Positions 1 through 64,000 of a stretch of DNA of 64,000 bases are shown here, piece after piece. The stretch is from Antedon mediterranea. Its lineage: Eukaryota; Echinodermata; Crinoidea; Comatulida; Antedonidae. The stretch is taken from the NCBI RefSeq assembly GCF_964355755.1, contig NC_092670.1:4861001-4925000 (forward strand). Reading direction: 5' to 3'. The notes under the pieces are model-generated. The model made no database searches and was not told the origin of the DNA. It saw nothing but the letters and a program-made list of their open reading frames with translations. The position numbers and the translations under genes were made by a program. Within the stretch, counting starts at the first letter, position 1; each line of letters opens with the position of its first letter.

Positions 1-340
1 AGCAGGGCCGAGATAAAATGACCAGGCAATTTTTCATCAAATACAAAGCAGTCATGATTTGTATTATAACAAGATTGCAAGAATACAATTGTGCATGTTA
101 TTGTTATAATACAACATGACCTGGAAGGATAACCACTGTTTTGTAGTATCTTGCTCAATGATGTAGATATCCAAATCTATAAAAATAAAATTAAATCGAT
201 ATTATTATTAATTTAAAAGAGAACAAATGAAGACAGTCTATACATTGTGAGAACAGTTAAAGATTCATGTCATAATCCTCACTGTCAAGTGACTGGCATT
301 TAATCTAATTGGTTCTTCAATGCACATGTATTGTTGTTTC
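1..340. other. AT-rich non-coding sequence
   Basis: I see no coding exon, RNA gene or recognisable repeat here. The stretch is AT-rich and leads into the SINE that follows. Confidence 0.5.
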
Positions 341-344
341 AGAA

Positions 345-603
345 CCACCAGATTGGAGTTGTGGCTTGGTGGTTATGATGCTTGGCTACCACTCCAAGGG
401 TCCTGGGTTCAAGTCCCATCACATGTCAGGATTTTTTCTAAGGACCAAATTCTCCACTCCCAAAGACTTGTAATAAGACTTTGTTTATGTAGAGCATCTT
501 GTGTATATGTTTGTCTTGTGAACATCTGAGGGTCCCTAATGATCAGCAATAGCTGGATGGATCACCCTCATTAAATATGGTTTAAAAAAAAAAAAAAAAA
601 AAA
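345..603 (+). repeat. tRNA-derived SINE, copy 1
   Basis: The head carries an A-box-like segment (TGGCTTGGTGGTTATGATGC, about 362-381) and a B-box (GGGTTCAAGTCCC, about 405-417), as in RNA polymerase III promoters of tRNA-derived SINEs. A tRNA-unrelated body follows and the element ends in an A run (about 583-603). A second copy lies inverted at 22020-22310 in an intron of the Tie/PTP-like receptor gene, which confirms a dispersed family. The small open frame over it is not a gene. Confidence 0.8.
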
Positions 604-970
604 ACCAGTTGTATACAAATATATATTTCGATAGCAAATTAGCAACAAGCAATCAATTGGTATGTCACACTCAAATCAGTCCTTTGTCCAGGCCTGTCAT
701 TATAATTGGTTCAGAAAAAAAATGACCAAATACTTATAGGCATTTATAGAAAAATACAGGATTATATTGTTATTTTAGTACTATAAATTCAGTCTTTTTT
801 ATCCTCTTAATTTTAGCTTTAATAATAGTTTTGTGTAAATTTTGTTTTTGAGGTTACAATCATCTCGACAACGACAACTAAATTTTATTATTTGTAAAGA
901 ACTCTAAAGTAGGTATACATTATTAATGTATACAGTATTACAATATTACAATTTTATTAGGTTATGTATT
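604..970. other. Non-coding; possible 3' UTR of the minus-strand exon at 971
   Basis: The stretch has no coding exon of its own. On the minus strand an AATAAA lies at 958-953, just past the stop codon of the candidate terminal exon, and another AATAAA-like site is near 887. It may therefore include that gene's 3' UTR. Confidence 0.35.
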
Positions 971-1063
971 TCATTCTGGAACTAGGCAGCCTTCATCCAG
1001 CTTCGCCTTCTTTGTAGTATCAGCATGGTCTGTTGCACTCAGTTGGACAACATCAAACTGTTT
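971..1063 (-). CDS. Candidate terminal exon of an unidentified gene (30 aa)
   Basis: On the minus strand a TTTTCAG acceptor (AG at 1065-1064) opens an exon that reads KQFDVVQLSATDHADTTKKA, continues KLDEGCLVPE, and stops at 973-971. The frame stays open upstream to about 1117, where another AG could serve, giving 49 codons. The peptide is polar and lysine-rich with balanced composition, unlike random AT-rich translation. I do not recognise the family. The nearest upstream candidate exon (1276-1220) ends in phase 2, which does not join directly to either acceptor, so another exon would be needed. This is a candidate only. Confidence 0.35.
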   Translation of the reverse strand, partial: KQFDVVQLSATDHADTTKKAKLDEGCLVPE

Positions 1064-1219
1064 CTGAAAATGTTGTACCACTGTATGATGGTGTGGCAAA
1101 CCATTTGCAATGTAGGCCTACCATAATTTGTTATTGTGACATCCACAAATTTTACATGGACCACGCCTTTCCGCAAAGGGTGTGTTGCAATACAATTACT
1201 TATTTTAGGCATTACTTAC

Positions 1220-1276
1220 CTTTTTAATTTAGCATTTTCAGTCGGTAATTTTGAATACAGATCTTTTTGCCACTCA
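1220..1276 (-). CDS. Candidate internal exon, minus strand (18 aa)
   Basis: This exon has strong splice signals on the minus strand: a pyrimidine-rich CTATTCCTTCCAG acceptor and a consensus GTAAGT donor. One frame is open and reads EWQKDLYSKLPTENAKLK, entering and leaving in phase 2. The other two frames contain stops. It probably belongs with the terminal-exon candidate at 971-1063. Product unknown. Confidence 0.4.
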
Positions 1277-1364
1277 CTGGAAGGAATAGAATATTTATAG
1301 AGATAATACTAGAAGAATAGAATAACAGAATAATTAATATATTATTTATTTAGTTGCATGGGAA

Positions 1365-1965
1365 TTATTTAGCCTAGGCAGCCTAGTTTTTACTATAGTA
1401 TAGGCTAGCCAGGCTAAGGCCAGTATACTTTACTAGACCTATATGCCTATGCTAGGGTGGATAGGCATACTACTGGATACCAGCTAACCTAGGCATAGGT
1501 TACCGTATGTCTAGGCCTACTATAATAAACGTAGCCTAGGTAGAAGGCAGGCCTAGTTTAGGCCACATTTAATAGGGCCTTATACTTATAGCTATAGCTA
1601 AGCCTACAGTCTGAGTAGCTAGTCTAGCTTGGCCCTATCTAGGCCATTATCCCTTTTATATATTAATATCGTACCTAACTACGGCCCTCAGGCTAGGCCT
1701 ACTACCACTAGGCTATACATATAGTCTGATCATTTATAGCCAGGCGTGTGAGATCATCGCAAATTAGGACTTTCTGTCCTAGCCTAAGCCTCGCCTAAAT
1801 AAAAGGCTAGTAGGCCTCTTCTAGCCTTTTATTTACCTAGTCTAGGCCCTCTGTCTAGCTACTACTACTAGGCTCTAGGCTAACCGGATGTACGTCCTCC
1901 TAACACTAACTAGGCCTAGGCCTACTACTACTAGGCCTAGGCCTACTACTAGGCCTTGCCAAGGC
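1365..1965. repeat. TAGGCCTA-rich low-complexity tract
   Basis: The tract is packed with overlapping variants of TAGGCCTA and GCCTAGGC, sometimes back to back (about 1910-1955). The same short palindromic motif recurs singly across the window and is dense again at about 5400-6460. No coding frame is convincing. Motifs of this type are common in echinoderm genomic DNA; I know of no assigned function. Confidence 0.7.
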
Positions 1966-2029
1966 TATCTCATGACTTAATCGGAATAAACTATAAACAG
2001 TGTTTAACAACGATGAACCACCTTCTCAT

Positions 2030-3640
2030 AGGTCATAATCGATATATACTTAATTAAAGCATATTATTAAGTTATTAAAACACATTTTCATTAGTTGGGA
2101 CGCAAATCCGACTATTCAGAAAAATGTAAACAAATCAAATGGTAAAACTTATATGACCCTGCAACTTTTCCGAACCAGTGACTTACGGAGAAAATTTTAA
2201 CTTTATCGTCTGATTTTTCTCCAAATGAAATCGATTGGCTAACAAAATATACTTATTAGGAGACTTGTTTACCAAATTAGAAAAATTATAATATTTGAAT
2301 ATTCAAGATATCTATATATAAATTTACGTAAGGGCAAAATTCGGTAAATCGCGCCTTACTTCTAGAATTTTTACTCGATGGTATATAAAGTTGGTTCGTA
2401 CTTTCGGTACTGATTTTAACCACCTGATGTAACCCTGTTTACTAATTAAATTAAGTTAGATAATTAGTTATTGACGATTAAAACGAATTTAGGTTCAACG
2501 ATTTGCCCCAAATAGGGGTGTTTTCCGATCGTGGTATACACTGTCTAATGGATGTCCATCTTGAAAAATACCCGCCACAAAAATGCGAGGAGGCTTCGCA
2601 TTTTCCTATCTCCTCCTACGATAATTGTTTTTAATAGCTGAAAACCGGTTGAACAGCTAGAGTACAGCATCATAATGTTGAAGACAGGCCGATTTTCTTT
2701 AAAAAATACTATTTTGATAGATTTAATATACGTTTATACAAATGTATTGATTTGCGATGAATGGAACATTCCAATCTCTGTTCCACAAGTGTCTATTCCC
2801 TCAGGCGTCGTAAAGGCAAGAACTGTATACTCATAACAGAAATTCGATCCATTTTTTTTTCACTCTGCCCTGCAGAGGTTGGATATAATATACATTTTTT
2901 TTAAACGGATAAAGAGCTAGCGTTTTCACTCGCCGTATAATATGTACAAATCTTTATTATTGCAGTTAAACCACCCACATCATCACCCTTCCCTCACTGG
3001 CATTAGTAGCGTTGTAAAACCAGTAGAGGATAGGCCTACGGTACATCACATGCCCTAAACGCAGAACAACTTTGGTGGGTAGGGTAGGAACCAACTTAAG
3101 TATGAATTGGCTCTAAGAAACAATTGAAAACCATTAGGCCTACTAATTACGTCGAGTTAGATAATTTAATACTTATTGACGATTAAATCAAATTTATGAT
3201 TGTCCCCGAATAGAGGTGGTTTTCATTAAACTTAGTGGAAGGATGAAATATATGGGCAAGAAGAGACTCAGATCTAGATCTCAGAGACCGCTTAGGAACA
3301 TAAGGTTGAATAAGTTCAATTAATATTTCGTTACTAAATGGATAAAGAATATATTTAAAAATTGTTCCTTTTTGCACCCATCCTCTTCCGCATCCCTCAA
3401 CCCTAATGTTACATACAAAACACAAATTAAGTTTGTTTAAATTTGACTTAAACAATTGGTCTCATTTTGTGACAAGCTTCTCTTTCGGAAGTAATTCCCA
3501 TGGTGCTAATTTTAGTTGAGTACATAAATCACAGTGTCTATTTATTCGTTCCTGTACAGCCTGCGGTACGTACATTTGAAATCGCCAGTTTTTTAAGCTG
3601 AAATTATTATGTATTCGAGAACCATCTGTGGGCCAGGCAC
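2030..3640. other. Non-coding; contains a diverged direct repeat
   Basis: No exon can be supported. Segments near 2453-2530 and 3154-3226 are diverged copies of each other: both hold a GTTAGATAATT, ATTGACGATTAAA and CCCC(A/G)AATAG(A/G)GGTG series. The 90-codon minus-strand frame at 3183-3455 overlaps one copy, lacks protein-like features, and is not annotated. Confidence 0.45.
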
Positions 3641-3643
3641 GAC

Positions 3644-3680
3644 CTAGATGGTACGCGAGCGAAGCGAGCGTACCATCTAG
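3644..3680. repeat. Perfect 13-bp-stem hairpin
   Basis: CTAGATGGTACGC and GCGTACCATCTAG form a perfect 13-bp inverted repeat around an 11-nt GAGCGAAGCGA loop. It is GC-rich against an AT-rich background. It could be an end of a MITE or a small foldback element. Confidence 0.75.
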
Positions 3681-3848
3681 TTATTCTAATTATAACTGTT
3701 TTTTTCAAGTTTTTTTCGCGTGAAGCTTCGTCAAGTTTTGTAACGCATGAGGGCGCTACACAACTCAATCGAACAAATAGATGAAAAACGTTCGATTAAC
3801 AGAATTATCGCGAAGTGGCTTTCCCACTGCATGTATTCATGTTTAAAC

Positions 3849-4028
3849 TGTCTTTCACACCTGTTCCGGCACGGTTCCGGTCCGGCGAATCGAAAATCAA
3901 TGTTTCTTTTTAATAACGCGGCTATGCGCTAATCAATATGCGCGTAGCTGCGTGAAAACGAAACATTGACGTTCGATTTGATTTTCCGGCGCCGGACCAG
4001 AACCGTTTTGGAACAGGTGTGACAGCAA
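3849..4028. mobile_element. Foldback MITE-like element, about 180 bp
   Basis: Arms of about 55-60 bp at 3852-3906 and 3960-4025 are imperfect inverted copies, running from CACACCTGTTCC through a CCGG-rich stretch to AATGTTTC. The centre is short. This is the structure of a non-autonomous DNA transposon. The 61-codon open frame across it is not a gene. Confidence 0.7.
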
Positions 4029-4411
4029 AGATTGTAAAGCGCCGCTACGCGGCGCAAAATAGGTAACTGTTTCCAAGCTCCTATCTTATAACACTACGCG
4101 CCCAGTAAATCCATGGACGCCATTCTAGTCCAGTCAATGTACAGTTTCAACTCCCAAAAGTAGACAAAATTGCAACAAAAGATTTTTTTTACTCAACTTA
4201 AAGTTAATTTTACGATAAAAAACATACAAAAAGTCTACCAAAATCGGAAAACTGGAAAGGTGATAAAAAGACAATAAATCAAAGCACTATTTCATTAAAA
4301 TATGTTCGTATTCGGCGTAGTAATATTGTTAGAAATTGTTGTCTCTGATTGGTCGAATAAGTTTTGTGCCGTGTTGTTGTTACGACGGAAAATCTGATAT
4401 TCCCCAACAAG

Positions 4412-4650
4412 TATAGATAAGATAAGATAACTTTTATTGATCCTCAAAAAGGAAATTCATTGCTCGTCATAATAACAAAGAAAACACTATAAAACAACAA
4501 ATATAGCATAAAACCATTCATATAAAAACATCTAAAAAATTACAATATAAAATTATCTTCTTGACTTCCTGTTGTACTGGATGATACCGGAGGGAATAAA
4601 GGATTTAGCAAATCGATTTGTTTTCACACTGAGGAGCCTCAATCTACCAC
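4412..4650 (-). mobile_element. 3' end of a non-LTR retrotransposon (LINE)
   Basis: On the minus strand the sequence reads RLLSVKTNRFAKSFIPSGII, continues QYNRKSRR and ends at a stop near 4558. That is the usual C-terminus of a LINE reverse-transcriptase ORF. A 3' UTR follows, with the ATAAGATAACTTTTATTGATCC-type ending (read on plus at about 4417-4445) seen in many animal LINE tails. The copy is heavily 5'-truncated, with no catalytic motifs left. Confidence 0.7.
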
Positions 4651-6540
4651 TTTATGACTTTAAATCTTGTAATAAGGTAATTTATCCATATTTCATAATT
4701 TTAAAAGCAACATTTAATCTTACATTAACTATTTAAACGAATGCGGCAATGTAAATTAGTCTTAGTAGATACGTAAAAAGCGATATAGCATAGGGAGCGG
4801 GGATCTACTCGCGATGTTGTTGAACAACGTTACGTCACGCTAATTTGCGTGTACTGATGTAGGCCTCCGCTCGTCGTACCACCTAAAGCTAGCAGTACAG
4901 ACACTAGTCTGGGTTCCATACGGAGTTTTGTCTTAATATTAGTAAAAAGATAAATATTTTGGCACATGTGGCGTTTCATACGTATACTACTTGATTTTGG
5001 ATACTCCGTCTGGGGAAACACGCACAAGTCACGTGGTTTGACACCAAGAATTCTTGGTGCATACGATTATCCGGTTGACTAGTTTCAGCTGCATGCGATT
5101 GGCTACTCACTCGTACACCGTTTTAATATTCATATTTCAGAATTTCAAAGACTCAACAACTAAGATGATGCCATGCGCTATGGTATGTACTTGGGTACAT
5201 TTATGAAAGTTTCTGAAGGCTAGAAATGTATATGCCTAGTAGTCTGGTAAACATTTGATGGGATTTTTCCCAAGAACATGAAAACTCGTCTTGATATGAT
5301 AGGCTAGCTTCTCCGCAAATCAAACATTGAATGGATCATTTACGCGGAGATAATTTTGATTTAATTCCCACCCAGACCCTGTCCTGTTCTGTGTGGTGGT
5401 GTAGCCCTGTTGTTGTGTGCCGCCGGTGGTGGTATGTAGGCCTACTTTATTGGCGTTTTATTTGGCAGGTCATACGTGCGAATTTAGGACCTACGAAAGA
5501 GGCCTAGGCTAGGCCAAGGACTAAACAATTAATAAACAAAACAACTTGGCATTACGATTTTATATGTCAACAGTCTCGATCGTACATTCAGCACTGTACG
5601 TACTCGATCTTTTTAATTTTGAAACAAAATGATCATTGGTTGATTCGAAATCTGTATTTACATACCGCCCGCCCCATATAGCCAAATACGGTATGATAAA
5701 CTACGTCATTCTTATCGGATGTTTGCGGTCTGCAAATCGATTTCTATACGTGTTTCACACTGTATTTTCAGACAAAAATCGCGGTCGAAATAAAAACAAA
5801 TAAATAAAAAAAAAAGATAATACAGACTTGGGGCAAGTCTATACAGACACGTGAGACGAGAACGGAGGTGGGCCGGTGGCTGGCACCCCGCCCGGGTAGC
5901 TAAAAGAAGACCGCCGATATTATATAGGCCTAGGAGGCTAGGGGATGATACTAAAAACGATCATTTCAGCCTACTCTGACTAGGCGTAAAAAGACAAAAT
6001 TCGGATATTATTATATAGGCCGAGGCTAGCTAGCCTAGGCCCTAACCGCTCTTCATTTTTTTTAAGGAATTAAGCACAAAAAATAGGCCTAGGCCTACTA
6101 CTACTATGTAAGCCTAGAGGCTATCCTATACTGTCTAATAAAAGGTCAGGCAGTCGCTACCCGACTGGGCCATGGTCTAGATCTAACACCAGATCTAATA
6201 GATATACAGTATAGGGCCTATGCCTAGGTAGCCCGGTAGGCACAGCTATGCACTAAAATCTTAACCTCGGAATGTTTATATAATTAATATAAGAGTAGCC
6301 AGCCTTTTTTAGTAGATTGGCCTAGTTAATTATAACTTATGTAGTAATTATACTTAGGCTAAATAGTATAGTAGTGAGGCTAGGCCTCTATCTAAGTCTA
6401 AGTACTGTAATACTATTTATTTTTTATCAAACCTATAGGCCTAGTAGGCCTATGCGATATACATTTCCTCTGTGTAAACTACAGATTATATTCTATTATT
6501 GTGTTTGTTGATATATCTATTTCATTTACCTTAGATATCT
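4651..6540. other. Non-coding; TAGGCCTA-rich, possible promoter region
   Basis: No convincing exon. A segment near 4940-4985 (minus: ATACGTATGAAACGCCACATG) recurs near 41125-41150 and 50455-50485, so it is a dispersed repeat. The 5600-6000 part is locally richer in CpG (CCGCCCGCCCC, GGGCCGGTGG) and could hold a promoter for the exons at 6564-6877. That is inference. Confidence 0.35.
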
Positions 6541-6563
6541 TATACTACTATTAAACAATGCAG

Positions 6564-6635
6564 TACTGTACTGCATCATTTGCAGAGAAACAATTGATGA
6601 GAAGAGTTATAAATCTGTATCAATCAGACAGAAAG
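6564..6635 (+). CDS. Exon of an unidentified Cys/His-motif gene (a)
   Basis: Between an AG at 6562-6563 and a GTATGT donor, the frame reads YCIICRETIDEKSYKSVSIR and then QK, ending in phase 1. The CxxC followed by a matching exon with HTNC suggests a small zinc-binding module of the type found in uncharacterised invertebrate proteins. The polypyrimidine tract before the acceptor is weak, so the exon start is uncertain. Confidence 0.4.
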
Positions 6636-6770
6636 GTATGTTTAGTTACATTTTTCTCTGGCATTATACATCATAAATTTTGTTTTCCAATTACATTTTC
6701 ATCTTCAATGAACTAAAAAAACAAATGAAAGTTTCTTTTTCACTGTATAATTTTGTTACTACTATTTTAG

Positions 6771-6877
6771 GAGCAGATAGTGTGAATACAGCGAGCATTC
6801 AAAGAAGATTGAAGCCCAATGCTGTTGCAGGGTCAGTGATCCATACAAATTGCCAGAAGAATTACATAAACGTGAAG
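6771..6877 (+). CDS. Exon of an unidentified Cys/His-motif gene (b)
   Basis: A good acceptor (CTATTTTAG) opens in the phase left by the exon at 6564-6635. The frame reads GADSVNTASIQRRLKPNAVA and then GSVIHTNCQKNYINVK to a weak GTCATA donor. An HxxC pair (HTNC) could complete a zinc site with the CxxC of the previous exon. I find no further exons downstream, so this is a gene fragment, a pseudogene, or one whose remaining exons I could not see. The open frame running on to 6937 past the donor looks like intron. Confidence 0.45.
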
Positions 6878-6939
6878 GTCATAAAATATGGTGTACATTT
6901 CAAGATACATACATGCATGATCAAAACAGTTCCTTGACC

Positions 6940-7935
6940 ATGGTTTCAGTGAACTATTGGCAAGTTATTTAGTTTATGTAGTGTTGACTGTTATACTTTA
7001 TTGTAAAGTAAATAATTAATGTTTATGAATTGAATGGAGATAATAATATTTCAGAATGATTGACTTATATTTAACAGGGCAGAGAGTTAAATAGAAAATA
7101 GTCAATCTTTAAATGAATGAAATATTCTCTCCACTTCACGAAAAAATACATTCATTATTATTATAAACTTTTATTCAATATATGTGTAATTATTGTACTT
7201 ATTACTTGAGTTTCCTGTCTCTTGTAATAAGAAATGTTTACATAAATGTACTTATACTTATTATTTGAACTTCCCATCTCTTATGATAGTACAGTACAAA
7301 TAATGTTGAAATACATACTTGTGTTTCAAGTACCGTAATTTAAAATGATATATAGTATAGTATACAATACTGGTTATTACTAATTACTTTTAAATTTCTC
7401 ATATTTTGTGTCAGTAATGCTGTTATGAAAAGATTGAAGTAAACACGACATCTCATATTTTTAAGAGCTATGCATGTTTGTTATATTCAACATCTATTCA
7501 TGAGATCTTGTTGACTAGTTTGTACCTGTACGTATTTGAGAATGATCAGATTTGGTACATTTTATGTCGGTCATTTTCGATCGATCACGTTAGAATGCAC
7601 CCACATTTTTAGAATGGAATAACCCAATGAAAAGACCAGCAGAACAAACGGAAGTTGATGCATAGTTGGCGCTCCATACATAGCGCCTTATATGGGCATT
7701 CAAAACATTGCGGCCGAAACCGTTTGCGGCCGAACACGATGTACACCGGCCTGCTTACGTTATATGGGCAGCCACTCACTCGCACTACAATTTACATTAG
7801 ACTAGCTAGGCCTAGGCCTACTACCACCGTTAGGCAAGTGGGAGACCTACTGTACACAGGTCAACATCTGAGACCGACTTTTATTTTAATTTAAATAATT
7901 ACCGGTTAGGGTTAGGGGTTAGAAATAATTATTAT
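6940..7935. other. Non-coding AT-rich sequence
   Basis: No supported exon, RNA or complete mobile element. The 79-codon frame at 7655-7894 spans a TAGGCCTA cluster and shows no protein-like pattern. Confidence 0.4.
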
Positions 7936-7938
7936 TTA

Positions 7939-8066
7939 TCCAAAGGCAAATTGCTGAAAAAATGACAATAAGATACAAAAAAAAAGCGAAAAGCTAAATC
8001 AAAACGATAAAGTAAAACAGCCAGAAAAAATTAGCAGAGCTTTTGGGCAACACTAGCAAGAGAAGG
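7939..8066 (-). repeat. Decayed Penelope-type terminal repeat fragment
   Basis: The sequence TCCAAAGGCAAATTGCTGAA...AAAGCGAAAAGCTAAATC...AAACAGCCAG...TTAGCAGAGC matches the segments at 11914-12075 (same strand) and 34497-34668 (opposite strand). In the other copies the right-hand part reads, on the minus strand, as a hammerhead-ribozyme-like core. Here that core is broken: the CTGATGA part is missing and GAAA reads CAAA. Confidence 0.65.
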
Positions 8067-8530
8067 AATTTTATTACAGTATATCTCCTTGGATAGCCCT
8101 TAAATAAATTGTAAGATAAATTAATTGTGTTAATTATTTTATTTTAATACTGCATAGCCCTATTACGAGTACTGTATACAACATTGGACGACAAATAACA
8201 CAAATTACATTTTGTAAATTTCTCAATATTTATTTTCATAAATACAGTAACTATATTATATTGCACACATTTCTTTTTACATGCATTTACATGTACTACT
8301 GTATATGTATAAAATATTTCAGTCGTGCAATGTGCATTTTAATAATGGCAGTACTGTAGTTTTCATAAGATGTACACAAAAATCATTTACCCGAGCACTA
8401 CTTATAAATTAACATGCTGCAGCTGGTCAGTTGCATTATTTTTCCAGTAGCCATATAAAATACTAGTCCAGTAAATAAACTCGACCCAGCCAGTTATTTT
8501 TAATTTTTTTTTGTAATTTGTACACATATT
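8067..8530. other. Non-coding AT-rich sequence
   Basis: I see no exon or recognisable repeat before the large palindrome. Confidence 0.4.
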
Positions 8531-8532
8531 TA

Positions 8533-9462
8533 CGCCCGTATTCTTAAACCGGACTTTAGTCGTAGTTCAAGCTAAAACTTAAAAAATGACGTCATTTTAA
8601 TTCATAAACCGAACTTCAACTAAATCACCGACTAAATCAGGCCAACCTCGACTAAATCGAGACGGATTTTGATCGATTTTTTTAGTCCTGGAGGAGGCAG
8701 ACTAAATGGTCGACTAAATGGTTTTTAAACGATGTTTATAAAAAACGTAACAGTCATTGAGTTGTTATATTGGCCAGATATTGAAGAATGAAATATCTAT
8801 ATTTATATTAGCTTAATTAAATATACATTGGTATAAATTATAATAATGAAAATCATCTTTATTTACAACTGTATACAAATTACATTATTTTCTTCGCGCA
8901 AGTCCGACTTGAGCTACGTCACGCCATAGCGACAATGCGAGATGCGGCAATTCACCACGCGATAGAATGTTTAGGGGGCCTAGCGCTTTCTTGTCATGCT
9001 ATGAAGTGCGTGGTTCGTGGCGATCATACTTTGTTGGGGGCCTAGAAAATATAAAAGTTACCGTACCGCCATGGTTCCTAAATATATTTTTAAGATTTTA
9101 TTTGTTGTTAATCAAATATACTTCACTGTTAAATTAATATACTGATATTGTTCTAATAATTAACAATTAAAATTATTGTTCATGTATAATAGTCCTGATG
9201 CGTAAAAAGTTTTGTAAGAAATGGAAAGTGATATCAATGCGCAAAATTTCGTCTGCTCCTCAAATACTCTCTTGTCATTGGCCAATGTATAGCCTTTGTT
9301 ACCCAGACGTGTGCAACTCGACTAAAAGCTCGACTTCATTAAGTCGAACTGCAAACTTCGACTACTTCGTTTTTGAATCGAATTTGAAGTAATAGCTCGA
9401 ACTACGACTTTTTCAAGTCGAACTTCGAACTACGACTAAAGTCCGGTTTAAGAATACGGGCG
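8533..9462 (+). mobile_element. Harbinger-like MITE, left copy of an inverted pair
   Basis: The element begins CGCCCGTATTCTTAAACCGG and ends with the inverted version of that sequence (CCGGTTTAAGAATACGGGCG), so it has its own terminal inverted repeats. It is preceded by TTA, the 3-bp target duplication typical of PIF/Harbinger elements, and TTA also follows the far end of the pair at 10394. Subterminal regions are rich in GACTAAA and TCGAACT iterations. No transposase frame is visible, so it is non-autonomous. Confidence 0.7.
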
Positions 9463-9474
9463 TATGTCTGAACG

Positions 9475-10393
9475 TTAAACCGGACTTTAGTCGTTGTTCG
9501 AAGTTCGACTTGAAAAAGTCGTAGTTCGAGCTATTACTTCAAATTCGATTCAAAAACGAAGTAGTCGAAGTTTGCAGTTCGACTTAATGAAGTCGAGCTT
9601 TTAGTCGAGTTGCACACGTCTGGGTAACAAAGGCTAAACATTGGCCAATGACAAGAGAGTATTTGAGGAGCAGACGAAATTTTGCGCATTGATATCACTT
9701 TCTATTTTTTTACAACACTTTTTACGCATCAGGACTATTTTCATGAAAAATAATTTTAATCGTTAATTATTAGAACAATATCAGTATTAATTTAACAGTG
9801 AAGTATATTTGATTAACAACAAACAAAATCTTCAAAATACATTTAGGAACCATGGCGGTACGGTAACCTTTATATTTTCTAGGCCCCCAACAAAGTATGA
9901 TCGCGACGAACCACGCACTTCATAGCGTGACAAAAAAGCGCTAGGCCCCCTAAACATTTCATCGCGTGGTGAATTTCCGCATCTGCCATTGTCGCTATGG
10001 CGTGTCACGTAGTTCAAGTTGGACTTGCGCGAAGAAAATAATGTAATTTGTATACGGTTGTAAATAAAGATGATTTTCATTATTATAACTTATACCAATG
10101 TATATTTAATTAAGCTAATATAAAAATAGATATTTCATTCTTCAATATCTGGCCAATATAACAACTCAATGACTGTTACGTTTTTCATGAACATCGTTTA
10201 AAAACCATTTAGTCGACCATTTAGCCTGCCCCCTCCAGGACTAAAAAAATCGATCAAAATCCGTCTCGATTTAGTCGAGGTTGGCCTGAATTAGTCGGCG
10301 ATTTAGTTGAAGTTCGGTTTGTGAATTAAAATGACGTCATTTTTAAAGTTTTAGCTCGAACTACGACTAAAGTCCGGTTTAAGAATACGGGCG
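9475..10393 (-). mobile_element. Harbinger-like MITE, right copy, inverted
   Basis: This is a near-full inverted copy of 8533-9462, separated from it by about 12 bp. Together they form a palindrome of about 1.86 kb with roughly 0.92-kb arms. It lacks the outermost dozen bases of the terminal repeat at its inner end. Small open frames (for example 9832-10080) are repeat sequence, not genes. The arms differ at scattered positions, so both have aged since the pairing. Confidence 0.7.
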
Positions 10394-10857
10394 TTAGTCT
10401 CGGAAAGGTCCACTAACTGCTGTCGAGCGGTATATTTTAGGCTGTGGTAGGTACAGCAGGCCTGGAAATTATGTTTAACAAAATCTGTTGTGAAATGTGC
10501 TCATATAGAAGATCTTTGTTAGTAAAAAATGTGTCGAAATTTGCAAGCAGGCCTATTCTTTGTTTTCCTACCAACTGGTAATGTTTACACTCATGATGAT
10601 AATATTTGATTCTGTATACGAATACGAATTGAGTTTCATTTATTCTAATGTGAGTACTATAATAGGTAGTAATGTTTTAAATAAACAATTAAAAATCTGA
10701 TGATATACTTAAATAAGATGAATATGTAGAAATTTCCAAAAAGTAATCTAATAACTTTGCAATACTATTAGATTTTAATGTATTTTTATATGCTTAAATG
10801 TTATGTTTATTTATCCATTAACTTGTAATGTCGTACAAGTAAATTTAAGATGACAAA
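10394..10857. other. Non-coding AT-rich sequence
   Basis: No exon or repeat is recognised. It ends in a (TA)n microsatellite at about 10859-10882. Confidence 0.4.
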
Positions 10858-10881
10858 TGATATATATATATATATATATAT

Positions 10882-11090
10882 AAATAAATGAAAGACGCTA
10901 GTAAATTACCAACTGAACATTTTATTGCACTACAGGCTGTTTCATGAGTATGAACTCAATCTTCAGGTGCTTGGCTCTGAATGATAGTCACAAGTGAATA
11001 CAAAAAGCTATAATGAAGTCTTAAGGCAAACTGTTTATGTGAACAATAGTATGCTAATTAGCAAGTACAACACATCTTTATTTCCTGGAC
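10882..11090 (-). repeat. Penelope-like element terminal repeat (left, same strand as the ORF)
   Basis: About 200 bp that recur as an inverted copy at 11604-11819. Read on the minus strand it lies 3' of the GIY-YIG reading frame, as expected for the downstream pLTR of a Penelope-like retroelement. It contains a hammerhead-ribozyme fold at 10927-10970. Confidence 0.75.
10927..10970 (-). ncRNA. Type I hammerhead ribozyme in Penelope terminal repeat
   Basis: Minus-strand reading: stem I strand GCAC (10970-10967), core CUGAAGA (10966-10960), stem II of five pairs (UGAGU/ACUCA) with a UCAU loop, then GAAA. Stem III is three pairs (ACA/UGU) with loop GCC. The cleavage-site UA is followed by stem I strand GUGC (10930-10927). 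All core bases of the hammerhead consensus are present. Self-cleaving hammerheads with a very short stem III are known in Penelope-like elements. Confidence 0.75.
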
Positions 11091-11123
11091 AGTCTATTGT
11101 TAACCAAATTCTTATTATCTGAA

Positions 11124-11567
11124 TTACTGATACTTTAGTAGAAACTTTCTCCTATGCCTACATGCACTGACTAATTCGTTCCTATGGTTAAGTGAGCTGG
11201 TTTCAGGCTTGCATATAATATAATACTTCTCTTGTAAGCATAGATTACACCGTTTGTTAACATTGGAATATGGTTTACACTTCTTTATTATTCGCCATTT
11301 AATGTTATACTTTATGTTATCATCTTTTAGCTTCCAGATGTACTGGCTAAGCGTTGTGCTGTTTTTGTATTTAACATTACGGAATGAACTATTGTGTGCG
11401 TTATATCTGCATTTAAATGTGTTTTCGGTTAGTCCGACATATGTTTCAACTTTATCATCATCATTTGTTGTTACTGTAGCCTGATAAACAACACCACTGG
11501 TTAGGCATTTCCCATCTAATGGGCATTCATTTCGACAGTTGCATTGCTTGATGTTATCACAGGGCAT
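11124..11567 (-). CDS. GIY-YIG endonuclease end of a Penelope-like retroelement
   Basis: This 147-residue frame begins with the cysteine cluster CNCRNECPLDGKC and continues with VVYQATV and TYVGLTENTFKCRY, the Penelope form of the GIY-YIG nuclease motif (YQA and YVG). Then come NSSFRN, the KNSTTLSQYIWKLKD segment, a CNLCLQEKYYI block, and the RNELVSACRHRRKFLL ending. These are the successive blocks of the C-terminal endonuclease in Penelope-like retroelements, which nicks DNA for target-primed insertion. The reverse-transcriptase part that should precede it is gone apart from a short degenerate trace (SAHNKNVLRN, about 11600-11568). It is therefore a 5'-truncated relic; the frame itself is intact over the domain. 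Confidence 0.85.
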   Translation of the reverse strand: MPCDNIKQCNCRNECPLDGKCLTSGVVYQATVTTNDDDKVETYVGLTENTFKCRYNAHNSSFRNVKYKNSTTLSQYIWKLKDDNIKYNIKWRIIKKCKPYSNVNKRCNLCLQEKYYIICKPETSSLNHRNELVSACRHRRKFLLKYQ

Positions 11568-11603
11568 ATCATTACGTAATACATTTTTGTTGTGGGCCGA
11601 TAT

Positions 11604-11819
11604 TACAGTCAGGAAATAGAGATGTGTTGTACTTGCTAATTAGCATACTATTGTTCACATAAACAGTTTGCCTTAAGACTTCATTATAGCTTTTTGTATT
11701 CACTTGTGACTATCATTCAGAGCCAAGCACCTGAAGATTGAGTTCATACTCATGAAACAGCCTGTAGTGCAATAAAATGTTCAGTTGGTAATTTACTAGC
11801 GTCTTTCATTTATTTATAT
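11604..11819 (+). repeat. Penelope-like element terminal repeat (right, inverted)
   Basis: Near-identical inverted copy of 10882-11090, running from the AGGAAATAGAGATGTGTTG end to TTTCATTTATTTATATTT. Penelope-like elements are known to carry such pLTRs in either direct or inverted arrangement. Here the pair brackets the truncated ORF. Confidence 0.75.
11727..11770 (+). ncRNA. Type I hammerhead ribozyme, inverted terminal repeat
   Basis: Same fold as the copy at 10927-10970, on the plus strand. Stem I GCAC (11727-11730) pairs with GTGC (11767-11770). Core CTGAAGA is at 11731-11737. Stem II is TGAGT/ACTCA (11739-11743 with 11748-11752), and GAAA is at 11754-11757. Stem III is ACA/TGT (11757-11759 with 11763-11765), and the scissile position follows A11766. 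Confidence 0.75.
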
Positions 11820-11879
11820 TTGGCTCTACATTTTGTATCGAGCACTTTCGCTTTCATGGTCTGCGTTAAATTCACCACG

Positions 11880-11882
<3 letters not shown>

Positions 11883-11913
<31 letters not shown>
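11883..11913. repeat. (TA)n microsatellite
   Basis: About 15 TA dinucleotides. They sit directly against the Penelope-type terminal-repeat fragment that follows, as another (TA)n run sits beside the copy at 34497-34668. Confidence 0.85.
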
Positions 11914-11917
<4 letters not shown>

Positions 11918-12075
11918 CCAAAGGCAAATTACTGAACAAATGACAATGCTGTGGGTAGCAGTGGCTGGATCTCAATGGAGATACAAAATAAAAGCGAAAA
12001 GCTAAATCAAAACGAGAAGTAAAACAGCCAGGAAAGTTAGCAGAGCTTTCGAGCAACACTAGCCCTTCATCAGTA
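11914..12075 (-). repeat. Second Penelope-type terminal repeat with hammerhead-like core
   Basis: Family shared with 7939-8066 and 34497-34668. On the minus strand it begins near 12080. CTGATGA is at 12073-12067, a GGGC/GCUC stem with a UAGUGUU loop follows, then GAAA (12050-12047), a three-pair AGC/GCU stem III with loop UCU, and a UA site at 12039-12038. The hammerhead core is therefore complete, but I see no stem I pairing in this copy. A shorter plus-strand fragment of the same repeat follows at about 12088-12152, an inverted-pair arrangement like that of the neighbouring element. Confidence 0.65.
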
Positions 12076-12225
12076 TGATCATATATATATCGTTTTGATT
12101 TAGCCTTTTGCTTTCACTGTATTTCATCAGTATTTTGCCTTTGGATATATATAATACTGATGAATTGAAATAAAAAAATCTATATAATGTGATTAAATAA
12201 TTAATAACCTTGCAATACTGTTCTT

Positions 12226-12335
12226 TTTAGTCGTGTGGACACGACTCTATAGTTCACTATGTCGGTCGGTCGGTCGGTCGGTCTGTCTGTCGGTCCGGTA
12301 TCATTATGCGATTTAGCACGCGACTTATGGCTGTT
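12226..12335 (+). repeat. Dispersed repeat with (CGGT)n core
   Basis: The segment TTAGTCGTGTGGACACGACTCTATAGTTCACTATGTCGGTCGG... carries a CGGT/CTGT tetranucleotide run (about 12261-12295). A diverged copy of the same sequence lies at about 36920-37025, including the flank that reads GCGACT...CCTTGTTA. It is a repeat family, not a coding exon. Confidence 0.7.
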
Positions 12336-12967
12336 GGCCTTGTTAATGTTTTTGTCTTACTATTATGTCTTTGGTGTATGTTTAAATTGTATGTGTTTGC
12401 TTTACGTTCAAAACGGTCGTGTTAAATGTACTTAACGTAATATTTTTCAGCGATTACCCACGACAGGGCGCGTGTTACTTGTTTTAATATTAAATTATTT
12501 TATGATAAAAGGTAAAACCTGTTGTTGTTATGTAATGTTGTTATCTTTTTTTTGTTTTTTTTTTAAATGTGAATATATATTTTAAATTCAACCTGTTATA
12601 GTTATAGTTGTTTTCATCGCTGTTTGTTGTCAATTGAATTTTAAAAAAAAACATAAGCTAGAAGAAAATTCCGTGTTACAAGATTTATACAAACGCATGA
12701 TAAAGATCATAGCAGTGGTTAGGAATTCGAAATAGAAAATGTAAAGTATGATAACAATCTATTGTTTCTATATCTTATAATCAATTAGGCTACATGCGCT
12801 GATTCAGGATATAAGAGTAATGATAAGATGATTGACGAGTCTTCAACCCATATTAAAACTGATAAGAATAAAAGTGAAAGTTATCTACAACTTGATAAAA
12901 TACGACAGGGTATGAGTTTACAGTACACAAGACATCAACTATACAAAGTTCTCACGACGTGTCTCAC
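12336..12967. other. Upstream region of the TLR gene
   Basis: No exon is seen. This AT-rich stretch should contain the promoter and 5' UTR of the gene that starts at 12968. I cannot identify a convincing TATA box or initiator. Confidence 0.35.
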
Positions 12968-14798
12968 ATGGGAAGATTCAGCTTTGATCATACATTGAAG
13001 ATGTGGCATTATTTGTTTTTGTTTATTGTCGTTGTTTCTGTTACATTCTACTGTCCTATTAGAGGTGAACTAACATGCTACAAATACAATCCGTTAGTAA
13101 ATGGAACTCAGCCACTAGATGACCTAAGATGTCCTAAGAAATGTAGCTGCACATATTGTAAGGTGGAAACGGAATTACACTACAATCATAACGTAGATTG
13201 TTCACATAGACAATTGGAAAGCATTCCATCGCAAGATACTGTGCCAATCGATGTTGGGTATTACCATTTACAGTCTAACAGTATTTCTTTACTGAATAAC
13301 TACTCTTTCAAGAATTTAATTACCCTGAAGTTTTTGCATTTTGATGTAAACAATATGATTTATAAAAGCATTGAGATTAATGCATTTCGTGGTTTGCACC
13401 AACTGAGAAAATTATCTATGAATGAAAATCATTATTTGGCAAAACTTCTTCCTTGGTTTGATGATCTTGTACTTTTAGAAGAACTACATCTGCAGTATTG
13501 TGGATTAACTACAATATATGCTAAGGTATTTAATAATTGCAAAAAACTAATTAAAATTGACCTTACAAAAAACTATATAAACTATCTTCACTCCAGCACT
13601 TTCCACAATTTACCCGTTTTAAAATATTTATATTTAAACAGCAATAAGATTCTAAGAATTCCACCACAAGCATTTAAAGGCTTAGTCCGATTACAAGAAA
13701 TAACTCTCCATGACAACATTTTGCGTACAATCGAAGAAGATGTTGGACTTCAAAATCTTACTCAATTACAGTCTCTAGATGTGTCGTACAATAAATTTAT
13801 ATGTAACTGTGATTTAGTGTGGTTTAGAAAATGGATTGGGGAAACGAATGATACAATTAAAGATATCAATGGTACAAAATGTATCCCAAAACAAGGCAAA
13901 AGATACAAGGAAATAATTGAATTTGATCCTGATGAACTACACTGCAGCAAATTTGAAAGAATTTTGAAAATTACAATTCCTTGTGCTTCAGCTGGACTTA
14001 TTTTTTTATTATTGGGTGTAAGTCTTTACCGTTACAGATTTCATTTAAGGTAAGATCAGTGGTATTTATGTATTTCATCTAACTGCCTAATTTTTAGTTT
14101 TCTTTCCTATTTCAAATGTTTATATTATTATTTTCCTTTGAAACTATTACAAAAATCCTTTTAAATCAACCAGTACGTACTTTTATTACGTTATGCGAAT
14201 CATTTTCGAAGCAGTAACTTATTTATTTCAACGTAGGTACTGGAATCAACGACGGCGTCTTCGTAAACAGTACGAGCGAATTTGCAACCAAGGACCTCCT
14301 ATCATCAACGGAGAAAACATTCGGTATGACGTGTTTGTCTGTTACAACAACAAAGACACACAGTGGGTTCTGAAAGTCTTACAGCCACAGTTGGAGGAAC
14401 AGCGCAATTTTAAATTATGTGTCGACTATCGTGATTTTCTTCCAGGAGAAGCAATCGCTACGAACATTGCAAATGCTGTTAAATTCAGTCGTAAGGTTTT
14501 ATTGGTTGTCTCGAAACACTTCGCCAAAAGTGAGTGGTGCAACTTTGAGTTAGAGATGGCACACATGCGTACGTTAGGCCATGAAGATATATTGGTCGTT
14601 GTTTTAATTGAGAAGGTGTCACCTAAAGACATGCCGATACTCTTGCACAAGATATTGACCACGACAACTTATATCGAATGGGACGAACAACCAAAGAGAC
14701 AAGCATTGTTCTGGGCCAAGCTTGAAACAGCTCTTTTGTCACCTAACTGTCCAAAAGATAGACTCATTGATAGCCCCTTAAACACTTGCGAACGTTGA
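12968..14798 (+). CDS. Toll-like receptor, short ectodomain, two exons
   Basis: Coding exons 12968-14049 and 14237-14798 join across a GTAAGA...GTAG intron (phase 2), giving 547 aa. I chose the first ATG; M12, just before the hydrophobic run WHYLFLFIVVVSVTF, is an alternative start. The ectodomain (about 34-330) has a cysteine-rich N-cap with CPKKCSCTYC, about seven leucine-rich repeats (for example LPVLKYLYLNSNKILRIPPQ), and an LRRCT with CNCDLVWFRKWI. The membrane helix is about 334-353. The cytoplasmic TIR domain (391 to about 535) has box 1 YDVFVCYNNKD, box 2 RDFLPG (R426, D427, P430, G431) and box 3 FW (519-520), so it should be able to recruit TIR adaptors. The ectodomain is much shorter than the usual 20 or more LRRs. 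A short, intron-containing TLR fits divergent classes described in sea urchin. Its ligand is unknown. Confidence 0.95.
14237..14798 (+). CDS. TLR exon 2: juxtamembrane segment and TIR domain
   Basis: The exon starts after ATTTATTTCAACGTAG and completes the Arg codon split across the intron. It encodes a basic juxtamembrane stretch (YWNQRRRLRKQYERI) and the whole TIR domain, followed by a short tail ending in TCER and TGA. The intron at the membrane-TIR junction means the signalling domain is a separable exon. An ATG frame at 14193 runs into this exon through the intron and should not be used as a start. Confidence 0.9.
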
Positions 14799-14967
14799 AG
14801 GTGTCCGCAGAAGACATGCTGATATTTAACAAATCTATTGATAATATATGCGCATAACCCACGCATAAACCCACAAATGTGAAAACAATCATAATTTGAA
14901 AACAGCGTCCACAAATAATAACAAAAACGAAAATTACACATTTTAAAAATATTGGGTTTATGAGTTA

Positions 14968-14973
14968 AATAAA
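14968..14973 (+). terminator. Polyadenylation signal of the TLR gene
   Basis: AATAAA lies 170 bases past the TLR stop codon, with a GT-rich stretch (TTTTTTGTGAGTTTGTCTG) shortly downstream. Both are usual for a 3' end. Confidence 0.55.
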
Positions 14974-16054
14974 TAATAATACCTTTTTTGTGAGTTTGTC
15001 TGTTCTATTCGACGACTAAAGACGGAATAAAAATATAGTTTCTCTATTCAACGAATATTATAAAATATATATAATATGTCTTTTTAAAAAATCAATAGAG
15101 ACTAGAGCAATGATATAGAAGGCCGATTGTTTGTGATACGACATCAACCAATCGAATGTGTTGTACGATGTGACAGCATTTAGTGTGAAATTTATTGTTA
15201 CATTATTTATTGATAAAAAAAGTATCTTAGCAATAATAGCCATGTTGAATGATTTAACTTTGAGTATTGGATATTAGTCCACAGCTTTAAACAACACACG
15301 TGCTTAAAAAAATATTATTGTTTATTGTATGAATTTAATTTTTTATGCAAATCACAAAGATTGTACATAATTATTTTAAAAAAATGACATCAAACAGTTA
15401 GAATTTATATCGTTTCGTTATATCATAACGAAACATTGACAGAAAGTATTACTCTGTCCACTTCCGTGTGGCCTATTCTTTTTTTCTCACCTTTTCAACA
15501 TACTTGCTTCTTTCGTGCTACTTACCATCTTGTTGTTTTATTTGTCTGAATAAAGAATTGTTATCTAAATCTTGTACATCTATTAAGTACTGGTTAAGGA
15601 AATAACATATTATCTGAGACAACAATCTAAATATTTGTCTCAGTATAGTTTTGGCTATAATAGCGTCATGGTGTTGCTAAACGACAAATAAATAAACAAG
15701 GAAACATTTATTACTTATTGTAGTGTAACTAAAACATTTTAAATAAACTATTCATACTCGAATCCTTTTCATCTGTGCAAGTTTTTTAGTATCGTTTTAG
15801 CACAATAAAGAAAAAAGAATATTATTCAAGACAACAATAGAAACATGTTTTTCACACGGTAGCCAATATAAATGGTATAAACATTGACATACTCATTACT
15901 ATTTATAGTATAGTATTGTGATGAGATATTGATTGATCACTATTACATTTAACTGTATAATTGTACTGCTTCATACGGTATTAATTCATTCATATCAATG
16001 AGTTTCAGAAACATACATATAACCGATTCTGGGTATAACTAACCTGAAGTAGAG
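14974..16054. other. Intergenic region between the two receptor genes
   Basis: No exon is seen. A short inverted repeat (TTTCGTTATATCATAACGAAA) lies at about 15413-15434. The 3' part should hold the promoter of the gene starting at 16055; no clear TATA box is identified. Confidence 0.4.
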
Positions 16055-16121
16055 ATGTTGGCTGAACTTGTTCAAAACTTTGTTATAGTTCTCATGTTGA
16101 CTTGTCAGTCTCGATCATCAG
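16055..16121 (+). CDS. Exon 1: signal peptide
   Basis: Encodes MLAELVQNFVIVLMLTCQSR and SS, a hydrophobic leader, before a GTATGT donor in phase 1. An in-frame TAA at 16040 closes the frame upstream, so the protein starts here. Confidence 0.8.
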
Positions 16122-19100
16122 GTATGTTTATTATATAAATAAGAAAGTATATATGTTGGATGGTGATAATTATCCATGGGTTCAATGATTGATTGAAAAT
16201 TTAGATTTAGAAAAAGTTCCTTTTGTTATAATTAGGTAGTTTCAGCTAACTATTCAGGTCCCAAGCACGGAGGGGAGATCATGTTGTATAAAGATGTCGC
16301 TATAATAATCACTTGCGAGGATTTATTCAATAACTGATGGTCAAATTAATATATATTATCTCGAGTTGGGCGTATATATATAAATATAATATAAATTTGC
16401 GTTCAGTGAAATGCGCGCAATTTACAAATTCGAGGAAAACAGAAATATTACTGAGATATTCAAACTTGGATACTTCGTCGACACCGGTTTCGTAAAAAGT
16501 CCAAACAGCTTAATTTGGTGTTTTTATTTTTCTTATAAATATAATACTGTAATGTAACAACGATTTTTAGAATGTGTATACCGTAAAACCTCGAACAGAA
16601 AGGTGAAGGTGCCTTCTTTTCAAGATTACTTGCAAACTAAAGATCTAAATCTTTTCGAAATGAGTACTGTAAATATCGTGAATTGCTACTACATAATAAG
16701 ATATTGAGACATTTCCTGCCAATTTTACATATTTGCCATTGGAACACAAGGAGAAGACAAAGCACGATCATGCATATTATCATCAGTCTAAATCACTAGT
16801 ATCTCACCCAACTACAGTAACTCTTAACTCTTAACTCTTAACCATGTATTTGTTTGATTCACATACATTTATCTCGAATAGAAGCCCATTCTATCGTGAG
16901 GGCTTGATCTCGAGTTGGGCGTATTTTTCTTTGGGCTTCTTTTCGAGGTTTTATGGTATATACTGTACTGTGTTCAGACCAATTAACACAGACGAGCGGT
17001 AACGGCAAGCGGTCACCGCGTAGCTTGTCCAACGTAGGATATGTCTCTCGTCTGCGGAAACTGCCCGTCTGTTCTGCGTTGTGTGTAAATGATCATATCA
17101 TAGATTCTATATTTTTATTACCGTTAACGCTCGTCTGTGTAAATTGTGCTTTTTCCTCAAACACATTTCGAGGGAAGATTTTTTTTAATATAATGACCAA
17201 CTCACTTACTATGCTATACTACTATTAACAAAAAACACTTTCGATTATTCATCAGATGTAATTCTCTATGCAGGAAATTTAGTAAATGCTCCATTGATAT
17301 TAGAATTTTATTGTTTAAGTCTTACTCTCTTAGTATGTATTGTGTAGCATTGTGTTGTGACTTTAATGTGAAGTCTATGAAGTCCTTTCGTGTTTGTTAC
17401 AACAATGCTTTTGGAATAATTTTAAGACGTGCTTGGAGTTGCAGTGCTAGTGCAATGTTTATGGAGAACCATGTTTATGAGTACAATGTTTCTTTAGTTA
17501 ACTAAGAGTGACGGTAATTGAAATTCACTTATCACTTGTGTTAATTCTCGAAAACTGTAGGAAATGGTACCAACTACTATATACATAATTATTATCACTT
17601 TTTTTAACAGAACTTTTCATACCTTATTTGTAATCGAATCTCTTTATGCAATTATTTATTTGTATGTTAAGTATTTGTATTGTTGATTTGAAAAATTGAA
17701 TTAAATTAACCTATCTACAGAAATTGACTATATATTTTTTTTCAAGATCCATTAGATATAATACTATATACTGCAACACCGTTGGTTGGCAATGATAGTA
17801 ACAGTTGGTTTCGAGGATACGCACTTCAAGATGATAAAGACATTAGACATTTATCAGTTGGAGTATTATACAAGAATATTGATGGGAAAGATAACGTAAC
17901 TTGGGATGATATAACTGGTGAGGTCAGAAATTATAACAGCTACATGGAAATGCCAGACGATAAAATATTTCACACGAGTAGCAGAATTGCATACCGCGTA
18001 CACGGGGATTTCGCATATCTAGGCGTTTTAACCTTACCAACCCAAACTGACAGAGTTGGTGTTTTTTCATTTGAAGCAAAAAAAGGTGGAATAGTTACAA
18101 ATTCAGCAATTGTATTAACATCTGCTTCTGGTGAGTAAGGCTTTTAAATTTGTTTGTTGTAATGATATTTATTCATTCATTCATCTTTTTATTTTGGAAT
18201 ACCATGGTGACATAATATATCCATAGCAAAAGAGAGAAAAAAATCTTAATCTAAGAACTCATAGAACAAAAACAAAAATAAATATATAAAGTCAATGCAA
18301 CAAGGCATTCCATTGTATGTGCATTATTGACACATTAAGAACGTGCCGATTAATGGCCATGATCAAAGCATTACTACTTGCGTTCACACGATTTTTAAAA
18401 CTAAAAAAAGATTTTCTAATGAACTCATCAAAGGATGGAACATCATTTCAGACAAACATCATGCTTGCGCTACAATTTCTAGGCTGCTTCAGCAGCAAAC
18501 GTAAGGCATTAATATAGTATATATACATAGTTCAATTAGGCTTTGTAAGCCAGCCACTGACGAAGCCAAACCAAGTCATCGGCAAAGCTTAGGCAATTCA
18601 GTTTAAGACTGTTAATTTCACAGTACAACCTTCTTTTGACTTAGTCAGTTCAACAGTTAACGGATCAGTGTACACATTGTAAAGTAAAGGGGACATAACG
18701 CCTCCCTGGCGAACCCCATTACAAACTGTGAAAGAATATTATATATATATCAACAAATTATTGTTGTACCTAATATTAATATCAATAGTAATTAGTAATT
18801 TTTCAATAAAATCATTTTTGACAGCCATTATTGAATTTGAGTATAGAACGATAACAGTCAGCATTGGAGAGTCAGTCAGAATCAACATCAGGAATGGGAG
18901 TTTTATTGACAACATACGTTGGAGACATAATTATGAGGAACTATACAATCTGAGGAATGCATCTTCTGTTGTGATTGAAAACATTCACATAAAGGATGAC
19001 GGCGTGTTTGAATGTTATATAGGTGATAACCCTGACGGTAATCATGGTATAATGAGGCTTATTGTCAGAGGTAAATTATTGTAAATCAATAAATCTGTAT

Positions 19101-22100
19101 TATATATTGTATTATTAGTATGACTTATATTATTTAAACAAACTATGAATGCAATGTGCAAGTGAGTGCCGCGAGCCTGCAAATGTTCATGAAGATAGAA
19201 TGTAATCCACCGAACAATATTCTGGCTGAGAGTGATGTACCAGTGTTCTAGTGTAGTTTGAGGTTTTTTTTCTTTTTTTTTCTCATTAGAAGAGAGATAG
19301 TTCGTCAATTTAGCTAATTCATTTATTTTGTGTTTAAAAGACTACGTCAATAGACTGCTACTAAAGCATCATAGGCTATATTTTGTTCACATTACCAAAT
19401 AGCTCTTAATTAAACCGAACATTGAATCACATGTATTTACATATCTATATTATTTTTTTTCAATTAGCTTGTCCTTCACCAAAATGGAGTTTACCAGATT
19501 GCGAAATGGACTGTCCCGTTTGTTATAATAATGGAGTGTGTGATGACAAAACGGGTGTCTGTATTTGTCCAGCAGGATTTGATGGCGATGCTTGCAAACA
19601 CGGTGATCAATAACTTTATACCGCGTTCATGTCTTGTGTATGTAGCTCTCGATTCGTTAATTGGCTCGCGAGCGGTTCATGACGAGAACAGCCGCTCAAA
19701 GTGTGGATTCTATCGAGAGCGATTAATTTATTAGCTTAAAATTATATGACGGTAAAATTATCAAAAATTAAATTCCAGTTTAACTTACTTTGATTTACTT
19801 TATTTGCAATAGATTGCGGTAATAACAACTGGGGCCGTGACTGCCTTAATGTGTGTAGCAGTAAACCTGGTTCAACGTGCAGAGGAGCTCTTGTATGTCC
19901 ACCTGACCCAGTTGGCTGTACATGTGTCAATGGTTTTGAAGGAAACGATTGTGATACAGGTTTTTATTACATCCGATTTTCAGTAGGCCTACTGTGTTTT
20001 ATTTTTTTCTGATTTGTAAGAAAGTTTCTAAATACAGCTCAATATGTTCGTCACTTGTTTCAACTGTATCAAATAAATTATTTGTAATCATCATCATACT
20101 CATCATTAGTCTCATCATTTCATATAACTATATATTTTTAGAGTGCACTTCTGGATACTTTGGAGCAGACTGTAGCCAAAAATGCCACTGTAATGATAGC
20201 TATTGTGATATACACATAGGATGTACCTCAACCGAGTCAATGTGTTCGTCTGGGTATACTGGTGACACATGTCAAGGTAGCGTATGTTACAATGTGTAGA
20301 AAACCCCAGCTAATGCAACAATCGTAGTAAAGAAATCCATAGTTAATGTATATATGTTGTAGTGAAACGTCCAGCAAACATAATGTTGTACCAATTATTT
20401 AAAAACAAAACATTATTTGCTGCTTTGTTCTTATTAGTGCCCATGGACTGTCCATCCGGATTGTTTGGTCTCCTGTGTAATTTCCAATGCCACTGCAAAG
20501 ATTATGCAGGTTGTAATCGAGATGGGAGTTGTCCTAATGGATGTGACGAGGCCTGGTTTGGATCGGATTGCAGCATAGGTAACACCACAAACTGAAATCT
20601 ATATTGTCATAGAATTGTACGTGAAAAAGACACTCTATAATAATAAAAATAAATGGATAATAATGAATGAAACCGTCCATGATTTAACTGCTTCACCAAT
20701 TATATAAAACATTACAGAACAAATTAGTAGCGAAATACTAATATAGTACGGTACCGACTTTAAAAAAAAACAAATAATTTATTAGTAATAATTTCTTATA
20801 AATTGTAGTTATAATAGTAGGCCTAATTATGAATAGTTAAATCCCATCGTATGTTATCTCATCGTGGTTTTCGTAAATCCAAAAAATATCTTACTCTTAG
20901 TAAACTACTGTTAGTTGTACCAGTGCTTTTCTTTAGTTTCTCAGCGTGGTATGTATTCATAAGATTTCAGAATCAAATTGTTAAAATCTCCTGAAACTAC
21001 AGTATGAAAGATGAATTCATAAAACTAAAAATGTATATAAAATAGGTAAAACAGTAATTATTTAAATTCCATCCTTTCAAATAAAACAAAGACAAATAAA
21101 CACTCTTTATATTATTTGCATAGAAACAATCAAATATGATTTAGGTTTTGATAATAGAAGACCAAGAGGCTAAAGCTTCACATATACAGTATTTCATTCA
21201 GATGAATGTGGAAATAATAGGCCTACTTTGTTTTGGTTGATAAAGTTTGCGGTAAACCACGTGTGTTCTTAATAAGAACGATCGACGTATTGATCGGAAC
21301 GTCGAGAAACTCTCAAGATTTCTTTTCAGAACTACATACGTGGTGTACCGAAAACTTTATATAAACATATTGATTTCACCATGCAAACCTCCAAACAAAA
21401 TACTTTATATTTTGTAATTAGCATTACCATACCGTTTTGAACCGCCAACTGTAGTAAACCAAACAGCAACTACCATAACGTTTGACGTCACTTGGGTTTT
21501 TGGTGAAGATTATGGAACAGGAACAATTACAAAAAGAAAGCTTTGGTATAAATCGTCACAGATGGATTCCTTTCTATCAATAAATGAACCTGATAATGGT
21601 TCATCTATTGTTATTGATAATCTCATCCCAAATGAGCAGGTTAAATTCTACTGTCAGTTTTCAAGGATGGTTGGTGGTATTGAAGTAGATGGCCCAGAAA
21701 GTGCAGTTGGATCAACTAACACCATATGTACAAGTAAGCTCAAACTATACAACTTATGCTTCATTTATGATTACAAACCAGATGAACATTTATAATCATA
21801 CAAAACTTCTATTTTTTAATACCGTAATTAGTAATAATACAAGATACAAGAAAACCAAATGTGACAGTTGAAATTCTTCTTGCTTGCTGCAAGAACTCAC
21901 CACACTACAACATAAATAAATTCTAAACTGAAACATTATCTTAAAAATCTACAGTTGAACTCATGGATTGCATTTACTAGGAAGGAGTATCTGTGCCGAT
22001 TAGTATGCCCCTTAAGAGGCCTAATCCTACCTGACTTTTTTTTTTTTTTTAATTATTCAATTTTTAGGCAAATTGCCAAGGATAACCACAAGTGAACTCA

Positions 22101-25100
22101 ATCACTGTCCTTCTCTCAAAAGTGGCTCTCCTGTCAAACATATACACAAGATGCTCTACATAAACAAAGACTTCCTACAAGTCTTTGGGAGTGGAGTTGC
22201 AAATTGTCATGAGAAAAAATCCTGATATATGACAGGACTTGAACCCAGGACTCTTAGATTGGTAGCCAAGCATCATAACTACCAAGCTACAACTCCACTC
22301 CACAATATACTGATTTAGAGGGTGTTTTGTATTATGCATGATCTTAATAAAATGCTTATATAACTGGTAGCCAAACAATAAAGATATATCAAAATATAGA
22401 TTGCAATTACATTTTATAACACGAACTGGGTTTTTACGTACAGCATTGTTTGCTTATTCCAATTGATTCAAGATTCAGATCAGACAAAGATTCCAGAAAT
22501 TATGAATTCTGGTTTTTATAAAGTGCATACCGTATTTATTCGAATAAACGTTTCTTCGAGGGGAGGCCTTTATTCCACTAATTATTCTGTTAAATTACAT
22601 GTAGAACCATTGGACGAACCTGTGATAGAATTAAAAACTGTTGAAGATAATCAAATCATCTTGAGTTTAAAGGTATTGAAAAAGAATTATTTCTAGCTAA
22701 CATTTTATTTCTTGTTGCAATACAGATTATGTATTATGTTTATTGTAACTTATATTCTATTGATATTGGGTATTATAAATTGTATTGGGTTTGTTGGGTA
22801 TTGTTTTTTTACCACAATTTGTCCAGAAAAACTATTAAGTTTTATTTCCAACGTGCTAAGGTAGAAATATAACTTACATCAAACTATGTTCTACATCTGG
22901 CTACTGTATCTTTTCTGACACTAATTAGCAATACTGATATAATACGCGTTCCTTTTATTTATTACATTCTAATTTATTTGAATTTTCAATCTTAAAATAT
23001 TCAGCCAGTTTCAAGAGATTATGACCGAATCCAATGTAACTCTATCCTTCGCTATCAAGTTCAATACTGGAACATTTATACGAATGTAAAATATGTAATC
23101 AATTATACAACCATCAGTTCTAAATTAGAAGTTAAATTATCAAAACTATCAAGTTGTTCTGGCTATATCGTAAACGCTCGAGTTGTTAATGACATGGATA
23201 TTGCTGGAAGATGGGGACAAGACACAACAGTACAAACAACGCCAACAGGTTTGAATTGATAATTATTTTATATATATTATTTAAAATACAAATAAATGAT
23301 ATTAGTGCGCTGGTTGCAATATGACATATTATTGTATAGATAAAAATGAATAGAATAGTTTATAATACGTTACTACGAAAGAAGTTCTTGCAATTAAACA
23401 CCATAACGAGTATTATATTTAACGTTTGATATTTCAATGTTTAAATAACAGAGCCAACAATACAGGGTAATCCATTTGCAAACGGCACACTCATGTTGAT
23501 TAAGTGGAATGCTTCAACGTGCGACATTTCAAACTATCACGTGATCTACCATTATGAATTGTCAGGCGGAATATTTATGAAAGGAACTACATCGGAAAAA
23601 GAAGTTGTGTTTGAAATTCAGTTCTGTAAAAACTACACATTTTCAGTATTAGCATCATATGTAAACGTTTACGGAAAATCTGACACAAGAACAATCATAT
23701 CTAGAACCGATTGTGATCCAGATTCGATTGGGCCTATGTCAGGTTTATAAACATCAAATTATTTTCTTATTGCTTATGATTTGTATAATAGCTATCGAAA
23801 CCTATTTGTAAATTTTATCAAATAAGTGCACAATAACCACTAATTTACTGCAAGGGAAGTATTTCCTGAAACATTTTTTTTAGTTAGTTACTGCATGTGC
23901 GTACAGTTTTTAAGTTTATGTCGTTAAAGAATTTCAACATCAAGATAAAAGCATAAAGAACTTGTTTTATTCACAGCTTACGGAATTTTAATTGGTTCAT
24001 TACTGGCGGCGGTTTTTACAGTTACAGTCATGTTGACAATCATTAAGCGGTAAAGTATCACGCTAGACCGTTACTGGGGTTGAACATAGAATAATTGATA
24101 AAATAGATAGGCCTAAATATATTGTCAGACTTACACAGATGAAATTACCCATTTTTTCCAATTTTTCATAAAACTTGCCCTATAAAATAACATGACATTG
24201 TTTTCGTAGATTTATACTTAGAAGAACAAAAAAAGACGTTGATAAATCTTCATCTAGGCCTACTACTCAACAAAATGTGTGTACGATAGATACAAATTAC
24301 CAAGGTTTGTGTAAAAAATATGAATATGAAAGTGGTAAGTCTGATGTTGGGACTTCTTCTGCTGAACCCATACACACAAACACTGAAGTACCAGAACATT
24401 TTTCTGATTTTACGAATATGAAAACTCGAAGAGAAAATGAAACTAGTGTGGCTACTGTCAATGATTCTGATGAACCCGTATATGCTGACCCTGAACAAGA
24501 GAGGGAACCGGAACCTGTTTATGACAAAAGTGAATATGCAAGAAACAACTCTACAGTTGCTACTTATTCTGATGAACCCGTATACACAGATCCTGAACAA
24601 GAGAGGGAACCGGAACATGTTTATGACAAAAGTGAATATGAAAAAAACAATTCTACAGTTGCTACTTATTCTGATGAACCCGTATACACAGATCCTGAAC
24701 AAGAGATGAAACCGGAACCACAGTTTGTTTACAACGAAAATGAATACAACAACATCAAGTCTACTAGAAGTGTAATATCTTCTGTTAAACACGTACACCC
24801 AGACCCTGAGCCTCTACCAGAGCGTATTTCTGGTAACACAGAATCCGAAAGTCAAGAATACAAACCTATTGAGTTATCCAAATTACGTGACTATGTAATG
24901 AAGCATCTATTGAAGAAAGAATTCGAGGTACTCTACACTCCTAAATTGATTATTCTTTTATCTTGTGTTGTATAAACCCACCATCTTGCGTATGTATTTT
25001 CCCTGAAACATATAAAATGTTTGAATAGGCCATTTTTAATTCAAGTTTAAAAAATTAAAAAAAATAGTTACGTAGCCCCCCCCCCCCCCCTACACTAACA

Positions 25101-27830
25101 AAATCAGCAGATCTTGTTGGTACAATAAAACAATCCGAATAAAGTCAATGTTTCTACATTTTCAGGCATTAAACAGTTTGTTTCCAGATGATGCAAGACG
25201 AGCAGATTTCAGTTTCAAGAAAACTTTTCATGATGTTTTGTTCCGTAAGTTCTAAAGAAATGTTTTAACAAATATAATTAAAAATTAATAAATTACAACA
25301 TCAGATAAAAGTGTGATACGGAGGACAATTGTTTATTGCTAATTTTATTTTGAAGGTGAGAACAAAAATGTACTTAAGTGTCTCACCGCTCTCCCTTGAC
25401 TTCTAAGCCGCCTCTGTTTTTGTTTTCTCTTTAATAACAAAAAACAAAGTTCCTACACAATTGATTATCTCAACCATACAGGATCACTTTTATTTAGAGG
25501 GTTTTCTGTAAGTTGAAAACGTAATTCATTTATTCATCCATCAAGAGTCGGTGTCAGTTTAATTTCAAAATGGCGGGATAGATCCAGAGAAGAGTAATTT
25601 CACTTTTCCCTGATAGATCAATGTCGATGACTGAATAAGTTTTTGAGAGAGGGTTACATTTAAGTGTATATTTGGTTAATCAGTATTTATTCCTAACCAG
25701 ATGTTTAAATGGAAACATCTTTTTCCTCAACATTAAGAATTGCACGTTATTTAGGTAATTAGGGTACAAGTGTATACTCATGTTATGCTTACAATGCAGC
25801 AATAGTTACCTAGATAATTTTTATTGTTGATTAGTAATATTGTTGATTAGTAATTGTGATTTTTTTTAACAATTGTAATATTTTTTTTATTCATCACAGT
25901 AACTAAAGGATGCTCCCAATTAAGTCCAGACGTCGACAGTGGCGTTGATTACGTAAATGATTCGTTTATTGAGGTATAATACCTAACCATCAAATCTTCA
26001 AAACATAATTAACATTTTCCCAAATCTTCTAAGAGTGAGAAGTATTGAATCACATTGTTTGTGTTTGTAAATAATTATATAAATACTAATAAGTTCATCA
26101 AAATACAGCAATTTTTACATCATAATGATAAAGTGGTTATTAAACACAAGGCAAGTATTAGAAGCACAACACTAAAACACTGTTGATATTATAACACTAT
26201 TGTATAAAATATAAATTTTTTTTCTGACGGATTGCGTTAATTATAGACCAGCCATTTGCCTACCATATTATATATTATATTAAGTAACATTTCACTATTC
26301 TTCTCTTGCATTATTTCTTAGCGTTACAGGGATCGCCATACTTTTATCGTTACTCGGAACCCCTCGTTGAATACTACTATAGATTTTTGGCGTTTGGTAT
26401 TTGATTATAAGTCTGACGTCATTGTGCAACTAAATGAAGTAGAAGATCTCAATTGTGCAGTGTACCTTCCAAAAAAGAAAAATGAAAGACTGAAATGTTA
26501 TGAATATACGGTTACTTTGGAGGCAACTGTGCTCAACCAATTTGGAATTGAGAGAAGATTTATTCTAGAAAAGGTTATTCATGTGTTCATAATTTGTTTA
26601 GTAAGGAGGATCCAAAGTTTTAAATAAACGCCAAATTTGCATATTTTGGCAAATCTGGCATGATGTTCATTTGTACTTACATATAAAATGCAGTATATCA
26701 CATACTGTATACATAGATGTCATTTTTATTGTATGTTATAATGTAGTTTACAATAATTTCTTTCATATCATCTTACTTAATTCAGAATATGACAAATAAA
26801 ATACTTTAAAAAATATATTGATGATGATAACAATAATAAATATATACATAAAAAACATTCATAAAAAAGATAGTGCAATATCCATAAAATAACTGACCAA
26901 CCAGAAGAGCGTTTTTGAAATTATTAGTATAAGAAATCTTTGCCTGAGAGATTATTCAAAGCTAGCGGGAATTATCATTCTTGTACTGTATTAATAATTT
27001 TTTATAGATTACAACCTCAAATGTAACATTCTAGACCAATAACACAAAAATTTGACCAATGACTCAAATATTATTTGTATCGCAAATTTATCAAATAAGC
27101 AATACCCATATATAATAATACTATTTGTAGTCTAAATAAGTTTGTTTTGTGTTTCTTGAAGGATAACACTGTACGCCAAATGATTCAATATGAGGTTAAA
27201 CAATGGTCAAAAAACGAACCAGTTCCAAAGGTTAATGCATTTGTTAAATTCGTTATGAAAATAATGGATGGATATGGCAAGTCTTCTAATAATACACCGA
27301 TTACTGTTCATTGCATGTGAGTAGAGATTTAAGTATTGATTATTATAGTCTACTGATTAGAATATATATAAATTACGTCATTTAAAACAATTTCAAACAC
27401 AAAAATAGGCCTACTTGAAATTCGACGGTTAAATTTAGTTTAAAAAAACATAACCAGCCTAATTCTGTCTTTAGAGACGGTGTTTGCAGATCTGGTTTAT
27501 TCTGTTTAGTGTATTCAATGATTGAGAAAATGAGAGAAGAAAAGATAGTAGATGTTTTCCAGACACTGAAAGCACTGCGTTCAGCAAGCACCAATATGGT
27601 GGACTCACAGGTAATACTTTGTTTATCATCAAAAACATGAAGATGAAGATGAAATACAATATTTAGCTGCATAAGCACATAAATAATTAGGCATACGTCA
27701 TTATTTTACTTACCCTATTCATTTAACTGTGTTTTATTTACTGATTTAGATCCAGTACAACTTTTGTTATGAAGCTGCCCTGTGTTATCTTAGATGGTGC
27801 GAGGATAACAACGTAATGCCGAATAATTAA
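16055..27830 (+). CDS. Tie-like Ig/EGF/FN3 receptor with PTP-like cytoplasmic domain
   Basis: Nineteen exons with matching phases give one open frame of 3870 nt, about 1289 aa. Exons: 16055-16121, 17747-18130, 18825-19070, 19468-19602, 19813-19959, 20142-20276, 20438-20578, 21422-21733, 22473-22672, 23005-23248, 23452-23742, 23977-24049, 24210-24927, 25166-25244, 25900-25973, 26322-26573, 27162-27316, 27475-27610, 27750-27830. Ectodomain order is signal peptide, two Ig-like, four EGF-like, then FN3-like modules. A membrane helix and a long tail ending in one PTP domain follow. Nearly all ectodomain introns are phase 1, as in shuffled extracellular modules. The start ATG has an in-frame stop 15 bases upstream. 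The ectodomain resembles Tie receptors, but the tail is phosphatase-like, not kinase. The weakest exon boundary is 22473. Confidence 0.85.
16578..16959. mobile_element. MITE in intron 1 (ATACCGTAAAACCTCGAA ends)
   Basis: Terminal inverted repeats ATACCGTAAAACCTCGAA and its complement TTCGAGGTTTTATGGTAT match with one difference, and TA flanks are visible. Inside the right end is CTCGAGTTGGGCGTAT, which also occurs at 16360-16376, so part of a second copy lies just upstream. The ends are of a type widespread in invertebrate genomes. Confidence 0.65.
16981..17146. mobile_element. MITE in intron 1 (ACACAGACGAGCGGTAACGG ends)
   Basis: AATTAACACAGACGAGCGGTAACGG at the left is matched inversely by CCGTTAACGCTCGTCTGTGTAAATTG at the right. 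A related copy lies at about 39190-39335, in an intron of the small membrane-protein gene. The 91-codon frame through it is spurious. Confidence 0.65.
17747..18130 (+). CDS. Exon 2: N-terminal Ig-like module
   Basis: This 128-codon exon encodes a beta-rich module with no cysteine at all. VTWDDITG and VGVFSFEAKKGG stand where Ig domains have their core Trp strand and the GxYxC strand. I therefore read it as an Ig-like fold without the usual disulfide, as in the first module of Tie-like proteins. Splice sites: TTTTTTTTCAAG acceptor, GTGAGT donor. Confidence 0.7.
18165..18725 (-). mobile_element. LINE reverse-transcriptase relic in intron 2
   Basis: On the minus strand from 18725 the frame reads NGVRQGGVMSPLLYNVYTDP, the LINE fingers block. 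After stop codons and a frameshift comes SFADDLVWLRQWLAYKA, which keeps the FADD catalytic motif. Further down is INALRLLLKQPRNCSASMMF then DVPSFDEFIRKSFFSFKNR, the usual C-terminal region. An (ATGA)n-like tail is near 18171-18184. It has stops and gaps and is dead. It lies antisense to the host receptor gene. Confidence 0.8.
18825..19070 (+). CDS. Exon 3: second Ig-like module
   Basis: The 82-codon phase-1 exon has the Ig core Trp (NIRWRHN) and the DDGVFECYIG signature of the F strand. The first Ig cysteine is missing (VRINIRNG at that place), so only one Cys remains and the canonical disulfide cannot form. The donor is GTAAAT. Confidence 0.8.
19468..20578 (+). CDS. Exons 4-7: four EGF-like modules
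   Basis: Exons 19468-19602, 19813-19959, 20142-20276 and 20438-20578 are each phase 1 to phase 1 and each encode one Cys-rich unit of 45-49 residues. Examples are CYNNGVCDDKTGVCICPAGF, NNWGRDCLNVCSSKPGSTC, CTSGYFGADCSQKCHC and CPSGLFGLLCNFQC. The GxxGxDC endings and laminin-EGF-like pattern match the EGF block of Tie and MEGF receptors. The donor of exon 4 (GTGATC) is poor, but the phase and the following exons support it. Confidence 0.85.
21241..21359. mobile_element. 119-bp MITE in intron 7
   Basis: TAAAGTTTGCGGTAAACCACG at the left is matched inversely by CGTGGTGTACCGAAAACTTTA at the right, with two differences. It is flanked by TA, as in mariner-type elements. Confidence 0.75.
21422..21733 (+). 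CDS. Exon 8: FN3-like module
   Basis: Encodes 104 residues from FEPPTVVNQTATTITFDVTW to ESAVGSTNTICT. The Pro-rich start, core Trp, KLWYKS strand and the IVIDNLIPNEQVKFYCQF strand pair follow the fibronectin type III pattern. Donor GTAAGC, phase 1. Confidence 0.75.
22020..22310 (-). repeat. tRNA-derived SINE, copy 2, in intron 8
   Basis: Inverted copy of the SINE at 345-603. The B-box reads GGACTTGAACCC on plus near 22238-22249, and the tail is the T run near 22037-22050. It sits just before exon 9, whose start is the least certain in the gene. Confidence 0.8.
22473..22672 (+). CDS. Exon 9: half module plus start of an FN3; TE-like insert
   Basis: The frame reads IPEIMNSGFYKVHT, then VFIRINVSSRGGLYSTNY, then SVKLHVEPLDEPVIELKT to a GTATTG donor in phase 0. 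Only the C-terminal half of one beta module is present before the next FN3 begins at PLDEP. The DNA at about 22528-22580 (ACCGTATTTATTCGAATAAA...CGAGGGGAGG...TTTATTCC) looks like the end of a common invertebrate repeat, so part of the exon may be transposon-derived. Acceptors at 22471-22472 and 22477-22478 both keep frame; a more upstream CAG (22441-22443) does not. Confidence 0.6.
23005..23742 (+). CDS. Exons 10-11: FN3-like modules
   Basis: Exon 23005-23248 completes the FN3 begun in exon 9 (ILRYQVQYWNIYTNVKY ... CSGYIVNARVVND). Exon 23452-23742 encodes another, from NGTLMLIKWNASTCDISNYH to NYTFSVLASYVNVYGKS and a short stalk. Both have the FN3 core Trp and Tyr positions and several NxT/NxS sequons. 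Confidence 0.75.
23977..24049 (+). CDS. Exon 12: transmembrane helix
   Basis: Encodes AYGILIGSLLAAVFTVTVML then TIIK, one hydrophobic helix followed by basic residues of the next exon (RFILRRTKK). This sets the membrane boundary at about residues 769-790, with the C-terminus inside the cell. Confidence 0.9.
24210..24927 (+). CDS. Exon 13: cytoplasmic tail with tyrosine repeats
   Basis: One 718-nt exon encodes the stop-transfer sequence, a Ser/Thr-rich linker, three tandem tyrosine-rich repeats (24466 to about 24760), and the first helix leading into the PTP domain (ELSKLRDYVMKHLLKKEFE). It is highly acidic and probably disordered. The open frame on the opposite strand is a shadow created by the repeats. 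Confidence 0.85.
24466..24760 (+). repeat. Three 102-bp coding repeats (34 aa each)
   Basis: Units start at 24466, 24568 and 24670, each opening with Ser-Asp-Glu-Pro-Val-Tyr. Each unit carries VYADPE or VYTDPE, then VYDKSEY (the third has VYNENEY), giving about three tyrosines per unit in acidic surroundings. YADP and YTDP fit the YxxP pattern bound by Crk-type SH2 domains. Units 1 and 2 are nearly identical at DNA level, so the expansion is recent. Confidence 0.85.
25074..25090 (+). repeat. Poly-C run in intron 13
   Basis: A run of about 16 C residues in an AT-rich intron. It may vary in length between individuals or be a sequencing problem spot. Confidence 0.8.
25166..27830 (+). CDS. Exons 14-19: protein-tyrosine-phosphatase domain, probably inactive
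   Basis: Six exons encode one PTP fold. In order: KKTFHDVL where active PTPs have KNRYxxVL (Tyr to Phe); GVDYVNDSFIE (YINASYI); HTFIVTRNPSLNTTIDFWRL (the TQGP-DFW block, with Gln to Arg); QWSKNEPVP in place of WPDHGVP, with no Asp in line; VHCIDGVCRSG as the P-loop, keeping Cys1217 and Arg1223; and MVDSQIQYNF, where the catalytic Gln of the Q-loop reads Asp. Known PTP chemistry needs the WPD Asp as general acid, so turnover should be very low. The retained Cys and Arg suggest phosphotyrosine binding or redox sensing instead. Many RPTPs carry such D2 pseudophosphatase domains, but usually behind an active D1, which is absent here. Confidence 0.85.
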
Positions 27831-27891
27831 CCTCGGTAGTTATGTTTAGGCATCTGATACCTGAGCTGTTTTAGGTTAAATACAATTGGTA

Positions 27892-27897
27892 AATAAA
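27892..27897 (+). terminator. Polyadenylation signal of the Tie/PTP-like receptor
   Basis: AATAAA lies 62 bases past the stop codon, followed by a GT/T-rich stretch (GGTTGTTACC...TTTTTGTTT). This gives a short 3' UTR. Confidence 0.65.
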
Positions 27898-28840
27898 ACT
27901 GGTTGTTACCAAATTAAAAAAGTATCTTTTTGTTTATTCCAAAACTATTAAATATAAATAGGGCACATAAAAAACACCATAATATAATAATTCAATTTTT
28001 AAATTATTATTAAATTATTAAATAGGCCAGAATTTAATTTTCAGGCCTACCTGAAGTTAGTTTGACTTTTTTGAACTTCCAGTTTAACAGAATTATTCAT
28101 ACGCATACAATGGCCAAATTAAATGGTTGAATGGTCAAATCTTTTATGGGAATTTTAGCCATGAAACTAAACTATTACTCTAAACCGCAGTAACTTTAGG
28201 TAACTACTCACATTCCAACTCTCAGATAGTAGGACAAAAATAATGTATTTCAGTAGTGTCTCATTATGAGTGTTTTTTTATTTGATAAGTTTTAATTTGA
28301 GTCAAGAACTTGTGGATTGTAATCATTGGAAAGTTTGATGTGTTAATTTTATAAGTTTAATTTGTTCATTTATGAATTTAGTTTGTAAATTTTAATATGT
28401 TCCTTTAAGATTGATTTGTTAATTTCATCAGCTGTTTTAAATTTATTCTTCTAGGGTTGAGTTCTACTTTTATAAGTGTCGTTTTCGATTGCTATGTATA
28501 TAATATAGGACGGCTAATTGGCCATAAAAGCTGTAATAGTAGCTTATAAAAAGGTTGGTTGTTCGTTTGATAGTGTTAGCAGGTGTGGATTATATTACAA
28601 ATTTAAACAAAAGCGTAAGACAATTTATCTGATTTAAGGTAGCTTTGGGTACTGTTTATTTTGTGTAGAAACAAATTTTTTTGGTATACAGTAGTTATAG
28701 TCTGATTTAAACAATTATGTAGACCTATCGCCAATAAAAATACTAAATGGTAATTATAGTCCTTTTTTACATTTAACTAAATCGAGGGCACTAAACATAA
28801 AATTTAAAACATCAAAAATATTGGTGTTGAAAGCAAAAAA
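27898..28840. other. Intergenic, AT-rich
   Basis: No exon, RNA gene or clear repeat is supported. Confidence 0.4.
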
Positions 28841-28849
28841 AAAAAGAAG

Positions 28850-29090
28850 ATGTTATGGTGTACTCTCCCTGCCTCAGCACTAAGGCCCTGTCACAGCTTT
28901 GGGGTCGTTTCCACCACATCAGACGCATTGATGTTGTCGCCTCATGATGTGTTGCAATGGAGGACGTATAATTATGTGAACCCTAAACACAATAGCTCGC
29001 ATAGATTTAACTCTATTCCACCAGCGTGGGAATCGAACCCACGACAATCGTGTATTAACACGACGCTCAGTTGCCTGAGGTAGCCGGTCA
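28850..29090 (-). repeat. tRNA-like SINE, minus strand
   Basis: Read from about 29088 downward, the head has tRNA-like arms. ACCGGC pairs with GCTGGT, a D-arm-like stem is CTCA/TGAG, and a T-arm GTGGG-TTCGATT-CCCAC contains a B-box. The anticodon-like loop is only six bases, so it is not a functional tRNA. A body of about 170 bp follows. The open frame at 28850-29083 is the antisense of this repeat. Confidence 0.6.
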
Positions 29091-29189
29091 TCTTGATTTT
29101 ACCAAGGTTAATATGTATACATTAATGACGTAATGATGAATTACGTAGTACACGTATAAATATACTATTTTCAGCTGTTCAATCATGTA

Positions 29190-29265
29190 CTTTGTGGCGT
29201 AACGGTAATGCTTAGCTTTGAATGCTCTCAATTCTAAATTGGGTTTGAACCTCTACTGACCTTTT
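29190..29265 (+). repeat. tRNA-derived SINE head, second family
   Basis: TGTGGCGTAACGGTAATGCTT (A-box-like) and GGGTTTGAACC (B-box) lie about 40 bp apart, followed by a T-rich stretch. This is the layout of a tRNA-derived SINE head, now diverged. Confidence 0.5.
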
Positions 29266-31590
29266 TTTAAAATAAATATTGTTTTTCTTTTATTTAGAAA
29301 GAGAGATATTTAGAGGGTTGAATATGTCAGGCCTAGGCCTAAACAAGTGAACCTTTTTTTTAATTAAGAAACAAAGTTAGTGACGATAATTCAACAAAAT
29401 AACATTGTAAAATATAAACAGCGCGAGCATACAAAAGCCTATTACCAATTCCAATATTTATAAAATATTTACATGACTTTATACAACCGTTAAGCTCTGT
29501 TAATTTACCATATCTTTGAGTACGTATACAGTAAACAGTCCCGATTATGAAAGCTCACTATGCACTCTTGCGCGGTCAAGTGTAAATGTGTCCGGTCCGA
29601 TGCTCTCTGGCCCGGTATTTTTAAATTGTTTGTTTGACACGCCAGCCCGGCGAAAAGGCGTTGGTCCACTGTAGTATCTTGAGTATCAAGGGCGCTCCTT
29701 GAGCCTAACGAGATTAAACAGATTTTTATTTATGATGTGGATGAATAAAAATTAAGTCGAGTGTTATAACGTTTGTAACTTATTCGCCGTAGAGGGCACC
29801 CCATTGGAAATGGTGAAAACGGTTATTCTTTAAGAAACTAAATTTATAAACTATAATTTGTCAATTTTGAACCTCCGAGGAATCTTGTATTTAACCTATT
29901 TCCGTAAGGTGTTCCCGTATTAATAAGATGAAAAACATCCTATTGTATGATAACTGCAGGTGGTAATACGTTTAGAAGTTGAGTAACCCTGTCACATCGA
30001 TTCAGTTTCAAACATGAATGAAAACAATTTCAAAAGAATTGGTTTTTCAATTAGCCTATGGGCTGTATCTATTTGAAAGGTAGTACCATTGGCCCCTCAG
30101 TCAGTCTTGTCAGATTACATATCGCCCTCTATATCAAATATTTTTAGCCGCAGTTAACACTTTGTTCAATTCAATTCGAGGATGGCACACGCAATCAAAT
30201 GTTTTAATGACTAACATACTTCCATATTCGTTTCTTTTACACTCATTTTCTATATGGGCCGCTTAAAAAAACAACACAATTTTTGGCATTTTTAGTTTTA
30301 AAAATGATTGAATTGAAGTAAATTAATTACAATACCTAGAAGATGAATCAGGTTTTTTTTTATAGAAACAATGTGAAGATACATTCATCAACACTAAGGA
30401 AACTTGAAAATGCCAGGATGGATAAACTAAGGTATATCGTGCTTATAAACTCATCCGGACAGTTACTGAAATCTATGCCCGAATTATTCAGTTATGTTCG
30501 AGTATTGTAATGTATATCATATCATTTTGCATTATGATTTACGTTATAGTAGGCCTATATATTTTTCAACTCTTATTCCAAAACTGTTGTTCAAAACATA
30601 GTTACAATTCTAGAAACAATAATACGTATGGATTGTAATCGGAAATAAAGATTTATAAGAAGACACAGATACACGGGTTTGTATTGTTGAAATATGTCCA
30701 TAAAAGGTGCTATATTTATCCGTAATAATTACACATATTATGAACAAGTGAAGCCCCTATCAGTGTTGAAATACTGTTCATTATTAACACCTCAAATTGA
30801 TATTTTTCGACGATTTATTTAAAAACACGCTAAACGATGGAGAAACAATTTCCATACAGGATATACAAACGGATCGATGTAGTAGGAGCCGTAGGTTTTT
30901 CTATCGACTGGAATACTAATGTACTGCTTAGTTGACGTCTATGTTACCGTTTAAATGTTTTTAAGTGCAAAAGGCAAACAAAAACGAGCATATCTCAACA
31001 GATTTTAAAATTCAATCAATGAAGTAGTTTACAATAGACAGTATATTTTATAGTGCACCGATGAGTAAGGGATAAGATGCAACATTTACTAATAATGAAA
31101 TGATTTCATGCTAGTTATAGTCTTGTATGTATTAACTTACGTTGAAAAATGTAAGTCTGGATGAAAAAAGTATTACCTGTGTGTATTATTTAACTAATAT
31201 ACCTGTGACTGTCCTGTGATGTGCAAGTAAATAACAAAATATATTCTGTGTTTTAATTGGGGTTTCAAAGTTTTTTTTAGAGGGGATAACGTTAGAGCAT
31301 GGACATTATTCTCGACACCAGTATGTGCACAGTAGCCATAGTATAATCTGTATCAAAGCTCTAGGTATATAATAAAGTGTTTTAAAAAGTTTTGACGAAA
31401 AATAAGTTACGTTATACGTGTTCACTCATATAGACTGGAATGATACACACTAACACGTTGTAGCTTTTTGTTTGTCGTTCATGTTTTATTTCACTTTCTC
31501 ACTTTCTCTCTTTTACAAATTACGGAAAGTTACAGTGATTATCACACATCAAGGCAAATAGAAAGATATTGATACAAAATACATAGTCTG
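29266..31590. other. Intergenic, no supported gene
   Basis: I find no exon, RNA gene or complete mobile element in this AT-rich stretch. It includes a somewhat GC-richer patch near 29570-29720 with no coding signal. Confidence 0.4.
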
Positions 31591-31594
31591 ACAT

Positions 31595-31725
31595 AACATA
31601 ACTAATAATTATACAAATAATGAATGTTTACGAGTGAAATGAGACAAATCATTTCATGAGGTAAACAATAAAAGGCTACAGTATATTTTGGCGAAGCCGA
31701 GTAAAAACAAAAACATCTTTCATCT
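31595..31725 (+). repeat. Dispersed repeat, copy A
   Basis: ACAAATAATGAATGTTTACGAGTG...CATGAGGTAAACAATAAAAGG...GAAGCCGAGT matches 32425-32540 with moderate divergence. It marks a repeat family with further fragments at 32560-32640 and 38640-38715. Confidence 0.6.
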
Positions 31726-32424
31726 TATAACGAATGCAATCTGATCAGAGCCATCAACATCCTAGCATCTCGTGTCGCGTGTGTGGTTGCTCACACTACA
31801 ATATAAAACAAACCAACGCGCAAAATGAAATTGCAGTATCGCATAACACGACATTGCACTTCTGATGACGTAAGAATGTAATAGAACATTTATTTAATAT
31901 CATGTGACACAGTATTTTCATAAACCAGAATCTATTCAGGTGTGTTGTAAAAGCCATTATCACGAATAGCCTAACATACGCACATAGCCTAACGTTTTTA
32001 TAGGCTAATCGTATATTTATTATTTATTCGTCAACCTCGATCTCGTGCTCTAGAAAAATATCATCAAACCATAAAAATAGATTAAAATCGAAAATGAATT
32101 TAAATTAATAAATTTATTCCCGTATAGAGCTATAAATAAATATTAACTTAAGGAAGTGTCAGTCTAATTAAAGCTTTCAATAAACGTAATTAACTACTAC
32201 AGGTAATATGTGAAAAGATTAACAATTTAATCTTATTCTGGTTATATAATTTCATTTAAAACAAACAATAATTATCTTCGTCCTTAAAACCCTTATTAAA
32301 CGGCTAATTCCCATGGACGCATTAGAGTATATTTTAATCTATCAACTAATTGCTTACTTCTAGTAATATGTGAGAATATTATCTATATCCACATTCAGGT
32401 TTATATAACTTAATATTAAACAAT

Positions 32425-32640
32425 AATACTATACAAATAATGAATGTTTATGAGTGTAATGGTACAAATAATGGCATGAGGTGAATGATGAAAGGTTATA
32501 TTTCAACGAGGCAAGAGCCGAGTTGATATATAATCTTTCATCATTCACTAAATGAAAAATACTATTAAACGATCGCTTAATAGTGCGTACTATTGCACGC
32601 CATGTGACCCACAACCGTCCGACCAAATCACAGGAATTTG
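32425..32640 (+). repeat. Dispersed repeat, copy B (longest)
   Basis: The first half repeats copy A at 31595-31725. The second half (CTTAATAGTGCGTACTATTGCACGCCATGTGACCCACAACCGTC...) recurs inverted at 38640-38715. The minus-strand frame over it is not a gene. Confidence 0.65.
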
Positions 32641-32811
32641 TTTTAGGTATTATATAAAAATAAATATTATACGTCTCGTGTCACTCCAAAATAGAATTCC
32701 TGCTTATGAAGTACCGTAAATGTTGTATGAAACATTTCCAGAAGATCGTGAATTGTAATGAAAGATAAAGCAGTGTTTTCACTGATCCGGGCGACCTTCA
32801 TTACAGAAGAC

Positions 32812-32890
32812 TAAAGCTCTGTCTGCACTATCAAACCTATATATGGACTTGGAGATGCCATATTTGGGCACATCGTACTTTCTTTTTTTC
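32812..32890 (+). mobile_element. MITE end fragment (AGCTCTGTCTRCACTATCAAAC family)
   Basis: AAAGCTCTGTCTGCACTATCAAACCT...ATTTGGGCACATC is shared with the fuller element at 47766-47930. Here only one side is clear. Confidence 0.5.
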
Positions 32891-33679
32891 AATCTAGCTT
32901 ACCAGTGATAGACAGAGAAAATGAGAGGCCTTCTGGGCTCTGTAAAATATTACGTAAACGGACACATTCAAACGCAAATGGCATTTCTGTTTTCAGTCTA
33001 CAGTATTTTTTTATATTACCGTATTTTATTTGCGTAACGATACTCTACCAAGGAAGAGACTTGGGTCTACGATAAGATACTTACCTAAATTAAAATTGTA
33101 TTAAGTAAAGTAAATTATAATATAATAATTTAAAGCAGTTGCCGCAGATACGTTTTAAAAACAATGGTAGTTTGATGAGGTACTTAAACTCTTCAAATAA
33201 CGTCATCAGCAATAATAAGTATACAGAACAAAAACTAATATTGGAAATGTAGCATTCCCCTAAGTATCGGTCACTTAAAAGTAACCGGTACTATATTACT
33301 CCTGATGACATTTGATCAATGTGCATTCGGCTATAAAAAGATAAGTTATATTTAATAGCACACCGAGTACAGTATCATGTCTAGCGATAAAATACAGTTT
33401 TCAGTATCACGTCTTTTATCGGCTATACCACGGAGATTGTATACCTCTTCTTGACACAGTATCGCTACATCAAAAGCCAACCACCTAAAGTACTTGCATT
33501 AACTTGTAATCGGTAGAAAATAGTTACAACTCTCAATGTGGTTGTATGTTTTAGCTGCTGCCGTCTACAAACACGATGCTGTAGGTTGTTTAGTCATGGC
33601 ACCAATGTATGTAGGGGTGGGAAGAAACTTTAGCCTGGTCTGCCTACTCGATAGTCTTTAACATGGACAATAGTCTGCC

Positions 33680-33685
33680 TTTATT
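33680..33685 (-). terminator. Polyadenylation signal of the small membrane-protein gene
   Basis: On the minus strand AATAAA lies about 96 bases past the stop codon at 33783-33781. Confidence 0.45.
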
Positions 33686-33780
33686 TCGGTTAGTCTCCAA
33701 TAGTGTTCGTTGTTTACTATTTTTCCTGACAACGGTATAGTTTTCATTAATTATGTTGATCTGCTCTGACCCATTAATGT

Positions 33781-33887
33781 TCAATTAATTACTGTTTGAT
33801 TTAATCGTGGTGGGAACGGAGGAGGAATAGGAGGTGGAGGAGGAGCCAGTGCGTATTTCTTTATACGTTCTACGACAGCAGTTTTAC
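33781..33887 (-). CDS. Exon 4 of the small membrane-protein gene (proline-rich end)
   Basis: After a GTTATTTTGTAG acceptor the frame reads GKTAVVERIKKYALAPPPPP, then IPPPFPPRLNQTVIN and stop. On the plus strand the same DNA is seen as a purine run (GGAGGAGGAATAGGAGGTGGAGGAGGAG). Confidence 0.65.
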
Positions 33888-36800
33888 CTACAAAATAACA
33901 AAAAAATCTTATTATTTCTATGTATATCTACTAAAGTTTATCGTCGCTAACAATTATTAATCCTCGGAAACTCTCGCAACGTATGTTACATATAATAATA
34001 CGCAGATTATCACTGTTTGTGTAATTGCTTGTTTTCGTCAGCGATCGAACATTTCATCATGTACGCCGTTAAACCTGATCTTTTTATCAAACAGATCGTC
34101 AAAGTGTCATAATGTCATAAACTTTTGACAGATTATAAAAAAAATCAATGTTCCATAATGTATAATACATAAATATATTGACGAATATCTTGACATGATG
34201 TTTCCAATATACTGTCGGATCTCATGCATGCACACTTTAAGGTTAATACATGACAAAAAAGCACATTTGATACATCGATAAATTGACAATAAGGTTAAGA
34301 GAACCAAAACTGTTCACATATTAGATAAATACAATTGGTAATAAAGAAAAGTATTTTTGATATATTTTTATATATATAAACAAATCAGGAATATTTATAT
34401 ATATTATTTCCTCATCTTTATCGTTTCAAATTAATTAATTAAATTTCAGTATATCACCGGGCGGTTTAGAATTAATGTTCTTTGCCTCTTGTGTTTATAT
34501 ATGATGAAGGGCTAGTGTTGCCCGAAAGCTCTGCTAACTTTTCTGGCTGTTTACTTTATCGTTTTGATTTAGCTTTTCGCTTTTTATTTTTGTATCTCCA
34601 TTGAGATCCAGCCACTGATACCCACAGCATTGTCATTTTTTTCAGTAATTTGCCTTTGGATTTATATATACATTATATATATATATATAAATTTGCCTGA
34701 TATATATATATAGAAAAGTAAGAGCTTACTTTAAGACAATCAACAAATATCAAAGATAGCTGTGAATTGTGGGTGCGTACGGAGGAAGGTTGGTTTGTGA
34801 GAGAGAATTGAGGGTTTACATTACCTTCTATACCATTCTCAACAGCCATGTCATCAGAACTAATAATACCATCGTAAAATGCTGTGAGGAGAAAAAAACA
34901 AACTACTATAATAAAAACAAAAAATAAAATCACCCTATTTTTTAATTTTTTATTTTTAAAACCAGAAACAAAAAACTAAAATAATATCACCCTATTTTTT
35001 GTTGAATAACTGTACCATGTTAATGTCTTATAAAAGTTATTCACTTTTACGTAAAATGTAATTTTGTATACCTTTTAGAAGTGAAAAAATTTTTTTTGGG
35101 GAGGAGAATACAAATTTAAAGTTGAACATATTTTAGACATCGTGTATCTATTACAAAACAAGTTATCAATTTTGTTAATTGTTGCATTCTAATAATAATT
35201 GATATCAAACGTTATCATAAACAATAACAAGCTTGTGTTTACATTAGATGGAGACAACACAAGATATTAAAGTAATTTCATAATTGAAATTATCAAAAGT
35301 TCAAAATCAAGAGAATAAATATTAGGTTTTCCGTATTTTACTCCGAATCTGAACTGGAAGGGGCGTGGTAGTAACAAAGATTTTGTTTATGCTCATTTCA
35401 TATTCATACATAGTTAGTTGATTAAAAGCATTAATAAACGAACGAGTTGGACTCTGTTTGGAATAAACAAGAGGATCACACAAACAGTACAAAAAAAACC
35501 CCGAATTAATACTTTTACCCTTTTAATTGTTTTAAAACTTGTCGTAATTTCTTTATTAACTAAAATTATGATATTATTTATTATAATAACAAAAACAACA
35601 TACGATTTCTTAATGATACATTTTTTACACTGTTTTTGTTTTCGCTACAGATAGGCCTAACATTTAACAAGTTGCTAAATATAGCATTATCTTTGCCATC
35701 GAATGTCATAATTAAGTAATGGAAAACTTGTAAACATTACATAAATCTATGTCAACAATTATTTTGTACAACCTAAATTATAATTTCATTTTATACAAAC
35801 TCGAACTTGGAACCTAACAAATTGCATCACAAAATACGGCAAACTTGCACCGCGCAGTATCGATTGGACGTGAAGAAAGATTCCTTACGAGTAGTCAAAA
35901 TTATTGTTTTGAAAATGTATTTTCATTCTCAATATTTTATTAAAGAACCCATCATCAATATGCTTACTGTACAGTCATTTAAAGATTTATTTCAACAACT
36001 TTTTTTAACCTTTTGGAGAATATTCGCGTTAACCTCTCAGCTTCAATATTATATTTAGCTCTCTGACTAAATGCATCGACACTTTTGTTATATTATTGTT
36101 ATTATCATTGTCATAAACTTTCATCATCATTTCAAAAGAAGCAGACGATAAAACACGAATCCTGCAAATGCTGTACATTATTTGTATTTTTTTTAATAGA
36201 TTTTGATGGGTGGAAGATATTAAAAAATTTACCACAATGTAAATGATTTTACTTAGTTCGATAATTCATAATATGAATAGAATCTCAACAGACTGGTTGA
36301 TACATTTGCCAGACTCAACATTGTAGTATGAAAGGTAATAATCATTGTTTCTTTTACGTTGGCTGTGGACGATTTGCCTAATCTTGCTGCTGCTTTTGCG
36401 GCACAATTGTACACGTGAGTGTGGCGTCCCATAGGACCTTATTCATCAGTCACTCAGATCGGCAAACTTTGCTCAATTTAACGTAATGGTTTCCCCTCGT
36501 AAAGAACGATATTCATTGCTCGTTTCAGTTGTATGATTTGAACTATGTTTGTTAATGGTGTAAGAAAGGTTGCACCTTTTACGATTCAAATGGATTGTTT
36601 GTATTTCAAGATGGATTTGTGTCGTAATACGCTTTTCAAAAATTCATGAGCCAAAATTACTTAAATAAAAAGAAACTAAATGCGGTGTGCTCCACGATAG
36701 CTGACAGTTTCAACTTATGATACTGTCTTAATTCAGGATGTCTCCAAACTAATCTTAGTTAACAAATCTATTTCTGAAAACTACTTAGGCATAATATTTG

Positions 36801-39800
36801 TATAGAAGCATTGATTTGGTCGAAAATAGAAGCATTGTCATTAAATACTATAACAATATATTTCAAATTTTAAAAAATGCCAGCTTTTGTTCATTGTTCA
36901 TTCTGAGTTTGAACGTTTTTAGTCGCGTGCAACGTGACTCTACAGCTCACTATGTCGGTCGGTTGGTGGGTAAACACTAACTTGAGAACGCGACTGCAGC
37001 CCTGTATATGACCTTGTTATTTAGCAATCCGTTAGCCCAATGTATTAAATATTAAACTTGTGATAGCAGGGAATAGTTTCATTTTTCCTTGTGATAGTAA
37101 CTTTTGTAAATATAGAGATATAGTTATACATTAGGTAAGAGTAAAAGCAGGTGGAGAGATAATTCAATGCGTTATGGTGAAATTATACGCCAACAATGTC
37201 ATGATTTGACAAGTCAATGTTAACACGTGGTGCTGCAACTGCTGCTGCTCAAACTTAAGCTCCAAGCCAGCCTCATCACTACCTTTAGTAAATTATTAGA
37301 ACTATCTCTCAAATCAGTGATTGAATTAAATTTAAAAAAAAAAGGGAATTTTCCAAAATCAATGCTTTGATTGAAAAACATAAATCTCTTTTTAGAGATT
37401 TTAAAATCTTAAGAGGTCTATGTTTTCAGTGTATGTTTCCTTACATATTTTTTCTTAAATGCTTCCATTTTTTTATTAGTTTGCCGAAAAGTTTTTTCTC
37501 CGTTTACTTACTTATGTTGTAGCACTTTATTTAAGATTACTAATATAAGTTTGCGGGTGAAAAATAAACACACCAAACATACTGTATATATTATCAATCT
37601 ATATAATCTATTATATACATAGAGAACCCTCCGTGGTTTGTAGTTTATACTTTGTAGTATAGCTTTATATATTTTCCATTGATTTTGTTTTGTTTTCTTT
37701 CACTAACTTGTTTTATTTTTTTATTTTACTTGCACCACTAGCGACAATGTGTGCCACTGATAAATAAAAATAAATAAATAAACATAACATTGACAACAAT
37801 TGATTAGATTTAGAAGACACTAAATAAATTAGATATAACTGATAATAATACAACATACATCACTAAATGTCCAGATTTCAAACATTAGTTTAATTTTGCA
37901 CTCATTTATTTTTGTTAATACCTTGTTGACTAGATGTACATGATGAATTTATTGTCAATGGTGTAGACACTAAGGCCAATTAATAGCTATCGTTCATGTG
38001 TAAGGACTTTGTTTTGTTCATTTATATGAATTATACTTATCATTCGCAAGAGACACTTCTAAAAAGTCAACGAATTAACATTATTAACATCAATAGTATC
38101 AGTATATATACTACTGTTTTACACAAACAAATACAGGTAATGAACAACTCTTAGAGTAGTCTCGGAGTTACGTAAAGTACATTTCTGGGTGCGGCAACGG
38201 CACTGTATTATATGTAACATTTCGGTTTTTGAAATTACATCACTATGTTTAACAAAATCGTAGTTTTCCTTTTTTTGTACATAAACTAAAATGGCAGTTA
38301 GTTTACGCCTTTTTGAGATAGTTATTATTGAGAAATGAAAAATTATGATTTGGATAAGACCATAAACAAAACATTACTGTCAGTACTTATGTAGATATTT
38401 TCAAAACCGCTCTAGCAAAACTTGTTACGCAAAAACCCCGATATTAGCCAATTGTTCCTGATCATAATTATAGTATATGTATTTTATGTTTTGCTAATTA
38501 TTTTCTATTAACGTCTTGGTACTATCAAATCAAAGGGATTTTCAATTAAATGTACATAAAATGATAATAGAGATTTACAAAAGACGAAAGCATTCAAAAC
38601 TTTAGCTTGTTATTATTGATTACTATAATATAACACCTAAATAAATTCCTGTCATTTGATTGGACGATTGTGGGTCACATGACATGCAATAGAACGTACT
38701 ATTAAATGATTCAATGTACATAAAATGATAATAGAGATTTAGAAAAGACGTAAGCATTCAAAATGTTAGCTTGTTATTATTGATTACTATACGTTTAATT
38801 GCAAATATGATAATCGATGGATAAGTGGAAGAGATTTAAAGTCTTAAATGCATGAGTATTCATTTATTCTGTGTTCGCTTTATTTGTCGATTTCTGTATT
38901 TAAAAAAAATAGCCTCAAGTCTAATAAATAGTGTTCTTTAATCCGAGTATAACCGAATGTTTATAATACTATGTATTTTAGGAATAATGAAATCCATTAA
39001 AAGTATCAACGTATATCGACAACACATGCCCAATCCTGCTTTGCCCATCCACAACACAATATTTAAGATAACGCTGATCTAGAAAATAATAATAGCATTG
39101 ACCTAATAATAATAAACTATTACATACACACAATTTAAAAATTCATTTTAAAAGGTAATAAGTTATCTGAAGTTTTGAAGATGTTTGGCTAGACTCGTAG
39201 CTTGTCTCACGTAAAATCTGTATCTATACGGAAACCGCCCGTCAGCTCCGCGTTGTGTGTAAATGGTCATAACGAACAACAAAGATTCTTTTTTTTTTAC
39301 CGTTCCTACCGCTCGTCTGTGTAAATTTGCTTTAACGCTGTTATAAGTCTGTACATTTTCACACCTACCTGTGAATTTAACTGCCAACGAAACACCGATA
39401 ACAAGAGCCATCAGCGTTAAAGCAACAAGTGCTATTTCGTATATGGACACTGCCCTCTCAGATGAAACACATAGGCATCGGCTTCGCACGTCGCTGTTAT
39501 TTGCTGTCATCACCGTGGTCGTTTGGTTTTGTACGAATTCATCTTTTGAAGATCGTGTTTCTATAAATGAAGGACTAGCAAGAGAATCATCGTCTCTTGG
39601 ATCGAATGCTGGGTTTTCGATACACGTGGGTTTCTAAAAAAAAAAAAAATCCAGAATATTCTCCTTTATTATACAAGACATGAATATCTGTACAAATATA
39701 CCAATCATAATAAATGAAAGCAAGCATATTATTTAATTAATGTGTCGGTAAAAATTGGTTATTGTTCTGATGACATCAAAGACGCCGCTATTATAGATGA

Positions 39801-41973
39801 AAATGCAACAATAATAAAGACAGTTATTCTTGGACAGTAAGTAGGTCGGAATAATAATAAGTGGACAATAACTCTGTAAATGTCATTATTATGCATTGAT
39901 GTCATTATTATTGTAATGCTGTCGTCCTAAGATCGTCCGGTTTCTTTTCATTATTTTTGCGACACACAAACTATTTTTTTTTTCATACGCAATTATTGTA
40001 TAGGATGGCAAAGCATCGTTCTTATAATCTTAGTCTCATTTGAGGCTTAGGGAGTGAAGTAGTCCTAGACACATTCGTGAATTACCTGCCTGACACTAGG
40101 TCATGATTGAACCCTGGACCAAGAAACATCTCCACCGTTATTACCGTAACCCTATATCTTATAATAATATCTCATATTAATGCCATGTAAACCGACAGAA
40201 AAAACTAGCCGGTCAAGTTATCAAAAGTCAATGATGATATCATCTGTGGACGAGTAGGCTACAAGTCGACTACTACCCACGTTGACGTGAAACTCGGCCA
40301 GAATGCTAAATGTAAAGTTAACCCCATTGGTAAGCTGAACAGCTTTGGAACTTGAACATCACATGGAGCCAAAAATGACAACATTTAGAGAGGTATCAAT
40401 GAGTAAATGTCTCGTATCAAGATCGTCAGATTGTTTTGCTAATGAAAAAACACAAGACACAAACATAGGCCTACTTCTGTAGTTCAGTCAACCATTTATA
40501 ACAACGAAGAAACTTAAGATATAAACTATTCACCTACGAAGCACGTTTATTCGTGTAAATGCATAATATTGACCAATACAAAGGGCACATGAAAATGGTA
40601 ATAAACGGTAATGTGTTTTTTATCAATTCAAAAAACATTAGTCCATTTGAACGTAACGCAAATATCAAACCGTTTCAAACAAAAACATCAAACAACATTA
40701 CGAATAAAACAATAAAACATCGACAATAGAATAAAGATATTAAACTTAATTGTTTAATATAAAAGGTGAAAGTAACACCACAAAAGAAGCGTTTTGCATT
40801 TTTAGGATTTACAGGACTTACTATCGCGGACGTATATTTTACATAAATACTCTGTGGAATAATAAAATTTCTTTAAAGAAAATTATAAGGACCTACATAA
40901 GCTAGATAAAGCACCGGCGAAAACTGGTGAGAGAAGCAAGTTACTTTAAATTCAATTCAAGTAATGACAAGGAAGGCAGGAAGACGTTAAAAAGTTATAT
41001 TGTCTTCTTTTAAAAAGAAGATTGTAAGAAGGAAAGAGAATTTCAATTACCCCTAGTAGGTTATTTCGAGGCTTTTCGATGTTTGTCTGAAATTTGTCTG
41101 AAATTTTTCTGACAAGCTCAATACACGTATGAAACGCCATATGTGCCAAAATATTGATCAAAACGCCTTCTGGAACCCAGAATAGGACCGAACCAGCACG
41201 TCATCATGTTGAATTGAATTAACTATGAAACTGAGATAGGTCTACATAAATGAAAAGTAAGGCCACTACATTATTACGAGAACGTCACATAGCTGACATT
41301 TTAACCCACACATTCCTTTATTCATAAAAAAGCAAAGTTAATTGCTTTAAAGGAATACTCGTTTAAACTAACTAACTACACATATTTATATATTCTTTTT
41401 ATCTAATATTGTAAATACTACTTTTCAGCCTTTTGGCTGCCGTTGTATTATTGATTTCTTTTTTATGAATAAATATAGTTACTTGAACATATACATACTG
41501 TAGGCCTACCCTACTAGTAAAAAATGCTGTATTACTTGTCAACGATGTGATGACTTGCGAAATAAGTGTACACTTCCCATCGAATTATTCAAGTTGTAGG
41601 CCTAGGTTCCTGTATACAACTATCTGAAACTTGTATGTATGCATTGAATTACCATCGTATACCAATGATGGATTATACCACTGTAATGAATTACCATGCA
41701 GGTAGGCTTTTTATTATTTTAGTAGGCTACTGTATGCGGTTATAGTATTCTGAACATCAACAAGTTTCAAGAAACACCATAATTAGGAATTTCTCTGTAA
41801 TTAAAACTGTCATCAAAACGATGATATTAATAAGTCAGGAAACAACAACATGTAGGCCTACAAATTATTTACTGCTGTAGTCCAGTAGTCCCACCCCCGT
41901 TCATATTGCATTGATTAAAACTTCTCTCTCAATTTTCTCACTACATAAAAATATATCTTACCTTCATGGCCAT
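33781..41973 (-). CDS. Small single-pass membrane protein with proline-rich C-terminus
   Basis: Four minus-strand exons join in phase: 41973-41962 (MAMK, donor GTAAGA), 39633-39369, 34881-34825 and 33887-33781, giving 441 nt or 146 aa. The start has a good context (AAAATGG) and an in-frame upstream TAA. The N-terminal part is hydrophilic (KPTCIENPAFDPRDDDS, with an ENPAFD motif). One helix follows (YEIALVALTLMALVIGVSLA), then a short acidic segment (AFYDGIISSDDMAVENGIE) and a basic plus polyproline end (VVERIKKYALAPPPPPIPPP, FPPR). There is no signal peptide, so it is probably type II or III. Proline runs of this kind bind SH3, WW or EVH1 domains if they face the cytosol. I do not recognise the family. 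No transcript evidence is available; support is splice-site quality, phase agreement and composition. Confidence 0.65.
34497..34668 (+). repeat. Penelope-type terminal repeat with hammerhead-like core, plus strand
   Basis: Third copy of the family at 7939-8066 and 11914-12075. The core reads ATGATGA (consensus C replaced by A), a perfect GGGC/GCCC stem II with UAGUGUU loop, GAAA, and an AGC/GCU stem III with a UA site (about 34501-34537). The change of the first core base should disable cleavage. It lies in an intron of the small membrane-protein gene. Confidence 0.65.
34825..34881 (-). CDS. Exon 3 of the small membrane-protein gene
   Basis: A 57-nt phase-1 exon with a strong TTTTTTTCTCCTCACAG acceptor and a GTAATG donor, encoding AFYDGIISSDDMAVENGIE. 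The longer open frame around it only reads through the acceptor tract. Confidence 0.65.
34940..38540. other. Intron of the minus-strand gene; repeats only
   Basis: No exon is supported. A diverged copy of the (CGGT)n repeat lies at about 36920-37025. The small frames at 35418-36235 and 36798-36980 lack splice context or protein-like composition. Confidence 0.4.
38549..38791. repeat. About 79-bp direct duplication flanking a repeat fragment
   Basis: 38549-38627 and 38713-38791 are near-identical (AATGTACATAAAATGATAATAGAGATTTA...TTGTTATTATTGATTACTATA), 164 bp apart. Between them lies an inverted fragment (38640-38712) of the repeat at 32560-32640. Confidence 0.75.
39190..39335. mobile_element. 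MITE copy (CGCTCGTCTGTGTAAA family)
   Basis: Shares CGGAAACCGCCCGTC...GCGTTGTGTGTAAATG...TACCGCTCGTCTGTGTAAAT with the intron element at 16981-17146. The left terminal repeat is not clear here. It lies just past the donor of exon 2 of the small membrane-protein gene. Confidence 0.55.
39369..39633 (-). CDS. Exon 2 of the small membrane-protein gene (membrane helix)
   Basis: An acceptor with a run of about 14 T before AG and a GTAGGT donor bound an 88-codon open frame. It encodes KPTCIENPAFDPRDDDSLAS, a Ser/Thr-rich linker with NQT and NNS sequons, a Cys pair (CLC), and the membrane helix ending AVKF. The plus-strand frame over the same place is its shadow. Confidence 0.7.
40040..40145 (-). 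repeat. Possible tRNA-derived SINE remnant
   Basis: On the minus strand a box-B-like CCAGGGTTCAATC lies near 40120-40100, preceded by GGTAATAACGGTGGAG. It is too diverged to assign further. Confidence 0.3.
41962..41973 (-). CDS. Exon 1 of the small membrane-protein gene (MAMK)
   Basis: ATGGCCATGAAG is followed directly by a consensus GTAAGATAT donor in phase 0, matching the phase of exon 2. The 5' UTR would extend to higher coordinates. A short first coding exon of this kind is hard to prove without RNA. Confidence 0.5.
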
Positions 41974-43300
41974 TTTTAACGTCAGTTTCCTGCTAAGTTA
42001 GCCTACCGGTATCAGCCACAAAATGCTGTGCTTCCAAATTAAAATATTACAGTTGACCTTGGCCTAGCTTTCTTATTTTATTTCTCCGCTGCTGTTTTTG
42101 CTTGTATTTTCCAATATTTTGAATGCCACCACCAACAGCTTCCACACGAAGCGGTGTTTTAGAAATAGATGTTTTTGTTAAAATCGGTACAAATACATAC
42201 AAACTTTATACGTTATCATTTTAAGTGTACAGTAATAATCTTTTATACAGTGTCAAACGTTACTGTATGCAAAAGAGGCCTACAGTAATAAGGCTAGTTG
42301 TTGTTGATCACATTTCACCTCACGGTCAAGTTCTGTTTTCAAGATCAAATTGCATTTACAGGTATTCGAAAGTTTAAAGTTCGATATAAGATATTAAAGT
42401 TCCATTTCACAATATTAATACTGTACAGTGTTTCGGATGAATAAATCTACACTGCCTCGGACAAACTTTCTCCTCGGTTGCATAAATACCCACCCTCCCG
42501 CAGACGCAGCACCGGACAACTATTCGATCCCTCTCCCCGCACCACTAACTCAACCATTTTCCTTTATTTCCCAATAGCAATGGAGAGCAACACCCATTCT
42601 CCCTCCCCTACAACATTAACACCACTGTATGAATATGAATGGGTAGTTTTCCCAAGGGTTATGAGGAGGGGGTGGGGTCTTGATAGTTAGTTTAAACCTA
42701 TATGTTCCAATGTCTACAAAGAAACATCTTTCTGAATTAAGTTTATTGCAAATCTGAAATCAAATATTAAATCTGATCGAACAAAAATCATTCATGATAC
42801 TAAAAACATCATGATTATACGAATCAACAAAGCAAAAACCATTTATTAGAACCGAGTCAGCATAAACAACATAACCGACACAACAACAGCCTCCCACGAC
42901 ATTGTCAAAGAAACAAACCCGCTCAAACAACGAAACAAGTACCAGCAAATGAGAAACCAATAACTTATAACTCAACTAAATCCAGCAAATCAATCTCATA
43001 AAAAAAGTAAGGCGTTGGACTAACACCTAAATAAATCAATAAATGAAATAGGCCTAATAATTAATTCGTCGTGAAAGGGATTATCATGGAATTAATAATA
43101 AGTTAAAGATAATCGCCACGTTGAAATTAAAGGGTAAATTGGGATAATTAAATTTTGAGAGTAGATATAATAGGATTATACGGATTAGAGTTATGATGGA
43201 ATAAATTGAAACTAATAACAATATCTAATATCGCAAGTAATTTTAAAGTAATGTATGGAGTTTGCAGCAACACAGAGCATGGTAATACTCACACGTAACT
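41974..43300. other. Intergenic; possible promoter of the minus-strand gene
   Basis: No exon is supported. A C-rich stretch near 42480-42640 gives a 70-codon frame, but it is low-complexity (Pro, Ser, Thr) and lacks splice or start context. Confidence 0.35.
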
Positions 43301-43308
43301 TAAGCTTG

Positions 43309-43505
43309 GTTCACACTAGCGAGGCAACGTAACGCAATCTACGTAACATAAGAAAATGCCCGTCCAATCATTGTGTTTGCCCCCGCCTGCGTGAAATCAA
43401 ACCTACGATGCTTGCAGCACTATTGCGTCGTCGGTTCCCACTTGTGATTACATCACTTCCCGTCGATACGCCGTTGTGTTGCGTTCTAGTGGGAACCGCG
43501 TTTAA
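43309..43505. mobile_element. MITE, AAGCTTGGTTCCCACTAG family, copy 1
   Basis: Left end TAAGCTTGGTTCACACTAGCGAGGCAACGTAACG and right end TTGTGTTGCGTTCTAGTGGGAACCGCGTTTA are inverted versions. Further copies are at 47482-47639, 60690-60940 and 61042-61247. Confidence 0.65.
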
Positions 43506-43510
43506 AACCC

Positions 43511-43678
43511 GTTTTCTTGTCGACGTTATTCGACGCTATCGTAACAGTTCAACAACGACAAGTTGAAATGATAACGATAGCGAGTGCTTTTTCCTGTAAA
43601 TCATTAACATTTCAATGTTTACGTAGAAGATTGCCGATTATTGTTAACGATGGCATCGAATAACGTCGACAGGAAAAC
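43511..43678. mobile_element. Foldback element beside the MITE
   Basis: GTTTTCTTGTCGACGTTATTCGACGCTATCG (from 43511) is matched inversely by CGATGGCATCGAATAACGTCGACAGGAAAAC (to 43678), arms of about 35 bp. Confidence 0.65.
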
Positions 43679-44524
43679 AGGCTTAAGATGTCGGCTTCTC
43701 TTACTCAAACTGTCGCACTGTTATGCAATGTTTACTGTGGAATAATTAATGTTTATTTATATTACTTTAGCATTAATGATTAGCAATATTTCTAATTGAA
43801 ACTTGTTATTGTTTGATTATTTTAACGTAAAAATGTACTAGCCACTTTTATTAAGTTGCAATTTACGAGCAAACAGGTTTCAGACCATTTATGATAACCG
43901 TTATCTCTCTCAGTGAACATATTTATTACATAATATGAATTATTATTGAATCCTCAAATTATAACTATACCATATACCATAATGAGAGACAGACATTCAC
44001 AAGTACATGTTTGCCTGATGTTTCTTGTAACATTTAATGTCCCCTCGCTAATTACAAATTGTTTGTACATGGCATATAGTTACTTGAGTAAGGAGTTTAA
44101 AGTTGCATCGAAGACAAATGCGGAAAATTGTAAACACTCTCCAGGGGTAACAGAGGTTATATGTCGAATATTTTAAGCAAACCCCCAGGCATTGCGGCTA
44201 GTAAAATTATGTTTTTATAACCATCACAGAATTGTACTATTCTCATGTGGTTCATAAATAACATCGATAATGTATAATAGTTTACCAAAATATTATGAAA
44301 TGTATAACATATTGCAAAACTTAACATGATTAAATGCCAAACGAGGATCGTAGTACATTACAAAAGTGTCATTTCAATTTGCAGTGTATTAGGATACGCA
44401 CTCACCACGTCTGATTATGTGGCTGTCACGAGACTTTATGTGGAAGACTGTTACCAGTCTACCAGATACCTATCATAACTGTATTAATACGTCTGCGTTT
44501 ACAAGCGTGTGTGATAGGACTACG

Positions 44525-44824
44525 TAAAGCCTGGTTTCCATAAAATCGCTACACCGTTTCCATTGAAATCGCTACACGCGCAAATGTCGCCGACGCGCAT
44601 CGGGGAGGTCTCCCCAATTCATCGCAGACAAAATCGGCAAAGTTCAACCATGTTCAACTTTGCCGATTTTGTCGGCGATGAGTCGTATACGCGTGTACCA
44701 AAGAATATTTAGCGCTCGCGTACTAGATCCCCGATAAATTCTAGCGTTTCCATAGAATCGCTACGCTCTGTCGGCGACAGCAGTCGGCGACACGGTGTAG
44801 CGATTTTATGGAAACCAGGCTTAA
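44525..44824. mobile_element. 300-bp MITE with long terminal inverted repeats
   Basis: TAAAGCCTGGTTTCCATAAAATCGCTACACCG and its near-exact inverse CGGTGTAGCGATTTTATGGAAACCAGGCTTA form the ends. The inner part holds a second hairpin (GACAAAATCGGCAAAGTT / AACTTTGCCGATTTTGTC). It is CpG-rich compared with its surroundings. Confidence 0.8.
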
Positions 44825-44936
44825 CAACGATAACGTAGCATAACGGTACTCGTATGGTATGCAAATATGCTAGTTAATTTCAAGAAATGATTCATTTCAT
44901 TGCGATTTAACAATATAACTATTTCAAGCAAAGTGA

Positions 44937-45262
44937 TTAAAGATGTATTGTCTCTCAAGAACATTAACAATGAAGATTAATTAAATCAGATTTTGAATAT
45001 GTTATTTTGTAGTTTTAATAAAGTTAGGCCTAATCACTTCCATAGAAAAACAAATATTTTCACCTATAAATTGACAAAATAAATGTTTAAATTCAACCAA
45101 AAACCCACTGGCTGGCAGCCAATTTGGCCATTTTTTGCTTTAAATTACAGTTTTTTCTTTTTCGATCCAATTTTTGGTCATAACTATTAATGTTACATAA
45201 AATTGGCATATTCAACTAACATTTTGTTAAGAATTATTTTTCAGGGGGACAATACATCTTTA
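44937..45262. mobile_element. MITE, TTAAAGATGTATTGTC family, copy 1
   Basis: Ends TTAAAGATGTATTGTC and GACAATACATCTTTAA are inverted and perfect. Related copies are at 51312-51645 and, partial, at 57880-58005. Internal phrases TCAACCAAAAAC and CTGGCAGCCAATTTG recur in the copies. Confidence 0.8.
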
Positions 45263-46205
45263 AACAAAATCATGTTTTAATTTATGTTAGGCCTATGTTA
45301 ATATTATTTTAGATCCAAATAATATTTGGCGGCCATCTTAAGTGGTCACCTCTCCTGTTGGAATCGCATACGTCCTGTCTATACAGTTGACGATAGTACT
45401 TACTCAGTCGATGCACTGTTATTGTGATTCAAGCAGACAAGTTGCCCCATTTTGTAAGTCACTCAAATCAAAAAGTATTTATAATTCATCAACTCATTTA
45501 ATTGTACATTATTACTGTGTTAAAATATCCAATACCATGTCTAAAATTCGACTTATTATAGATTACTTAATTACTGTACCTACACATCCAAAATGGACCA
45601 TTCGTATTGGAAGATTTATTGATTGATAGACCAGCTGACATGTAGGTAAATCACCTGGTTTTACCTTAGCATGGTTATACCAGTCACCATATGAAAATAA
45701 AGTAAAATCAATCCATTATGAAAATTACATGGATGATCTGCTCGAATTAGCTTAGCATATCCCTCGGCAAGATGTCACATGTGACAGGAGCAACCATTTA
45801 CATAAAAGATAATCAATTTGTATACAGGACTTAATTTAGTAATTGTAAAAAAAAAACCTGTTTAATTTCTAAGTAATAGCTTACAAGTGGGAATACGTGA
45901 AGAAGGCTACTAAAATAAGAAGTATCTTATCCCAAGGACATCATTAATTGACTGGAAGGATCTCTAATTAATATTGAGTCAAAGTTCAGGATAGAAAAAT
46001 GTATGATTGTGTTATTTTATGATAGTAGTATTAATGAATAAAGAAGGTTACAATAAGTGGTGACAAGAATATTTTTTCGGAAAGTGCATAATTAACAGAA
46101 TAGAAAATGTGATGAGTATAATGTTTATTATAGTGACGTTGAAATAAGATTGATACCCAGATATCTTGTGATCTGACGATAATGAGAAGCTGAACAATGT
46201 TGGCA
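45263..46205. other. Intergenic, no supported gene
   Basis: The 94-codon frame at 45342-45626 begins beyond the MITE and shows no recognisable domain or splice context. I do not annotate it. Confidence 0.35.
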
Positions 46206-46218
46206 ATATAAATGATAC

Positions 46219-46720
46219 GATAATAATTATAATGATAGCAATCGTGATGACAATAATGATGGTGACGATAATAATGATAATGATAGCAATCGTGATGACA
46301 ATAATGATGGTGACGATAATAATTATAATGATAGCAATCACGATAACAATAATGATGGTGACGATAATAATGATAATGATAGCAATCATGATGACAATAA
46401 TGATGGTGACGATAATAATGATAATGATAGCAATCACGATGACAATAATGATGGTGACGATAATAATGATAATGATAGCAATCACGATGACAATAATGAT
46501 AGTGACGATAATAATGATAATGATAGCAATCATGATGACAATAATGATGGTGACGATAATAATGATAATGATAGCAATCATGATGACAATAATGATGGTG
46601 ACGATAATAATGATAATGATAGCAATCATGATGACAATAATGATGGTGACGATAATAATGATAATGATAGCAATCACGATGACAATAATGATGGTGACGA
46701 TAATAATGATAGCAATAGAT
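46219..46720. repeat. 48-bp minisatellite, about ten copies
   Basis: The unit is built from GATAATGAT, GATAGCAATC and GATGACAATAATGATGGTGAC phrases. GATAGCAATC recurs exactly every 48 bases from 46234 to 46666, with few substitutions. Because 48 is divisible by 3 and the unit is stop-free in several frames, long open frames appear on both strands. Their translations (strings of Ile, Met, Thr, or His and Tyr) are artefacts. Confidence 0.9.
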
Positions 46721-47035
46721 GATAACGATAATAACGATGATGGTATTGATGATGACAATCAAGATGATGAAAATACTGATGATAATGACAATAATAGGAG
46801 GAAAATGATGATAATAATAGATGAAGCTATAATGATGATGACAATCAAGATGATTACGATAGTGAGGGTGACGACAATGATAATGACGATAACAATGGTG
46901 AGAATGATAATGATGATAATAATGATGACGATAATGGATGACGCCCTAATGATGATGACAATCAAGACTATGACAATGATGGTGACGATAATGATAATGA
47001 CGATATTGATATGATAACGATGATAGTGATGCTCT
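46721..47035. repeat. Degenerate GAT-rich flank of the minisatellite
   Basis: A decayed GATGATAATGAC-type array continues from the ordered 48-bp array, without fixed period. Confidence 0.75.
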
Positions 47036-47481
47036 AGCAATAAGTAAAAAGAAGACAATGATGGCAAAGGTCACAATAAGATTTAATGCAGTCGTAAATC
47101 AATGATCAAACCAATACAACTAGGCCTAAGTAAATGTAATCAAGAATATAATCAAGAAAAATTATTATGTATCCGTCGTTTATAACTGGTATCAATAGAT
47201 ATGTGATTACTGTGGCTTAATAGTTACATCATACTGTCCCCACTGAGTTACTTTGATGATGCGTGGCTCAGCGTAGTCGTGACATCCAACTTATTATTCA
47301 ATCCTATCCACCAATTAGTACGGCTAGCTGAGGTTTTAAATACAAGGGTAATAATTATAAATCAACATAGGATTTATACAAGTTTAATTTCAATACGTGT
47401 AATTATCAAGTCACCATTTTTCAGTGAAATTGATCGATGCGCGCACACACAAACCTCACAGTTGTCTGGAGCTCAGATTGC

Positions 47482-47639
47482 TTAAAGCTTGGTTCCTACT
47501 AGAGACGCAACGCAAGGACGTAAAGGCAACGCAATCGTGTTGACCAATGACAAGCGACAGTTCAAAATTATTTATCGCTTGTGATTGGCCAACTCAGTTA
47601 CGTCCTTGTGTTGCGTCTCTAGTGGGAACTAAGCTTTAA
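47482..47639. mobile_element. MITE, AAGCTTGGTTCCCACTAG family, copy 2
   Basis: TTAAAGCTTGGTTCCTACTAGAGACGCAACGCAAGGACGTA at the left mirrors TACGTCCTTGTGTTGCGTCTCTAGTGGGAACTAAGCTTTAA at the right. The centre also folds (TGACCAATGACAAGCGA / TCGCTTGTGATTGGCCA). Total length is 158 bp. Confidence 0.85.
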
Positions 47640-47765
47640 AATAAGTTACGGCTATAAAGGTATCAACCGTACAACCATTTCTGTGATTATATACCCCTCT
47701 TTTCCTCCTCAAAATTCCTATTAATATAATATACGTCCGTACAATTGGCTGATTCATGGACCTGA

Positions 47766-47930
47766 AGCTCTGTCTACACTATCAAACTTTATGTAACAAC
47801 AAAAATGTGATGTTCCCATGTACATGATGATGTCACATCATTACCATATTTAAGGATATCACTACCATACTATTTGGGCACATCAAACTGTTTTTCCCAC
47901 AATTGTTTGATATAGTGTAAACAGTCTTAC
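47766..47930. mobile_element. MITE, AGCTCTGTCTACACTATCAAAC family
   Basis: GAAGCTCTGTCTACACTATCAAACT at the left is matched by GTTTGATATAGTGTAAACAGTCTTA at the right. The phrase TATTTGGGCACATC is shared with 32812-32890. Confidence 0.65.
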
Positions 47931-50900
47931 AGTAGATCATGTCAAAACAATCAAATGTCCTCCCCATCATGCAATACCGTAGGGGTAAATTATCAAGTAA
48001 ATGGATGTGGTATCCTTACATAGAACACTAGTTTTCCTCGCGTGTCACACGAATATATTTCTGGCATAAAAGCAGTATCGATATGTTTTTCACAAAATAA
48101 CTTGCTGAAGCATGCTTTCATGTAAACGGCTTGATATTAATACGAGTTACTAGAAGTGGTTCGTGATTTTACATACGTACACATGTGGTCACATGACGTA
48201 TTTTATATAACAGCACTTTGCACAAACCTAAGGTGAATAATCCAGCATTACTATATACCTCAGGAAACAACATCTGATCGAAGCATAATGTATATACATT
48301 TGATGATTTGTTTTTACTGAAAATTGTTTTGTAACTCCAGCAACAGACCTATATTAACAAGAACATGGAATTACATTTACTAAGTAGAAAGCAAAACAGG
48401 CATTGCCTTTTGAAAACAACAAAGTATTTGTCTGATGCGATTGTATTATTGTTTAAACGATAAGAGATGATGATCAAACTAGCATCGATAATCTTAAAGT
48501 AAACTATGGATAAATACCAAATACCATTCTACTTGTTCTAATGGTATTACTGCTATTATATAGTGTATGTAGACGACATATGAATGATAAATAATTTATA
48601 AACACGACGATTTTTGTTGTGTCTTTTTGTGAGGTTCACTCACCTTTATTTGATAATCATTTTGATAACTTTCTTTGAAATCGAAATTGCTATTTTTGTT
48701 TCCATTCTTAGTATGCTTTTGTAGGCCTATATATTTTTATATATTATATATTTTTTCCCTTCATATATATTACGTTTCAAACTCATCCTAAAGATCTGCT
48801 ACTTTATAAGGAAAGAATGTCGATCAAGTGACAAAATTCTCAAAAGATTCAAGATTCAAGATTCAGATTCAGATAATATTTATTTAGATAATAATGAATG
48901 AATATATACAAAATAGAAAAAAGATATTAAAGTGAACATAGATAAAGCAGTAATTGGTAGTCATTATTATCATGGATCCCTTCTAGAAGTTAAAAACTTG
49001 TTTCGTAGGGACCCACAACAAAACACATTACTAAAAAAATAAAAATAACCTAGAATATATAATTATATAATTTAGGATAAAAAATTACAGTATAATAAAA
49101 TAACTAACATCTTCTTTATAAAAATTATTTAAATTATATTTCAATAGTTTCATGATAATTATAAATGAAATAACTACCGATACTGGTAAATGAAAAAAAA
49201 AAATATGTATACATAAATTATAATTCCAGTATAAGCAGAAATTATTTTTCTTTCACATTTCTCAAGAAGTGCTGCCTCTAATTCAAAAGCATTGGTATAT
49301 TTTGATTTCATTAACTTTTTATTCAATTCTGATTACCAGTACTGTAACTCATCTGTAACTAGAGTCTGTTTTTTAAAGAAAAATTTTCATAAAATAAAAT
49401 CAAATAACACTATTTAATCCATTTGTCAAAGTAGCTCTCAAAATAAAATAACAAATGTAGATACGAATTTTAAATACCTAGAAAATTGAGAGGCTTTGTA
49501 TTTTGAGCAGAGGCAGTTTGTTTATTTATTAGTAACTCCTACACTTTTTTCCTATTCCAAAATTCCATGGTAAAAAAAAGTGGCGCCAGGTTTTGCCGCT
49601 GAGGAAAACTCTACAAGTTTCATTGTCCGTCCCATTTATCAGACTACTTTGCTGAAAAATCTCGTTGGTACAAGCTGGCGGTTGAGTAGGCCTACCATAA
49701 TGTAAATCAATAAACAAAAGTACACCACGTGATACGATAACAACCATTGACATAATTATTATTCTTATTATCGACAACACCAAAACTTTTATATATTTAC
49801 GATTGAATTGAATAAACTAGATAAAGTATTTTGAAAGGAAGAAATACATTATTGCAAAACTAATTATAAACCTCACTCATTGCTGATTTATTTTAATTTA
49901 ATACTAAACTGTAATTGTGCAGTAATAAATCAGATAAATAAACCTCATCTAAACCGTTTTAAAGCTAAATAGAAGTAAAATAGCATGCTGTAATGTTGAA
50001 ATCGCACATCGTATCACGAGTTAAGCTCTGACAATTAGCGACATAATCTCTAACGACCATTACAATTATAACCTGATCTTTTTGCGTTGAAAGAGGTATT
50101 TCAACGCAATACAATATCCACAAGTCGTGACATCTGATTGTGTATGACACTTGGTAATAATTAGGCAAAACGTCATGAAATAATACACTTAAATACACTT
50201 AAATTACCTGTGTCAGGTTATGAACAATTCACCGGTGTAATCACAAATGATAACAAAATAATTTAAATGCCAGGTACAGGCAAATTGTTATGATCATCAG
50301 TTGTTTTGTGTTACAATACGATTTTAATTTTTTTTTTTAATAAGCACTTTCTACTTTCTACATACACTTGCCCCAAAACATTCATTGTCTTTTTTATTTA
50401 TTTATTTATTTGTTTTTATTTCGATTTTTTTCTGAAAATATCCAAGCGCAACCAGTATACGTATGAAATGCCATATGTGACAAACTATTTATCTTTTTTC
50501 TAATATTAAAACAAAACTCTGTCCCACAACCCAGACTACTTTCTACATAATGGTGTAAATAATGAGGGTTTTAAAACAAATCGAAAAAAGAAACGTTTTG
50601 GCAAAACCTTTACTCTGACTATGATAATAAGGTAGCATAAATGTTACGTTCTTGGTAAACATCAGGTTGAACTATCTAACACTGAAAATAAGTCTGAATA
50701 AGTATTTTTTCTTCGTGATTTATGTCACACATTTTTTAATTAATTTAACAAATTTAATTCATTTACAACACAATGATATCTGAAATTCAAGCCTGGATCT
50801 AGTCTAGGTTGTATATCGTATTATTAGTAAAAAGATAAATATGTGGTTGAATATTGCGTTTTAAATGTAAACATTCAAACATCAACTGTTGAAAAAACAT

Positions 50901-51311
50901 AAGAAGACAATGAGCCTGTAGCTAGCTGAGATTTAAAGATCTATTGTCAAAATAAATAGAATAAAAAGTAAATATTAATAAGATCATAGCTTATTCACTT
51001 TTATAGTAGGAAACGAAAAATAATGGTTTTACTTATAAAAAGATAAAATTAACGGAACAATTTAACCAAAAACTTGGTCAAAGTGAATTACTAATAAGTC
51101 AATATATTTTTTCAAAAGGACAATAATAACTACCGGTATTGTAACTTGTTTTTGCTCGAATACGACGTACTATTGATAATTCTATAATAAGGGGGTATAA
51201 TTTTCCCAATATTACAAACAATGTATGTTTTAAAAGACATGTTTGGTAGAGCCAAATCTAACCACAATATATTTGTTTTCGATGAGCTTACGTAAATTTA
51301 TTAACTAATTG
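47931..51311. other. Intergenic, no supported gene
   Basis: No exon is convincing. A short (AGATTC)n-like run is at about 48848-48876. A 70-codon-plus minus-strand frame at 49529-49783 has mixed composition and might be part of a repeat; it lacks a clear family. Confidence 0.35.
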
Positions 51312-51645
51312 TTAAAGATGTATTGTCCTCCCAAAACATGAGAAAAGATGAATAAAATCAGATTTTGAATAGGCAATTTCACAGTTTTAATAAAGTTATT
51401 CACTTCTGTAGAAAAGAAAATCATCAAAAATAATTATTTCACTTATAAAAAGACAAAAGAAATGGTTAATTTCAACAAAAAACCACTGTATTCCAGACAA
51501 TTTAGGTATATTTTGTTTGAAATTACATTTTTTTGGGGAAAATGTTTTTTTTATTAAGTTTTTGGTCAAACTTTTATGTGATATTAAAATGGCATTATTT
51601 AAAAAAAAAATTTAACAATTATTTTTTTAGGGGGACAATATATCT
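51312..51645. mobile_element. MITE, TTAAAGATGTATTGTC family, copy 2
   Basis: Starts GTTAAAGATGTATTGTCCTCCC and ends GGGGGACAATATATCTTTAAA. It aligns in order with 44937-45262, including AATCAGATTTTGAATA and AATAAAGTTA. Confidence 0.8.
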
Positions 51646-54600
51646 TTAAATAAAATAAACGTTGTTAAGATTTTGTATTTTTTTCGTCGTCGTACAAAAT
51701 ACACATATACTTGAGTTTGTAACTCCAACCAAAAATGGAAACGTCGGAACATAAGCATAAAGTATAGGCTAATCAATTGTATAACAGAATAATAACAACT
51801 TAAAACCGAATCGGCACCTACAACGGCATAAAACAAACCAAAATGTTAACTATAGTGCCAATGGGGAGCATAACCAATCAAGAAAAACATTAAAACCGAA
51901 GTAGGAATTCATTTTTGTGTCATAATAAAGAATCTGGAATTGTTTTACCAAGGTTGTGATTTAGAAATTGAAGACTAATGTCTCGGCGGATAATTAATAT
52001 TAGAACTAATAATTCATAGTAACGATTCAAGAGCCTAAGCAGTCTCTTATCTCATTAAATTTGATCATTTTCACCCCTGTGTTTGTAATGATGGATTATA
52101 AGAAGATTATTACCTCTATAAACCAAACAAGACACCGGGTATCACGATATATAATATTCATAATATGTAAACAAAACTAATTCGACTAGAGCTGTAGTCA
52201 ATCCAATGTATTGCAAAGAAACTCAAGTCATATGATATACTGTAGCCCCGTAAGCTTGTCATGTCATTTTCGCTTCAATATCAGTACTGTTTCATATTCT
52301 TTGGCTTCTAAATTTGTTTTTTGAATTGATATAGTCAGTAGGCCTAACCTATATTACGTGCTATAATCATTCTGATTACATATAGATGACATATTCAAAT
52401 GAAAGCAAATTAAACAATCTTATAAATTAATCTCGGGCGGGCAACGAGGCCGGTGGATAATACAGATAGCCCATGGATTATCTAATTCCAAATGTGATTT
52501 TATTAAAGATCGAGTGGGAGAGTTAACAAAACCGTCTTATTAAACGTATTTCAATTTTAGATGACAGCAAAATACCTACTGTATGAGGCTAGACATGCAC
52601 GCTTGTCCATATTTATTGTGGAAAAGTTTTTTAAATGACGTCATAAATTTCGCTGTGTTTCGTTAAATTGAATCGACTAAAATAATATAAGTTAATGGTT
52701 AACCATGATGACGTCACAAAAACGGGAGCGTTAAAACTCTTTTTGAAATTCAACTTGCGTTTGAAATGATATAAAAACATGCTAGGAATGTTAGCGTTAC
52801 AAAATAAACATCAACAAGACACACATAAGCGTCCGCCTAAGCTTTGTTAGGATTTATACTAATTTTAATTGTAGGTTCTGTCTATTTACGGAACAATGCT
52901 TATATACGCATGCGTTTGTTTTTGTCGTCCACTGTCCCGAACTCAAAGTTCGAAATACGTGTTGACGTAGGGTTTATAAATGTAAATCAAAGGAAAGTTG
53001 AGCGACTTCCACTAAATGAATATTGATGACAATAAAAGGTATTATAAAGTAGTTCATGTTGATCAGCATAAACGTGTATTTGCAAGCATTCTTACCCACA
53101 TTGGATCTTGTCCATACATTCCGACAATCAATTAAAAGTTTCTTGAGTGATATATTGATATGGAACTCTACGTGTGGGCATATTTAAAATATAAAATTTG
53201 CGCGTACTCACCATGCGATCATTGAACTTTAGGAGTGCCAGAGCCTAGGCCTCAGATTCAAGCCATGTCTACACTAACAAACTTTACCGAAGTTTTGTTT
53301 GCAAACTCTAGTTCGCCACTGCTGTTGTGTGTGAATTCTGTCTATAAGTGCTACTAATTTCTGGAGGCTGTCATTTGGTCTATCTGGAAGATCAAAGGAG
53401 GACAAGATCACAACAATCAGCAAACTAGTTTGTCAAAAAGATACACATCCCATCATGCATTTCTGTAGTGTGCCAAGTTTGTCAACCGATCTACATTAGA
53501 AACCTTTGGAATCTTTTCGTGGCAAACTCGGAGTTTTTCCTATGAGTTTGCAAACTACAGTGTGATTCATAAATGCCACCAGTAAACTATTTCAATAATG
53601 TGCATGGTCTAAGTTCTGAAAAAAATTATGTAGTTTATCAATTTGTCTATTCTCTAGCAAACTTTAGAAAACATTTCAAGTTTGCTCGAGTTAATAAAGT
53701 GCCTTATAAATAAATGGGTAAGACTTACTAAGTTAGAGGGGTCTAATACAAACATCAAACATACATACACACACATACAATAAAGTTACTTTTTAAGCAT
53801 TTCGTATAAATTTAAATATTCCAGCGTTTAGACAGTGGTTCAGCGTAAGCATACAATGTAATGTCATAGTAGACGTTGTAATAGTGTCATTTCGTGTCGC
53901 TTTTGTAGAATGCTGATGTTTTATATAATAAATTAAGAATGATAACATTCACATGTAAGCCTAATATGTCTACGATAACTGCAGTGATTTCATAGACAAC
54001 TACAATGTTATGTGTGAAAGTACCTTTAATCGTAATTTTGTAGGTTACCGTTATAAAGTTAATTGATTTAATTTTCATTTCTTCATCATTAATACTGCTT
54101 AATCGTGTCAAGTTAACACGCTGCTTGCGTAAATCATCAAGTATGAAATATTACTTTGGTATATCAATAACAATGTCTACTATACTCGCGTTTTACCAAA
54201 TCAAAGTAGGGAGTTTACGCAGCAGCTAGTATATTGTTAGTAGGGATGGGGGACGAGATAGAGATGTAATGGAAATGGGTTTCATTCCAGGTACAGTAGG
54301 CCTATATTGTTTATGTAGGCCAACTATTGAATCGTGTTAATTGGATTAGTAGTTTAGGATGCATTTTAAATGTACTGGTTACACGGATAGGCTCATTTGG
54401 CCAGAAGTCGATTGTTGTTAGTTTTAATGATTGTAGCCTATGCTTAGTTGAAGGATCCACTCTAATTGTCATCATTGTATAGGAGGTAGGAACTGAATTG
54501 CTTGATAAGATAAACCCTTGTTTTAATAATGTCACTTTTCACATGTTAGGCCTATTTTTACAATACATCATTCTACGTACACGTTGATGCTGTAAAATCT

Positions 54601-55833
54601 ATTTACATTATTCAAAGCAATAAGCATAAGCCATAAACTGTACATCTATCATATAATTATAATATTGTGTTTTATAGGATGTAATACATATTTTTTTTGG
54701 GGACTAGGCCTATTTGTCATCGTAACCGGTTTCTGTATCCGGTTTCGACGGTCCTTGTGCTTAGGTCTAAGTAGATTCCTCATACAAACACTGTACGGCT
54801 AAAAATTTTTTGGATACTATCATTATAATTACTATAGGCCTAGATTCATTGTTTGTCAGACAATCTGATCGATCCCACTGACGATAAACAATTCTGAACA
54901 TTATTGACACCTGATCATTAGCATAATGAGTAGACATGTACAATAAAAACAAATTAAAATATAAAGAGAAAATTAATGATCGATAAAAATATATAACTCT
55001 CCTAAAACGGTTTTCAAAAACAACATTGTTGCTTCAGAGTTCTAGTTATTACAAAACGTAGACTTAAATTATGAGCTTTATAGTACGGTGACAGCATGAT
55101 GTGCTAAATTATAAAAACTTCTCTAGTTTTAATCTAGTTTTATCGGTTTCAAAATATTGAATACATCCTAAAAAATATTCTCTCTATTTACCTTACAGAT
55201 CTTATGAATTGTAAACGATACATGCACGAATTCCCCTTCCCAGCCTGGAGATGTCTTTCCACCTGTCTATAGAATTTTTAAAAACAAGGACACTTATATA
55301 TTATTTCAATTTAATCCCGAAGCAATGATTATACATAATTAGAAATGTATTTGATCGACGTTATACTTTATAGTTGGATCAAGAGTTCAAACAGATTCCA
55401 GCATTTGAAATATTTGCCAATGATATGAATTGATATTTCAACACTTTAAAATCAAGCACCTGTTATGTTTTCAAAGTTATATCCTGATTCAAATTATATG
55501 AATTGTACGAATAAAATAGAACAGAAATAAGAATATTTTTTTAATTAAAAAAAACGTCTGAATATTCAAGCCTACTAAGTAAAACATGTATAAATTTATG
55601 TATAGGTTAAAATTCGCCACACTGAAGTCAGACATTTTCAGTACATCAAGAAAAATAAAAGTATATGAAAAGTTATAGCACTATTAATATTATAGGCTAT
55701 ACACATCAAAAATGATTAAGAAAATTTAACATTAAATACAATTCTGTGTAAAGTTGTTTTAAAATCCAAGATGGAGAAATGCAGAACAAGGAACATTAGT
55801 ACCTTGCTGGATCATAACTTTTTCATCAGTTTG
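51646..55833. other. Intergenic, no supported gene
   Basis: AT-rich. The frame at 52844-53026 follows a possible TTTTAATTGTAG acceptor and is followed by AATAAA, but it has no recognisable domain and no upstream exon. A segment at 53270-53700 is rich in AAACTTT / TTTGCAAACT phrases and may be a decayed MITE. Confidence 0.35.
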
Positions 55834-55951
55834 TGGATGCACTGCGCACATGTATGATCGTGGATGATGCACTGCGCGCATGTATGATCGTGGACGATGC
55901 ACTGCGCACATGTATGATCGTGGATGATGCACTGCGCACATGTATGATCGT
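55834..55951. repeat. 30-bp tandem repeat, about four copies
   Basis: Unit GTGGATGATGCACTGCGCACATGTATGATC repeats every 30 bases with one or two changes per copy. As 30 is a multiple of 3, frames are open on both strands; I see no reason to call a protein. Confidence 0.85.
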
Positions 55952-57879
55952 GCTTAACAAAGCAACCATCAACAAACATCCTGAATCTTTTCATATGGCG
56001 TCAAATTCCTCACACCTACGTAGAATCTCTAAATTCGGGATATGACGCACTAAAAATCCATATACAAATCACTATAGCTTTGCGATCGTCAGGGGTATTA
56101 CATTCTGTTGTATGATGATTTGGCCAACTCTGTACTTGATACTTATGCCTAGTACATTGAAAAAATCCATGAAACATTTTAAGTTTACCTATAAAATAAA
56201 ACGGCATCATCATAGTATTACATCATTGCTATTGGGTCTTTCCATTAAGAGAAAGAGTTTTCGGATCTATTATATGGTATGGTAAACTTTGACCCTGACT
56301 GGATGAGAATAGGAACGCTGTTGAACAAGCCCGGTATTATTATATTTTTACAATAGGTCGCAAACTCTCCTTGTTAAAAATGCATTGTAATGATGGATTT
56401 CAGCAAAAGTGTTTCCAATTTAAATATATAATTGATGTTTAAAAGTCATGCTCTACTAGTAATAATATTATTATAATATGATTATTAGCATACACATTTC
56501 GTAATTATGGTGTCAAATTGTCAAATTAAAGTTAACAGAACACCTTGTTCATTCGCTTATTCCAGGAAAGGCAATTCATTCATGCGAATATGTTTCCTAC
56601 TTAACAAGTGGGGACATGAAACGTATCATGGCGTCATCAGTTGAATATTAAATATAATGTTGAATCAGATAAAGGCATCTATAATGATAAAGATACTTTA
56701 TATATTGTAGAAAACGTACATAGTGTGATGTCACTGACTGTAGTACTTAATTAATTACAATTCAACCTACTGTATTGATACAGAACGCCAAAACTGAAAC
56801 CGCATTTAATACCACCGCATTGCCATTATATCAATGAGCATTACCGCCAAGATAAAACTTTCAATCACGTTCAAAATATTATCACCACCGCCGTTTTTGA
56901 AATATTTTATTTATACCGGGCGACCTCTTTAGACAAAGACTAGTCTCCCAGAGGGCCCAGTTATGATCAGTGGCTGTGATGTACTAGTACACCGGGGTAA
57001 CCCCCTACTCGTCTCGAAAGATGTACTGGGTTCTTTAAAGTGCACATGCGCGAAACATTTACGAAATACTGAGTGTAAGCGGCTTGGTTACGGACGGACT
57101 TTCCGAAATAAAAATCACATCAATATTTCAGAGAATGTGGAATTCTTAGGTCAACCTCAAATCTGGCCAAAATGTTTCTTTATAATTAGTTGCATAAATA
57201 AAAATACTTATTCTTAGCATGATATATGAATATGAAGATGATGAATCCAATCTTTCCCAGGCTGCTTTCAACATATCATAATATAACGATTTTACTGTAA
57301 TTATTAACTAAAATACTATTTTTCTACCGTTCTTAAACAGCCAAAAATCATAATCTGTAGGTTCAGAACTTTCATTGACATTAATAATGCGGTACTGAGT
57401 CAAAAATAGTACAGGAAACTCTCAATGGATTATTCTATACGATGTTTTGAATTATTTATTATCCTCCATACATCCATTAAGATCAATTTGTCTTCATCTT
57501 TAAATTGTACCAAAGCCCCAATGAAAATCTGTCATTTTTCCATGGACGATGACATAAAATGTACGCACTTACAGAAATTATTATTATTTTTTAATGGGTA
57601 CAATATTACTGTGTGTTATTGCATTTAAAAATGTCTAATCAATAGGTGCAATATATCATTGCCATTCTATAGATCACACAGACTTACGATGGTAATTGCT
57701 ATTGTAGACTTTAATACTCTTGTGGACATTTATTTGTCCATGCTTAAAGCAAAGAAACTTTATTCATTGCCGTCGATTTTTTTTTATAGAAGACAGTGAA
57801 TGTTTTACTGATGATTAAGAGAAATCAACGGAAAACATTGCTGCTATAGGACTAAACATTTCTAGTTCTGTTTCCATCT
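55952..57879. other. Intergenic, no supported gene
   Basis: No exon is supported. The 84-codon frame at 56963-57217 overlaps CGGGGTAACCCC and similar repeat-like phrases, and shows no domain. Confidence 0.35.
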
Positions 57880-58005
57880 TATGTTTCAAATATGTATTGT
57901 ATCTCCAAAAAAATGAAGATTGACAAAATAAATGGTTAATTTCAACCAAAAATCTATTGGCTGGCAGCCAATTTGAATATTTTTCAGAGGGACAATACAT
58001 CTTTA
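57880..58005. mobile_element. MITE, TTAAAGATGTATTGTC family, partial copy 3
   Basis: GACAAAATAAATGGTTAATTTCAACCAAAAATCTATTGGCTGGCAGCCAATTTG...GAGGGACAATACATCTTTAA matches the right half of 44937-45262. The left end is missing. Confidence 0.75.
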
Positions 58006-59337
58006 ATTTTTTAAAAAGACTTAACATTTTTCCTCTAGATTCTTTGGTAGTTCCCATGTCATATGTAAATTATGCAATTATTTCATACATAATGCATTTA
58101 AAAAAATGAATTGATCGTGTCAAGAATTGAACTATTATCTCACACCTCATGCACTAACTTCTAATTTAACTCTGTTGTCATTATAAAGTGTTTACTGCGG
58201 ATGCGCGTAGTGCTTTAAATGAGAAGATAATTTTGTTCTCTTACCTACCTAAGAGTTCATTAAAAGTAGATGTCGGAAAAGGGTTGCGTTTTTATGTGTT
58301 TTCCTAAAAGATCACTCCCTCTGCTGGCTACGACCCTGACTAACCTAGAATTCAGCTACATTCACGCGAGCCTGTCGACAAAGTGATGTACACGCATGCA
58401 ATTGATCAACTGTTAATGGGTTTGTATTATGAATATTAACACGTTGTGTGTCTGTTACATTGAATTGATGGAAGGTCATCAATATATCATACACCTACAA
58501 TTTAAAGATCTTCTAGAGAAAAGAAGAGACACATGCCTAAAAACGGAACACACTTTATTTTAAATAAAAATTCAATCCTATTGTGCAATAACATAACAAA
58601 GCTCACAGTTCAAAAACGCTTTTTCTATTTTTAAACTTCATTGCTGTAGGTGGGTGGCAATAATTTGTCATTTTCGCGTCGTGTGTACCATAATACAGAC
58701 ACGATCAATAATATTAATAGTTATAATGATAAGACTTATAGCTGTGGAAGAAGATAAACTGGTTTTCGTCTACTGTATCTTCTAATAATAGGCCTAACAA
58801 AGCTTTCCAAAAACAACAATCCCAGTTCCTGCGATACATTTCCTCTCCATACACACACATGAACAAGCACGAATGTGCGATACTCGGGGTACAGCAAATG
58901 AAGCTGTAATGACGTATTAAGACGGGATGTGACGTCAAATACACATCAATAACCTACCAAATACGGCTATATGGTACCATCTTCGAGACGTCATATGGCT
59001 GCATCCGGTTTGAAATTTAAAAATCCGGCTCTATAGATTTGAGGACATGTCCCTGTAGTATATTCATGCCAAATCCCAGCTCAATACTACAACTAATAAG
59101 GGAGGAGTAGTACTTTAAAAATCGCACTTTTTACTCAATAGTGTCCAGATGGAGGAAGAGGAGGAGAAAATGAGTAAGTCCTAGACTCGGGTACCCCGAG
59201 TAAAAATGTTCAAAAGCATTAATGTTTAGCAGGCTAATATATATATATATATATATCGATCAATTGACTGATGTGATAAAAATCCAATAGGCTTAGTATG
59301 AATAGATTCCGATAATCGGGTGATTATTTGATTGTTG
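58006..59337. other. Intergenic, no supported gene
   Basis: A (TA)n microsatellite lies at 59238-59257. The 76-codon minus-strand frame at 58714-58944 has no recognisable features. Confidence 0.35.
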
Positions 59338-59339
59338 TT

Positions 59340-59830
59340 TACCTTGACATTAACAAATTTATCATCAATTACTATCAATGTAATTGTAATAATATTATAC
59401 TGTAGTAATTATTATTGGTAATGCATTTCAAATTACGTCATTGTATTAAAAATTCAACTTTTATTTATTAATTAAATTGATATTAATCAATGTTAAAAAA
59501 ATGATTTTAGTTACACCAATGTATCAATGTTAATATTGTTAATATCAATTACATTAATACTGTAATAATATATATGTAAAAATGTTTTAATTACACCAAT
59601 TAATTATTGATGTAATTGCTATCAATTACATTCACAATTGTTCTTATCTATATGTAATTATTTACACCAATGTATCAATTATGTTATTATTGTTACTATT
59701 AATTAAATTTTCTATCTATGTAAAAGGTTTTAATTACACCAATCTATAATTATTAATGAAATTGTTATCAATTTCATTTATAATGATTGCTATCTTTCAT
59801 TTTTAAAATACAGTATTGTCAATGAATGTC
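59340..59830. repeat. Degenerate AT-rich tandem repeat
   Basis: The phrase TTACACCAAT recurs near 59510, 59589, 59663 and 59730 (spacing about 67-79 bp), in matching surroundings (TATCAATTACATT, ATGTAAAAATGTTTTAATT). It is an old satellite-like array. Confidence 0.6.
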
Positions 59831-59984
59831 AATATTATTTTTAATATAATTAATTTCTAAATACCATCAATGTATTACCAATCTATTGGTTTAGCATATT
59901 ATACTAAACCAATAGCAATAGTAATTATTATTAAGTACATTAAAATTCGTTGTAAATTACATCATAATTTCCTTTGTCAAAGAA

Positions 59985-60290
59985 GAGTTTTTCTTTTTAA
60001 ATTGAAACGACACCTCTTATCTAGTTATGTGTAATTATCCTTTCACTCATTGTAGTTTTTATATTTAGCCTTTTCGGTACCCGGAAACTAAAAGCCTCAT
60101 TACTGTTTTTGTCCTGTTTCCGGTTCCCGTGTTGTCCTGTTTTCTTTTTCAGTTTTTATGGCCTGTTTTATACAAGCTTCGCTTTTTAGGAATTTTGCCC
60201 CTCTTATTTTAATCATATTTACTGTTAATTTTTATATTCTATGAAAGAGAAGAAGAGAAATAAATGTTACTTTGATTGATTGATAGATAG
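59985..60290 (+). mobile_element. LINE 3' end, plus strand
   Basis: FLFKLKRHLLSSYV and a stop (about 59988-60032) resemble the last residues of a LINE ORF2. A 3' UTR of about 250 bp follows and ends in TTGATTGATTGA, a microsatellite-like tail as in CR1/L2-type elements. All catalytic parts are lost. Confidence 0.6.
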
Positions 60291-60689
60291 CGTAATTGTT
60301 ATCAATATAAATACATTTCTAAACAGTATTAACTTATATTATGAATCTAACCTGACAGTTTACATTGATGGTATACAATAATTACATACTCCTATTTAGT
60401 GTAGGTAAGGTAGACTAATGAATATTTCTTTATGAACGACCTTGGGATGAAAATGGAAAAATACATTTTACAATAATAATGAAAAACACGTCACAGTAAA
60501 AAATGAAAGTTCAAGGGGGTGTGGAATGAAGACCAACTGATATGCTTCTTGTGAGTTTTAGTTATTGTAAATTAGTGACGTTTGGTTTGCCAATTAAGAA
60601 ACAAATTGAATGAAAACATGGTAAGTTATTATACATACAAATAGAAACTATTAGCCTAAATAAGAAAAAGTCACAATTATATTATTCAT

Positions 60690-60940
60690 AAAGCTGGGTT
60701 CCCACTTAGTTCCCACTAAGAGCAGCGCAATTTATTTTAACAAATCACAAGCGATGGATTATTCGAACTTTCTTTGGTGGTAAGCGCGGTCCCCTCTAGG
60801 GCGCAATGCTAGTACATAGACGCAACAAATTGACCAATGACAAGCGGCAGTTAAAATTAATCCATCACTTGTGATTGGTTAGTACTTTCCAGGCATCAGT
60901 AAACTCGCTTGTGTTGCGCTTACGTCCTTGCCAAGTTTTA
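60690..60940. mobile_element. MITE, AAGCTTGGTTCCCACTAG family, copy 3 (rearranged)
   Basis: AAGCTGGGTTCCCACTTAGTTCCCACTAAG at the left shows a duplicated end. Internal ACAAATCACAAGCGATGG and ATTGACCAATGACAAGCGGCAG match copy 2, and GTGTTGCGCTTACGTCCTTG lies at the right. Confidence 0.6.
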
Positions 60941-61041
60941 GCAGATATTTTGTTCTACAAGGAAAGTTGAATATTGTCGGTAAGTGTTACCGCTAAACGG
61001 CAACTGATATCGTAACAATCGTTATTGTAACAATCCACCGC

Positions 61042-61247
61042 TAATGCTTGGTTCCCACTATAGCGACGCAACACAAGGACGTAACGCAACGTAAGTGAAT
61101 TAACCAATCACAAGCGATGGCTTATTCGCTTGTGATTGCTAACTGTCTATAACTTCGCTTGTCAATGGTTAAAACGCTTGCGTTGCGTTTACGTCCTTGT
61201 GTTACGTTCTAGTGGGAACCAAGCTTGAGTCGGGAACCAAGCATTAA
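61042..61247. mobile_element. MITE, AAGCTTGGTTCCCACTAG family, copy 4
   Basis: Starts TAATGCTTGGTTCCCACTATAGCGACGCAACACAAGGACGTA. Ends TACGTCCTTGTGTTACGTTCTAGTGGGAACCAAGCTTG, then a second short end GGGAACCAAGCATTA. The outermost TAATGCTTGGTTCCC/GGGAACCAAGCATTA pair is perfect, so the element was extended or one copy sits inside another. Confidence 0.8.
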
Positions 61248-64000
61248 TGTAGCAACACCTGCAGCTTATGTAGAAACACCAACAGCTATGTAGTAAATAA
61301 ATAATTAGAAATAAATAAAATAAATCAGTCCTAAGAATGTCTCCGTGTATTGCTTATTAGGAGTTTGGCTTATATCATATTAAGCTCATGGTTCAAATCG
61401 TAAATAATATAATTATGATGCACATCATATACTTTAGGAAATAATTATCATGTTATTCATCGACCTAACACGTAGTAGGATGTGTGTTAAAAAGTTATGT
61501 AATTTTATCTAGAGTCGACGTGGTTAAAAAAAAAGTAAAGGCGACTGACTAATATTATAAATGGTTGTACTGATTTTGCTTTAGATTTACCGTCAACTAC
61601 ATTCCAGTTGTTTTGTTTAATGTGAACATGTGAAATTGATTTTGTCTTGTATCAGTGCGCTGTAATTTGACAAGTGCGTTGAATATATATTATATTATGA
61701 TTGATTGGTCTTACTCATTATCTACAAATCGCAGTCACCAAAACACCCGAATAATGGAAGCAGTATACGGGCCGCGGGGGAGTTATCTTGGGTTTGTGTA
61801 CATCTACGGATTCACTTAAATATTGATCGAACCCTAGGGGAAAACTATTCAATATCATAGATATGATACACTCTTTTAATTGTCACCTTACTGAAGTATC
61901 AGCGTCATTTAAAACGCATATTAGCTTTTGTAATGAATGAGAATAGTAACAGATTTATTTCTGATTTATTCAGCAATTGTTAAAAACAATATACTAACAA
62001 GAAAACATCAATACGAACCGAATGTAATCTACTCCTCATTAAAATGTGACTGGAAAATATATAGCCTCTTTAAAAGTTGATAAATGTTGTGTTTTATTGC
62101 AGCTATTTATTTCATAACTGAATAATATAAATTGAACAGGTCGTCACATTGTTAATAACATGCTTAACATTGGTCAATAATCTGAATTCGGGTTTTAGAT
62201 TTAATGAAAAATATATTGATTGATTCATCTGGGAATAAAATCTAGATATAATAGTGTCGTAGTATGTACGTAGGCATAGCATGCCGCTAAACCATTACAG
62301 CCTGGCTACCTTCAGGTTATGAAACAACCGGAAGTGAATAAAAACAGGATTGCATTTTGTCGTCTGCTTTTAAGATGATTTTGTGACGAACACACTAATA
62401 GATAGGATAAGATAGATTGATGGGAGTGAATGACGAATGGATATTATATGATATCTGGATTGATCTTCAGGATAAATGGATGACACTGATTGTCCGACAA
62501 AATAGATTATGTTTTTTTTATAGGACATACAATAAAGAAACGTCTGATCGTTTTACGTATTCGCTCGTTGTCATTGGATGTATTTTTTCCGAGAGTCAAT
62601 GCCATGATATTCAGATGTTTAACCACGTATGACGCAAAATTGTCCTAAATTCTTGGTACTATAGAAATTATTAACAATTTGGACTCGAACCCGCGATCTT
62701 GGTGTTTAAAACTCTATACGTTGTTGCTTAGGGTTTACAATGATATGTTGTTCAATGTTTTATCTCGTTAAATATCATGTTTATGGAACCTGGAAATTAA
62801 ATGCAATCACTGATGGGAATAACGTATAAAACAAAATCCAGTTTTCAGTTTGATTGAAAAAGCCGAAAACTGTATACCTGGAAATACTAAGTTATCATTA
62901 TCGTGGTGCTTTATCCACTCGTCCTCTATCATCTAACCCATATTCATTGGAGGTCTAGAAGTATGAGCGTTGCTGTTAACTGTAAGGTTCGAGTCCCACC
63001 CCAAAATTAATTGCGATTGTTTTTGTTCACAAAGTTTACCGTGACTTCACCGTACGCAAACCATTGAACTTATTTGATGCAAGAAGCTGCGTATTAATGT
63101 TGTACAATATTAATGGAGACATCCACCCTAGAGATCATAGTGGTTTGTTTGTGTCGCGAGGTATTAATAAGAACCTCTACTTAAATAAACCGGATAGCAA
63201 ATTCTTCGAATGCGATCTATGATTTAAACCCAATAAATGACAATCACCGCGGTGAAATCATTAGGTTTAGGATGAATGAAAACATAGTTACATTAATAAT
63301 AAAAATAAAAAAGGGATAAACTGACTAAATTAATGTATTCTGACGGTTTACAAAACAGCACCAAAAAGCTGAAGATATTACAGAAAACTATAAATACGAT
63401 ATTATATAGAAATACAGTCACCAATTTCCACATTTTAATTATCGGATACGTTACCGGATTTCCATAAAATACAACAATACAAACATTCCAATATATATAT
63501 ATATAATATATTTTAACTAATAAGCTATATATATAATAATTAAGAATAATTTTTTTTAAATAAGAAAAAAAAAATTTAACCAACAACATATTGACTTCCA
63601 GTCAATTATTCAGGTAAATAACTTTTTTATAAAGTTTTTAGTCAAATTGAAGAGCTTTTATGTAACATTAAATAAAGATAAAAGGTTAAATTCAACCAAA
63701 AACAAATTGACTTCCAGTCTATTATTCAGTATAACTTTAAAAAAAAAAAATTCTTTCAGTGTTTGGTTGGTTGTGGGTTGTGGGAGTTGTGGGGTTAGGA
63801 ACAATATATTACTTTTCTCTGGATACAAATTAAGAATTAATTATGAATTTTAAAAAATGTATGTGAGTTTTATTATGTTTGTATTAAAGTTATTATATTT
63901 TTTAATGGTTTATTTATTAGATCTTATTGATTGATAGATTACATGAACATGATGTTTTACAGAATTGTCAACAACAATGATAATACATAAACATAATAAA
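61248..64000. other. Intergenic, no supported gene
   Basis: Two box-B-like tRNA motifs, GGACTCGAACCCGCG (minus, about 62681) and GGTTCGAGTCCCACC (plus, about 62987), may be SINE remnants. Fragments near 63575-63620 and 63685-63730 share TCAACCAAAAAC...TTGACTTCCAGTCTATTATTCAG, a direct repeat of about 50 bp. No exon is supported. Confidence 0.4.

Follow-up and report, generated by a model that had tools for sequence, protein, structure and literature searches.

Structure of the receptor gene in the window

The window analysed here is a 64-kb stretch of the Antedon mediterranea genome, and it contains at 16055-27830 a gene that we rebuilt as 19 exons with GT-AG introns throughout, matching phases and a single terminal stop, encoding a protein of 1289 aa (Table 1). 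This reproduces the 19 phase-consistent exons of a preliminary description of the same DNA. A purpose-written spliced aligner with the model protein as query placed the internal boundaries exactly as in the model, and slight deviations were confined to the ends of queries and of exon 12. The main evidence that the ectodomain exons and the PTP exons form one gene comes from two paralogs, genes c (L002) and h (L003), which repeat the exon order of the window gene with mostly identical cut points, the ectodomain, membrane and D2 exons having the same order and strand; gene c is complete within 9.2 kb. Exon 9 is uncertain in both paralogs and is the weakest link of the window model. To obtain a neutral expectation, the window coding sequence was mutated at 0.32 changes per site, about half of dS to the nearest paralog, in 200 runs. 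The simulated sequences contain a mean of 39 stops and at least 27 in every run, versus none in the real sequence, which excludes an open frame by chance.

A Pfam scan of the window protein detects PF00102 once, as a PTP domain (E 9.9e-45), with no second enzyme family above its cut-off, in agreement with the single PTP domain described before; PF00102 being the sole family past its cut-off, a Tie-type cytoplasmic kinase is absent from the protein. The single membrane helix and the tyrosine-repeat tail of that description are also found, the former as a hydrophobic stretch read by eye in exon 12 and the latter as a cytoplasmic tail with 16 Tyr, three YxxP sites and a 102-bp repeat (2.5 copies, 92% matches).

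Table 1. Features of the receptor gene, with positions in the window
Feature	Position	Strand	Basis
Exon 1: start codon, signal-peptide-like hydrophobic N-terminus	16055..16121	+	model; hydrophobicity by eye
Exon 2: N-terminal domain, fold unrecognised, without cysteine	17747..18130	+	family alignment, 12 members
Exon 3: Ig, Tie2 second-Ig-like	18825..19070	+	Tie2 alignment; weak Ig matches
Exon 4: EGF-like 1, Tie EGF1-like	19468..19602	+	EGF_2 above cut-off when scanned alone; Tie2 alignment
Exon 5: EGF-like 2, Tie EGF2-like	19813..19959	+	Tie2 alignment
Exon 6: EGF-like 3, Tie EGF3-like	20142..20276	+	Tie2 alignment
Exon 7: EGF-like 4, outside Tie2 alignment	20438..20578	+	cysteine pattern by eye
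Exon 8: FN3, Tie2 FN3-1-like	21422..21733	+	5-member profile against PDB
Exon 9: second FN3-like unit, first part	22473..22672	+	model; weakest in paralog alignments
Exon 10: second FN3-like unit	23005..23248	+	model, paralog alignments
Exon 11: last FN3-like unit, family marker	23452..23742	+	genome search
Exon 12: transmembrane helix	23977..24049	+	hydrophobic stretch then basic residues, by eye
Exon 13: cytoplasmic tail, 16 Tyr, three YxxP	24210..24927	+	model
102-bp tandem repeat in tail, 2.5 copies	24464..24719	+	repeat search
Stub of D1 N-terminal segment, D2 directly after	about 24853..24927	+	tblastn with sister D1s; phases
238-bp phase-0 intron at position of sisters' D1 exons	24928..25165	+	model, sister alignments
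Exon 14: first D2 exon, KNRY-equivalent KKTF	25166..25244	+	model, sister alignments
Exon 15: D2	25900..25973	+	model, sister alignments
Exon 16: D2, TRNP	26322..26573	+	PF00102 52.8 bits
Exon 17: D2, WSKNEPVP at WPD-loop place	27162..27316	+	PF00102 25.4 bits
Exon 18: D2 P-loop (HCIDGVCRSG spans junction), Q-loop Asp	27475..27610	+	PF00102 32.5 bits
Exon 19: D2 C-terminus, stop	27750..27830	+	model, sister alignments
AATAAA, possible polyadenylation signal	27892..27897	+	common by chance in AT-rich DNA

The ectodomain aligns to Tie2

Judged by these alignments, the ectodomain really is Tie-like. The best three PDB matches of exons 3-6 are all Tie2, covering its second Ig and EGF1-3 (E 1.6e-33 to 1.9e-33), and three of the four EGF exons align to Tie2 EGFs; in Pfam, the first EGF alone passes a cut-off, and solely when its exon is scanned by itself. 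The top three PDB matches of a five-member profile of exon 8 are also Tie2, at its first FN3, with weak scores (whole-chain E 5.2e-5, best single domain 0.014), and Pfam fn3 is detected in three of the five members. A single-sequence PDB search with the FN3 region of the window gene gave no match at E up to 1.

Exon 2 had been taken for a first Ig domain. Searched against Pfam and PDB, alone or as a 12-member profile, it gives no convincing match, Ig included, and it has no cysteine; the Ig assignment was rejected for want of evidence. A single-sequence AlphaFold model (pLDDT 37.4) is too poor to inform, and the 12 family members align at 46-69% identity to the window copy. The Ig-Ig-EGF4-FN3 order proposed earlier therefore stands for the second Ig and three of the EGFs, which align to Tie2, but its first Ig is undetectable. 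Compared to Tie2 (TEK), with which the second Ig, EGF1-3 and FN3-1 align, the window gene has no kinase, has a fourth EGF, shows no third Ig between the EGFs and FN3, and begins with a domain unrecognisable as Ig. The dN/dS of exon 2 is 0.38-1.08 (55 pairs, 11 copies), and that of D2 is 0.15-0.34 for pairs with dS of at least 0.4 and up to 0.69 in younger pairs, indicating faster evolution of the head than of D2 when pairs of similar distance are compared.

The PTP domain is assigned to the LAR-type D2 domains

The window PTP domain is identified as a LAR-type D2 by two results: it scores 121.8 bits to D2 of PTPRS in PDB versus 93.9 bits to D1, and a joint tree of 30 domains separates 19 D2 rows from 11 D1 rows (95/84), with the window domain inside a starred set of 11 D2s (100/100), although the tool warned that long branches (p_D2, LAR_D2) meet in this tree. 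The D2 domains of PTPRS and PTPRF (LAR-type R2A) are its best PDB match, and the best 60 of 243 PDB matches are R2A and other PTPs, none of them named PTPRN. The window gene differs from the LAR-type R2A PTPs in its ectodomain, in the absence of D1, in the P-loop Ala to Asp change and in further loop losses. The A. mediterranea genome also contains a LAR-like gene that carries both D1 and D2.

The P-loop reads HCIDGVCRSG and retains Cys and Arg, as noted before, and the motif losses listed with it are equally real: WSKNEPVP takes the place of WPD, KNRY has Phe for Tyr, TRNP replaces TQGP and Asp replaces the Q-loop Gln. The positions whose change marks a pseudophosphatase (WPD Asp, KNRY Tyr, TQGP Gln and Gly, and Q-loop Gln) are thus all altered, and the window PTP domain is very probably inactive on these motifs. 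Among 18 family D2s, WPD Asp and Q-loop Gln are each kept in none, Cys and Arg are each kept in all 18, and the P-loop Ala gives way to Asp in 16 D2s and to Asn in the other 2. A KNRY Tyr is seen in 3 of 17 (b, c and d), a doubtful count because exon 14 is poorly aligned. The 11 family D1s all keep WPD Asp and Arg, and they keep Cys in 10 (lost in gene m), Q-loop Gln in 10 and KNRY Tyr in 7. Because the D1s keep WPD Asp and none of the 18 D2s does, the "dead" motifs of the window domain are mostly inherited D2 traits. The losses had been read as special; within the family, only WS for WP and TRNP are peculiar to the window gene.

The D1 exons are missing between two phase-0 introns

Among the D1+D2 genes, the D1 N-terminal segment (PIELSKxHDYV...EKEF) forms the end of the tail exon and is followed by the D1 exons; D2 then opens at TLNxLF. 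In the window gene, PIELSKLRDYVMKHLLKKEFE ends exon 13 and D2 (ALNSLF) occupies the exon after it, each in phase 0. Sister D1s match the stub at 24853-24930 in tblastn, with a lowest E of 3.6e-6. All 10 D1+D2 genes have phase 0 at the junction preceding D2, and the junction preceding D1 could be read cleanly as phase 0 in 5 of the 10, the aligner having overrun in 4 and fallen short in 1. When 12 sister D1 queries were run by tblastn against the whole 64-kb window, with the D1-bearing locus L013 as positive control, they matched the stub, the D2 exons and chance sequences only (best chance E 0.88), which bears out the statement that the same gene holds no active phosphatase. Three D1 queries against the D2-only loci b, c, d, h and i likewise matched the stub, D2 and chance sequences only. 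The exon comparison indicates that the D1 exons of the window gene are lost between two phase-0 introns, so that the tail and stub join the inherited D2 in frame. It is highly probable, on these comparisons, that the window gene has the anatomy and origin of a D1-deleted member of a lineage-expanded receptor family with a Tie-like head and LAR-like tandem PTP domains.

The preliminary description had proposed the replacement of a Tie receptor's kinase by a PTP module. This is not supported: the family ectodomain carries a LAR-like D1+D2 pair, D2 alone or no PTP found. PF07714 is absent near the receptor arrays and in the window among the matches listed (133 of 772 candidates), and in the downstream DNA of nine loci the sole kinase-like motif is a single DxG-like match in L022. 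No recognisable kinase or PTP accompanies the more distant ectodomain copies L020 (on C4) and L021 (at C5:1.75M). The kinase swap was rejected on the absence of a kinase in or near the family among those listed matches and in the nine loci, and the comparisons identify the actual event in the window gene as loss of D1.

One ectodomain family with and without PTP domains

The last FN3 exon of gene h was used as a family marker and searched against the whole genome. Of the 38 places found, 31 reach at least 60% identity to the query. Most lie on C5, in the intervals 7.66-8.07 Mb and 25.20-25.32 Mb, and C1 (the window gene), C7 and C17 have one place each. The 31 places were classed by a D2 search, in which all 133 candidates were scored, and by a D1 search, in which the matches listed were used (139 of 181 candidates). 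Eleven lead to D1+D2 and belong to 10 genes, one of which has the marker exon twice. Another six lead to D2 alone (the window gene, b, c, d, h and i), 13 have no PTP before the next ectodomain among the matches listed (for D1, 139 of 181), and one lies at the end of contig C17. The D1+D2 sisters in the C5 arrays share with the window gene the ectodomain exons, membrane helix, tyrosine tail and D2, and differ from it in having D1, with catalytic residues mostly kept, where the window gene has the D1 stub alone.

The PTP-less class of 13 places is provisional. In the partial DNA of six of these loci, 31 D1 and D2 queries gave no match better than E 0.4, and the same queries gave 216 matches in the control locus L013. 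A tyrosine-rich tail exon without PTP can be read in five of the six. In the tail of one PTP-less member, L024 (C5:25216000-25220700, - strand), a frame of about 390 aa consists of repeats such as DLVYDDTELDNQIEYNNFKP.

The first EGF exon finds many further places at 48-62% identity, at C6:26.0-26.4 Mb, C3:13.1-13.2 and 27.6 Mb, and C8:15.76-15.79 Mb, and PTP domains sit among the matches on C6; the wider receptor family therefore exceeds the one counted here. Inside the receptor array, in L008 (C5:8062200-8068600), reverse-transcriptase-like open frames are seen by eye at about 4228-5314, where the ectodomain copy seems curtailed.

History of D1 loss and selection on D2

Seven D2-only rows form one clade with genes j, k, l and m (99/98; 100/100 in other trees), the C17 row being counted as D2-only although its contig starts inside D2 and its D1 state is not readable. 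The best trees do not group the D2-only genes together, but a single D2-only clade is not rejected by the AU test (p 0.146 with 19 rows, 0.0835 with 17 rows). Similarly, a clade of the window gene, h and i is not in the best tree and is not rejected (p 0.123); these three genes have in common a 6-residue gap in the stub. The dS of gene b is 0.27 to the D1-bearing gene l and 0.69 to h, and because b is nearer to l than to h, at least two losses of D1 are likely on these distances. Gene conversion may be an alternative account of the closeness of b and l. Genes j, k and l keep D1 with its KNRY Tyr lost, and D1 of gene m has lost its Cys, suggesting that D1 seems to weaken in the branch where it also vanishes.

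The D2 of the window gene compared to that of h has a dN/dS of 0.30 (95% 0.19-0.47) at dS 0.64, and the value to b is 0.26, indicating that the window D2 is under constraint without D1. This constraint is probably less tight than in the D1-intact sisters, among which D2 dN/dS is 0.10-0.18 versus 0.25-0.34 here, with overlapping intervals. Gene i has an in-frame stop.

Proposed function and alternatives

We propose that the window gene encodes a non-catalytic receptor, and give this proposal as a whole a probability of roughly 0.45. The receptor would reach the cell surface, where the Tie-like head would recognise a ligand; its motifs predict that its intracellular part would not dephosphorylate by the normal mechanism. 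Its D2 would bind the same partners as D2 of the D1+D2 sisters, and the tyrosine tail, once phosphorylated by other kinases, could dock SH2 adaptors at its YxxP sites. YxxP favours Crk-type SH2 domains. The receptor would thereby sequester common partners and act against the active sisters, a role also proposed for human PTPRU towards PTPRK. The 19 intact exons, the D2 dN/dS of 0.30 and the Cys and Arg kept in 18 of 18 D2s speak for the proposal. The decaying relatives (the stop in i and the lost D1 Cys in m) and a D2 constraint weaker than in the D1-intact sisters speak against it.

Related systems offer partial parallels. Partner recruitment by D2 domains of human RPTPs has a precedent in PTPRK, whose D2 recruits Afadin (PMC9640194). 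PMC7320164 describes PTPRU as inactive, as binding PTPRK substrates and as a proposed decoy; PTPRU resembles the window gene in lacking an active PTP domain in its chain and in being proposed to act as a decoy for the substrates of active sisters. It differs in keeping both domains, with D1 inactivated by mutation, and in having another ectodomain and belonging to another RPTP group. By analogy, a decoy or scaffold role of the window receptor is possible, at somewhat under even odds. In PTPRN and PTPRN2, the P-loop Ala position is altered to Asp. These two are not known to derive from a D2 through exon loss in a tandem gene, and they have another ectodomain and setting. PTPRN and PTPRN2 (IA-2 and phogrin; R8) are likened to the window gene by a single inactive PTP domain: PMC7320164 names them as inactive receptor PTPs, and PMC2638020 describes IA2 and IA2beta as single-domain. 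On these descriptions, the window gene is not the first lone pseudophosphatase receptor (PMC7320164, PMC2638020).

The tail might itself be the output, with D2 a structural or dimerisation remnant, making the window receptor a phosphotyrosine scaffold like its PTP-less sisters. The three YxxP sites and 16 Tyr, the tyrosine tail in five of six PTP-less loci including the long repeat tail of L024, and the failure of 31 queries to match better than E 0.4 in those six loci versus 216 matches in L013 all fit such a scaffold, but a D2 with a dN/dS of about 0.3, an open frame and a family-wide Cys and Arg (18/18) goes beyond what a remnant would need, and we regard the scaffold as unlikely, though a serious contender. 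The Cys and Arg also bear on the module suggested by the preliminary description, a stand-alone D2 that binds phosphotyrosine or senses oxidation via its P-loop. RPTP D2 domains are implicated in redox sensing in PMC7320164, which agrees with this module, but KNRY Phe, P-loop Asp, TRNP and Q-loop Asp should all spoil the phosphotyrosine pocket. Partner binding by PTPRK D2 is reported to be phosphorylation-independent (PMC9640194), and this, too, tells against the module, which we consider improbable.

Because several family members decay, the window copy might be drifting too, heading for a pseudogene without function of its own. Broken array copies (i with its in-frame stop, m with its lost D1 Cys) and the position of the window copy alone on another chromosome would suit such a fate; 1289 open codons against the roughly 39 stops that neutral drift would bring, splice sites that are all canonical and an upper bound of 0.47 on D2 dN/dS against h make it very improbable. 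As for unusual catalysis by the window D2, for example on another substrate, the intact C-X5-R would allow it, but WPD Asp is missing from all 18 D2s and the P-loop Ala is replaced by Asp or Asn in all 18, and we give this the least credence.

The non-catalytic, D1-deleted receptor can be set in a broader reading, in which one tandem family with a common fast-evolving Tie-like head would have three graded outputs (D1+D2, a D2-only decoy and a PTP-less tyrosine tail), antagonists would arise repeatedly by D1 loss between phase-0 introns, and the window gene would be the dispersed, longest-standing D2-only member. This broader reading is tentative and somewhat unlikely to hold in full; if true, it would describe a paired-receptor system with antagonists born repeatedly of clean D1 loss. 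The role of an RPTP D2 is hard to part from that of D1 because the two normally lie in one chain. D1+D2, D2-only and PTP-less versions behind one ectodomain in the same genome amount to a natural deletion series with a D2 retained under selection in the absence of D1, which makes a substrate-recruiting or decoy role of D2 directly testable, and a Tie-like ectodomain is here joined to a phosphatase instead of a kinase. Within the open-licence PMC literature we found no report of a PTP receptor with a Tie-like head or of such a deletion series, and both appear to be undescribed there; annotation elsewhere is possible.

Other features of the window

About 1.3 kb upstream of the receptor gene and on the same strand, a Toll-like receptor gene or remnant lies at 12899-14053 and 14142-14798 (+ strand), with leucine-rich repeats (LRR_8 E 2.4e-26) and a hydrophobic stretch followed by a TIR domain (E 2.4e-22). 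Intron 2 of the receptor gene contains at 18598-18738, on the - strand, a fragment resembling a retroelement reverse transcriptase by eye (GVRQGGVMSPLLYNVY). The long open frames on both strands at 46031-47014 consist of simple repeat and are not gene-like in appearance. The assembly comprises 354 Mb in 18 contigs, and a search for COX1 in it gave no match. The palindrome TAGGCCTA occurs 42 times in the window versus 0.47 expected, about 90-fold over chance; an excess of this palindrome is a mark of echinoderm genomes.
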